A DNA stretch of 37,026 nucleotides from Rhodospirillales bacterium (GTDB lineage Bacteria; Pseudomonadota; Alphaproteobacteria; Reyranellales; Reyranellaceae), in assembly GCA_016191685.1 (NCBI GenBank), contig JACPVT010000144.1:1-37026 (forward strand), read 5' to 3'. Both the position numbers and the translations under genes were made by a program. Under the pieces are notes generated by a model. That model saw only the letters and a program-made list of their open reading frames with translations. It did not search any database and was not told the origin of the DNA. Below are positions 1 through 37,026 of this stretch, piece after piece (positions within the stretch are counted from its first letter, which is position 1; each line of letters opens with the position of its first letter).

Positions 1-82
1 AGGCAAAAAGTCCGGCGATGACGAAGGACATCATCACCAGGATGGTCATGACCGGCCGGCGGATGCAGAGCTCTGACAACAT
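1..82 (-). CDS. RND efflux permease, N-terminal fragment (cut by window edge)
   Basis: This ORF is too short for the track. Reading leftward from an ATG at 82 gives 27 residues, beginning MLSELCIRRPV and followed by a hydrophobic stretch. This is the characteristic start of AcrB/MdtB/MdtC-type inner-membrane RND permeases: a short cytoplasmic helix, the RRPV motif, then TM1. The gene begins 19 bp after the stop of the periplasmic adaptor gene upstream, the usual adaptor-permease operon order. Such permeases use the proton gradient to pump drugs or other amphiphiles through an adaptor and an outer-membrane channel. Only the first ~2.5% of a roughly 1,030-residue protein is visible, so substrate and subfamily cannot be told. 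Confidence 0.8.
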   Translation of the reverse strand, partial: MLSELCIRRPVMTILVMMSFVIAGLFA

Positions 83-101
83 GTCCCGGTCTCCGTGCCG
101 G

Positions 102-1337
102 CTAGCCGCGAGGCGGTGAGGCGGGCTTCGCCGGCTCGGGCGGCGGCGCGCGGACCGCGACCGCGGCGCCATTGACCAGGCGCAGCTGGCCGTCGATCAC
201 CACCTGCTCGCCGTCGCCCAGCCCCTTGCCGATGACGGACTCGCCGTTCTGGACGCGCTTGACGACGACCTGCCGAAGCTCGGCCGTGCCGTCCTTGACG
301 ACGAACACGTACGCGCCCTGCGGCCCCAGCTGCACGGCGGCCGAGGGCACGGCGATCGCGCCATCCTCGATGCCGAGAACGATCTCGACCTTGACGAACT
401 GGCCCGGCCACAGCAGCTCGTTGGCGTTGGCGATGCGGGCCTTGGCAGTCACCGTTCCGGTGTTGGGATCGACGCTGTTCTCGATGAAGGCCATGGTGCC
501 CGACTGCTTCTTGGTGTCGTCGACGATCGCGGTGACCGCCACCGCGCCCTTGGCCATGGCGGAACGAAGCTCGGGCAGGATGACCTGCGGGATCGCGAAG
601 GTGACGTAGATCGGGTCGATCTGGTTGATGGTGGCGAGGGTGCTGGCCACCGAGTTGTCGCCGACCCGCACGACGGCGCCGGCCTTGCTCGAGATCGAGC
701 CGATGCGGCCCGATACCGGGGCGCGGATTTCAGTGTAGGTGAGCGACGCCTGGACGTTGGCCTTCGCCGCCTCGTCGGCCTCGAGCTGGGCTTCCGCCGC
801 CTTCACCGCCGTCTGGGCGGTGTCGCGCTGCACGACCGTGCCGGCGTTCTTGCCCAGGAGGTCCTCGTAACGCTGGTGGTCGCGCCGGGCCTGCGCGAGC
901 TGCGCCTGGTCCTTGCGGATCTGCGCCTCGATCTGGCCGATCTGCGCTCTCAGCGTTCGCGAGTCGAGTTCGAACAGCAAGTCGCCTTGCTTGACCAGTG
1001 CGCCCTCCTCGACGTTGACCTTCATGATCTGGCTGTCGAGGCGGGGCTTGATCTGGATCGAGGCGATCGCCTGCACGGTGCCGACGGCATCGACGACGAC
1101 CGGCATCGGCTTCTGCGCGATCTTGGCGAGCACGACGGGCACCGGTCCGCCGGGATTGGCGCGGCCGCGCCGACCCTGCGGTTGCGCCATGGCGGCCGGG
1201 CTGCTCTGGGCCTGTTCGGCGGCCTTCGCCGACGTGCCAAACCCCAGGCGCCGCGCCACGTCATCGCGATAAACGTAGGCGGTCCCGCAGACTACGACTG
1301 CGAGCGTAGCCAAGACCGCCACACGGACCATCCGCAT
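102..1337 (-). CDS. RND efflux periplasmic adaptor (membrane fusion protein, MdtA/AcrA-like)
   Basis: The protein has about 411 residues. It has an N-terminal membrane anchor or signal (MVRVAVLATLAVVV), then a lipoyl half-motif region (VGTVQAIASIQIKPRLDS), a coiled-coil hairpin rich in A, Q and E, the returning lipoyl half (YTEIRAPVSGRIGS) and a beta-barrel/membrane-proximal domain. This is the standard order of RND adaptors, which bridge the inner-membrane pump to an outer-membrane channel. The track starts at a TTG (1352). I prefer the ATG at 1337 because GGAG lies 9 bases upstream of it. The permease start follows 19 bp downstream, so the two form an operon. The C-terminus is proline-rich. 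Subfamily is by resemblance only, and the exported substrate is unknown. Confidence 0.9.
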   Translation of the reverse strand: MRMVRVAVLATLAVVVCGTAYVYRDDVARRLGFGTSAKAAEQAQSSPAAMAQPQGRRGRANPGGPVPVVLAKIAQKPMPVVVDAVGTVQAIASIQIKPRLDSQIMKVNVEEGALVKQGDLLFELDSRTLRAQIGQIEAQIRKDQAQLAQARRDHQRYEDLLGKNAGTVVQRDTAQTAVKAAEAQLEADEAAKANVQASLTYTEIRAPVSGRIGSISSKAGAVVRVGDNSVASTLATINQIDPIYVTFAIPQVILPELRSAMAKGAVAVTAIVDDTKKQSGTMAFIENSVDPNTGTVTAKARIANANELLWPGQFVKVEIVLGIEDGAIAVPSAAVQLGPQGAYVFVVKDGTAELRQVVVKRVQNGESVIGKGLGDGEQVVIDGQLRLVNGAAVAVRAPPPEPAKPASPPRG

Positions 1338-1431
1338 ATCCGACGTCTCCAAACCCCAAGCCCCAGCAAATTATAGGCCCGGCTTCACCCGCCGGACAGT
1401 CACAACCGTGGCAACACCAAGGATTCCAAGC

Positions 1432-1459
1432 AAAAAACCCGCCACAAAGGGCGGGTTTT
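1432..1459 (-). terminator. Rho-independent terminator after rpsD
   Basis: AAAACCCGCC and GGCGGGTTTT form a 10-bp stem around a 6-base loop. Read on the minus strand, the stem ends in a run of T, 34 bp beyond the rpsD stop. The stem is symmetric enough that some termination from the other side is possible, but no plus-strand gene runs into it. Confidence 0.85.
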
Positions 1460-1493
1460 CGCAGCGTTTGAAGGCAAAAGCCTCGATTGGCGA

Positions 1494-2108
1494 TCAGCGG
1501 CTGTAGTACTCGACGACCAGCGACGGCTCCATCTGGACCGGATAGGGCACGTCGGCCAGCTTGGGCCCGCGCACGTAGGTGCCCTTCATCTCCTGATGGT
1601 CGACCGAGACGTACTCCGGCACGTCGCGCTCGGCAGTCTGGGTGGCCTCGATGACCCGGGCCATTTCCTTGGCCTTCGAGGTCAGCTCGATGACGTCGTT
1701 GTCCTTCACCAGGTACGACGCGATGTTGACGCGGCGGCCGTTCACCTTGACGTGGCCGTGGCTCACGAGCTGGCGCGAGGCGAACACGGTGATGGCGAAC
1801 TTCATGCGGTAGATGACCGCGTCCAGCCGGCGCTCGAGCAGCTCGACCAGGTTCTCGCCGGTGTCGCCCTTGCGGCGCACGGCCTCGAGATAATAGCGGC
1901 GGAGCTGACGCTCGCCGACCGAGCCGTAGTAGCCCTTGAGCCGCTGCTTCGCCATCAACTGCAGGCGATAGTCGGTCGGCTTGGTGCGACCCTGGCCGTG
2001 CTGGCCGGGACCGTATTCACGCTTGTTGATCGGGCTCTTGGGACGGCCCCACAGGTTGACCCTGAGGCGGCGGTCGATCTTGTACTTCGAATTCGCGCGT
2101 TTGCTCAC
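1494..2108 (-). CDS. rpsD: 30S ribosomal protein S4
   Basis: S4 is a primary 16S rRNA-binding protein that nucleates assembly of the 30S body and contributes to decoding accuracy. The sequence is clear: SKYKIDRRL near the start, [12 protein letters not shown], the [14 protein letters not shown] region, then the S4 RNA-binding fold around [16 protein letters not shown]. The track starts at an ATG at 2120, giving MESRVSKR. I place the start at the GTG at 2108 because GGAGAG sits just ahead of it, the product then begins (M)SKR like other S4 proteins, and the length (204 residues) fits alphaproteobacterial S4. It is a single-gene unit with its own candidate promoter and a strong terminator. A hairpin just upstream of the start may be a translational control site. 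Confidence 0.97.
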
Positions 2109-2127
2109 GCGGCTCTCCATCGTTTGC

Positions 2128-2149
2128 GCCCGTCGATTTTCGATCGGGC
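2128..2149 (-). promoter_or_regulatory. Hairpin in the rpsD leader next to the start codon
   Basis: GCCCG-TCGA-TTT-TCGA-T-CGGGC folds as a 9-bp stem with a 3-base loop and one bulge. It lies about 20 bases before the rpsD GTG. The position would allow it to influence ribosome access. S4 autoregulates its own mRNA in E. coli and Bacillus through different leader structures; that it does so here is inference. Confidence 0.45.
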
Positions 2150-2240
2150 TATGTTGTCCGGATAGGCCTTGGTCCGATACGGGATCGGGGCGGGGCGAGG
2201 TCCAAAAAGGTCCACGACCACGTTCTCCGGAGAAGGGCGG

Positions 2241-2268
2241 AACATACTGGCGAAAGCAGGCCAGTCAA
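2241..2268 (-). promoter_or_regulatory. Candidate sigma-70 promoter for rpsD
   Basis: On the minus strand TTGACT and TATGTT are separated by 16 bases, close to the housekeeping consensus. The pair lies about 130 bp before the rpsD start, in the gap between the OsmC-like gene and rpsD. No other good pair was seen in that gap. Confidence 0.5.
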
Positions 2269-2297
2269 GCACGCGTTCCTACTGCAATATCAACGGC

Positions 2298-2720
2298 TTA
2301 GATCTCGACCAGCACCACCTCATGCGTAACGTTGGCCGACTTCTTCACCATGGCCGTGGCCGAGCAGTACTTCTCGTCGCTGAGGCTGACGGCGCGTTCG
2401 ACCAGCGCCTTGTTCAGTTTTCGGCCACGCACGGTGTAGACGAGCTTCACCGAGGTGAAGACCTTGGGATGGTCGTCGGCCCGTTCGGCCTCCAGCGACA
2501 CCTCCACGCCTTCGATGTCCTGGCGCTGCTTCTTCAGCATCGAGACGACATCGATCGCCGTGCAGCCGCCCATGCCCATCAGCACCACCTCCATCGGCCG
2601 CGACGCGAGATTGCGGCCGCCGACGTCGGGCGAGCCGTCCATGGTGATGGTGTGGCCGCTGCCCGCCTCGGCGACGAACAGCGCGCCGTCGACCCAGGAA
2701 ATCTTGGCGGTGGTGGACAT
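2298..2720 (-). CDS. OsmC/Ohr family protein (YhfA-like)
   Basis: The protein has 140 residues, the usual OsmC length. The family reduces organic or fatty-acid hydroperoxides with two cysteines. Both expected cysteines are present: C53 in MGMGGCTAIDVV and C119 in SDEKYCSATAMV. The N-terminal GGRNLASRPMEVVL region is typical of the YhfA-like branch, whose physiological substrate is less well known than that of Ohr. The start lies 2 bp after the stop of the upstream methyltransferase gene, so the two are probably co-transcribed. Family membership is sure; peroxidase activity is inferred from the cysteines. Confidence 0.9.
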   Translation of the reverse strand: MSTTAKISWVDGALFVAEAGSGHTITMDGSPDVGGRNLASRPMEVVLMGMGGCTAIDVVSMLKKQRQDIEGVEVSLEAERADDHPKVFTSVKLVYTVRGRKLNKALVERAVSLSDEKYCSATAMVKKSANVTHEVVLVEI

Positions 2721-2722
2721 GA

Positions 2723-3487
2723 CTATTCCTCGTGCTTGCTCTTGGAGAGAAATTTTATGACGCCGTGGAAGGTGCGCGCCTCCTGCTCCGTCATCTCGGC
2801 GCGCTGCAGCAGCGCCTTGAGATTGAGCACCATCGAGGGCCGCATGTCCTTGTTGCGCAGGAAGCCCGACTGGTCGAGCGCGCGCTCGAGATGGTCGAAC
2901 AGGTTCTGCAGCTCCTCCTTGCTGGCCGGGCGCGTCGCATGATCGGACATGCGTTCGGCCGGCGTCTCATCCCCCGCCGCCGCCCATTCGTAAGCGACCA
3001 GCAGCACGGCCTGGGCGATGTTGAGCGAGGAGAACTGCGGATTGAGCGGGATCGAGAGCGCGGTGTCGGCGTGGACCATGTCGTCGTTCTCGAGCCCGGT
3101 GCGCTCGGGCCCGAACAGGATGCCGACCCGCTCGCCCTGCCCGATCCAGCCGCGCACTTCGACGGCGGCGCGCCGCGCCGTCAGGATGCGCTGGGTGAGC
3201 TCGCGGTTGCGCGCCGTGGTAGCCACCACCCGTTCGAGATCGGCCACGGCGGCCTGCACCGTGTCAAAGATCTCGGCCTTCTCCAGCACGACGTCGGCGC
3301 CCGAGGCGGCGCGCTGCGCCCGATCGTTCGGCCAGCCGTCACGCGGGCTCACCAGGCGCAGGGTCGAGAGGCCGCAATTCAGCATCGCGCGTGCCGCCAT
3401 GCCGATGTTCTCGCCCAGTTGCGGGCGCACCAGGATGACCACGGGCGTGGTGATGGCGGTCGCGCGACCCTTCGAAGCTCGTCCCAT
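2723..3487 (-). CDS. trmJ: RNA 2'-O-methyltransferase, TrmH/SPOUT family (TrmJ-like)
   Basis: The protein has 254 residues. It is an AdoMet-dependent SPOUT methyltransferase with the knot motifs in order: VILVRPQLGENIGMAARAM near the start, ILFGPERTGLENDDM in the middle, and IPLNPQFSSLNIAQAV. The extra C-terminal part (about residues 165-254) is typical of TrmJ, which methylates the ribose of residue 32 in tRNA anticodon loops, rather than of the shorter TrmL. The OsmC-like gene follows after 2 bp, and the EmrB-type gene lies 31 bp upstream on the same strand. The family is certain; assignment to TrmJ is likely from length and motif order. Confidence 0.85.
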   Translation of the reverse strand: MGRASKGRATAITTPVVILVRPQLGENIGMAARAMLNCGLSTLRLVSPRDGWPNDRAQRAASGADVVLEKAEIFDTVQAAVADLERVVATTARNRELTQRILTARRAAVEVRGWIGQGERVGILFGPERTGLENDDMVHADTALSIPLNPQFSSLNIAQAVLLVAYEWAAAGDETPAERMSDHATRPASKEELQNLFDHLERALDQSGFLRNKDMRPSMVLNLKALLQRAEMTEQEARTFHGVIKFLSKSKHEE

Positions 3488-3518
3488 GCCGCCCTATATC
3501 GCGCCTTGGGTATCGCGC

Positions 3519-5027
3519 CTAGCGCGTCACGATGAGCGGCGGCCGGCGCATCAGGAACAGCAGCGGGATCAGAACCAGCGAGCAGATCATCATGACTCGG
3601 AAGTCGTTGAGGTAGCCGATCAGCGACGCCTGGCGGTTGATCTCGGCGTCCCAGACGGCGAGCAGGCTTGGATCGGCGCCCGGCAGGCCGCGGCCGAGCG
3701 GCCAACCGGGATGGAAGGGCGTGAACTTCTCGACGATGTCGGCCCGGTTCTGCTGCGTGTTGCTGGCCAGCATCGAGACCAGCACGGCGATGCCGATGCT
3801 GGCACCGAGATTGCGCAGCAGGGCGTTGATCGCCGCCCCCTCGGTGCGCAGCCGCGGCGGCAGGGTGGCGAAGGTAAGTACGGTGAGCGGCGGGAAGACG
3901 AGGCCGAGCCCGAAGCCCAGCAGCACGCCGTTCCAGACGATGTGGCTCTCGCTGACGTTCAGGTTGAACAGCGTCATGTCCCACAAGGACAGCGCACAAA
4001 GCCCGAAACCGAGGGCGATCAGCAGGCGCGAGTCGATGCGCCCGATCAGGCGCGACACCAGCATCATCGACACCATCATGCCGGCGCCGCGCGGCGCCAG
4101 CACGACACCGGTGGTGAAGACCGGGTAGCCCATGAGCTGCTGCAGGAAGGGCGGCATCAGGGTCGCCGAGACGATCAGCACGAGACCGGCCAGTGCCGTG
4201 AAGAGGAGTCCGACCGAGAGGTTGCGGTCGCGGAACAGGTCGCGCGACAGGAACGGCTGGCGATCGGTCATCATGTGGATCAGGAACATGGCGAAGGCCA
4301 CGCCCGCCACCAGCGTCTCGCCGATGATCTCCGCCGAGTCGTACCAGTCGAGCATGTGGCCGCGGTCGAGCATGAGCTGGAACGAGCCGATGGCGACGGC
4401 CAGCAGCGTGAAGCCCAGCAGATCGAAGCGCCGCGGCCGGTCGTGGACGCTGTCGCGCACCAGCGCGAGGATGCCGAGCGTACAGAGGATGCCGACCGGC
4501 AGGTTGACGTAGAACACCCAGCGCCAGGTGAATTCGTCGGTGAGCCAGCCGCCCAGCGACGGACCGGCGATCGGGCCCAGCATGGTGCCGACGCCCCACA
4601 TCGCCATCGCCTTGCCCTGCTCCTCGCGCGGATAGGTGTCCATCATGATTGCCTGCGATACCGGCACCAGTGCGGCGCCAAAACCGCCCTGCAGGGCGCG
4701 GAACAGCACGAGCTGGTCGAGCGACTGGGCGGCGCCGCACAGCATCGAGACGATGGTGAAGCCCACGACGCAGGTGGCGAGCGTGCGGCGGAGTCCGAAG
4801 CGCATGGCGCAGAAGCCAGCGAGCGGCGTCATGATGGCCGACGCCACGATATAGGACGTCACGACCCAGGAGACCTGCTCCTGGGTGGCCGACAGCGAGC
4901 CCTGGATCGACGGCAGCGCCACGTTGGCGATGGTGCCGTCCAGGGCATGCATGATGGTGGCGGCCATCACCGTGAAGGTGATCAGGCGGCGACGGCGCAG
5001 CGTCGCCCTGTCGACGGCCGGCGCCAT
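3519..5027 (-). CDS. emrB: DHA2-family MFS drug efflux permease (EmrB-like)
   Basis: The protein has about 502 residues and 14 predicted membrane helices, a proton-driven exporter of the DHA2 (EmrB/QacA) type. Typical sequences are visible: LDGTIANVALPSIQ in the first helix, the loop RFGLRRTL, and motif C, GVGTMLGPIAGPSLGGWL, in helix 5. The track start at 5102 lies inside the upstream emrA-like gene and reads an arginine- and alanine-rich shadow. I use the ATG at 5027, which leaves a 4-bp gap to the emrA-like stop. Together with that adaptor it should form an EmrAB-type pump moving hydrophobic compounds to an outer-membrane channel, which is not encoded here. Confidence 0.93.
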   Translation of the reverse strand: MAPAVDRATLRRRRLITFTVMAATIMHALDGTIANVALPSIQGSLSATQEQVSWVVTSYIVASAIMTPLAGFCAMRFGLRRTLATCVVGFTIVSMLCGAAQSLDQLVLFRALQGGFGAALVPVSQAIMMDTYPREEQGKAMAMWGVGTMLGPIAGPSLGGWLTDEFTWRWVFYVNLPVGILCTLGILALVRDSVHDRPRRFDLLGFTLLAVAIGSFQLMLDRGHMLDWYDSAEIIGETLVAGVAFAMFLIHMMTDRQPFLSRDLFRDRNLSVGLLFTALAGLVLIVSATLMPPFLQQLMGYPVFTTGVVLAPRGAGMMVSMMLVSRLIGRIDSRLLIALGFGLCALSLWDMTLFNLNVSESHIVWNGVLLGFGLGLVFPPLTVLTFATLPPRLRTEGAAINALLRNLGASIGIAVLVSMLASNTQQNRADIVEKFTPFHPGWPLGRGLPGADPSLLAVWDAEINRQASLIGYLNDFRVMMICSLVLIPLLFLMRRPPLIVTR

Positions 5028-5031
5028 CAGC

Positions 5032-6174
5032 CTAGGGCTTGGCGCTGGCCGACGCGCTCGACAGGCCGAGCGACTTGCCGAGGCCGGCCAGCAGCCCGCC
5101 AATCGACCGGCTGTGTCCGGTGTCGATCTCGACCGTCGTGCTCATGCCGACGCGGAGCGGCGGGTCGCCGTCGCGGCAGGTGACGGCGATGCGCACCGGA
5201 ATGCGCTGCACCACCTTCACCCAGTTGCCGCTGGCGTTCTGCGGCGGCAGAACGGCGAACTCGGCGCCGGTCGACTGGGAAATGCTGGCGACCGATCCAC
5301 TGCACGCCGAGTCGGGATAGGTGTCGACGTGGATCGTGGCCTTCTGGCCCGGCCGCACGCGCGTGAGTTCGGTCTCCTTGAAGTTGGCCTCGATCCAGAG
5401 GTCGGTGTCGGCCACGACGACCATCACCGGCACGCCGGCGGTGGCATAGCTGCCGGGCACCGGCCGCTTGGCGACGATGCCGTCGAGCGGCGCCTCGATC
5501 GTGGTGCGGCGAAGCTGCAGCAGCGCCTCGTCGCGCGCCGCCATCATCTGCTTCACCCTGGGATGGTCGTCGGTGCGGATCCTGCGGTCGCCGGCCAGGG
5601 CGGCCTCGATGCGGGTGAGATCCTCCTGCGCCGCCGAGATCCGCTGGCGCGCGACATCGAGCGCGAGGCGCGCCTCCTCGAGCTTCTGGGTCGAGGCGAT
5701 CTTCTTTTCGGCGAGGCCGGACTGTCGCTCGAACTCGGCCTCGGCATAGGTCTGCTGGCTGAGCGCCGCCTTGATCTCCTCGCGCTTGGTGCGCCACTGC
5801 GCGCGCAGGCCGCGGATGTCGGCGCGCGTCGTCTCGATCTCGGCCTCGATCCTGACCAGCGCCAGCCGGTAGGACTGATCATCGAGCCTGAACAGGAGCT
5901 GGCCACGCGACACCGCCTGGTTCTCCTTGACCGGCACCTCGACAATGATGCCGCTCAACTCGGTGGCGATCTGGGCGCGGTCGCCCTTCACGTAGGCGTT
6001 GTCGGTCGCGATGAACCGCCCCGACGACAGCCAGACGAACAGCGTGACGGCCAGGACGAACAGCGGCAGCAGCCACATGCCGGTACGCGCCAGAGCGCGC
6101 CCGGCCAGCCGCGGCCGCCGCGGGACGGTCGCGATGGGCGGTGTCTTGCTGTCCAGATGTTCGCCGTCTCGCAC
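5032..6174 (-). CDS. emrA: HlyD-family membrane fusion protein (EmrA-like)
   Basis: The protein has 380 residues. A single membrane helix (residues ~32-53, MWLLPLFVLAVTLFVWL) is followed by TDNAYVKGDRAQIATELSG, the hallmark of EmrA-type adaptors, a long coiled coil (~100-200), the lipoyl half APLDGIVAKRPVPGSYA and a beta-barrel domain with DLWIEANFKETEL. The start is a GTG with no strong ribosome site, but no better in-frame start precedes the helix. It is directly followed by the emrB-like gene (4-bp gap). The partner outer-membrane factor must lie elsewhere. Substrate unknown. Confidence 0.92.
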   Translation of the reverse strand: MRDGEHLDSKTPPIATVPRRPRLAGRALARTGMWLLPLFVLAVTLFVWLSSGRFIATDNAYVKGDRAQIATELSGIIVEVPVKENQAVSRGQLLFRLDDQSYRLALVRIEAEIETTRADIRGLRAQWRTKREEIKAALSQQTYAEAEFERQSGLAEKKIASTQKLEEARLALDVARQRISAAQEDLTRIEAALAGDRRIRTDDHPRVKQMMAARDEALLQLRRTTIEAPLDGIVAKRPVPGSYATAGVPVMVVVADTDLWIEANFKETELTRVRPGQKATIHVDTYPDSACSGSVASISQSTGAEFAVLPPQNASGNWVKVVQRIPVRIAVTCRDGDPPLRVGMSTTVEIDTGHSRSIGGLLAGLGKSLGLSSASASAKP

Positions 6175-6255
6175 GCGGGATATGGTCTGCCCCGACCTCT
6201 TCTAGGTCAACCGGAGGTCGAACATGGCTGCTAGGCCGGCCGCGCCGATATGCGA

Positions 6256-7863
6256 CTATTGCCGCTCCGCGGGGCGGGCGCCGTCGCGGAACAGCTTGTA
6301 GGTGATGGCGTCGTAGAGGGCGTTGTACGAGGCGTCGACGATGTTGGGCGACACGCCGATGGTGCTCCAGCGCCGGCCCGTCGCATCGGCGCTCTCGATC
6401 ATGACGCGGGTGGTGGCGGCGGTGCCGCCGCCCGAATCGAGGATGCGCACCTTGAAGTCGACCAGCCGCATGTCCCCGAGCTCGGGATAGATCGGCAGCA
6501 GGGCCTTTCGCAACGCAGCATCGAGCGCATTCACCGGGCCGTTGCCTTCGCCCACTTCCATTGCCCGCCGGCCGGCGATGTCGAGTTTCACCGTCGCCTC
6601 GGAGAGCGCGATGAGCTGGCCGCGCGCATTGACGCGCCGTTCGGCCAGCACGCGAAAGCTCTGCAGGGCGAAGTAGTCGGGCACCGTATGGAGTTCATGC
6701 CGCGCCAGAAGCTCGAACGAAGCATCGGCGCCGTCATAGGCATAGCCCTCGGACTCGCGCTCCTTGACGATTTCGAGCAGCCGCGCGACGCCCGGATTCT
6801 TCGGGTCAACCTCGAGGCCGATCTGGCGGAAACGCGCCATGATGTTGGAGCGACCGGCCTGGTCGCTGACCACGATGATGCGCTGGTTGCCCACGATCTC
6901 GGGATCGACATGCTCGTAGGTCCTGGGATCCTTCTCGACCGCCGAGACATGCAGGCCGCCCTTGTGCGCAAAGGCGCGCGTGCCGACGTAGGCGGCGCTG
7001 CGGTTGGCCGGCATATTCAGCCGATCGTCGAGCAGGCGCGACAGATGCGTGAGCCGCGCCATCGCGCCGTCCTTCAGGCCGGTGTCGAAGCCCATCTTGA
7101 GCACGAGGTTGGGGATCAGCGCGACCATGTTGGCGTTGCCGCAGCGTTCGCCCAGCCCGTTGATGGTGCCCTGGACCTGGCGCACGCCGGCGCGGACGGC
7201 GGCCAGGGTGTTGGCGACGGCATTCTCGGTGTCGTTGTGGGTGTGGATGCCCAGCCGCTCGCCGGTAATCTTTTTCGCCACCTCGGCCACGATGCGTTCG
7301 ATCTCGTGCGGCAGGGTTCCGCCATTGGTATCGCACAACACCAGCCAGCGCGCGCCGGCCTTGTCGGCGGCGGCGAGGCAGGCCATCGCATAGTCGGGGT
7401 TGGCCTTGTAGCCGTCGAAGAAGTGCTCGGCGTCGAACATCACCTCGTCCATCCTGGTCTTCGCGTAGGCCAGCGAATCGCCGATCATCTCGAGGTATTC
7501 GCCACGGTCGACTTCGAGCGCGACGTCGACGTGGAAATCCCAGGTCTTGCCCACCATGCAGACGTTGCGCGCCTTGGTCGCCAGGATGGCGGCGAGGCCG
7601 GGATCGTTGGCGGCGCTGCGGCCGGCACGCCGCGTCATGCCGAAAGCCGTGAACTTCGCGTTCTTGAATTCCGGCGGATCGGCAAAGAAGCGATCGTCGG
7701 TCGGGTTGGCGCCGGGCCAGCCGCCCTCGATGTAGTCGATGCCGAGCAGGTCGAGCTCGCGCGCGATCGCGGCCTTGTCGGCCACGGTGAAATCGACGCC
7801 TTGCGTCTGGGCGCCGTCTCGCAGGGTGGTGTCGAAGAGATAGATGCGGTTGGACTGTTTCAT
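6256..7863 (-). CDS. cimA: (R)-citramalate synthase
   Basis: The protein has 535 residues. CimA condenses acetyl-CoA and pyruvate to (R)-citramalate, the first step of the threonine-independent route to 2-oxobutyrate and isoleucine. The HMGL-like TIM barrel begins with YLFDTTLRDGAQTQGVDF, with the metal-binding Asp and catalytic Arg. It contains the metal-binding HTHND, and ends with NGLGERCGNANM. After a linker there is a LeuA-type allosteric C-terminal domain (~395-520) with RVMIESADATGRRWSTIG. The length and the IEGGWPGANPTDD segment match the CimA branch rather than 2-isopropylmalate synthase. The gene is divergent from the enolase-superfamily gene, with only 44 bp between starts. Confidence 0.93.
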   Translation of the reverse strand: MKQSNRIYLFDTTLRDGAQTQGVDFTVADKAAIARELDLLGIDYIEGGWPGANPTDDRFFADPPEFKNAKFTAFGMTRRAGRSAANDPGLAAILATKARNVCMVGKTWDFHVDVALEVDRGEYLEMIGDSLAYAKTRMDEVMFDAEHFFDGYKANPDYAMACLAAADKAGARWLVLCDTNGGTLPHEIERIVAEVAKKITGERLGIHTHNDTENAVANTLAAVRAGVRQVQGTINGLGERCGNANMVALIPNLVLKMGFDTGLKDGAMARLTHLSRLLDDRLNMPANRSAAYVGTRAFAHKGGLHVSAVEKDPRTYEHVDPEIVGNQRIIVVSDQAGRSNIMARFRQIGLEVDPKNPGVARLLEIVKERESEGYAYDGADASFELLARHELHTVPDYFALQSFRVLAERRVNARGQLIALSEATVKLDIAGRRAMEVGEGNGPVNALDAALRKALLPIYPELGDMRLVDFKVRILDSGGGTAATTRVMIESADATGRRWSTIGVSPNIVDASYNALYDAITYKLFRDGARPAERQ

Positions 7864-7907
7864 GACGGCGGCATCATAGTTGGGCAGCCACGCGGGAGAT
7901 ACGCCTT

Positions 7908-9029
7908 ATGACCACGGCCACGACCATCACCGAACTGCGAACGACGCTCCTCCAGGTGCCGTGGCAGGGCGCCGCCCCGGCCGCCGGCATCCTGTCGGCG
8001 TCGAAGCGCGATATCTTCGTACTCGAGATCGAGACCCAGGGCGGGCTGATCGGCATGAGCTACCTGATGCCGTTGCGCGGCGGGCTGCACACCCTCGACG
8101 CCTGCATGAAAGAACTGATCGCCCCGCACGTGATCGGCCGCGACGCGACCGAGGTCGAGGCGATTTGGCAGGCGCTCTACAAGAGCAACTTTTGGCTCGG
8201 CCGCATGGGCGTCACCGTGTTCGCGCAGAGCGCCGTCGACATGGCGCTGTGGGACATCGTGGGCAAGCGGGCCGGCCTGCCCCTGTTCCGGCTGTGGGGT
8301 GCGGCCCGCACCGAGGTGCCCGCCTACGGCTCGGGCGTGTTCCGCGGCCTCGGCCGCGACGGCATGATCGCCCGCGCCAAGGAGTTCACGGCGCAGGGCC
8401 TCAGGGCCATCAAGATGCAGGTGGCGCACATCCGGCCGTGGCGCGAGGACGTCGAGAACGTAAGAGCGATGCGCGAGGCGATGGGCGGCGGCATCGAGAT
8501 CATGATCGACGTCAACATGGGCTGGGACGCCGACACCGCCATCCAGGCCGGCCACCGCATCGACGAGTTCGACCCCTACTGGCTGGAGGAGCCGGTGGTG
8601 GCCGAAGACTTCGCCGGCTACCGGCGCATCGCTGCAGCCCTGAAGACCCGCATCGTGGGCGGCGAGAGTCACTTCGGACGCAACGACCTCCGTCCGTTCT
8701 TCGAAGCCCCCCACAGCGTGCCCATCCTGCAGCCCGACCCGATGCGCGGCGGCTACACCGAGCTGCGCAAGATCGCGGCGGCGGCCGAGCCGTGGGGCAT
8801 CCGCATCGCGCCGCATCTCTTCCACGAGACCATGGTCCACGTCATGGCCTCGATCCCCAACGCCAACTATCTCGAATACATGACCTGGAACGACGACCTC
8901 TGGATCGAGCCGGTGCTGCCGTCGAAGACCGGCACGATGTCGCCGCCGGAACGGCCGGGCCACGGCCTCGCCTTCCGGCCGGAGATCCTGAAGGACTGCC
9001 GGATCGGCGGGCAGCGGCTGAAAGGCTGA
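7908..9029 (+). CDS. Enolase superfamily, mandelate racemase/muconate lactonizing-like enzyme
   Basis: The protein has 373 residues. An N-terminal capping domain (1-~130) is followed by a modified TIM barrel. The three metal ligands are visible with mandelate racemase spacing: D201 (DVNMGW), E227 (WLEEPV) and E253 (GGESHF). The His-Asp dyad is also present: D277 (ILQPDPMRGG) and H303 (APHLFH). Members take a proton from the alpha carbon of a carboxylate, giving racemisation or, more often, sugar-acid dehydration. The usual KxK pair on strand 2 reads K169-M-Q171 here, so the second lysine is missing, which would leave the His-Asp dyad as the main base. GGGAGA precedes the ATG. It stands alone between divergent cimA and a convergent ATP-grasp gene. 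Substrate unknown. Confidence 0.88.
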   Translation: MTTATTITELRTTLLQVPWQGAAPAAGILSASKRDIFVLEIETQGGLIGMSYLMPLRGGLHTLDACMKELIAPHVIGRDATEVEAIWQALYKSNFWLGRMGVTVFAQSAVDMALWDIVGKRAGLPLFRLWGAARTEVPAYGSGVFRGLGRDGMIARAKEFTAQGLRAIKMQVAHIRPWREDVENVRAMREAMGGGIEIMIDVNMGWDADTAIQAGHRIDEFDPYWLEEPVVAEDFAGYRRIAAALKTRIVGGESHFGRNDLRPFFEAPHSVPILQPDPMRGGYTELRKIAAAAEPWGIRIAPHLFHETMVHVMASIPNANYLEYMTWNDDLWIEPVLPSKTGTMSPPERPGHGLAFRPEILKDCRIGGQRLKG

Positions 9030-9044
9030 GTCCACCCGTTCTGA

Positions 9045-9062
9045 GTCCGCTGCGGTGCGGAC
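9045..9062. repeat. Small hairpin after the enolase-superfamily gene
   Basis: GTCCGC-TGCGGT-GCGGAC lies 15 bp past the stop at 9029. It has no T run, so intrinsic termination is doubtful. Its arms share the GTCCGC core with the larger hairpin at 9158. Confidence 0.4.
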
Positions 9063-9157
9063 GGAAAGGAAACTCACTTCGCGCCCCGCGCCGCCGCGCC
9101 GGATCGGGGCCAAGCCCTTCAATCGGCTGGCGTTTTCCGTTCCTATCGACGCCTGGA

Positions 9158-9180
9158 AATGTCCGCCGAAAGCGGACATT
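9158..9180. repeat. 9-bp perfect inverted repeat (REP-like hairpin)
   Basis: AATGTCCGC-CGAAA-GCGGACATT gives a 9-bp stem and 5-base loop in the gap between two convergent genes. It may act as a bidirectional transcription end or be a dispersed repeat. The minus-strand reading through it (RMSAFGGHF) looks like the spurious peptides often predicted across such repeats. Only one copy of this length is present in the window. Confidence 0.5.
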
Positions 9181-9254
9181 CGCGAGATCGACTTCGGCAA
9201 TTTATAGTCGGTTTTCCAGGCGACTTCCAAAAAGATGCAAGGAGTGCCGGGGTG

Positions 9255-9270
9255 GTCATTGATCAATGAC
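9255..9270. promoter_or_regulatory. 16-bp perfect palindrome
   Basis: GTCATTGATCAATGAC is its own reverse complement. It sits in an AT-richer stretch of the 278-bp gap between the convergent enolase-superfamily and ATP-grasp genes, and is followed by ATAGG-N8-CCTAT (9271-9288). The form suits a dimeric repressor site, but both neighbouring genes end here, so its role is unclear. Confidence 0.4.
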
Positions 9271-9307
9271 ATAGGATGTTTGCCCTATATTTTCAAGTTC
9301 AGATTTC

Positions 9308-10162
9308 CTATCCGAGGCGCGCCAGTGTCGCCTCGGCAAACCGTTCGGCCGACGGCGGATCGAACTCCATGAAAAGCGCGGGCTCCAGCACCTCGACCTC
9401 GATCACGATCAGGGTGCCGCCCCGCACCACGCCGTCGACGCGCGCGTAAAGCGGCATCTCGGGGAGCACGCGCAGGCAGGCCGCCCCCTGCTCCGTCACT
9501 TCACGCGGCGGCGTCTCGGCGCTGCGCGTCGGGCCATAGCGCGAGTTGGAGCGGAACTCGCCGGGCGGCGGGCGTTTGCGGATGGCGTGGCTGAAGACGC
9601 TGTCGAAATAGACCAGCGACAGCTCGCCCTCGGCGATCTCGGGCAGGAACTCCTGCACCACCACGCCCGCGGCGCGCGCCTCGTCAGAGAGACCCGCGAC
9701 CTGTTCGAGAAGCGTGGCGCGCGTCACCAGTTCGACGGAATAGCCCGAGGCCCCCGACGTGGGCTTGACCACGGCCTGGTCCCAACCGGCCTCGGCCAGC
9801 ACCCGATCGATGGCCTCTGCCTCGCAGGCCACGATATGCGATCGCGGCACGCGGATGCCCGCCGCCGCGAGCTTGCCGACGTAGTCCTTGCGCAGGTTCC
9901 AGCGCACCAGGGCGATCGGATTGAACAGACGCGTCACCGCCGCGGTCGCTTCGGTCCAGTCGCGGAACACCTCCAGCGTGCGGTAGTAGCCCCAGGTCGA
10001 GCGCAGCACGACGGCGGCGGCGTCGGCAAATGCTTTTGGCGGCCCATCCCAAGGTGCCGCCACGACGCGACAGCCGCGACGCTCCAGCGCCTCGGCATAG
10101 AGCCGGTCTGAGGCGGTGATGTCGGGTTGGTCCATCGCCGTGGCGAGCACTATGAGGGGCAT
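9308..10162 (-). CDS. ATP-grasp domain protein
   Basis: The protein has about 284 residues. The family joins a carboxylate to an amine or thiol through an acyl-phosphate made from ATP. The N-terminal part (VLATAMDQPDITASDRLYAEALERRG) resembles a pre-ATP-grasp fold. QAVVKPTSGASGYSVELV supplies the ATP-binding lysine and flexible loop, VVQEFLPEIAEGELSLVYF fits the second ATP contact, and VIEVEVLEPALFME resembles the acidic metal-binding end. This layout is seen in RimK/glutathione synthetase-like orphans. The track starts at a GTG at 10174. I prefer the ATG at 10162, but no clear ribosome site decides it. A hairpin repeat separates it from the upstream metallopeptidase gene. Substrates unknown. 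Confidence 0.75.
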   Translation of the reverse strand: MPLIVLATAMDQPDITASDRLYAEALERRGCRVVAAPWDGPPKAFADAAAVVLRSTWGYYRTLEVFRDWTEATAAVTRLFNPIALVRWNLRKDYVGKLAAAGIRVPRSHIVACEAEAIDRVLAEAGWDQAVVKPTSGASGYSVELVTRATLLEQVAGLSDEARAAGVVVQEFLPEIAEGELSLVYFDSVFSHAIRKRPPPGEFRSNSRYGPTRSAETPPREVTEQGAACLRVLPEMPLYARVDGVVRGGTLIVIEVEVLEPALFMEFDPPSAERFAEATLARLG

Positions 10163-10177
10163 GGCAGCACGCACCGT

Positions 10178-10247
10178 GTCATCCCGAGCGCAGCGAGGGA
10201 TCCTTCGTTGTGTCCGATCAAAGGTCCCTCGCTACGCTCGGGATGAC
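10178..10247. repeat. Paired dispersed repeat forming a long inverted repeat (copy 1)
   Basis: GTCATCCCGAGCGCAGCGAGGGATC (10178-10202) faces a near-identical inverted partner ending GGATGAC at 10247, separated by about 20 bases. The unit differs by two bases from the units at 14732 and 14801. It could form a stable stem between the M48 gene and the ATP-grasp gene. Such GTCATCC...GGATC units look like REP-type dispersed repeats. Confidence 0.75.
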
Positions 10248-10274
10248 AGTTCTGCTTTCATCGAAGGACGTCGC

Positions 10275-11342
10275 TCACTTGCAAACCTCGCGCAGCGCCT
10301 TCCAGTCGGCGGCGCTGAAGGCGGGCTTGCCGGTGGGCGGCCGCTGGGTCGCGGCGATGCGTTCCTTGGTCGGCGGATGGCTCGACCAGATGCCGGCGGC
10401 CGACGCGGCATCCTTGGGCTCGTTCTCCAGCATCTGCTCGAAGAAGCCGGCGATGCCGTCGGCACGCAGGTCGAGCTTTTCCAGCAGGGCGACGCCCACG
10501 GCGTCGGCTTCGCGTTCGAAGGCGCGGCCGTTGCGCAGCGCCAGCAGGATGTTGCCGCCCGAGGTCAGCGTGTTCAGGAGATCGGAGTAGCCGCCGCCCA
10601 CCAGCTTCGCCAGCAGCTCGATGCCGTACTGGCGGGCGATGCCCTTGATCGGATGGTGGTGCACGACATGGCCGATCTCGTGCGCCAGCACGCCCGCCAC
10701 CTGCGAGCTGTTCTTGGCCTGCTCGATCAGGTCGGAATAGAAAACCAGGATCCCGCCCGGCAGGGTGAAGGCGTTGACCGGCCCGCCTTCGATGACATGC
10801 ACGACGATCTCGTGCTCGTAGCCTGCCGCCCGCGCGAGCCTGTTGGCGAGGTCGTTGATCGCCTCCAGGCCTCGCGTGCCGTGGCACTCGTCCTTGTCGG
10901 CGACCAGCTCCTCGAACACGCTCGCGCCGAGCCGGGCCTGAAGGCTGTAGGGCAGCCAGGGTGCCGCATATTCGGTGCCGTAATCGATGATGACCCAGAA
11001 CAGCCCGACCAGCGCCGCAAGCGTCGTTCCGAGCGCGGCGATCCGTCGGCCGACCGACTCCGGCCGGCTGGCCAGGGCCACGAGCGGCGACACGAGAGCG
11101 GCGAGCTGCCGCCGCTCTTCGTGATCCTCGATGACCAGGCGGGCCTCGCCGCCCCGGCGCATGACCGGCGGCGCCGCTTCGTGCGCGGCGTCGCCCAGCA
11201 CGACGAGTTCACCGAGCGGCCAGCGCGCCACGACGGCTGAATCGACGGCGCGGACGATGGTGAGTTCGCCCGTCGTCACCTGCGCACGGACCTCCTGGGC
11301 CTGGGCGGTCTCGCCATCGTAATAGCGCGAGGACGTTGCCAT
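10275..11342 (-). CDS. M48 family zinc metallopeptidase with N-terminal membrane helix
   Basis: The protein has 355 residues. The zinc site is complete: H221-E222-x-x-H225 in VLAHEIGHVVHHH and the third ligand E276 in AFEREADAVG. One membrane helix (~101-120, IAALGTTLAALVGLFWVIID) precedes the protease domain, placing the catalytic part probably in the periplasm. The ~100 residues before the helix form a small soluble domain (YYDGETAQAQEVRA...). M48 proteins of this kind (BepA/LoiP-like) degrade misfolded envelope proteins. The start is 2 bp after the stop of the DUF898 gene, and DUF898-M48 pairs are common in proteobacteria, so they likely act together in the membrane. The peptide substrate is unknown. 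Confidence 0.9.
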   Translation of the reverse strand: MATSSRYYDGETAQAQEVRAQVTTGELTIVRAVDSAVVARWPLGELVVLGDAAHEAAPPVMRRGGEARLVIEDHEERRQLAALVSPLVALASRPESVGRRIAALGTTLAALVGLFWVIIDYGTEYAAPWLPYSLQARLGASVFEELVADKDECHGTRGLEAINDLANRLARAAGYEHEIVVHVIEGGPVNAFTLPGGILVFYSDLIEQAKNSSQVAGVLAHEIGHVVHHHPIKGIARQYGIELLAKLVGGGYSDLLNTLTSGGNILLALRNGRAFEREADAVGVALLEKLDLRADGIAGFFEQMLENEPKDAASAAGIWSSHPPTKERIAATQRPPTGKPAFSAADWKALREVCK

Positions 11343-11344
11343 CG

Positions 11345-12493
11345 TCAGACCCCGCTCACGTCGAACATGTCGAGCAGGCCCTCGCCGAAACCCGGTCCGC
11401 GATCGGCCGGCTGGCCGATCGAGGCGCCGTCAGGTGCGCCGTAGAGCCAGAGTTCGGCCGCGATCAGGCGCAGCGTGCGATGCATAACCCACGGCCAGCC
11501 GAGGCCGAGCGTCACGACGATGATGAGGTAGTTCAGGACCAGGAAGCCCCACATCTGCCGCGTCGTGATCGCGGTCGCAAACAGCACATTGCCGGCGCGG
11601 CTGTGCGACACGAGATAGCGGAACCAGTAGGCCTGCCACCAGCAGCGCAGCGGCAGGATCAGCAGGCTGAAGACCAGGTAGACGCCGACCGCGAGGGCCA
11701 CCGCCACCAGCACGGTGCGCAGGCTGGGCTCGGTGAAGAGGGCCAGGAACTCCTCGGAGGTAATGCCCAATTCCTCGGCGGTGCCGCCCACGATGGCGAA
11801 CGCGGCGACGATGGCCACGATCCACGCCACGATGTTCAGGAAATAGTAGCCGAGGAAGCGGCCGTAGATGTCGCCGGCGCTGCCGGCGAAGGCGAGCGGC
11901 AACGTACCGAGCCGGGCGTTGGATATGCGCGGGCGGGCGAGATTGACCGACACGACCGGGGTCAGCAGAAGGCCGGTCATGGCGTTGGCGAAATGCAGGA
12001 ATGTCGCCACGACACCGTAGTGCCAGGCCGAGCCCGCCATGCCGCAGCGGATGCCGCGCCAGCGCGTGCGCGAAAGCTTGTAGCGCAGGCCGGCATAGTG
12101 GCCGACGTAGGCGAGCGGAAATCCGATCACCGCCACCGACAGGGAGAAGAGGTCGAACATCCCGAAAGTGGCGAACGGCTTTTCGTGGAAAACGTGGATC
12201 CAGGCCAGCCACATCAGGCCTGCCCAGGCCGCGAGCAGCACCACGGCGAGTAGAAAGCCAATCAGCAGTTCGCGGCCGCGACCGCGATATTCGAACCGGT
12301 CGCCCAGGATCGACAGGTGATTCCACACGTAGCGGCGCAGCCGGGTGCGACCCCAGAAGCGCGACCAGCCAAGCGTCAGCACCATCAGCACGACATGGCG
12401 GAGATAGATGGCGTAGAGCTCGCCCAAGCCGCCGTCATAGACCGGGCGGCTGGGTGTCAGGTCCGGCGCGGCGGGCGCAGGCGCGGCAGCCAC
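11345..12493 (-). CDS. DUF898 (YjgN-like) multi-pass membrane protein
   Basis: About six to eight membrane helices can be seen. The family motif LYAIYLRHVVLMVLTLGWSRFWGRTRLRRYVWNH lies near the N-terminus, and parts of this pattern recur (FLGYYFLNIVAWIV; TRQMWGFLVLNYLIIVVTLGLGWPWVMHRT), suggesting internal repeats of a two-helix unit. Function is unknown. The 452-residue ORF in the track starts inside the divergent ecm gene, so its first ~70 residues are probably not real. I place the start at a GTG at 12493 after a G-rich stretch, with low certainty; the mature protein begins near LTPSRPVYDGG. It is co-transcribed with the M48 peptidase (2-bp gap). Confidence 0.75.
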   Translation of the reverse strand: MAAAPAPAAPDLTPSRPVYDGGLGELYAIYLRHVVLMVLTLGWSRFWGRTRLRRYVWNHLSILGDRFEYRGRGRELLIGFLLAVVLLAAWAGLMWLAWIHVFHEKPFATFGMFDLFSLSVAVIGFPLAYVGHYAGLRYKLSRTRWRGIRCGMAGSAWHYGVVATFLHFANAMTGLLLTPVVSVNLARPRISNARLGTLPLAFAGSAGDIYGRFLGYYFLNIVAWIVAIVAAFAIVGGTAEELGITSEEFLALFTEPSLRTVLVAVALAVGVYLVFSLLILPLRCWWQAYWFRYLVSHSRAGNVLFATAITTRQMWGFLVLNYLIIVVTLGLGWPWVMHRTLRLIAAELWLYGAPDGASIGQPADRGPGFGEGLLDMFDVSGV

Positions 12494-12597
12494 AAAGGCG
12501 CCCCCGGGCGGGCTCCCCGCCGCCTGGCCCCTTCCCGTCTCAGTCCATGGGGAAGTCGTGTCGCTCAAGGACGGCCCGGATCGCTCGGATGCACTGC

Positions 12598-12624
12598 GGA
12601 ATATTCCATGCTGCGGTGCAGCAT
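12598..12624. promoter_or_regulatory. Two adjacent palindromes upstream of ecm (possible PhaR-type site)
   Basis: GGAATATTCC (12598-12607) is directly followed by ATGCTGC-GGT-GCAGCAT (12608-12624), a perfect 7-bp inverted repeat. The core reads CTGC-N3-GCAG. From memory, the polyhydroxybutyrate regulator PhaR of Rhodobacter-type bacteria binds CTGC-N3/4-GCAG. The site is about 48 bp before the ecm ATG, in the divergent gap shared with the DUF898 gene. Regulation by PhaR is inference. Confidence 0.5.
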
Positions 12625-12671
12625 CTATTGGTGTAGGTGAGTGTACGTCAACCCTGCCATTGGCCGCCACC

Positions 12672-14669
12672 ATGACCCAGACCATCCGTGACGACGCGCC
12701 CAAGAAGGATCGGCCCTGGCTGATCCGGACCTACGCCGGCCATTCGACGGCGGAAAAGTCGAACGAGCTCTATCGCACCAACCTGGCGCGCGGGCAGACC
12801 GGCCTCAGCGTCGCCTTCGATCTGCCGACGCAGACGGGCTACGACAGCGACCATGCGCTGGCGCGCGGCGAGGTCGGCAAGGTCGGCGTCCCGATCAGCC
12901 ATCTCGGCGACATGCGCACGCTGTTCGACGGCATCCCGCTCGACAGGATGAACACGTCGATGACCATCAACGCGCCGGCGGCGTGGCTGCTGTCTCTCTA
13001 TATAGCGGCGGGTGAAGCGCAGGGCGTGGCACGCGACAAACTGCAGGGCACGACGCAGAACGACATCATCAAGGAATATCTTTCCCGCGGGACTTACATC
13101 TTCCCGCCCGAACCGTCGCTCAGGCTGACGGCCGACACGATCGGCTTCACCTATCGCGAGGTTCCCAAGTGGAACCCGATGAACGTCTGCAGCTATCACC
13201 TGCAGGAAGCCGGCGCCACGCCGGTGCAGGAGCTGGCCTTCTCGCTGGCCAACGCGATTGCCGTGCTCGATGCCGTGAAGGCACGGGGCCAGGTGCCCGA
13301 TGCCGACTTCCCGCAGGTGGTGGGCCGCATCTCCTTCTTCGTGAATGCCGGCATCCGCTTCGTCACCGAGATGTGCAAGATGCGGGCCTTCGCCGAGCTG
13401 TGGGACGACATCACGCTCAACCGCTATGGCGTCGCCGACGCCAAGCAGCGGCTGTTCCGCTACGGCGTGCAGGTGAATTCGCTCGGCCTCACCGAGCAGC
13501 AGCCGGAGAACAACGTCTACCGCATCCTCCTGGAAATGCTGGCGGTGGTGATGAGCAAGAACGCCCGCGCCCGCTCGGTGCAGCTGCCGGCATGGAACGA
13601 GGCGCTGGGCCTGCCACGGCCGTGGGACCAGCAATGGTCGCTCCGGCTGCAGCAGATCGTGGCCTTCGAGACCGATCTCCTGGAATACGGCGACATCTTC
13701 GACGGCAGCACCGAGATCGCGCGCAAGGTCCAGTCTCTCAAGAAAGAGACATTGGCTGAGATGGCGCGCATCGACGACATCGGCGGCGCGGTGGCGGCCA
13801 TCGAGGCAGCCTACATGAAGCAGCGCCTGGTCGAGTCGAACCTCCGGCGGCTCGCGGCCATCGAGGCCGGCGAGCAGACGGTGGTCGGCGTCAATGCCTT
13901 CACCGAGGCCGAAGCCTCGCCGCTGTCGACCGGCGCCGGTTCGATCATGACCGTCGACGCCGCGGTCGAGAGCGGCCAGATCGAGCGGCTCAAGGCCTGG
14001 CGCGCGGCGCGCGATGCGGCCGCCGTGAAGAAGGTGCTGGCCGAACTGGCCTCGGCCGCCAAGGAAGACCGCAACGTCATGCCGGCCTCGATCGCCTGCG
14101 CCCAGGCCGGCGTCACGACCGGCGAATGGACCGATACGCTCCGCGCCGTGTTCGGCGAATATCGCGCCCCGACCGGCGTCGCTCGCGCCGCCGGCGTGAG
14201 CGACGGCAGGCTCGAAGCCGTGCGCCGCGAGGTCGACACCGTTTCACGGCGATTGGGCCGGCGCATAAAGATCCTGGTCGGCAAGCCCGGCCTCGACGGC
14301 CATTCCAACGGCGCCGAGCAGATCGCCGTGCGTGCCCGCGACTGCGGCATGGAGGTGGTCTACGAGGGCATCCGCCTCACGCCCGAGCGCATCGTCAATG
14401 CGGCACTCGAGGAGAGCGTGCACGTGGTCGGGCTCTCGATCCTTTCGGGCGGCCATGTCTCGCTGGTCGGCGACGTGCTGGCCGGCCTGCGCGCCGCCGG
14501 CATCGGCGACGTGCCGGTGGTGGTGGGCGGCATCATCCCGCCGGCCGACGCCGAAGCGTTGCTCAAGGCAGGCGTGGCGCGCGTCTACACGCCCAAGGAT
14601 TTCGACCTGACGCAAATCATGCGCGATGTCGTGGCGGTCGTGGACTCAGCCTGGAAAGAGGCGGCGTAA
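12672..14669 (+). CDS. ecm: Ethylmalonyl-CoA mutase (MeaA-type), adenosylcobalamin-dependent
   Basis: The protein has 665 residues. It rearranges (2R)-ethylmalonyl-CoA to methylsuccinyl-CoA in the ethylmalonyl-CoA pathway, which replaces the glyoxylate shunt for growth on C2 or C1 compounds. The substrate barrel has RTYAGHSTAEKSNELYR, LSVAFDLPTQTGYDSDH, QGTTQNDIIKEYLSRGTYIF and NVCSYHLQEAGATPVQEL. The B12-binding domain follows with D542-x-H544-x-x-G547 (GLDGHSNGAEQ) and SILSGGHVSL. I recognise the sequence as the MeaA/Ecm branch rather than classical methylmalonyl-CoA mutase, notably by LPAWNEALGLPRPWDQQWSL. The track start at 12558 overlaps the divergent gene; the ATG at 12672 matches family starts, although no ribosome site is obvious. 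Crotonyl-CoA carboxylase/reductase is not in this window. Confidence 0.93.
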   Translation: MTQTIRDDAPKKDRPWLIRTYAGHSTAEKSNELYRTNLARGQTGLSVAFDLPTQTGYDSDHALARGEVGKVGVPISHLGDMRTLFDGIPLDRMNTSMTINAPAAWLLSLYIAAGEAQGVARDKLQGTTQNDIIKEYLSRGTYIFPPEPSLRLTADTIGFTYREVPKWNPMNVCSYHLQEAGATPVQELAFSLANAIAVLDAVKARGQVPDADFPQVVGRISFFVNAGIRFVTEMCKMRAFAELWDDITLNRYGVADAKQRLFRYGVQVNSLGLTEQQPENNVYRILLEMLAVVMSKNARARSVQLPAWNEALGLPRPWDQQWSLRLQQIVAFETDLLEYGDIFDGSTEIARKVQSLKKETLAEMARIDDIGGAVAAIEAAYMKQRLVESNLRRLAAIEAGEQTVVGVNAFTEAEASPLSTGAGSIMTVDAAVESGQIERLKAWRAARDAAAVKKVLAELASAAKEDRNVMPASIACAQAGVTTGEWTDTLRAVFGEYRAPTGVARAAGVSDGRLEAVRREVDTVSRRLGRRIKILVGKPGLDGHSNGAEQIAVRARDCGMEVVYEGIRLTPERIVNAALEESVHVVGLSILSGGHVSLVGDVLAGLRAAGIGDVPVVVGGIIPPADAEALLKAGVARVYTPKDFDLTQIMRDVVAVVDSAWKEAA

Positions 14670-14690
14670 CTTCGGGCTCGACCTCATACC

Positions 14691-14850
14691 CCTCTCCCCC
14701 TAACGGGTAGGGCAATCGCATATGAATCAAGGATCCTTCGCTGCGCTCAGGATGACATCCCTCCTTTGCTTGGGCGCAGTGCGTAAATCCCCGCAATAGT
14801 GTCATCCTGAGCGCAGCGAAGGATCTTTCTCTTCCCTAGCAGGGGAGAGG
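14691..14850. repeat. Nested inverted repeat with the GTCATCC element (copy 2)
   Basis: Outer arms CCTCTCCCC (14691-14699) and GGGGAGAGG (14842-14850) enclose a perfect 25-bp inverted pair: GATCCTTCGCTGCGCTCAGG... (14732-14756) and GTCATCCTGAGCGCAGCGAA... (14801-14825). It fills the gap between the convergent ecm and thioesterase genes. Both ends carry extra partial matches (TAGGG/CCCTA). The unit order is opposite to that of the pair at 10178. Such a structure could end transcription from both sides or be a small non-autonomous mobile element. Confidence 0.8.
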
Positions 14851-14860
14851 AAAAGGATGC

Positions 14861-15226
14861 TCACCGCTTCAAGGTAGCCGTCGCGTGCAGCATCGGATCG
14901 ATGGCGGTGTGGCTGAACAGCCAGGCCTCGGCGTGATTTGACTCGCCGTCGCGGCGAATGACGCGCGACAGTGCCAGCACGTCGGTTGCCTGCGCGGGCT
15001 TCAGTACCGTGACATTGAGATGCGTGATCTGCACCTCGAGGCCCGCCGCGGCGCGGAGCGCAGTGTCGACCAGCGACAGCAGCACCGGCGTCGACCACGC
15101 CTCGCCCGCCGCGAGGGAGAAGCGCAGGCGCACGTCCTGATCCTGGCACTCCTCGACGAACAGCCCATGCAGATCGACCGCCGGCAGCGTCTTCTCCAGG
15201 AGCTTCTGCAGTTCGTCTTCGGTCAT
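14861..15226 (-). CDS. PaaI-like hotdog-fold thioesterase
   Basis: The protein has 121 residues, the usual size for a single-hotdog acyl-CoA thioesterase. The core helix TPVLLSLVDTALRAAAG carries the acidic residue expected in the active site, and the strand pair ITHLNVTVLKPAQATDVLALSRVIRRDG is typical of PaaI-type members, which hydrolyse acyl- or aryl-acetyl-CoA thioesters. The track starts at a GTG at 15235; the ATG at 15226 (MTEDELQKLL) is preferred. It is divergent from the Nudix gene (30 bp between starts) and convergent with ecm across the repeat. A role in recycling CoA is inferred; the substrate is not visible. Confidence 0.82.
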   Translation of the reverse strand: MTEDELQKLLEKTLPAVDLHGLFVEECQDQDVRLRFSLAAGEAWSTPVLLSLVDTALRAAAGLEVQITHLNVTVLKPAQATDVLALSRVIRRDGESNHAEAWLFSHTAIDPMLHATATLKR

Positions 15227-15256
15227 CGGCCGCACTCTATGCTATCTCCCCAGCCC

Positions 15257-16126
15257 ATGTCCTTTCTCGACCATATCAAGCGCTGCAACAACGCAGACCT
15301 CACCCAGTTCGAACCGTGGTACGTCGGACACGAACGCGCGGGCTTCATCCATCGCGACTTCGCGCCCGTGCTTGCGAGCCGGCCCCAGCTGTTCAGCCAT
15401 CGCGACAAGGCCTGGCATCTCGATGCCGCACTCGACACGCCCGACAGGAGAAGCGCCGCGATGCGCGCCTTCCTGCTCGAGTTGCGCGAGCAGGGTCGCT
15501 TCAAGGGCCTGTGGCGCGAGGAGGCCTATCCCATCACCTGGGAGTTCACGCGGCCGGCCCTGCTCGAGATGGAGCGCGCCGCGGTGCCGTGGTTCGGTGT
15601 GCGTGCCTTCGGCCCGCACATGACGGGCTACGTGCGGTGCAAGGATGGGCTGCACATCTGGGTGCCGCGGCGGTCCTATGCCAAGCCGACGTTCCCGGGG
15701 CAGCTCGACAATACGGTGGCCGGCGGTCAGCCCGCCGGCATCGGCCTGCACGACAACCTGATCAAGGAATGCGGCGAGGAGGCCTCGATCCCGCCCGAGC
15801 TCGCGCGGCAGGCCAGGGCCGTCGGGTTCGTCACCTACTGGAACCAGTCGGGTGCACAACTGAAACCCGACATCATGACCTGCTTCGACCTCGAACTGCC
15901 CGACGGCTTCACGCCCAAGGCCAACGACGGCGAGGTGCATTCGTTCGAACTGTGGCCGGCACGACGCGTGTTCGAGACCGTGCGCGACACGACCGAGTTC
16001 AAATACAACTGCAATCTGGTGCTGATCGACTTCTTCGTCCGCCACGGCATGCTGTCGGCCGACGATCCGCAGTTCGTGCCGATCCTGGAGGGGTTGCGGT
16101 CTCGTCGCCCGAAATCCACGACATGA
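15257..16126 (+). CDS. DUF4743-Nudix hydrolase (TPK-associated type)
   Basis: The protein has 289 residues. The N-terminal ~110 residues are the DUF4743 domain (MSFLDHIKRCNNADL...FGVRAFGPHMTGYV), followed by a Nudix domain whose box reads GGQPAGIGLHDNLIKECGEEASI. The box has K for the canonical R and S for the final G, as I recall for the Nudix half of fungal thiamin pyrophosphokinase Tnr3. Those enzymes remove damaged thiamin pyrophosphate forms such as oxo- and oxythiamin pyrophosphate. DNTVAGGQPAG and EHSFELWP-like segments fit this group. The ATG at 15257 is the only start consistent with the domain beginning; the longer track start runs antisense to the thioesterase. Substrate is inferred from family. 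Confidence 0.85.
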   Translation: MSFLDHIKRCNNADLTQFEPWYVGHERAGFIHRDFAPVLASRPQLFSHRDKAWHLDAALDTPDRRSAAMRAFLLELREQGRFKGLWREEAYPITWEFTRPALLEMERAAVPWFGVRAFGPHMTGYVRCKDGLHIWVPRRSYAKPTFPGQLDNTVAGGQPAGIGLHDNLIKECGEEASIPPELARQARAVGFVTYWNQSGAQLKPDIMTCFDLELPDGFTPKANDGEVHSFELWPARRVFETVRDTTEFKYNCNLVLIDFFVRHGMLSADDPQFVPILEGLRSRRPKSTT

Positions 16127-16256
16127 TGTATATTTTAGTCGCCATGACACCATATGTGGTATAGATTATGGTCACTGGAATGAAATCGAGAAGGTCTTAC
16201 GTAATATCGTAGGGAGGCGTCGGTTCTGGCTGGTTACGCGTCGGGGTGGGGCCCTC

Positions 16257-16631
16257 ATGTGTATACGTGTCGCGATCGCTGCATTTTTCGTTCTCCTGAT
16301 CGGCGCCGTCGCCGGCGCCCGGGCCATCGCTCAGGATGGCCATCATGGCCAAGGCCATGCCGAAAACCACGACTGGTATGAAAGGCTGAAGCAGCCCGGC
16401 TCGAATGCATCGTGCTGCAACGGGCCCAAGGACGGCGTCGAGGGCGATTGCCGCCCGACCCGCGCCTACCAGAAGGATGACGGCATGTGGTACGCGCTGC
16501 TGAACGGCCGCTGGGTGCCGGTGCCGCCCCGGGTCGTGCTGAAGCAGCTCGCGCCCGACGGCAACAGCCACATCTGCGCCAACAAGGGCGGCGTCATCTA
16601 CTGCTTCCTCGGCGGTTCGCCCAAGTCGTAG
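16257..16631 (+). CDS. Small exported cysteine-rich protein, function unknown
   Basis: The protein has 124 residues. An N-terminal signal peptide (VAIAAFFVLLIGAVAGARAIA) probably ends near residue 25, before QDGHHGQGHAENHDWY, a His-rich mature start. Cysteines at 53, 54, 65, 107 and 116 suggest disulfides or metal binding in the periplasm. The pattern LKQPGSNASCCN...DCRPTRAY...WVPVPP...SPDG/APDGNSHIC recurs, as I recall, in unnamed alphaproteobacterial exported proteins. It is not in an evident operon: a 130-bp AT-richer gap lies before it and a 125-bp gap with a tandem repeat after it. I do not assign a function. Copper or other metal handling is possible from the His/Cys content but unproven. 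Confidence 0.8.
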   Translation: MCIRVAIAAFFVLLIGAVAGARAIAQDGHHGQGHAENHDWYERLKQPGSNASCCNGPKDGVEGDCRPTRAYQKDDGMWYALLNGRWVPVPPRVVLKQLAPDGNSHICANKGGVIYCFLGGSPKS

Positions 16632-16674
16632 TCGACCCGGGGCGAGCGCCGCTTCGGTTCTTCCTGCCGGTAAC

Positions 16675-16702
16675 TTGCTGCCAGTATTTTGCTGCCAGTA
16701 TT
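16675..16702 (+). repeat. 14-bp perfect tandem duplication
   Basis: TTGCTGCCAGTATT occurs twice in immediate succession and is followed by a third partial unit TTGCC. It lies in the gap between the exported cysteine-rich protein and the TPR gene, about 55 bp before the GTG start of the latter. Replication slippage is the likely origin; tandem binding sites are possible. Confidence 0.8.
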
Positions 16703-16756
16703 TTGCCCAACGTCGTATGGCATGCGAAGCTCGCGTGACGAGAACGGGGGCAATGC

Positions 16757-18166
16757 GTGGCGCGCGACGGTCAAGGGCTGGAACTGAGCAACGCCGGTGC
16801 GGAGGCGGTCCAGGCGCTCGATTTCGTCCGTGAGGAATGGCTGGCCTTCGGCAATCGCCTGGCCGAGTTCACCGCCGCCGCCGACAAGGAAGAGAAGTGC
16901 CTGCTGCTGCCGCTGATCGCGGCCAACCTCGTGCTCTCCATGAATTCGACCGAGGGCTTCGAGGCCGCCCGCCGCTACGTGGCGCGGGCCAAGGCGATGT
17001 CTTCAGGCGGCAACGCCCGCGAACTTGCCTGGCTCGCCGCCTCCGAAGCCTGGATCGCAGGCGAGACGCCTGCAGCGCAGAAGATCCTCGAGGATCTGGT
17101 CGCCCAATGGCCGCGCGATCTCCTCGCCGCCAAGCTGGGCCAGCTCCATGCTTTCGGCCGGGGCGACGGCGAGGGCATCCTGCGCATCGGCGAGCGCATC
17201 GTGGAGGCCAACGCCGACAATCACTACGTCTGGGCGATGCATGCTTTCGGCCTGGAAGAGTGCAACCGCCTCGACGAGGCGGAGGCCGCGGCACGCAAGG
17301 CGATCGCCATGGACCGCCGCGATCCCTGGGCGCATCACGCCGTCGCCCATTGCCTGGAAGCGCGCGGCAGGATGCAGGAGGGCGTGGCCTTCCTCGAAGA
17401 GATGTCCGACACCTGGGAACGCTGCAACTCATTCATGTACACCCACCTGTGGTGGCATCTCGCGCTGTTCCTGATCGACCTCGACCGCACCGACGAGGCG
17501 CTCCAGCTTTATGACCAGCGCGTGTGGGGCGTGTGGAAGGAGTTCTCCGAGGACCAGATCAACGCGGTCTCGCTGCTGACGCGCCTCGAACTGCGCGGCG
17601 TCGACGTCGGCCAGCGCTGGGCTGATGTCGCGACCTATCTGAAGCCGCGGCTGCACGAGCACTTCTCGCCCTTCCTCGACCTGCAATATCTCTACGGCCT
17701 CGCCCGCGTGGGCGAAGCAAGCGCCGTCACCGAAATGCTGGCGAGCCTGGAAGACCGCGCCGAGCGCGCCAGGCCGTTCGAGCGCGAGGCCTGGGCCGAC
17801 TGCACCGTGCCGGCCGCGCACGGCCTCGCCGCCCACGCCAAGGGAGACTTCGCCGAGGCCGCGCGGCTCTTGGGCCAGGCGATGCCGCACCTGCAATCGA
17901 TCGGCGGCAGCATCGCCCAGCGCGGCCTGTTCGGCGCCATCCATCTCGATGCGCTGGTGCGGGCGGACTGGAACGACGCGGCCATGGCGATCCTGCAGGC
18001 CGATGAGCGCGAGCGGCCGGCGGTGGCCGCGACCAAGCGCGCGCTGGCCGGCCTTTATCGCAAGGTCGGCCGCACCGAGCAGGCACAGGCCGCCGAGTAC
18101 CAGGCCGAACAACTCGCGCGCCAGTACCGCGCCGCCCGGGGATCGAGCACCGGAAGAGCCGCATGA
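16757..18166 (+). CDS. TTC38-like tetratricopeptide repeat protein
   Basis: The protein has 469 residues with no signal peptide or membrane helix, so it is probably cytoplasmic. TPR-like helical pairs run through most of the chain. The segment HYVWAMHAFGLEECNRLDEA, then DPWAHHAVAHCLEARGR and THLWWHLALFLID, matches the TTC38 subfamily found in bacteria and animals, whose molecular role is not established. The start is a GTG with GGGGG 6 bases ahead. The stop overlaps the ATG of the first amidase by 4 bases (ATGA), so translation is coupled. The TPR protein may act with the amidases, for example as a scaffold, but that is inference from gene order. Confidence 0.85.
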   Translation: MARDGQGLELSNAGAEAVQALDFVREEWLAFGNRLAEFTAAADKEEKCLLLPLIAANLVLSMNSTEGFEAARRYVARAKAMSSGGNARELAWLAASEAWIAGETPAAQKILEDLVAQWPRDLLAAKLGQLHAFGRGDGEGILRIGERIVEANADNHYVWAMHAFGLEECNRLDEAEAAARKAIAMDRRDPWAHHAVAHCLEARGRMQEGVAFLEEMSDTWERCNSFMYTHLWWHLALFLIDLDRTDEALQLYDQRVWGVWKEFSEDQINAVSLLTRLELRGVDVGQRWADVATYLKPRLHEHFSPFLDLQYLYGLARVGEASAVTEMLASLEDRAERARPFEREAWADCTVPAAHGLAAHAKGDFAEAARLLGQAMPHLQSIGGSIAQRGLFGAIHLDALVRADWNDAAMAILQADERERPAVAATKRALAGLYRKVGRTEQAQAAEYQAEQLARQYRAARGSSTGRAA

Positions 18167-19572
18167 CCCAGGATCTGACCCAAGTGAGCGCGGCCGGACT
18201 GGCGAAGCTCTATCGCAGGGGCAAGGCCTCGCCGGTCGAGACCATGAAAGCAGTGCTGGCGCGGGTCGAGAAGGTGGGCCCGCAGATCAACGCCTTCTGC
18301 CGCATCGACGCCGAGGCCTCGCTCGCCGCCGCGCGCGACTCGGAGAAGCGGTGGAAGAAGGGCAAGCCGCTGTCGCCGCTCGACGGCGTGCCGGTCTCGA
18401 TCAAGGAGCTGGTGCGGGTGAAGGGCTGGGCCCACAGCATGGGCAGCAAGCTCACCAACAAGGCGCCGGCCGAGGCCGACGCGCCGGCGGTGGCACGGTT
18501 GCGCGAAGCGGGCGCCATCGTCTTCGCCCAGAGCACCAGTTCGGAGTATGGCCACAAGGGCGTGACCGATTCGCCGCTGCACGGCATTACGCGCAATCCG
18601 TGGAACACCGACCACACGCCCGGCGGCTCCTCGGGCGGCGCCGGTGCCGCGGTGGCCGCGGGCCTGGGGCCGATCGCCATCGGCACCGACGGCGGCGGCT
18701 CGGTGCGTATCCCGGGAAGCTTCAACGGCCTCGTCGGCCTGAAGGCCACGTTCGGCCGCGTGCCCGCCTGGCCGCCCTCGATGACCGGCGATCTCGCCAA
18801 CACCGGCCCGATGGCGCGCACTGCGCTCGACTGCGCGTTGATGATGAACGTCATCGCCCGCCCCGACGCCCGCGACGCCTACGGCCTGCCGGCCGACGAC
18901 ACCGACTACGCCAGGAAGCTGGACGGCAAGCTGAAGAAACTGAAGGTGGGCTTCGTGCTGCGCTTCGGCGAGCATCCGCTCGACATCGAAGTCGCTGCCA
19001 TGGTGACCAAGGCGGCCAGGCAATTCGAGGCGCTGGGCTGCAAGGTCGAGGAGGCACCCGCCCCCTTCCCCTATCCCGAGGCCGGCCGCGCCTTCGTGAT
19101 CCACTGGCTAACGGCCCTGCAACGGCTGCTGCAGCTCTATCCCGAGGAGCGTCACCACGAGTTCGATCCCAACCTGCTGGCCGGCGCCAAGGCGGGGCTG
19201 CGCTATTCGCTGCAGGATGTGGTGAATGCGCAGGTGACGCGGCGCGAGCTCGCCATCGCCTGGAACCTGTTCTTCGCCAAATACGACCTGCTGCTGACGC
19301 CGACCGTGGCGGTGAAACCCTTCGCGGCGGGCGTGAACTTGCCCGACGGGCCCGACGGAAAGCCCAACATGCAATGGTCGCCCTACACGCCGCAGTTCAA
19401 CCTCACCCGCCATCCCGCCGCGACCGTGCCCTGCGGCCTCAGCAGCGAAGGCCTGCCGGTCGGGCTGCAGATCGTCTCGGGCCACTACCAGGACGCGCTC
19501 GTGCTGCGTGCCGCGGCACGCTATGCCGAAGCCCATCCGCTGAAATTCCCCACCCTTCCGGAGACCAAGTGA
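18163..19572 (+). CDS. Amidase signature family hydrolase (first of a tandem pair)
   Basis: The protein has 469 residues. The Ser-cisSer-Lys triad of amidase signature enzymes is complete: K81 (PVSIKELV), S156 (TPGGSSGGAG) and S180 (GTDGGGSVRIPGS), with the expected 24-residue spacing between the serines. The family hydrolyses C-N bonds of amides, including fatty, aryl and amino-acid amides. The start overlaps the TPR gene by 4 bp, and the stop overlaps the next amidase start by 1 bp (TGATG). It is clearly paralogous to that neighbour (shared KASPVE, SEKRWKKG, LDGVP). The missing GatB and GatC partners and the triad context argue against it being GatA. Substrate unknown. Confidence 0.92.
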   Translation: MTQDLTQVSAAGLAKLYRRGKASPVETMKAVLARVEKVGPQINAFCRIDAEASLAAARDSEKRWKKGKPLSPLDGVPVSIKELVRVKGWAHSMGSKLTNKAPAEADAPAVARLREAGAIVFAQSTSSEYGHKGVTDSPLHGITRNPWNTDHTPGGSSGGAGAAVAAGLGPIAIGTDGGGSVRIPGSFNGLVGLKATFGRVPAWPPSMTGDLANTGPMARTALDCALMMNVIARPDARDAYGLPADDTDYARKLDGKLKKLKVGFVLRFGEHPLDIEVAAMVTKAARQFEALGCKVEEAPAPFPYPEAGRAFVIHWLTALQRLLQLYPEERHHEFDPNLLAGAKAGLRYSLQDVVNAQVTRRELAIAWNLFFAKYDLLLTPTVAVKPFAAGVNLPDGPDGKPNMQWSPYTPQFNLTRHPAATVPCGLSSEGLPVGLQIVSGHYQDALVLRAAARYAEAHPLKFPTLPETK

Positions 19573-20993
19573 TGACCGCCGATCTTGCGATGATGCCGGC
19601 CCATGAGTTGGTGAAACTCTACAAATCGCGCAAGGCCTCGCCGGTCGAGGCAACCAAAGCGGCGCTCGCCCGCATCGATGCCTTCAACGGCCAGCTCAAC
19701 GCCTTCCAGCATCTCGATCCCGACATGGCGCTGCGCGCCGCGCGGTCGTCGGAGAAGCGCTGGAAGAAGGGCGGCAAGCGGCAGAGCGATCTCGACGGCG
19801 TGCCGATCACCATCAAGGACATGGTGCTGACCAAGGGCATGCCGACGCGCATGGGCAGCCTTGCCACCGATCCCGACGGGCCGTGGACCGTCGACTCGCC
19901 GGTGGCGCAGCGCCTGCGCGAAGCCGGTACGGTGCTGCTCGGCAAGACGACCTCGCCGGAATACGGCTGGAAGGGCGTGACCGACTCGGGCCTCTACGGC
20001 GCCACACACAATCCCTGGAAGATCGGCCGCACGCCGGGCGGCTCGTCGGGCGGCGGGGTCGCGGCCGAAGCGGTCGGCATGGGCAGCCTCGCGGTCGGCA
20101 CCGACGGCGCGGGCTCGGTGCGCATCCCCTGCTCCTTCACCGGCCTGTTTGGCCTAAAACCCACGCAGGCGCGGGTGCCGCTGTGGCCGCCCTCGGCGCA
20201 AGGCACGCTCTCGCACATCGGGCCGATGACCCGCACCGTGCGCGATGCCGCGATGATGATGAACGTGATGGCGCGCCCGGACAGTCGCGACCTCTACGGC
20301 CGACCCGACGATGCCGAGAATTATCTCAAGGGCTTCGAGAAGGGCGTGAAGGGCCTGCGCATCGCCTATTCACCGACCCTGGGCTTCGTCGAGCGCGACA
20401 AGATCGATCGCGACGTGGCCGTGGCCATCGAGCATGCCGCGAAAGTATTCAAGACGCTGGGCGCTAAGGTGGTCGAGGATTCCCCCGACCTGGCCGGTCT
20501 CGACCCGCGCCGCATCCTGAACGCGCACTGGCAGTCGAACGTGGCCATCCTGGTGAAGAGCTTCAGCCCCGAGAAGCGGGCATTGATGGACCCGGGCTTG
20601 CTGAAAGCCGCCGAGCACGGTGCCAACCTCGGCCAGGAGGCGGTGGTGACGGCCATCCATCAGCGCCAGCAGCTGGGCGTGATCCTGAATCAGTTCATGG
20701 CCAAGTACGATCTGCTGCTGACGCCGACCATGCCGATGACGGCCTTCGCGGTGAACGAGAATGCGGCGTGGGGCGGTGACGGCGTCGATATCGGCTGGAC
20801 ACCCTTCACGCTGCTCTTCAACCTGACGCGTCAGCCCGCCGCCACCATCCCCTGCGGTCTCGACCGCGAGGGCCTGCCGATCGGGCTACAGATCGTCTCA
20901 GGCCACGCCCGCGACGCGCTGGTCCTGCGTGCCGCGGCAGCCTACGAGCGCGTCCGCCCGATCCCGGCCCCGCCGATGGCGCATCAGATCTGA
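19572..20993 (+). CDS. Amidase signature family hydrolase (second of a tandem pair)
   Basis: The protein has 473 residues. The triad is K82 (PITIKDMV), S158 (TPGGSSGGGV) and S182 (GTDGAGSVRIPCS). It arose by duplication with the gene before it, but the loops between the triad and the C-terminus differ (TLSHIGPM versus DLANTGPM; a longer AWGGDGVDIGWTPF segment), so the two probably have different substrates. The track lists a 1014-residue ORF from 17949; its first half is only an open shadow frame of the first amidase, and the family start is the ATG at 19572. Ends 77 bp before an SDR gene on the same strand. Cytoplasmic by lack of a signal. Confidence 0.92.
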   Translation: MTADLAMMPAHELVKLYKSRKASPVEATKAALARIDAFNGQLNAFQHLDPDMALRAARSSEKRWKKGGKRQSDLDGVPITIKDMVLTKGMPTRMGSLATDPDGPWTVDSPVAQRLREAGTVLLGKTTSPEYGWKGVTDSGLYGATHNPWKIGRTPGGSSGGGVAAEAVGMGSLAVGTDGAGSVRIPCSFTGLFGLKPTQARVPLWPPSAQGTLSHIGPMTRTVRDAAMMMNVMARPDSRDLYGRPDDAENYLKGFEKGVKGLRIAYSPTLGFVERDKIDRDVAVAIEHAAKVFKTLGAKVVEDSPDLAGLDPRRILNAHWQSNVAILVKSFSPEKRALMDPGLLKAAEHGANLGQEAVVTAIHQRQQLGVILNQFMAKYDLLLTPTMPMTAFAVNENAAWGGDGVDIGWTPFTLLFNLTRQPAATIPCGLDREGLPIGLQIVSGHARDALVLRAAAAYERVRPIPAPPMAHQI

Positions 20994-21070
20994 GTGGAAT
21001 GAAGCGCGGATAACGGATAGCGGCACCTCCTGGGACCTGCGATCTGGGCCTTCAACAAGAGGGGCCAGAC

Positions 21071-21841
21071 ATGAATACGCTCAACGGCAAGGTGGCTATC
21101 GTGACCGGGGCAAGCTCCGGCATCGGACGTGCGACGGCCAAGCTGTTCGCACACGAGGGCGCCCGGATCGTCGTCGTCGCGCGACGCCGCGCCGAGCTCG
21201 ACGCGCTGGTGGCAGAGATCGAGGCCACAGGCGGCGAAGCCACCGCCGTCGCAGGCGACGTAAAGGATGAGACCACGGCGGCGGCCGCGGTGGACGCCGC
21301 GACCGGCCGGTACGGTGGGCTCGACATCGCCTTCAACAACGCCGGCATCATCGGTGATATGGCGCCGGTCTCCGACGTCTCGTTGGCGGGTTGGCGCGAG
21401 ACGCTCGAAATCAACCTGACGAGCGCCTTTCTCGGCGCCAAGCATCAAGTCCCGGCGTTGATTGCGCGCGGCGGCGGCTCACTGATCTTCACCTCGACCT
21501 TCGTCGGCTACACCGTTGGCATGCCCGGCATGGCGGCCTATGCCGCAAGCAAGGCTGGCGTGATCGGCCTCACCAAGGTCCTTGCCGCCGAACTCGGCGC
21601 CAAGGGCATCCGCGCAAACGCCGTGCTGCCGGGCGGTACGGACACGCCGATGAGCATCACCAATGCCCCCGGCGCCACCGCCGACGTCCTCGCCTTCGTC
21701 GAGGGATTACACGCGCTGAAGCGCATGGCACGGCCCGAGGAGATCGCGCAATCGGTGCTGCATCTCGCTTCCGACGCATCGAGCTTCGTCACGGGCGCGG
21801 CTTTCCTGGTCGACGGTGGCGTCTCGATCTGCCGGACCTGA
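21071..21841 (+). CDS. Short-chain dehydrogenase/reductase (classical SDR)
   Basis: The protein has 256 residues. The cofactor motif TGASSGIG (12-19), NNAG (89-92), N115, catalytic S142 and Y157-x-x-x-K161 (YAASKAG) are all present, so this is an active-looking NAD(P)-dependent oxidoreductase. RRR after the second strand suggests NADP preference (inference). It has its own ribosome site (AGAGGGG), 77 bp after the second amidase, so it may or may not share that transcript. It is followed by a hairpin that ends the plus-strand unit. The substrate cannot be told; alcohols, hydroxy acids and ketones are all possible. Confidence 0.9.
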   Translation: MNTLNGKVAIVTGASSGIGRATAKLFAHEGARIVVVARRRAELDALVAEIEATGGEATAVAGDVKDETTAAAAVDAATGRYGGLDIAFNNAGIIGDMAPVSDVSLAGWRETLEINLTSAFLGAKHQVPALIARGGGSLIFTSTFVGYTVGMPGMAAYAASKAGVIGLTKVLAAELGAKGIRANAVLPGGTDTPMSITNAPGATADVLAFVEGLHALKRMARPEEIAQSVLHLASDASSFVTGAAFLVDGGVSICRT

Positions 21842-21922
21842 AAGGGTGGCGTTCCTACCATGCGACTGATGCCCGTCCATCGACGTCGACGGTGTTCGTT
21901 CCCGGACGATGCGCGCCGGGAA

Positions 21923-21952
21923 GGATCGCCGACCCGTGTGGGCCGGCGATCC
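21923..21952. terminator. Strong hairpin between convergent SDR and YfdX genes
   Basis: GGATCGCCG and CGGCGATCC form a perfect 9-bp stem with a 12-base loop; an outer GGGAA/TTCCC can extend it. It sits about 80 bp past the SDR stop and 21 bp past the YfdX-family stop. There is no long T run, so its efficiency as an intrinsic terminator is uncertain. Confidence 0.55.
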
Positions 21953-21972
21953 CGTTTCCCTGATCGAAGCGG

Positions 21973-22671
21973 TTACTGCGTCTTGGGCGCACCGGCCTTC
22001 TGCGGCACGGCAATGGCGGCGACGGAGTCGTAGCGGACGCCGTCTTCGGCCTTCTTCATGGCGGCATTGGCTTCATAGTACTTGCCTTCGTCCATGAGCT
22101 TGGCGGCCATATCGACGTCGGCGATCGTCCGATCCAGCGGCGCCAGCGCCATGGCGAACATCACGTTGACGTCGGCCAGCTTCAGTTTCTCGATGGCCTC
22201 CTTGCGCTGACCCTTTTCGAGATGCTTGTTGGCTTCGGCGACCGCCGCGGCCTTGGCCGGGGTGGCCACGAAGTCCTCACCCAGGGTGAGCTGGCCGTCG
22301 ATCGGCAGCCAGGCAACCGCCGGACCCGCCGCGGCAGCCGCGGTGGCGTTCATGCCCTTCGGCGCCTTGAGATCGGCTTCCGCCTTCATGAAGGCGGTCG
22401 AATCGACCTTCGCCTTGGCCAGCGCCGCGCGCGTGTCGGCGACCAGCTTCTTCGCCGCCACCGGGTCGGCCTCGAAGATGGCGATGCGCGCGAGGTGCAG
22501 GGCACGGAAGGCGACGGCGCCATCGGTCGAGAGCTTCATGAAGTCGCGCGCGGCCTCGGCCTTCTGCTGCGTCGTCGGGGCGGGAGCCGCCGGCGTCTGC
22601 TGGGCGGAGACGGCGCCGGCGAGCATGGTGGTTCCCAGCAATGCCGCGACGATACCTCTTGAGACTTTCAT
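21973..22671 (-). CDS. YfdX-family exported protein
   Basis: The protein has 232 residues with a clear signal peptide (MKVSRGIVAALLGTTMLAGAVSA, then QQTP). The mature protein is alanine- and lysine-rich and mostly helical. It has the YfdX pattern: ALHLARIAIFEADPVAAKKLVADTRAAL, then WLPIDGQLTLGEDF, and the closing PLDRTIADVDMAAKLMDEGKYYEANAAMKKAEDGV. YfdX of enterobacteria is acid- and stress-induced with chaperone-like behaviour; the role elsewhere is unknown. AGGAGA is placed well before the ATG. Divergent from the membrane-anchored hypothetical gene, with a candidate operator between. Confidence 0.85.
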   Translation of the reverse strand: MKVSRGIVAALLGTTMLAGAVSAQQTPAAPAPTTQQKAEAARDFMKLSTDGAVAFRALHLARIAIFEADPVAAKKLVADTRAALAKAKVDSTAFMKAEADLKAPKGMNATAAAAAGPAVAWLPIDGQLTLGEDFVATPAKAAAVAEANKHLEKGQRKEAIEKLKLADVNVMFAMALAPLDRTIADVDMAAKLMDEGKYYEANAAMKKAEDGVRYDSVAAIAVPQKAGAPKTQ

Positions 22672-22779
22672 GGCTATTCTCCTGTGCGAGCAACCGGTCG
22701 TCCCCGCAGGGTCCGCGGGGTTGCGTCGGGCTCATGTCGAAGGGATAGCAGGAGCGCCTTTCCGCCGGCCTTTCGCCGG

Positions 22780-22797
22780 GATTGACGATTTTCAATC
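22780..22797. promoter_or_regulatory. Inverted repeat in the divergent YfdX / hypothetical gap
   Basis: GATTGA-CGATTT-TCAATC has perfect 6-bp arms with a 6-base spacer, a usual form for a dimeric regulator. It is next to a CCGGC/GCCGG hairpin (22765-22779). It lies about 110 bp from the YfdX start and 77 bp from the start of the other gene. The regulator is unknown. Confidence 0.4.
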
Positions 22798-22873
22798 AAG
22801 CGTCAGGCTCCGAGACCAATCGAGGAGATGCGATGCCGCAAAGCCTGCCCCTGTCCGGCACTGCCGAACCGCA

Positions 22874-23443
22874 ATGAAACTCAGCCGCCAGACGCTCACC
22901 TACATTGCCTGGGCCGCGGCACAGGTCGGCGTGCTGGCTGCGGTCGCCTGGTTCGCCGATCGGCAGATGAAGCTCGGATACACCGACTCCGCCGGCTGGC
23001 GGCCGTTCACCTGGCCGTTCTCCGCCGAGGACGCGCCGCCCGGCAAGGCCTACAGCGGCGACGAACACGACATCTATGTGTGGCTGAAGCTCGGCCACCT
23101 GAAGCCCGGCCAAAAGGGCGATTGCCCGGAAGGCATCGCGACCGACGAGGCGCTGGAGCGCGCGGTCGACGTCCGCCTCCTCGATCCGCGGTTCGTGCCG
23201 GTCGGCCCCGGCGAACGCGTCCGCGTCACCGACGTCTTCGGCCGCACGCGCGTCTACGTGCACAAGCGTCACAACGGGGCGCTGCGCTACGCCGAAGCGG
23301 TGGCGATCCCCTACAACTGCGATCTCGTCACCGCCATCATCGACGGCGACGCCCGCGATCCGGCCAAGCGCAAGCTGGCCCGCGAGTTCCTCGAATCCAA
23401 CACCGTGCAGGTGGGCGTGATCAAGGCACTCGAAGAGCGATAG
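22874..23443 (+). CDS. Membrane-anchored protein of unknown function
   Basis: The protein has 189 residues from the ATG at 22874; the longer track frame upstream is antisense to the YfdX gene. One N-terminal membrane helix (TLTYIAWAAAQVGVLAAVAWFA, ~9-29) is followed by a soluble domain of about 155 residues, probably periplasmic. It contains two cysteines (KGDCPEGI; YNCDLVT) that could pair, and a conserved-looking stretch RVRVTDVFGRTRVYVHKRHNGALRYAEAVAIPYNCD. I do not recognise a named family. It ends 2 bp from the convergent MFS gene. It has normal codon use for the region, so it is likely a real gene. Confidence 0.75.
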   Translation: MKLSRQTLTYIAWAAAQVGVLAAVAWFADRQMKLGYTDSAGWRPFTWPFSAEDAPPGKAYSGDEHDIYVWLKLGHLKPGQKGDCPEGIATDEALERAVDVRLLDPRFVPVGPGERVRVTDVFGRTRVYVHKRHNGALRYAEAVAIPYNCDLVTAIIDGDARDPAKRKLAREFLESNTVQVGVIKALEER

Positions 23444-23445
23444 AG

Positions 23446-24600
23446 TCAGCTTCGTCTGCTCACGACAAGGCCCAGCATCGCGAGCATCATCGCGCCGGCC
23501 GCCAGGGCGAGTGGTCCCTTGATCGAAACTTCGTAGATTGCGGCGCCGATCAGAGGTCCCACAATCCAGGCTGCAGCCATCGCAGCCTGCAAACGGCCGG
23601 CAACCTGTCCCTGGCTGTCGCCACGGCTCGCCAGCGACGCGCCCGCCATCAGACCGGATTGCGCCCAGGCAAAACCCGCCCCCAGGAGGCCGAACGCGGC
23701 GAGCAGCCAACCGAAGCCCGGAGCCATCAGGCAGCCGGCAGTTGCGAGAAGGCAGACGATCAGGCCGATCCAAAGCAACGTGGCCGGCGGTGCCTTGAAC
23801 AGGCGAATGGCGAAGGCCTGAACGGCAAACGAGGATGCCGCGAACGTCATGCTGATCAGGCTCGCCCGTTGTACGGCGGCCATCGTGTCGAGGCCGAGAA
23901 GATCCTGGACGTAGAAGGCATTTGTTGCCTGCAAGGCGGCAAACGCCAGGTGAATCGCGAAGGCAACAGCGAGGTAGGGAGTGACCTTCCCAAGGGTGCT
24001 CGTCCCGACGGCAAGCACCTCAGGCGCGCGCGGCTGGTCACGCAGGACCGCAGCCACAGCAAGGATCGTGAGCGAGGTCAGGACGCAGGCGACCAGAATG
24101 GGAATGGCGAAGCCCCTGCCGATCAGCAAAGCCACAAGCGCAGGGCCAGCCATGCTGCCGAGACCAACCGCGGCCCCCACCATTGCGGCACCCGTCGAGC
24201 GGTCACTGGCGGCGGTGATATCGGCCATATAGGCGATACCGGCCGGTTGCACGCCGCCGCAGAGAACGCCGTAGAGGATCCGCGCGCCGAGAAGGGCGGC
24301 AAAGGCAGCGAAGACGTCGACTTCACCCTTTTCGAGGGTGAAGAGCCCGGCAAACAGCAGAAGGGACAGCGCAGCGCCGGCAAGCCCCGCGAGAAGCACC
24401 GGCCGCCGGCCCTTTCGATCGGCCAGCCGGCCCCACCATGAAGAGGTGAGAAAGAAGAGCAGCGCCGAAGACGCGATGATCGCGCCGACCTCGATCTCGC
24501 CGAGCCCGATCGCGCGGCCGAACAGCCCCACCGTCGCAAGGACCGCCGCGTTTCCCATCATCAAGACGAAGACGGCGAGAAGAACGACTGTCGTTGCCAT
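23446..24600 (-). CDS. MFS transporter (12-helix, TetA/MdtG-like)
   Basis: The protein has 384 residues and about 12 helices. The loop 2-3 motif GRLADRKGRRPVLLAG is the MFS signature, and GAAVGLGSMAGPALVALL in helix 5 is the exporter motif C. These place it among proton-driven drug or metabolite exporters of the DHA1 type. It is rather less GC-rich in codon choice than its neighbours by eye. It stands alone: convergent with the hypothetical gene (2 bp) and 70 bp downstream of the kinase gene on the same strand. It could be read from that operon but has room for its own start signals. Substrate unknown. Confidence 0.88.
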   Translation of the reverse strand: MATTVVLLAVFVLMMGNAAVLATVGLFGRAIGLGEIEVGAIIASSALLFFLTSSWWGRLADRKGRRPVLLAGLAGAALSLLLFAGLFTLEKGEVDVFAAFAALLGARILYGVLCGGVQPAGIAYMADITAASDRSTGAAMVGAAVGLGSMAGPALVALLIGRGFAIPILVACVLTSLTILAVAAVLRDQPRAPEVLAVGTSTLGKVTPYLAVAFAIHLAFAALQATNAFYVQDLLGLDTMAAVQRASLISMTFAASSFAVQAFAIRLFKAPPATLLWIGLIVCLLATAGCLMAPGFGWLLAAFGLLGAGFAWAQSGLMAGASLASRGDSQGQVAGRLQAAMAAAWIVGPLIGAAIYEVSIKGPLALAAGAMMLAMLGLVVSRRS

Positions 24601-24670
24601 CGCGCAATGCTTGCCGGCTCACCTCTGCGAAGTGAAATGACAATTCATTGCCCAGTGTTACAGCGCCGGA

Positions 24671-25171
24671 TCAACCGCCGAGCCGGCTCGCCAGATCGGC
24701 CACCGCTTCATCGACGCTCTTCAGGGCGGTGTCGACGACGATGTGTTCGCGATCCCACTTCTCGTAGTCGCGATCCACGACGGCCTGCCATGTCGGCAGC
24801 TTCAGTCCGGCGATGTCGGCCGTCCGCGTCTCGACCCGGCGCCGATGTTCGGTCCCGTCGGAGCAGACCACTTCGACCTCGGCAACCTCGACGGCCGCGC
24901 TGTCGCCGACGGCGCGCCAGGCGTCGCGTGTAATTTTCAACGGATTGACCGAGTCGGCAATGACGATCCGGCCGATGCGCAGATTGTCCTCTGCAACATT
25001 GTAGGCGATCTCGTAGCCTGCGGGACCGACTTCGCCTCGGAGCACGTCGCTCCTGCGCAACGCCTGCTCGATCGTATCGACGCGCACATGCACGGCACCG
25101 AGCCGCCTCGCCAAGCTGCGCGCGATCGTGCTCTTGCCGCTGCCCGGCAAGCCGCCGAGCACGATCAGCAT
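24671..25171 (-). CDS. P-loop kinase-like ATPase (AAA_33 type)
   Basis: The protein has 166 residues. Walker A is GLPGSGKS at residues 7-14. The VRVDTIEQALR segment and the later IVIADSVNPLKITRDAW fit small-molecule kinases such as chloramphenicol phosphotransferase-like or zeta-like proteins, which phosphorylate a hydroxyl group. VVCSDGTEHRRRVETR resembles the lid with its arginines. The start overlaps the GST stop by 7 bp (ATGCTGA), so it is the last gene of the gluQ-Rieske operon. The substrate is unknown. A detached housekeeping or toxin-type role cannot be excluded, but no antitoxin is adjacent. Confidence 0.8.
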   Translation of the reverse strand: MLIVLGGLPGSGKSTIARSLARRLGAVHVRVDTIEQALRRSDVLRGEVGPAGYEIAYNVAEDNLRIGRIVIADSVNPLKITRDAWRAVGDSAAVEVAEVEVVCSDGTEHRRRVETRTADIAGLKLPTWQAVVDRDYEKWDREHIVVDTALKSVDEAVADLASRLGG

Positions 25172-25791
25172 GACGCCGCTCTCTTGCGATCCATCAATTC
25201 ATAGGGATGCTCCCATCCAGGCGTGGCGGCCAGGCGATCGAGCCAGCGACCGACCGATGGCCAGCGGCCAAGATCGATCCCCGCCTGGTCGGCGAAGAAG
25301 AGATAGCCCGCGCAGGAGATGTCCGCGACGCCGGGCGCGTCGCCCAGCAGATAGGGCCGGCGGTCGAACTCCTGAGCCAGACGGTCGAGGTCGGCCTCGG
25401 TCCGGCGCCGGAACATGGCGACGACGGCGGGATCCTCGGCGGAAAAGCGAAGGGCGAAGCGGAGATTGGGCAGCGAAAAGCCGATGCGATTGGCCTCCCA
25501 GAACAGCCACTGCGTCGTCCGGTCGAGATCGGCGCCGCCGCCCAGCCGGCCGCTCTTGCGGACGAGATGCAGCAGGATGGCGTTCGACTGCGCCAGCGTG
25601 CCGTCCTCGTCGATGAAGACGGGCACTTCGCCGTAGGGGCTCGCGGCGACGAAGTCAGGCCGGCGCTCGGCGCGCGGCGGCTGGAGATCGACATAACGAT
25701 ACTCGTGCGCCACGCCGAGCAGGACGAGGGTCTGGCGCACCTTGTAGGAGTGGCCGGACTCGCGATTGCCGTAGACGATGGGCAGGGCCAC
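25165..25791 (-). CDS. Glutathione S-transferase family protein (operon member)
   Basis: The protein has about 208 residues. The N-terminal thioredoxin-like domain (LPIVYGNRESGHSYKVRQTL) is followed by the glutathione-contact motif SPYGEVPVFIDEDGTLAQSNAIL, then an all-helical C-terminal domain with PYLLGDAPGVADISCAGYLF. S11 or Y13 in RESGHSY may be the catalytic residue. The track start at 25845 lies inside the MetE-like gene. I use the GTG at 25791, 2 bp after that gene's stop. The last 7 bp overlap the kinase start. The context suggests that glutathione is used on, or protects against, a product of the Rieske oxygenase pathway. Confidence 0.88.
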   Translation of the reverse strand: MALPIVYGNRESGHSYKVRQTLVLLGVAHEYRYVDLQPPRAERRPDFVAASPYGEVPVFIDEDGTLAQSNAILLHLVRKSGRLGGGADLDRTTQWLFWEANRIGFSLPNLRFALRFSAEDPAVVAMFRRRTEADLDRLAQEFDRRPYLLGDAPGVADISCAGYLFFADQAGIDLGRWPSVGRWLDRLAATPGWEHPYELMDRKRAASC

Positions 25792-25793
25792 GC

Positions 25794-26894
25794 TCAACCC
25801 CAGACTTCTTTGGCGACCTCGACACAGCGCGCGAGCTTGGCCCATTGTTCTTCTTCAGCCAGCAGGTTGCCCTCCTCCGTGCTGGCGAAGCCGCATTGCG
25901 GGCTGAGGCAGAGGCGGTCGAGGTCGGTGAACTTCGCGGCCTCCTCGAGGCGGCGCTTGAGCTGCTCCTTGCTCTCGAGCGCACCGGTCTTGGAGGTCAT
26001 GATGCCGAGCACGGCATGCTTGTTCTTCGGCAACATGCGCAGCGGCTCGAAGCCGCCGGCGCGCTCGCTGTCGTATTCCATGAAGTAGGCATCGACGCCC
26101 ATCTTGTTGAACAGCACATCGGCCACCGGCTCGTAGCCGCCCTGCGCCATCCAGGTCGAGCGGAAGTTGCCGCGGCAGAGATGCATCGAGATCGTCATGC
26201 CGGGCGTGCGGCCGGAGACGGCGGCATTCACCAGGTCGGCGTAGATGTGCAGCAGCCTGTCGGGATCGTCGCCGCGGCCGCGCAGATAATCGCGCTGCGC
26301 AGGATCGCAAAGGTAGGCCACGAACACCTCGTCAAGCTGCAGGTAGGTGCAGCCCGCCTCGCCGAAGGCGCGCACCGCCTTGGCGTAGGCTTTCCCGAGA
26401 TCCTCGAAGAAGGCCTCCATCTCCGGGTACACCGACTTCTCGATGGCCTGGCGGCCGCCGCGATAGTGCAGTGCCGTCGGCGACGGGATCGTCATCTTGG
26501 GCGTGGCCTTCGCCACCGACTTCAGGAACTCGAAGTGCCCGATCATCGGATGGCCGGTGAAGTCGATCTTGCCGTGCACGTGCAGGCCTTCGGCCTTGGT
26601 TTGCGTGCCCTTGAACTGCAGGCCCTGGGCCACGCTCACCAGCTCCACGCCGTCGAGGCCGGCCAGGAAATCGTAGTGCCACCACGAGCGGCGAAACTCG
26701 CCGTCGGTCACCCCCTGCAGGCCGATCGCCTCCTGTTTCGCGACAAGCTTCGTGATCTCGGCGTCCTCGACCGCCTTCAGCTGCGCCGGGGTGATCTCGC
26801 CGGCGAGGCGCTTGGTCCGCGCCGCCTTGACCGGCGCACTGCGCAACAGGCTGCCGACCTGGTCGGCGCGAAACGGCGGCTTGGTGCGTTTCAT
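25794..26894 (-). CDS. Cobalamin-independent methionine synthase-like protein (MetE C-terminal domain only)
   Basis: The protein has 366 residues, corresponding to the catalytic C-terminal half of MetE. The four zinc ligands are visible: H238 and C240 (SMHLCRGN), E273 (YFMEYDSE) and C334 (LSPQCGFAS). Opening FRADQVGSLLR and GVTDGEFRR are typical of the single-domain family (YxjG/YxjH-like). Such short MetE relatives move methyl groups between a donor and a thiol, but most lack a proven donor. The track starts at 26918; the ATG at 26894 has GGGAGAAGAGG just before it and clears the SDR stop by 13 bp. In a run with Rieske, SDR and GST genes, it may accept a methyl group released from a catabolic substrate (inference). 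Confidence 0.88.
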   Translation of the reverse strand: MKRTKPPFRADQVGSLLRSAPVKAARTKRLAGEITPAQLKAVEDAEITKLVAKQEAIGLQGVTDGEFRRSWWHYDFLAGLDGVELVSVAQGLQFKGTQTKAEGLHVHGKIDFTGHPMIGHFEFLKSVAKATPKMTIPSPTALHYRGGRQAIEKSVYPEMEAFFEDLGKAYAKAVRAFGEAGCTYLQLDEVFVAYLCDPAQRDYLRGRGDDPDRLLHIYADLVNAAVSGRTPGMTISMHLCRGNFRSTWMAQGGYEPVADVLFNKMGVDAYFMEYDSERAGGFEPLRMLPKNKHAVLGIMTSKTGALESKEQLKRRLEEAAKFTDLDRLCLSPQCGFASTEEGNLLAEEEQWAKLARCVEVAKEVWG

Positions 26895-26907
26895 CCTCTT
26901 CTCCCGG

Positions 26908-27693
26908 TCAAATGGCATAACCGCCGTCGACCATCAGCGTCTGGCCGGTGATCCAGCGGGCGCGCGCGGAGGCAAGGAATACCACGGCTTCGGCGACCTC
27001 GTCCGCCGTGCCCAAACGCTTGAGCGCCATGACCTGGCGCGAGGCGTCGAGGAAGCGCTGGTCGAAGTCGCCGCTCTCCACCAGCGCGTGATAGAGCCCG
27101 TCGGTGATGACGCCGACGCCGACGGCGTTGGCGCGCACGCCGAAGCGGCCCTCCTCGGCCGCAACGGCCTTCACGAGTTGCTCGATCGCGGCCTTGGGGG
27201 CGGCGCTCAGGATGTCGCGCACGGCGTTGCGGCGGATGGCCGGAGTCACGAGGGCGGTGAAACTGCCCTTGCTCGTGCGCAGGCGCGGCAATGCCGCCTG
27301 GATCAGATGGTAGCAACCGAAGGCGTCGTGCTCCATCACCTCGCGGAAGGCCGACGCCGGCTGCTGGCTGATGAACCGCATGGGGATGTAGGGCCCGGCG
27401 GCATAGACGACCGTGTGGACGCCGCCGAAATGGTCCGAAGCGTCGTCGACGAATTCCTTCACTACGGCCTCGTCGCGCAGGTCGACCTTGGCGACATGGA
27501 CCTCTCGGCCGGCGCCGCGCACCAGCTCGGCCGTCTCCTCGGCACGCCCCGGCCCGCTGAAATAGTTGAGCGCCACGTCGCAGCCGCGTTCGGCGAGTTG
27601 CACGGCGATGGCTCGGCCGATGCCGCCCGAACCGCCGATCACCACCGCGCAGCCACCCGTCGGAAAGTCGGGCAGCCGCTCGGGCTGCTTCAA
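26908..27693 (-). CDS. Divergent SDR-family protein lacking the catalytic tyrosine
   Basis: The protein has about 261 residues. The Rossmann motif GGSGGIG (20-26) and the C-terminal ITGQTLMVDGGYAI are SDR-typical. The YxxxK motif, however, reads S163-A-A-P-K167, the catalytic serine strand reads ALVTPAIRR, and NNAG reads YAAG. It may therefore bind NAD(P)H without classical chemistry, or use other residues. The 396-residue track ORF runs antisense inside the Rieske gene. I choose the TTG at 27693, which overlaps the Rieske stop as TTGA and gives a normal SDR N-terminus (KQPERLPDFPTGGCAVVIGG). This start is inferred from coupling. Third gene of the operon. Confidence 0.82.
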   Translation of the reverse strand: MKQPERLPDFPTGGCAVVIGGSGGIGRAIAVQLAERGCDVALNYFSGPGRAEETAELVRGAGREVHVAKVDLRDEAVVKEFVDDASDHFGGVHTVVYAAGPYIPMRFISQQPASAFREVMEHDAFGCYHLIQAALPRLRTSKGSFTALVTPAIRRNAVRDILSAAPKAAIEQLVKAVAAEEGRFGVRANAVGVGVITDGLYHALVESGDFDQRFLDASRQVMALKRLGTADEVAEAVVFLASARARWITGQTLMVDGGYAI

Positions 27694-28847
27694 GCCGCGA
27701 CCCCGAGGGCGTTGCGGATCGAGCTGTGGAAGTGGACCAGCGACGGCTCGTTGCGGCCGTAGAGCACTTCTTCGGTGGCGCCCGACTCGAAGCCGATCTG
27801 CATGCGCTCGCCCAGCGGGAAGTCCTCTTCCATCACGGTCCGGATCGCGATATCGCGGTTCTTCTCCCAGTAGGAATCCGGCTTGTCCGTTTCCGCGGGC
27901 CGGTAGATCGTCATCTCGACCTCGCAGCGGCCAGGATCGTCGCGGCCGGGGAAGGCCCGCCAGATCTCGATGTGATCGACCTGGAAGATCAGGATGGTGT
28001 TGGGGAAGAGCTGATAGATCGAGATGACGTGCGGGCGGTAGTTGCGCTCGGTTTCGGGCAGGCCGCGCACCGCGTCGATCGAGGTGCGGGCCACGCACAT
28101 GCGGCCGTTGAGGCCGGCGCCGTCGAAGGTGCCGACATTGCCGATGAAGTACGGCCCGATGGTTTTCCGGTGCAGGTGCGGGACGTGATAGACTTCCAGG
28201 AAGGTGTCGACGGCGAACTTCCAGTTGATGCGCGGCGCCACGCGATCGGTCGAGAACATGGGATAGGTGTCGAGTTGCAGCGCCGCCAGATCCGCGGCGA
28301 TCGGCCCGAGGCCGGCATCGATGTCGAGCTCCGGACCCTCACCGGGCTGCACGGGCTTGGGCCGCACGAACAGCATGCCGTGGCGTTCGGCGGCCGGAAG
28401 CCGCACCAGCCCGTGGCTCGCAAGATCGACGCCGGCGAAGCCCACCTTGTCCGTCGTGCCCAGGAGCTTGCCGGCGAGATCGTAGGTCCAGCCGTGATAG
28501 GGGCAGGTGAAGGCCCGCGCATTGCCGCAGCCATCGGCCACCGGCGCACCGCGATGGCGGCAGATGTTGGCGAAGGCCTTTACGCTGCCGTCGGCGCCGC
28601 GGGTCATCAGCACCGGCATACCGGCCACATCCTCGGTGACATAGTCGCCGGGTTTGGCGAGGCGCGCCGACAGTCCCATGAAGATCGGCAAGTCGCGGAA
28701 CAGCCGGTCGCGCTCCAGGTTCGCGCGCTCGCGGCTGGAATAGGCGATCACGCGGTTGCGGAACAGGGAGTCCGCGAGATCGGTGGTGCGGCCGTCGATA
28801 TGGCCGAGCAGCCGCCTCCCGACGGCCAGTTCTTCGTTTCGGTCCAT
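27690..28847 (-). CDS. Rieske non-heme iron oxygenase, alpha subunit
   Basis: The protein has 385 residues. The [2Fe-2S] Rieske motif is C96-R-H98 ... C115-P-Y-H118. The mononuclear iron site lies in NWKFAVDTFLEVYHVPHLH, with H220 and H225 and a later Asp in EEDFPLGE. The bridging acidic residue two before H220 is Glu217 rather than Asp, as reported for carnitine monooxygenase CntA, but Glu also occurs in other branches. Such enzymes hydroxylate or demethylate aromatic or quaternary-amine substrates and need a reductase, which is not encoded nearby. The start is 9 bp after the gluQ stop, and the stop overlaps the SDR start. No beta subunit is present. Substrate unknown. Confidence 0.92.
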   Translation of the reverse strand: MDRNEELAVGRRLLGHIDGRTTDLADSLFRNRVIAYSSRERANLERDRLFRDLPIFMGLSARLAKPGDYVTEDVAGMPVLMTRGADGSVKAFANICRHRGAPVADGCGNARAFTCPYHGWTYDLAGKLLGTTDKVGFAGVDLASHGLVRLPAAERHGMLFVRPKPVQPGEGPELDIDAGLGPIAADLAALQLDTYPMFSTDRVAPRINWKFAVDTFLEVYHVPHLHRKTIGPYFIGNVGTFDGAGLNGRMCVARTSIDAVRGLPETERNYRPHVISIYQLFPNTILIFQVDHIEIWRAFPGRDDPGRCEVEMTIYRPAETDKPDSYWEKNRDIAIRTVMEEDFPLGERMQIGFESGATEEVLYGRNEPSLVHFHSSIRNALGVAA

Positions 28848-28856
28848 GGCCGAATG

Positions 28857-29741
28857 TTAGGCCTGCCGGCCCACCGCCGCCAGTGCGCGGCGCCGCACTT
28901 CCTCCGGACCGACGCCGCTTTCGCGTAGCGACCGGATCGTGAGGTCCTTGTCGCGCTTGGCCAGACGCCGCCCGGTCGGGTCCGCGATCAGGCCGTGATG
29001 GGCATAGAGCGGCGTCGCGTAGCCCTGCAGGCGCTGCAACAGGACATGGGCGTGGGTCGAGGGCAGGATGTCCTCACCGCGAGTCACCAGGGAGACGCCC
29101 TGCAGGTGATCGTCGACCGTGACCGCGAGGTGATAGCTGATCGGCGTGTCCTTGCGGGCGATCACGAAGTCGCCCATCAGAAGCGGCTGGCCCGCGATGC
29201 GGCCGCGGTCCTCGTCGACGAAATCGTACGGCCCCACGGCAGCCGCGGCGCGCGCCGAATCGAGCCGCATGCAGAACTCGCGGCCGGCGGCGATGCGTCG
29301 TTTGCGTTCGGCCGGCGTGAGATCCCGGCAGGTGCCGGGATAGAGCGGGCCATCGGGGCCCACGGACGGCCCATGCGGCGCGGCGGCGGAGGCCGCTATC
29401 TCGCGCGCGATCTTGGCGCGGCTGCAGAAACAGGGATAGACCAGGCCGCGCCTGCTCAGCCGGTCGAGTTCGTGGCCGTAGTCGGAGAAATGATCGGACT
29501 GGCGGCGCACCTCACCGTCCCAATTCAGGCCAAGCCACTTGAGGTCCTGCAGGATGGCTGTCTCGTAGTCGCGCCGGCAGCGGCGGACGTCGGTGTCCTC
29601 GATACGCACCAGGAACCGGCCACCGGCCTCGCGCGCCCGGGTCCAGGCGACCAAGGCCGAATAGGCACTGCCGAGATGAAGCAAGCCAGTCGGACTGGGG
29701 GCAAAACGCGTAACGACTGGCAGCACGGCGGGCGACATCAT
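28857..29741 (-). CDS. gluQ: Glutamyl-Q tRNA(Asp) synthetase
   Basis: The protein has 294 residues, a truncated GluRS-like enzyme with no anticodon-binding domain. GluQRS attaches glutamate to the queuosine at position 34 of tRNA-Asp. The HIGH-like motif is HLGSAYSAL within TRFAPSPTGLLHLG. Zinc ligands are CFCSR and YPGTC, and the KMSKS-like loop is RRLAKRDKDL. Two adjacent ATGs are possible starts (29741 or 29738). It is the first gene of a six-gene run with the Rieske gene only 9 bp downstream, an unusual partner for a tRNA-modification enzyme. Divergent from the AlkA-like gene, with a 42-bp gap. Confidence 0.95.
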   Translation of the reverse strand: MMSPAVLPVVTRFAPSPTGLLHLGSAYSALVAWTRAREAGGRFLVRIEDTDVRRCRRDYETAILQDLKWLGLNWDGEVRRQSDHFSDYGHELDRLSRRGLVYPCFCSRAKIAREIAASAAAPHGPSVGPDGPLYPGTCRDLTPAERKRRIAAGREFCMRLDSARAAAAVGPYDFVDEDRGRIAGQPLLMGDFVIARKDTPISYHLAVTVDDHLQGVSLVTRGEDILPSTHAHVLLQRLQGYATPLYAHHGLIADPTGRRLAKRDKDLTIRSLRESGVGPEEVRRRALAAVGRQA

Positions 29742-29783
29742 CCGACGTTACAGCGGCCTCGCACGACGTGCTATGCCGGATGC

Positions 29784-30461
29784 GTGAGCAAGATCGTCCT
29801 CGACGACGCCAACCTGAAAAAAGCGATGCGCCACCTCGCGCGCGTGGACTCCGATTTCGCACGGGTGCTGAAGGAGGTGGGACACCCCGCGCGGCGCGAG
29901 ATGCCGACGGGCTTCGGCGGGCTGATGCGCTCGATCGTGGGCCAGCAGGTCTCGGTCCATGCCGCACGCAGCATCTGGCTCCGGCTGGAGGCCGCGGTGC
30001 CGTCGATGGAACCGGCGGAATTCCTCGCCCAGAACGACGAGCAGTTCCGCGCCGTCGGTCTCTCGGGCGCCAAGGTGCGCTACGGCCGCAGCCTGGCGAC
30101 CGATGTCGTCGAAGGACGCATAGATTTCGTCGCCTTGGACGATCTCGACGATGCGGCGGCGATCGCCATGCTGACCCAGGCCAAGGGCATCGGGCCGTGG
30201 ACGGCCGAGATCTACCTGATGGTCGCGCACGGCCGGCCCGACATCATGCCGGGACTCGACCTCGGGCTGGTCGTGGCAGCGCAACACCTCAAGCGGCTGC
30301 GCAAGCGGCCCGACGCAAAGCGGCTTCTCAAAATCGCCGAGGCGTGGCGGCCGTGGCGCAGTGCCGCCGCGCTGCTGCTCTGGCACTATCGCCGCAGCAT
30401 GCCGGACTGGGGTCCCAAGCCCCTCAAGGAAGACATCAAGGTGGGGAAGACGGCCAAATGA
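29784..30461 (+). CDS. DNA-3-methyladenine glycosylase II (AlkA-like, short form)
   Basis: The protein has 225 residues from a GTG at 29784; the 488-residue track frame is antisense to gluQ upstream of that point. The helix-hairpin-helix is LTQAKGIGPWTAEIYLMVA (130-148) and the catalytic Asp is D159 in MPGLDLGLV. SIVGQQVSVHAA is the usual HhH-GPD opening helix. It lacks the N-terminal beta domain of E. coli AlkA, like the short Bacillus-type enzymes. It removes alkylated bases such as 3-methyladenine. The last 4 bp overlap the esterase start (ATGA). It is the first gene of a four-gene plus-strand run. Confidence 0.92.
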   Translation: MSKIVLDDANLKKAMRHLARVDSDFARVLKEVGHPARREMPTGFGGLMRSIVGQQVSVHAARSIWLRLEAAVPSMEPAEFLAQNDEQFRAVGLSGAKVRYGRSLATDVVEGRIDFVALDDLDDAAAIAMLTQAKGIGPWTAEIYLMVAHGRPDIMPGLDLGLVVAAQHLKRLRKRPDAKRLLKIAEAWRPWRSAAALLLWHYRRSMPDWGPKPLKEDIKVGKTAK

Positions 30462-31144
30462 CCAAGCCCGCGACGATCAGGCTCGAAGGCGCCAGCTACG
30501 GCCCGCAAAGCAACGGCAAGCCCGGCCATCTGGTGATCCTGCTGCACGGCTACGGCGCCGACGGCAACGACCTGATCGGCCTCGCCCCCGTGCTGGCACC
30601 GCTGATGCCGGACGTGGTGTTCCACGCGCCCAACGCCCCCTACCCCTGCGAGGGCAATCCCTTCGGCTACCAGTGGTTCGGCATCTCGCGCCTCGAACCG
30701 GCGCTGACGCTCGCCGGCGTGCGCGGCGCGGCGCCTCTGGTCGATGCCTTCCTCGACGCGACCATGGCACAATACGGGCTCGACGAATCGAAGACGGTGC
30801 TGATCGGCTTCAGCCAGGGCACGATGATGGCGCTGCACGTTGGGCTGCGCCACGCCAAGCCGCTGGCCGGCATTGTGGGTTTCTCCGGCATGCTCGCCGG
30901 CGCCGAGGTGTTGAAGGACGAGATCAGGTCGCGGCCGCCAATCCTGCTGGCCCACGGCGACAGCGACGAGATGCTGCCGCACGTGCTGACCGAGCGGGCA
31001 GCCGAAACACTGGGGCAGAACGATGTCACGGTCGGCGTCCATATCGCCGAGGGCGTCGGCCACGGCATCGACCAGACCGCGCTGAGCCACGCCGCGCGCT
31101 TCCTGCTCGAGGTCTTCAAGCTGCCGGTGCCAAAAAATGATTGA
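30458..31144 (+). CDS. Phospholipase/carboxylesterase family alpha/beta hydrolase
   Basis: The protein has 228 residues. The triad is S119 (GFSQGT), D170 (HGDSDEMLP) and H202 (GVGHGID). The oxyanion-region motif LLHGYGADGNDLIGLAP is typical of the bacterial carboxylesterase/acyl-protein thioesterase-like family, which hydrolyses short-chain esters. It is cytoplasmic by lack of a signal. Its start overlaps the AlkA-like gene by 4 bp, and its end overlaps the serine hydrolase by 8 bp, so translation is coupled on both sides. The true substrate is unknown. Confidence 0.92.
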   Translation: MTKPATIRLEGASYGPQSNGKPGHLVILLHGYGADGNDLIGLAPVLAPLMPDVVFHAPNAPYPCEGNPFGYQWFGISRLEPALTLAGVRGAAPLVDAFLDATMAQYGLDESKTVLIGFSQGTMMALHVGLRHAKPLAGIVGFSGMLAGAEVLKDEIRSRPPILLAHGDSDEMLPHVLTERAAETLGQNDVTVGVHIAEGVGHGIDQTALSHAARFLLEVFKLPVPKND

Positions 31145-32357
31145 AGGAACGTGCAAGCCCGGCTTCGAGCGCGTAGCGGAAACCTTCCGCAAAAACTTCG
31201 AGACCAACGGCGAGATCGGCGCCTCGGTCTGCCTGACCGTGGGCGGCGAGACCGTCGTCGATCTGTGGGGCGGCGTCGCCGAGCCCAAGAGCGGGACGCC
31301 GTGGAAACAGGACACGGTCAGCATCGTGTTCTCCTGCACCAAAGGGGCGACGGCGCTCTGCGCCCACATGCTGGCGAGCCGCGGCCAGCTCGATCTCGAT
31401 GCGCCGGTCGTCGAGCTGTGGCCGGAGTTCGGGCGGCACGGCAAGCAAGGCGTGACCACGCGCATGATGCTCGACCATTCCGCCGGCGTACCGGCGCTGC
31501 GCGCCAAGGTGAAGGATGACGGGCCCTACGACTGGACCTACATGACCGGGCGGCTGGCCGACGAGGAGCCGTTCTGGGTACCGGGAACGCGCAACGGCTA
31601 TCACGGCGTCACCTTCGGCTGGACGGTGGGCGAGATGGTGCGGCGCGCCAGCGGCAAATCGCTCGGTACCTTCTTCCAGGAAGAAGTCGCCAAGCCATTG
31701 GGACTCGATTTCTGGATCGGCCTGCCGGAGGAGATCGAACCGCGCGTGGCACCAGTCCTGCCGCATGTATACAGGCCCGAGGACATGAAGACGCCGTTCC
31801 TGCAGGACCTCGCCACCAATAGGCAATCCACGGCCGCCCTGTTCTTCTTCAACATCGGCGCCTTCATGGGCGGCGGCGCCAACACCCGCGCCGGCCATGC
31901 CGCCGAGATCGGCGCCGCCAACGGCATCACCAACGCGCGTGGCCTCGCCGGCATGTACGCCCCGCTGGCGAATGGCGGCGGCAAGCTGGTGGACGGCAAG
32001 ACGCTTGCCCGCATGGGCGAGGTTTCCATGGCGACGCACGACGACGCCACCTTGCGCATCCCGACGCGTTTTGCGCTGGGCTTCATGAAATCGATGGACA
32101 ACCGCAAGCGCAGCCTGGGGGCCAAACTGTTCGGCGAGGATTGCGACAGCGTGATCCTGGGCAGCGCCGCCTTCGGCCATGTCGGCGCCGGCGGCTCGCT
32201 GGGTTTCGCCGATCCCGCCGCCGGCCTCTCCTTCGGCTACACCATGAACCGCATGGGTCCCGGCCTGCTGATGAACGGCCGCAGCCAGCCGCTGGTCGAC
32301 GCGGCGTATCTGTCTCTCGGCTACAAGAACAAGGATGGCGGCGTGTGGACGCGCTGA
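31137..32357 (+). CDS. Serine hydrolase of the class C beta-lactamase/esterase (EstB-like) family
   Basis: The protein has 406 residues with no signal peptide. The SxxK nucleophile motif is S66-C-T-K69 (VFSCTKGA). The tyrosine motif is probably Y155-H-G, and the late HVGAGGSLGFADP replaces the KTG box, as in esterase EstB and related hydrolases rather than true beta-lactamases. MMLDHSAGVPAL is the usual helix after the active site. Lack of an export signal argues for an intracellular esterase or amidase. Start overlaps the carboxylesterase by 8 bp; the MFS gene follows 12 bp later. Confidence 0.9.
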   Translation: MIEGTCKPGFERVAETFRKNFETNGEIGASVCLTVGGETVVDLWGGVAEPKSGTPWKQDTVSIVFSCTKGATALCAHMLASRGQLDLDAPVVELWPEFGRHGKQGVTTRMMLDHSAGVPALRAKVKDDGPYDWTYMTGRLADEEPFWVPGTRNGYHGVTFGWTVGEMVRRASGKSLGTFFQEEVAKPLGLDFWIGLPEEIEPRVAPVLPHVYRPEDMKTPFLQDLATNRQSTAALFFFNIGAFMGGGANTRAGHAAEIGAANGITNARGLAGMYAPLANGGGKLVDGKTLARMGEVSMATHDDATLRIPTRFALGFMKSMDNRKRSLGAKLFGEDCDSVILGSAAFGHVGAGGSLGFADPAAGLSFGYTMNRMGPGLLMNGRSQPLVDAAYLSLGYKNKDGGVWTR

Positions 32358-32369
32358 GCTGAGCACAAG

Positions 32370-33647
32370 ATGCTGCCGATCTTCCGTCCGCTAAAGGATC
32401 CCGCCGTCGCGACCGTGTGGTCGGGGCTCGCCGCCTCGACCATCGGCGAGGACCTGTTCCGTGTCGCCGTGGTGTGGATCGCCGCCGAGCAGATCGGCAA
32501 CGCCGCGGGCTACGTCAACGCCGCGCAATACGGCGCCATGCTCGTGGTCGGCCTTTTAGGCGCCTCGGTGATCGACCGCTGGCGCGCCGACCGCGCCATG
32601 ATTGGCGCCAAATACGCGAGCGCCGTGCTGGCCCTGATGCCGGTCGCCGGCGCCTATGTCTGGGGCGTGTCGATCCCGCTGCTGGTGCTGTCTGTGATGG
32701 GCCTCGCCGCCTTGCGCATGGTGTTCACCCCGGCGCTGCAGTCGGCGGTGCCGGTGCTGGTGCCCGACCGCGACGCCATGCAGGCGATCAACGGACTGTT
32801 CGACGCCACCTGGCGGCTGGCCCGACTGATCGGGCCGATGCTGGCCGCGGTGCTGAACTCGATCCTGCCGGTCATCCACTTTCTTTCGGTGACAGCGCTG
32901 GGCTTCGTCCTCTCCGGCATGGCGGTGTGGGCGGTGCGCGACCGGCTGGTCGATCGCACGCATCAGCCCCGGCATGGTCGCGGCGGCATGCGCGGCGCCT
33001 GGGATGCGCTGCTCGACGGTGCGCGCCTGATCCTGCGCGAGCGCACGATCGGCTCGCTGCTGCTGGTGAACGCACTGGCCAACGGGCCGTGGAGCGTGGC
33101 GCTGCAGCTCTGCATCGCCCTGATGGTGAAGCAGCACGATCCCCGCCTGTTCGACTTCGAGGGGCTGGCGGCACTCGGCCTGATCATCGGCGCCAGCGGC
33201 GCGGGCGATGTCGCCGGCAACCTGGTCGCCGGCAGCGTCCGCTTCCGCCGGCCGTTGTCGACCATGTTCCTGGGCTATGTCGCGATGGGCGCGGGCTTCG
33301 CGCTGCTGGCCGTCGCGGTCTGGCTGCTGCCCAATCCGTGGATGCTGCCGGCCATGATGCTGGCGGGCCTTCTGTCCGGCTTCGGCGGACCGTTCTATTT
33401 CATTCCCATGATCACCCGCATGCAGACGGCCTATCGCGGCGCCGAGATCGCCCGGGTCTTCCGGCTGCGGCTCGCGGTGATGGCGGGCTCGATGCTGGCG
33501 TTCAATCTCGCGGCCACGCCGCTGTTCGACCTCCTGGGCCCGACCCTCACCGAGTTCCTGTTCGGCCTGTTGATCCTGGCGCTCGGCGTCGGCGGCCATC
33601 TCCATTTCCGGCGGGCCGAAATCCGCCCCATGAATTTACCGTCATAG
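32370..33647 (+). CDS. MFS transporter (MFS_3/EntS-like)
   Basis: The protein has 425 residues and about 10-12 helices. FRPLKDPAVATVWSGLAASTIGEDLFRVAVVW at the start and VLVPDRDAMQAINGLFDATWRLARLIGPMLAA in the middle are typical of the MFS_3 group, which includes the enterobactin exporter EntS and macrolide pumps. It has a long central loop (residues ~190-215: RLVDRTHQPRHGRGG). Last gene of the AlkA-esterase-hydrolase run, 12 bp after the hydrolase. It ends ~90 bp before the carotenoid oxygenase gene. Exported compound unknown. Confidence 0.88.
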   Translation: MLPIFRPLKDPAVATVWSGLAASTIGEDLFRVAVVWIAAEQIGNAAGYVNAAQYGAMLVVGLLGASVIDRWRADRAMIGAKYASAVLALMPVAGAYVWGVSIPLLVLSVMGLAALRMVFTPALQSAVPVLVPDRDAMQAINGLFDATWRLARLIGPMLAAVLNSILPVIHFLSVTALGFVLSGMAVWAVRDRLVDRTHQPRHGRGGMRGAWDALLDGARLILRERTIGSLLLVNALANGPWSVALQLCIALMVKQHDPRLFDFEGLAALGLIIGASGAGDVAGNLVAGSVRFRRPLSTMFLGYVAMGAGFALLAVAVWLLPNPWMLPAMMLAGLLSGFGGPFYFIPMITRMQTAYRGAEIARVFRLRLAVMAGSMLAFNLAATPLFDLLGPTLTEFLFGLLILALGVGGHLHFRRAEIRPMNLPS

Positions 33648-33680
33648 ACCCCGGATTCGACTTGCGGGGAACAGCGTGTA

Positions 33681-33724
33681 TTGATAGCGTTTATTAGATA
33701 CACAGCGTTACCGTTACGTATCAA
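33681..33724 (+). promoter_or_regulatory. AT-rich promoter/operator region before the carotenoid oxygenase gene
   Basis: This stretch is markedly richer in AT than the coding DNA around it. TTGATA (33681) and TATCAA (33719) are inverted, as are GATAC (33697) and GTATC (33718), and GTTAC is repeated (33706, 33713). An AGAGGAGG ribosome site follows immediately. The nested symmetry suits a repressor site, perhaps TetR-like, but no clean -35/-10 pair could be fixed. Confidence 0.45.
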
Positions 33725-33739
33725 GAGGAGGATCCCGCC

Positions 33740-35173
33740 ATGGCCAAGGCCTTCCCGACCGATAATCCCTTCCTGCACGGCTACTACGGTCCGGTGAACA
33801 CCGAGGCCGACGCCGGCCACCTCCACATCACCGGCGAGATGCCGCGCGAGCTCTGCGGCACGCTCTACCGCAACGGCCCCAATCCGCAGTTCGCGCCGCG
33901 CGGGCCCTACCACTGGTTCGGTGGCGACGGCATGATCCACGCCTTCCACATCGAGAACGGCAACGTCTCCTACAAGAACCGCTGGGTGCGCACGCCCAAG
34001 TGGGAGATCGAGAACAAGGAGGGCGAGGGCCTCTCCGGCACCTTCGGCAACCCGCGCTACACCGACCCGCGCGTCTTCGCGCTGAACTCGACCATCGCCA
34101 ACACCAACATCGTCTGGCACGGCGGCAAGCTGCTGGCGCTCGAGGAGGCGCATGCACCCTTCGCGCTCGATCCAGCGAGCCTGATGCCGGCCACGCCTGA
34201 GGGCTACGAGACCTTCGGCGACAAGCTCTGCGGCCCCTTCACGGCCCATCCCAAGTTCGATCCCAAGACCGGCGAGATGGTGTTCTTCGGCTATTCGGCC
34301 AAGGGACGCTTCACCAAGGAAGTCAGCATCCAGACGGCGACGGCCGAGGGCAAGATCACGCGCGCGGAAATCCTCGATGGCCCCTTCCCCTCGATGATCC
34401 ACGACTTCGCCGTGACCAGGAACTGGATCGTGGTGCCGATCTTCCCGCTCACCTCCTCGATGGAGCGCGCCATGGGCGGCCTGCCGCCCTTCGCCTGGGA
34501 GCCCGACAAGGGCACGCACATCGCCTTCATCCCGCGCGGCGGCACGGTGGCCGACACCAAGTGGGTGACGGCGCCCGCCTCCTACGTCTTCCATCCGATG
34601 AACCATTTCGAGACGGCGGACGGCCGCGTCGTGATCGACGTCATGAAATACGACGTGGCGCCGCTGTTCCCCCTGCCCGACGGCTCGCCCTCGAGCAAGG
34701 AACTGCCGATGGCGAAGCTCTACCGCTGGACCTTCGATCTCGCCGGAAAGGGCAACACCATGAAGGAAGAGCAGCTCGACGACCGTTCGGGCGAGTTCCC
34801 GCGCTTCGACGAGCGCTTCTGCATGAGCGACTACCGCCATGGCTGGATCGTCGCCGGCGACATCACCGATCCCAAGACGGGCGAGCCGCGCCAGGACGGG
34901 CTTGTCCATTACGACCTCAAGAGCGGCAAGAGCACGGCGTGGAGCGCCGGCCCCGACGACCGCTTCGGCGAGCCGATCTTCGTGCCGCGCTCGGAGGGTG
35001 CCGCCGAGGGCGATGGCTGGCTGCTGAGCGTATTGTTCCGGGGCGAGGAAAAGCGCAGCGACCTCGCGGTGTTCGAGGCGACCGACCTCGCCAAGGGGCC
35101 GATTGCGCTGGCGCACTTGAGCAGCCGCGTGCCGGCGGGCTTCCATGGCAACTGGCGGCCCGGTACGCTGTAG
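33740..35173 (+). CDS. Carotenoid oxygenase (lignostilbene dioxygenase-like)
   Basis: The protein has 477 residues. The four histidines that bind the single Fe(II) are visible: H170 (FTAHPKFD), H221 (MIHDFAVT), H285 (YVFHPMNH) and H469 (GFHGNWRP). LYRNGPNPQF and YHWFGGDGMIHAF are family hallmarks in the beta-propeller. The family cleaves C=C bonds of carotenoids, apocarotenoids or stilbenoids with O2. No carotenoid synthesis genes are nearby, and non-pigmented soil alphaproteobacteria often use such enzymes on lignin-derived stilbenes, so a lignostilbene-type substrate is plausible (inference). A strong ribosome site (AAGAGGAGG) precedes it. The GST gene begins 2 bp after the stop. Confidence 0.93.
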   Translation: MAKAFPTDNPFLHGYYGPVNTEADAGHLHITGEMPRELCGTLYRNGPNPQFAPRGPYHWFGGDGMIHAFHIENGNVSYKNRWVRTPKWEIENKEGEGLSGTFGNPRYTDPRVFALNSTIANTNIVWHGGKLLALEEAHAPFALDPASLMPATPEGYETFGDKLCGPFTAHPKFDPKTGEMVFFGYSAKGRFTKEVSIQTATAEGKITRAEILDGPFPSMIHDFAVTRNWIVVPIFPLTSSMERAMGGLPPFAWEPDKGTHIAFIPRGGTVADTKWVTAPASYVFHPMNHFETADGRVVIDVMKYDVAPLFPLPDGSPSSKELPMAKLYRWTFDLAGKGNTMKEEQLDDRSGEFPRFDERFCMSDYRHGWIVAGDITDPKTGEPRQDGLVHYDLKSGKSTAWSAGPDDRFGEPIFVPRSEGAAEGDGWLLSVLFRGEEKRSDLAVFEATDLAKGPIALAHLSSRVPAGFHGNWRPGTL

Positions 35174-35175
35174 CC

Positions 35176-35841
35176 ATGATCACTGTCCATCACCTGAACA
35201 ACTCGCGCTCGCAGCGCATCCTGTGGATGCTGGAAGAACTCGGTCTCGATTACGAGGTCAGGCGCTACGAGCGCGAGCCCTCGATGCAGGCGCCGGCCTC
35301 GTTGCGGGCCGTGCATCCATTGGGCAAGTCGCCGGTGATCACCGACGGCGACAAGACGCTGGCGGAGTCCGGCGCCATCCTGGAGTACCTGGCCGAAACC
35401 TATGGCGGCGGGCAGTTCGCGCCGGCCGCCGGTACGCCCGAGCGGCTGCACTACACCTATTTCATGCACTACGCCGAAGGCTCCTTGATGCCGCTTCTGC
35501 TCATGAAACTGGTGTTCGGCAAGCTGCCGACACGCGTGCCCTTCTTGATGCGCCCCGTCGCCCGCGCCATCGCCAAGGGCGCCGACAAGACACTGCTCGG
35601 CCCGCAGATCACCAATCACTTCGCCTTCCTCGAAGGCGAACTCGCAAAGCGCGAGTGGTTCGCGGGCAAGGAATTCTCGGCCGCCGACATCCAGATGAGC
35701 TTTCCCCTAGAAGCCGCCGCGGCACGCTCGCCGCTGTTCGCCCGGTTGCCCAGGCTCAAGGCCTTCGTCGACCGGGTCCACGCCCGGCCGGCCTACAAGC
35801 GCGCGCTCGAAAAAGGCGGCCCCTACGAACTCCTGAAGTAG
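35176..35841 (+). CDS. Glutathione S-transferase
   Basis: The protein has 221 residues. The N-terminal thioredoxin-like domain opens ITVHHLNNSRSQRILWMLEEL, with a catalytic serine likely in NNSRSQ. The glutathione motif is LGKSPVITDGDKTLAESGAILEYL, and the C-terminal helical domain ends ARPAYKRALEKGGPY. This group (bacterial GSTs with NSRSQRILW) includes enzymes that act in aromatic catabolism and detoxification. Start 2 bp after the carotenoid oxygenase stop, so co-transcribed. The 426-residue track ORF is this gene plus a shadow extension into the oxygenase. Confidence 0.92.
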   Translation: MITVHHLNNSRSQRILWMLEELGLDYEVRRYEREPSMQAPASLRAVHPLGKSPVITDGDKTLAESGAILEYLAETYGGGQFAPAAGTPERLHYTYFMHYAEGSLMPLLLMKLVFGKLPTRVPFLMRPVARAIAKGADKTLLGPQITNHFAFLEGELAKREWFAGKEFSAADIQMSFPLEAAAARSPLFARLPRLKAFVDRVHARPAYKRALEKGGPYELLK

Positions 35842-35881
35842 ACGACAACTCACCGGCAACGAATCTCCACGGAGTGAAACG

Positions 35882-36349
35882 ATGGCTCTTCCAGCCCTGC
35901 TGCGCGACAACCTCTCGATTCCGGTGGTCGGTGCGCCGCTGTTTATCGTCTCCAACCCCGATCTGGTGATCGAGCAGTGCAAGGCCGGCGTCGTCGGCGC
36001 CTTTCCGGCGCTCAATGCGCGGCCCAAGGAAATGCTCGAGGAGTGGCTGAAGCGCATCACCACGGAACTGCGCGAGTACAAGCAGAAGAACCCGACCAAG
36101 AAGGTGGCGCCGTTCGCGGTCAACCAGATCGTGCACAGCTCCAACGACCGGCTGCAGCACGACATCGATCTCTGCGAGAAATACAAGGTGCCGATCCAGA
36201 TCACCTCGCTGCGCGCGCCCGACGAGGTGGTGAAGTCGGCGCACCGCTACGGCTGCCTCGTGTTCCATGACGTGACCAACGTCACCCATGCCAAGCGCGC
36301 GCTGCAGGCCGGCGTCGACGGGCTGATCTTGGTGTGCGCGGGCATCGGC
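35882..36349 (+). CDS. Nitronate monooxygenase, N-terminal half only (broken at a foreign junction)
   Basis: The first ~154 residues are normal for the FMN-dependent 2-nitropropane dioxygenase/nitronate monooxygenase family: IPVVGAPLFIVSNPDLVIEQCKAG, FAVNQIVHSSNDR, and AGVDGLILVCAG. The family motif should continue GxGGHAGT and then about 160 residues more with the FMN phosphate site; instead the reading becomes an arginine-rich shadow (DCPIERCDGRRVERH) that stays open to 36811. The true gene therefore ends in mid-domain near 36345. It has a clear GGAG ribosome site and follows the GST by 40 bp. As represented here the product would lack half its barrel and could not work. Confidence 0.85.
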
Positions 36350-36355
36350 GACTGT
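36340..36355. other. Chimeric junction between alphaproteobacterial and actinobacterial-type DNA
   Basis: Family conservation of the plus-strand nitronate monooxygenase stops at GCGGGC (36338-36343), while the minus-strand lipoprotein gene loses its sense just left of about 36350. Two genes on opposite strands, each cut in mid-protein, meet at this point. No insertion sequence end, target duplication or integrase is visible. Base composition also falls by eye to the right of the point. Confidence 0.8.
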
Positions 36356-36541
36356 CCGATCGAGCGTTGCGACGGTCGCCGAGTCGAGCGTCACCGAAGC
36401 CGAACTGGTGTCTGCCGATTTCGACGCTGCCGACGTCGGTCCGCCGCCGTCGCTACTCGCCCCACATCCAGCGACGAAGAGCGCACCGACAACCGGCCAG
36501 ATCGTGTATCGCAAAGCCGCCGAAAGGCGTCCACCCGACAT
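36347..36541 (-). CDS. Lipoprotein N-terminus, truncated at the junction
   Basis: About 65 residues are visible. After MSGGRLSAALRYTIWP, the signal peptide ends in the lipobox LFVAGC, with C26 the lipidated residue. The mature start is GASSDGGGPTSAASKSADTSSA, a low-complexity Ser/Gly/Thr linker of the kind common in actinobacterial lipoproteins, followed by TLDSATVATLDRTVADA. That last segment is like the start of periplasmic beta-lactamase-fold hydrolases, but too little is left to be sure. The track start at 36607 overlaps the peroxiredoxin gene end; the ATG at 36541, with GGGAG about 10 bases before, is better. Everything downstream is missing. Confidence 0.65.
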
Positions 36542-36603
36542 GTGCGTACCTACTCCCGACTCGCGTTTCGCGAGAATCGTACGCCGCCGAAAAACGCTGT
36601 GGC

Positions 36604-37026
36604 TCAAGAAACCAGAGTCGCGAGTGCCTTTTCCCAGATCGACTGGTCGCGGACCTCGCCGGGACCGACCATCTCGGCAAAGCGAACGATGCCTTCTTTG
36701 TCGATCACGAACGTGCCGCGGTTGGCGAAACCGGCTTTCTCATTGAAAACCCCGTACGCCTGGGCAACCTCCCCGTGCGGCCAGAAGTCCGACAGCAACG
36801 GAAAGGTGTAGCCCTGCTCTGCAGCCCAGATCTTGTGCGTCGGCGAGGGCCCGACCGAGATCGCGAGGATCTCGCTCTCGTCGTTCTGGAACTTCGGGAG
36901 TTCGTCACGAACCTTGCACAGTTCACCCTGGCAGGTGCCCGTGAACGCCAGCGGATAGAAAACCAGGAGCACGTTCTTCTTCCCACGGAAGTCCGACAAC
37001 GTGACTTTCTGGTTGTTCTGATCCTT
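36604..37026 (-). CDS. AhpE-like 1-Cys peroxiredoxin (5' end cut by window edge)
   Basis: 140 residues are visible and the frame is open to the window edge; the TTG start at 36999 in the track is internal, since KDQNNQKVT precedes it in frame. The peroxidatic cysteine lies in FYPLAFTGTCQGEL. A second Cys five residues later (GELC) is not standard in AhpE. SVGPSPTHKIWAAEQGYTFPLLSDFWPHG and YGVFNEKAGFANRGTFVID match, from memory, mycobacterial AhpE almost word for word, a peroxiredoxin that reduces peroxides and peroxynitrite. The strong actinobacterial character contrasts with the rest of the window. About 10-15 N-terminal residues are missing. Confidence 0.88.
   Translation of the reverse strand, partial: KDQNNQKVTLSDFRGKKNVLLVFYPLAFTGTCQGELCKVRDELPKFQNDESEILAISVGPSPTHKIWAAEQGYTFPLLSDFWPHGEVAQAYGVFNEKAGFANRGTFVIDKEGIVRFAEMVGPGEVRDQSIWEKALATLVS

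Follow-up and report, generated by a model that had tools for sequence, protein, structure and literature searches.

What is the role of a perfect inverted repeat that stands directly before ecm, the gene for ethylmalonyl-CoA mutase, in a Reyranella genome? The stretch of DNA analysed here (37 kb, hereafter referred to as the window) comes from the Reyranella MAG G000 (3.8 Mb, 390 contigs, 75% complete). An earlier note had read the repeat as a possible site for PhaR, which would tie the ethylmalonyl-CoA pathway to the polyhydroxybutyrate (PHB) state of the cell. Here we put a probability of roughly 80% on the reading that the element before ecm is a two-site operator for PhaR (AniA), a PHB-responsive repressor, with PhaR repressing ecm and ccr and PHB relieving this repression.

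The ecm locus

The repeat ATGCTGC-GGT-GCAGCAT was found where the earlier note had described it, at positions 12608–12624 directly after GGAATATTCC (12598–12607); it is a perfect inverted repeat and is unique within the window. It lies inside the 103-bp gap between ecm (12672–14669, plus strand) and a divergent DUF898 gene (11345–12568, minus strand), the TTG start of which, at position 12568, was placed by alignment with the [ATG]TG-AGC codons in relatives. The repeat is thus intergenic. The distance of 48 bp that the earlier note had given was right in placing the repeat just upstream of ecm, and counts as 47 bases between the end of the repeat and the ATG at 12672, a start shared by the aligned relatives.

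The ecm product is an acyl-CoA mutase that scores 562.7 bits, below the methylmalonyl-CoA mutase equivalog cut-off of 876. It is about 89–97% identical within Reyranella and 68–77% identical in other alphaproteobacteria, and most relatives encode a separate second mutase that is about 42% identical to it. The score below the cut-off, together with the second mutase of the relatives, makes the assignment as ethylmalonyl-CoA mutase well supported though not proven.

Two PhaR-type sites 22 bp apart

Viewed as a bare inverted repeat, the palindrome is unremarkable: perfect inverted repeats with 7-bp arms are common in this GC-rich window, which contains 8 of them with a loop of 3 bases and 78 when loops of 0–8 bases are allowed. 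The plain motif CTGC-N3/4-GCAG occurs at 375 places in the genome versus 515 for the reversed control pattern and, being no commoner than this control, is by itself no evidence. We therefore scored the window with a PhaR matrix built from 17 Sinorhizobium meliloti sites rated efficient in EMSA (PMC12542648, table), which is independent of the window genome and was applied to Reyranella solely because the DNA-binding domain is conserved. The top match in the window, at 17.3 bits, is the candidate operator site II (12606–12626), a 21-bp matrix window that encloses the palindrome, with the core TGCGGTGCA at 12612–12620; about 0.5 matches per Mb with at least this score are expected by chance in random DNA with matching dinucleotide composition. 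The second-ranked match, at 11.3 bits, is the candidate operator site I (12584–12604; core TGCACTGCG at 12590–12598), a companion exactly 22 bp upstream that the earlier description of a single site had missed. Both cores fit the palindrome YGC-RNY-GCR, and the two sites form the sole pair of YGCRNYGCR cores 20–24 bp apart in the window. Site II sits at the lower edge of the verified S. meliloti sites (17.4–29.7 bits), and site I is weaker than these.

At the genome scale, the stringent pattern TKNTGCRNYGCANMA occurs at 13 places versus 1 for the reversed control; these places include ecm, both phasin regions and the ispDF / nifR3-like intergenic region, and several others are coding. A scan with TTGCRNYGCAA gave 16 places versus 5 for its control, most of them coding, and is not usable as support.

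Conservation within Reyranella

We compared the regions before ecm at 50 loci of Reyranella genomes; these sequences are related, so that the loci cannot be counted as independent cases. All 50 promoters retain site II, and its arms, ATGCTGC...GCA, are identical in 48; one change is found in L145, and L160 also keeps the site. Across these 48 promoters the arms are invariant while the neighbouring bases drift, and the centre triplet takes ten values that are always R-N-Y (AAT, GAC, GGT, GAT, GGC, AAC, GCT, AGC, GTT and GCC). The YGCRNYGCR core of site I lies at exactly 22 bp in 44 of the 48; among the other four it is at 20 bp in one and degraded in three. The upstream regions of 20 Reyranella methylmalonyl-CoA mutase genes, taken as a negative control, contained no PhaR-type site (best score 5.3 bits). 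The matrix and this conservation support the earlier reading as a PhaR site, with the correction that the discriminating motif is TGC-RNY-GCA with its flanks, and not CTGC-N3/4-GCAG.

Other elements of these promoters behave differently. We rejected GGAATATTCC as a conserved palindromic element, since the alignments show free variation in which AT-richness alone is kept; the palindrome that the earlier note had singled out as a neighbour of the repeat is incidental, an AT-rich spacer between sites I and II. Column conservation marks a second leader block, GGTGTAGGTGAGTGTACG (12630–12647, plus strand), where a GGTGTAG...GTNTAC dyad is conserved directly after site II. In short-leader relatives, the counterpart of this dyad encloses the Shine-Dalgarno sequence right before the ATG. 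In the long-leader group, which includes the window, about 20 nt separate the dyad from the ecm ATG, and the window ATG is preceded by GCCGCCACC, without a clear Shine-Dalgarno sequence. At L160, the ecm locus of G046, two stop codons (TAG and TAA) interrupt the ecm frame, with the two operator sites still intact; the stops may reflect a sequencing error or a recent pseudogene.

PhaR, phasin and ccr genes

The window genome encodes one protein with the PF07879 (PHB_acc_N) domain (106.5 bits), which also passes the TIGR01848 PhaR cut-off (149.2 versus 109.45), and a PHA synthase gene, phaC, is found as well. The earlier note had made its proposal depend on the motif recurring at other PhaR targets in this genome, and it does: PhaR-type sites precede two of the three phasin genes (29.1/20.9 and 21.2/13.6 bits) and ccr (13.6 bits). 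The upstream region of the third phasin gene (L165) contains no such site. Before phaR itself there is no strong operator, just a weak CGCAGTGCG in the upstream region; the S. meliloti phaR region likewise binds PhaR weakly (PMC12542648). These sites before ecm and ccr, with phaR in the same genome, support the proposed tie between the ethylmalonyl-CoA pathway and the PHB state.

The pattern recurs across the genus. One class of Reyranella phasin promoters has two or three sites (pairs of about 21–30 and 15–24 bits), and Reyranella ccr promoters have one PhaR-type site each (about 12–18 bits), with TTGTGCRTTGC at one place in 25 aligned ccr promoters and, in many, an additional and weaker core close to the ribosome-binding site. 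In Reyranella, ecm and ccr lie apart, each preceded by a PhaR-type site of its own.

The scan of the window genome also returned sites at other genes. A very strong PhaR-type site of 26.2 bits (L234 1498–1518; G000:C316:1675) separates ispDF from a divergent nifR3/dusB-like gene; the latter may be the first gene of an ntrBC operon, which would suggest a possible link between PHB and nitrogen. Another (L235; G000:C330:2631) is common to a phasin gene and a divergent wax ester synthase/diacylglycerol acyltransferase-like gene. A 22.7-bit site (L002 1498–1518; G000:C207:4341) falls inside a coding frame near the protein start, and may be an operator or a coding coincidence.

Enrichment before ecm in other alphaproteobacteria

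Outside the genus, we sampled 76 other alphaproteobacterial ecm upstream regions of 250 bp each. Matches of at least 16 bits occur in 41 of the 76, versus 0.7% of 2,564 windows of the same size elsewhere in those loci. Because these control windows are mostly coding, we added two composition-matched controls. TGC-RNY-GCA is present in 46 of the 76 regions, and each of 11 anagram palindromes in 0–3; at the 1% matrix threshold, 45 of the 76 pass, versus a mean of 1 and a maximum of 7 for 200 column-permuted matrices. Moreover, the gap between the arms peaks sharply at 3 (47 loci versus 4–18 for other gaps). The observation of a putative PhaR site is confirmed and stronger than first proposed, and the pattern reaches far beyond the window genome.

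The strict core is missing in 30 of the 76 regions. We rejected a missing phaR as the cause, since phaR is present in all 20 genomes checked, several of them without an ecm site; PhaR control of ecm would thus not be universal. Outside Reyranella, ccr is often the divergent neighbour of ecm (the opposite strand encodes the N-terminus of its product, KDLYEIGEIPPLGHVP), so one site may serve both genes in those genomes. Reyranella is alone in having the tandem 22-bp layout. Magnetospirillum-like genomes have a longer conserved block, TTTCTTCGCAATGCACAAAATGATAGTTTG, which may include another factor. An identical 21-mer, TTTCTTCGCAATGCACAAAAT, lies upstream of ecm at six loci from several genera (L024, L026, L028, L031, L032 and L039), and at most of these loci forms part of a longer stretch of conservation.

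Comparison with known systems

The Reyranella sites share the core YGCRNYGCR with the S. meliloti PhaR/AniA sites of phaP1, phaP2 and rpoE8/acyP, and the S. meliloti phasin promoters carry two site copies each, like the two-site ecm operator proposed here (PMC12542648). The S. meliloti rpoE8/acyP site TAATGCTGCAGTGCAGCATCT, from a region efficiently bound by PhaR, is near-identical to site II, with the arms ATGCTGC/GCAGCAT (PMC12542648). However, no gene of the ethylmalonyl-CoA pathway appears in the S. meliloti site table (PMC12542648), whereas the Reyranella target is ecm, and the spacing of 22 bp in all but a few Reyranella ecm promoters is unlike the S. meliloti arrangement. The Rhodobacter sphaeroides PhaR site CTGCNNNGCAG (cited in PMC12542648), known from phasin control, has the same 11-bp form as is found within site II, although this short form alone is not discriminating in the window genome.

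Two other regulators offer functional parallels. RamB of Paracoccus denitrificans, like PhaR in the role proposed here, links acetyl-CoA assimilation routes at the transcriptional level, but its targets are glyoxylate cycle genes (PMC10370305). CcrR of Methylobacterium extorquens (cited in PMC10370305) also regulates an ethylmalonyl-CoA pathway gene, and is a TetR-family activator, whereas PhaR is a PHB-sensing repressor.

Alternative explanations

The inferred start of DUF898 is some 20 bp away from site I, and a minority of the S. meliloti motif genes are activated by PhaR (PMC12542648). The sites could therefore be PhaR operators that act as activation sites, or mainly for the divergent DUF898 gene with ecm as a bystander. 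We consider this unlikely, given that the site also accompanies ecm where a lineage has ccr or some other neighbour beside it, and that the Reyranella ccr gene, away from DUF898, also has such a site. Recognition by another factor with a TGC-RNY-GCA-like site, such as an NtrC-, ScfR/RamB- or CcrR-type regulator, seems less probable again: although NtrC sites likewise have TGC...GCA arms, these are separated by 11 bases rather than the 3 found here, and although the regulators with an actual link to glyoxylate-cycle or ethylmalonyl-CoA genes are RamB and CcrR, the same motif precedes phasin genes, the classical PhaR targets, in a genome with one PHB_acc_N protein.

The palindrome could also act in RNA, as a hairpin or attenuator in the ecm leader, and its stem does appear in the predicted fold. 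Yet the leader folds no better than its shuffles (z = 0.49) and has no Rfam match, an A breaks one stem pair in 15 of the 48 promoters without compensation, and the RNY-constrained loop has no RNA explanation, all of which makes such a role very improbable. That the repeat is a functionless chance palindrome might be argued from the approximately 78 with 7-bp arms in the window, but is contradicted by the invariant arms in 48 promoters amid drift and by the class-wide enrichment, and we give it next to no credence.

Proposed mechanism

For the two-site PhaR operator, the arrangement suggests how repression might work. A PhaR oligomer could occupy both sites, about two helical turns (22 bp) apart, side by side and block RNA polymerase; the ecm promoter at which it would do so probably overlaps sites I and II. 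Possible −35 (TYGGCT) and −10 (YATGCT) elements overlap the sites, and this overlap makes the two kinds of motif inseparable by conservation; with these elements, the promoter spacer would contain site I, and site II would cover the −10. The S. meliloti PhaR is a repressor of phasin and depolymerase genes and is sequestered by PHB (PMC12542648). By analogy, PhaR would keep ecm down when PHB is lacking, and PHB granules would pull PhaR off the DNA, so that derepressed ecm and ccr would let crotonyl-CoA and ethylmalonyl-CoA enter the ethylmalonyl-CoA pathway. The sign of control, PhaR binding and the ecm start site are inferred. The putative PhaR site before ecm points to on–off switching of the pathway by the storage state of the cell.

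The pathway is likely to matter in this genus. No full-length isocitrate lyase was found in 31 Reyranella genomes; partial matches, covering about 90–130 of 526 positions and mostly in short proteins, were rejected as genuine lyases and taken as superfamily members. With no full-length enzyme seen, Reyranella probably needs the ethylmalonyl-CoA route to use acetyl-CoA or PHB, and hence to build cell material from them.

Implications

In Methylobacterium, PhaR is reported to affect acetyl-CoA partitioning (PMC6520949), and the main text of this Methylorubrum phaR-mutant transcriptome paper makes no mention of ecm or ccr, which counts against the PhaR reading. Our search, confined to openly readable literature, returned no report of PhaR control of either gene. 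The operator is of a known kind; judged from that literature, its ecm target and broad conservation appear not to have been described before, and priority is uncertain.

Most of the sampled alphaproteobacterial ecm loci have a PhaR-type site upstream of the gene, and in Reyranella such sites precede ecm and ccr alike. We lean towards the view that direct PhaR control of ecm (and, where tested, of ccr) is a regulon link both ancient and widespread in Alphaproteobacteria, by which PHB granules would switch acetyl-CoA assimilation. The mechanism that upregulates the ethylmalonyl-CoA pathway "remains enigmatic" (PMC10370305), and a PhaR operator would offer a simple and directly testable answer, namely that the cell reads its PHB store. 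A study of Methylobacterium describes ecm as a control point and found that overexpressing it lowered PHB 4.5-fold (PMC4846091); since the level of ecm changes PHB content there, PhaR control of this gene would close a loop between storage and assimilation, of relevance to the engineering of producers of PHB and dicarboxylic acids.

Follow-up and report, generated by a model that had tools for sequence, protein, structure and literature searches.

The locus studied here raises the question of whether six closely spaced genes form one biochemical system and, if they do not, which of them belong together. The window, by which we mean the whole stretch of 37,026 nucleotides that was analysed, comes from a Reyranella draft assembly that is 75% complete and comprises 390 contigs. 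We identified six ORFs, all on the minus strand and in the same direction, each open and intact. The run begins with gluQ (28857..29741), which encodes the tRNA glutamyl-Q(34) synthetase GluQRS (NF004315, 345.6 bits against a cut-off of 250), followed by genes for a Rieske non-heme iron oxygenase of the alpha-only type (27690..28847; PF00355 and PF00848), an SDR-fold protein without the catalytic Tyr (26908..27693, TTG start; PF13561/PF00106), a single-domain MetE-like protein (25794..26894; PRK06520, NF005085), a glutathione S-transferase-fold protein (25165..25791, GTG start; PF02798 (GST_N)/PF13410 (GST_C)) and an AAA_33 P-loop kinase-like protein (24671..25171; PF13671, 57 bits).

The gaps between consecutive genes are 9, -4, 13, 2 and -7 bp. 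An independent codon-model gene call returned the same genes and gaps, reproducing the positions given in the initial annotation of this DNA, and the profile matches uphold the families it had assigned to all six proteins. The MetE-like ORF has a further in-frame ATG at 26918, and the residue numbers given below for this protein refer to the 374-aa form that starts there. Relative to their closest Reyranella orthologues, all six genes have dN/dS values of about 0.06-0.24, indicative of purifying selection, and therefore none of them is a chance ORF. The spacing suggests a single transcript; a promoter scan, which is weak evidence, returned no sigma-70-like match in the region.

Conservation of the locus in Reyranella

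We read the locus in 60 Reyranella regions and in 33 named records that partly overlap those 60. The usual order is gluQ with the Rieske gene 9-10 bp downstream, the spacing being 0.8-2 kb in G016, G058, G050, G024 and G104. Rieske orthologues (72-90%) were found in 52 of 61 genomes and MetE-like orthologues (at least 83%, partial copies counted) in 47 of 65. The metE-like gene adjoins the Rieske gene in most loci, and in those read it lies 3' of either the Rieske or the SDR gene. Among the 60 other loci, the SDR gene occurs in 16 (fragmented in G049), the GST-fold gene in 7 and the P-loop kinase gene in 3. Elsewhere among the loci read, the full six-gene set is found only in G030, where about 0.5 kb separates the SDR gene from metE. 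Partial combinations also occur: the kinase gene directly follows metE, without SDR or GST, in G048; SDR and metE are present without the Rieske gene in G060; and a clade of 12 genomes, together with G018, keeps the Rieske gene without metE. Thus, the Rieske and metE genes are not strictly interdependent.

Character changes were counted on a tree of gluQ, the Rieske gene and two flanking genes. The presence of metE requires two changes, SDR five, GST two and the kinase four, a pattern fitting an ancestral metE in the genus that was probably lost about twice, in one clade and in G018. To judge from these distributions, the conserved part of the locus is gluQ-Rieske-MetE-like, predicted to have been present in the ancestor of the genus. 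Because the full set is confined to the window and G030, and the accessory genes vary, we conclude that the six-gene set is a recent local extension of this core, at a locus with gene turnover on its 3' side. The genes that vary on that side are SDR, GST, kinase, MFS, YfdX, c10 and c13. Conservation extends to the neighbouring gluQ, glycosylase, esterase and beta-lactamase-like genes, and no transporter, reductase or ring-cleavage gene was found at the Reyranella locus itself.

The initial annotation had treated the six genes (or five of them) as one system. The comparison does not support this, as SDR, GST and kinase genes occur in a minority of relatives and were gained or lost separately; the gene-by-gene distribution led us to reject a six-gene pathway as a conserved unit. 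The accompanying concern, that the genes might occur together in one genome only, is unfounded for the core, which recurs across the genus, and is nearly correct for the full set, found in the window and G030.

We regard gluQ as probably a bystander, a neighbour by location, and SDR, GST and kinase as recent accessories. The SDR retains an intact Rossmann motif (GGSGGIG) and lacks the classical Tyr-x3-Lys pair: in the window and all 16 orthologues the sequence reads S-A-A-P-K, with Ser at K-4 in the place of the catalytic Tyr. The earlier description of a tyrosine-less SDR is accurate, and the absence of the Tyr is fixed throughout the group rather than a sign of local decay. The GST-fold protein scores below every NCBIfam cut-off. 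Glutathione chemistry had been envisaged as part of the system, but with a GST in only 7 of the 60 loci it is not essential to the core.

The MetE-like protein and its neighbourhoods

The MetE-like protein (366 aa, one catalytic domain) matches NF005085 (PRK06520) with 547.3 bits against a cut-off of 313, and PF01717 with 56.7 against 21. The folate-binding N-terminal half is absent, and the score against the canonical two-domain MetE (TIGR01371) is 32.7 bits, below the cut-off of 929.95. The Listeria structure 1ypx matches the protein with E=3e-120, and identity to Listeria relatives is about 52%. The Listeria 1ypx protein is of the same single-domain type, as are YxjG and YxjH of B. subtilis, and we know of no aromatic context for any of them.

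We identified the zinc ligands H246, C248, E281 and C342 and the homocysteine residues S23, E74 and D196, the latter matching S433, E484 and D599 of E. coli MetE. All of them are identical in each of the 73 family rows. In the alignment, residues of the MetE-like protein pair with H641, C643, C726, E484 and D599 of the E. coli enzyme; the correspondence of E281 with E665 was set by eye, as the alignment shifts there, and E281 itself is invariant. Given this invariance, the acceptor is likely to be a homocysteine-like thiol. Of the 65 Reyranella genomes, 64 encode MetH, that of the window among them, and the MetE-like protein is therefore not the main (housekeeping) methionine synthase.

We also examined the genes flanking MetE-like orthologues in a sample of other Alphaproteobacteria. 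The window's protein falls within a clade of 52 rows (SH-aLRT 98), in which many metE copies are the last gene of an SBP-LivHMGF ABC transporter operon. VanA-GntR-VanB is found at ten in-clade loci and takes at least three different arrangements there. At others, metE is accompanied by the protocatechuate 4,5-dioxygenase genes LigAB together with LigK, LigI-like, LigU-like and PIG-L genes, and one locus (L229) reads pcaH-pcaG-metE-pcaB-pcaC. Profile matches support VanA_C, LigA, LigB, LigK, PcaH, PcaG and PcaC in these loci, with LigA and PcaB under the NCBIfam cut-offs and LigA over that of Pfam; the VanA of L232 matches PF19112.

Aromatic markers, scored by blastp, were found in 17 of 39 loci inside the MetE clade and in 0 of 21 outside it (Fisher p 0.0002), in a sample whose rows are not independent, several being close relatives, and in which contig ends truncate some of the regions. 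For VanA the counts are 10 of 39 and 0 of 21. Part of the marker set came from in-clade loci, so this contrast is partly ascertained; the VanA and LigB markers were seen first in L140/L141 and then again in later samples from other families (L243, L244, L247 and L248). The marker-bearing loci span seven families, and about half of the in-clade loci have no aromatic marker. Out-of-clade metE paralogues of family f129, three of which are pairs from the same hosts, are also without markers. More distant PRK06520 genes, only 46-53% identical, lie beside urtABCDE on Klebsiella plasmids and are found in Moraxella as well, without aromatic genes.

At strict thresholds, and in a search run without a positive control, those VanA (E 1e-90) and LigB (1e-60) markers had no orthologue in 65 Reyranella genomes. 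A protocatechuate 3,4-dioxygenase (pcaHG) match was found in 62 of the 65, so Reyranella has a destination for protocatechuate; in the window's genome the match is a contig-edge piece below the cut-off. In Reyranella, MetE-like proteins of this clade are thus paired with a Rieske oxygenase other than VanA.

The Rieske oxygenase

Both metal sites of the Rieske protein are complete, with Rieske ligands C96, H98, C115 and H118, iron ligands H221, H226 and D342, and E218 as the bridging Glu, and the ligands are conserved over 36 relatives. All 53 orthologues have Glu as the bridging residue, which they share with E. coli YeaW; in HcaE and VanA this residue is Asp. In the motif F-L-E-x2-H-x4-H, aligned with YeaW, the F, L, E and both His are invariant in the same 53 orthologues, and the Phe occupies the position of the substrate-binding Tyr203 of CntA. 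The window's protein thus has the group V feature of a bridging Glu with an aromatic residue at the Y203 position.

The AlphaFold model of the Rieske protein (pLDDT 94) gives its best TM-scores with CntA (0.77/0.82, rmsd about 3 Å), to which sequence identity is about 21%; terephthalate and salicylate oxygenases match it with similar E-values. The sequence falls below every curated family cut-off, the best being GbcA (84.9 bits against 670). It matches PF00848 and PF00355 only and does not contain PF19112, the C-terminal domain of VanA. CntA is an alpha-only trimer, and therefore the missing beta subunit, pointed out in the initial annotation, is unremarkable in a protein whose model is closest to CntA by TM-score. 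The alpha-only architecture is also common to VanAB, whose VanA-type Rieske subunit is, in other Alphaproteobacteria, encoded next to metE genes of this clade; unlike VanA, the Reyranella protein is of the PF00848 type with a bridging Glu, and there is no VanB beside it. The reductase must be encoded elsewhere. The single distant candidate, a VanB-like match in the assembly (31%; assembly 75% complete), lies beside a ferritin-like diiron gene and does not look like a dedicated Rieske partner.

A candidate demethylation module and alternative readings

We tentatively propose, with somewhat less than even confidence, that the Rieske and MetE-like proteins constitute a demethylation module, to which SDR, GST and kinase are accessory and gluQ a neighbour, and that the methylated compound on which it acts is probably a methoxyaromatic acid. 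The Rieske protein, alpha-only with a CntA/VanA-like architecture and served by a reductase from elsewhere, would oxidatively demethylate or hydroxylate an imported methylated compound. The zinc of the MetE-like protein would activate a homocysteine-type thiol, which would take a methyl group from the same or a partner compound to yield methionine without folate or cobalamin. The genes around the MetE orthologues point to a methoxylated aromatic acid as the most likely substrate, the product of which would enter protocatechuate breakdown. Oxidative attack on a methylated substrate with methyl transfer had been suggested from the window's DNA, and the idea gains from the recurrence of the Rieske-MetE pair in the genus and, independently, from other families, where the MetE clade is linked with Rieske genes of the vanillate-demethylase type and with protocatechuate genes. 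These findings suggest a methyl-removal module that has not been described before.

Several observations run against this proposal. The bridging Glu, the Phe and the CntA-like fold fit quaternary amines equally well; VanA-linked loci would hold two demethylases for one job; the Reyranella Rieske protein is not VanA-type, at a locus devoid of transporter, reductase and ring-cleavage genes; the Rieske and metE genes each occur without the other in some genomes; and about half of the in-clade loci are without an aromatic marker.

We further speculate, with low confidence, that the MetE-like clade as a whole consists of aryl-methyl-ether:homocysteine methyltransferases. Such enzymes would move the methyl group of methoxylated aromatic acids directly to homocysteine held by the zinc, in a transfer that would need neither folate nor cobalamin nor oxygen and would release no formaldehyde. 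They would act alongside a Rieske demethylase, which is VanAB in several other hosts and a separate protein in Reyranella. LigM and DesA are tetrahydrofolate-dependent aryl O-demethylases that do the same job, passing an aryl methyl group to an acceptor, but their fold is unrelated and their acceptor is folate, where we propose a zinc-bound thiol. Core methionine synthases (MesA-D and the Dehalococcoides core-MetE) share the single catalytic MetE domain, the zinc site and the homocysteine residues; the Reyranella protein differs in belonging to the PRK06520 subfamily and in having a Rieske oxygenase or an aromatic operon as its neighbour instead of a corrinoid protein or DUF1852 (MesX, the partner of MesD). 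Conceptually, our proposal comes nearest to the core methionine synthases that work without folate, among which MesD depends on oxygen and on its partner protein (PMC7857596), and to the marine bacteria in which betaine demethylation is coupled to the making of methionine (PMC12478193).

Single-domain MetE-like proteins are routinely annotated as methionine synthases, and to find a clade of them embedded in the vanillate and protocatechuate operons of bacteria from several families offers a concrete candidate donor class. If the proposal is right, lignin-derived methoxy groups would feed methionine directly and demethylation would proceed without formaldehyde, which would be relevant to lignin conversion and one-carbon metabolism. 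If it is wrong, the routine annotation as methionine synthases is still a problem, and the Reyranella locus illustrates a two-gene core growing into an apparent six-gene operon. A literature search covering few subscription journals returned no paper tying PRK06520 proteins to aromatic demethylation; two Bradyrhizobium papers merely list both terms.

The least unlikely of the alternatives is a quaternary-amine module, in which the Rieske protein would be a betaine/carnitine-type N-demethylase or a C-N cleaving monooxygenase and the MetE-like protein would pass a methyl group of the amine, or of a sulfonium compound derived from it, on to homocysteine. A bridging Glu with an aromatic residue two positions before it is a CntA/YeaW feature (PMC7948474), CntA is the best TM-score match and GbcA, albeit far below its cut-off, the best-scoring curated family, and the marine coupling cited above links betaine to methionine, by other enzymes. 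Against this, the Cys-X-X-Cys pair found by the iron site in several group V enzymes (PMC10952381) is absent from the window's protein, which has Val at both positions. Also, neither an amine transporter nor a CntB-like reductase is adjacent, and the partners of the MetE clade elsewhere are aromatic genes.

It is rather unlikely that the Rieske and MetE-like proteins act in unrelated pathways and adjoin only through regional stability. The conserved gluQ, glycosylase, esterase and beta-lactamase-like neighbours would fit such an origin, as would the clade that keeps the Rieske gene without metE and the survival of each gene alone in some genomes. Yet metE stays first after the Rieske or the SDR gene, on a side of the locus that is a turnover spot, and in other bacteria metE genes of this clade accompany a Rieske oxygenase of another family.

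We consider it improbable that the MetE-like protein serves as a back-up methionine synthase, with methyl-folate or a corrinoid as its methyl donor, and that its position here is due to chance. Its homocysteine and zinc residues are intact and another core-MetE accepts methylcobalamin in vitro (PMC7005905), but the missing folate-binding half, the MetH already in the genome and the link of the clade to aromatic catabolism argue otherwise. A dedicated pathway of all six genes, in which SDR, GST and kinase would each contribute a reaction, is very improbable, as the overlapping or nearly touching genes and the purifying selection on all six are set against a full set confined to the window and, more loosely, G030, accessories that each occur without the others, and an SDR without its catalytic Tyr.

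Returning to the Rieske protein of the proposed demethylation module, its relatives outside the orthologue group (42-48%; L063-L071 and L104) were rejected as a guide to the pathway, being without metE and without close SDR relatives. In L104 and L069, the two examined closely and with complete flanks, enoyl-CoA hydratase- and acyl-CoA dehydrogenase-like genes, recognized by eye, lie beside the Rieske relative.

Genes flanking the Reyranella locus

The window also encodes, on the forward strand (22874-23443), a 189-aa protein with no Pfam match, relatives of which are encoded immediately past the variable genes in most Reyranella copies of the locus. Further along the same strand (33740-35841), a gene of the RPE65/carotenoid-oxygenase family is followed after 2 bp by a second GST gene. 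In the Reyranella clade that has lost metE, a protein is encoded 3' of the Rieske gene (locus L057, 9280-9687). This protein and its relatives in loci L050, L052, L053, L056 and L061 (124-148 aa) are probably membrane proteins.

metE-like genes in other loci

The protocatechuate 3,4-cleavage operon of locus L229 (7221-11375) encloses a MetE-like gene, in the order pcaH-pcaG-metE-pcaB-pcaC. In locus L232 (5952-18940), VanA-GntR-VanB lies next to an SBP-LivHMGF transporter operon in which metE is the last gene or close to the last, an arrangement also found in L230, L231, L146, L243, L244, L248, L140, L225 and L227; some of these loci additionally contain LigAB and LigK. Locus L224 encodes HpaH/HpaI-like proteins (names assigned by eye) and a GST (3-1416 and 7885-10819). 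The GST gene precedes a gene of the MetE clade, two genes away on its upstream side, which makes this another case, the second, of GST close to metE of that clade. On a Klebsiella IncFIB plasmid (L221, 9001-10104), a PRK06520-like gene immediately precedes the urea-transporter genes urtABCDE.
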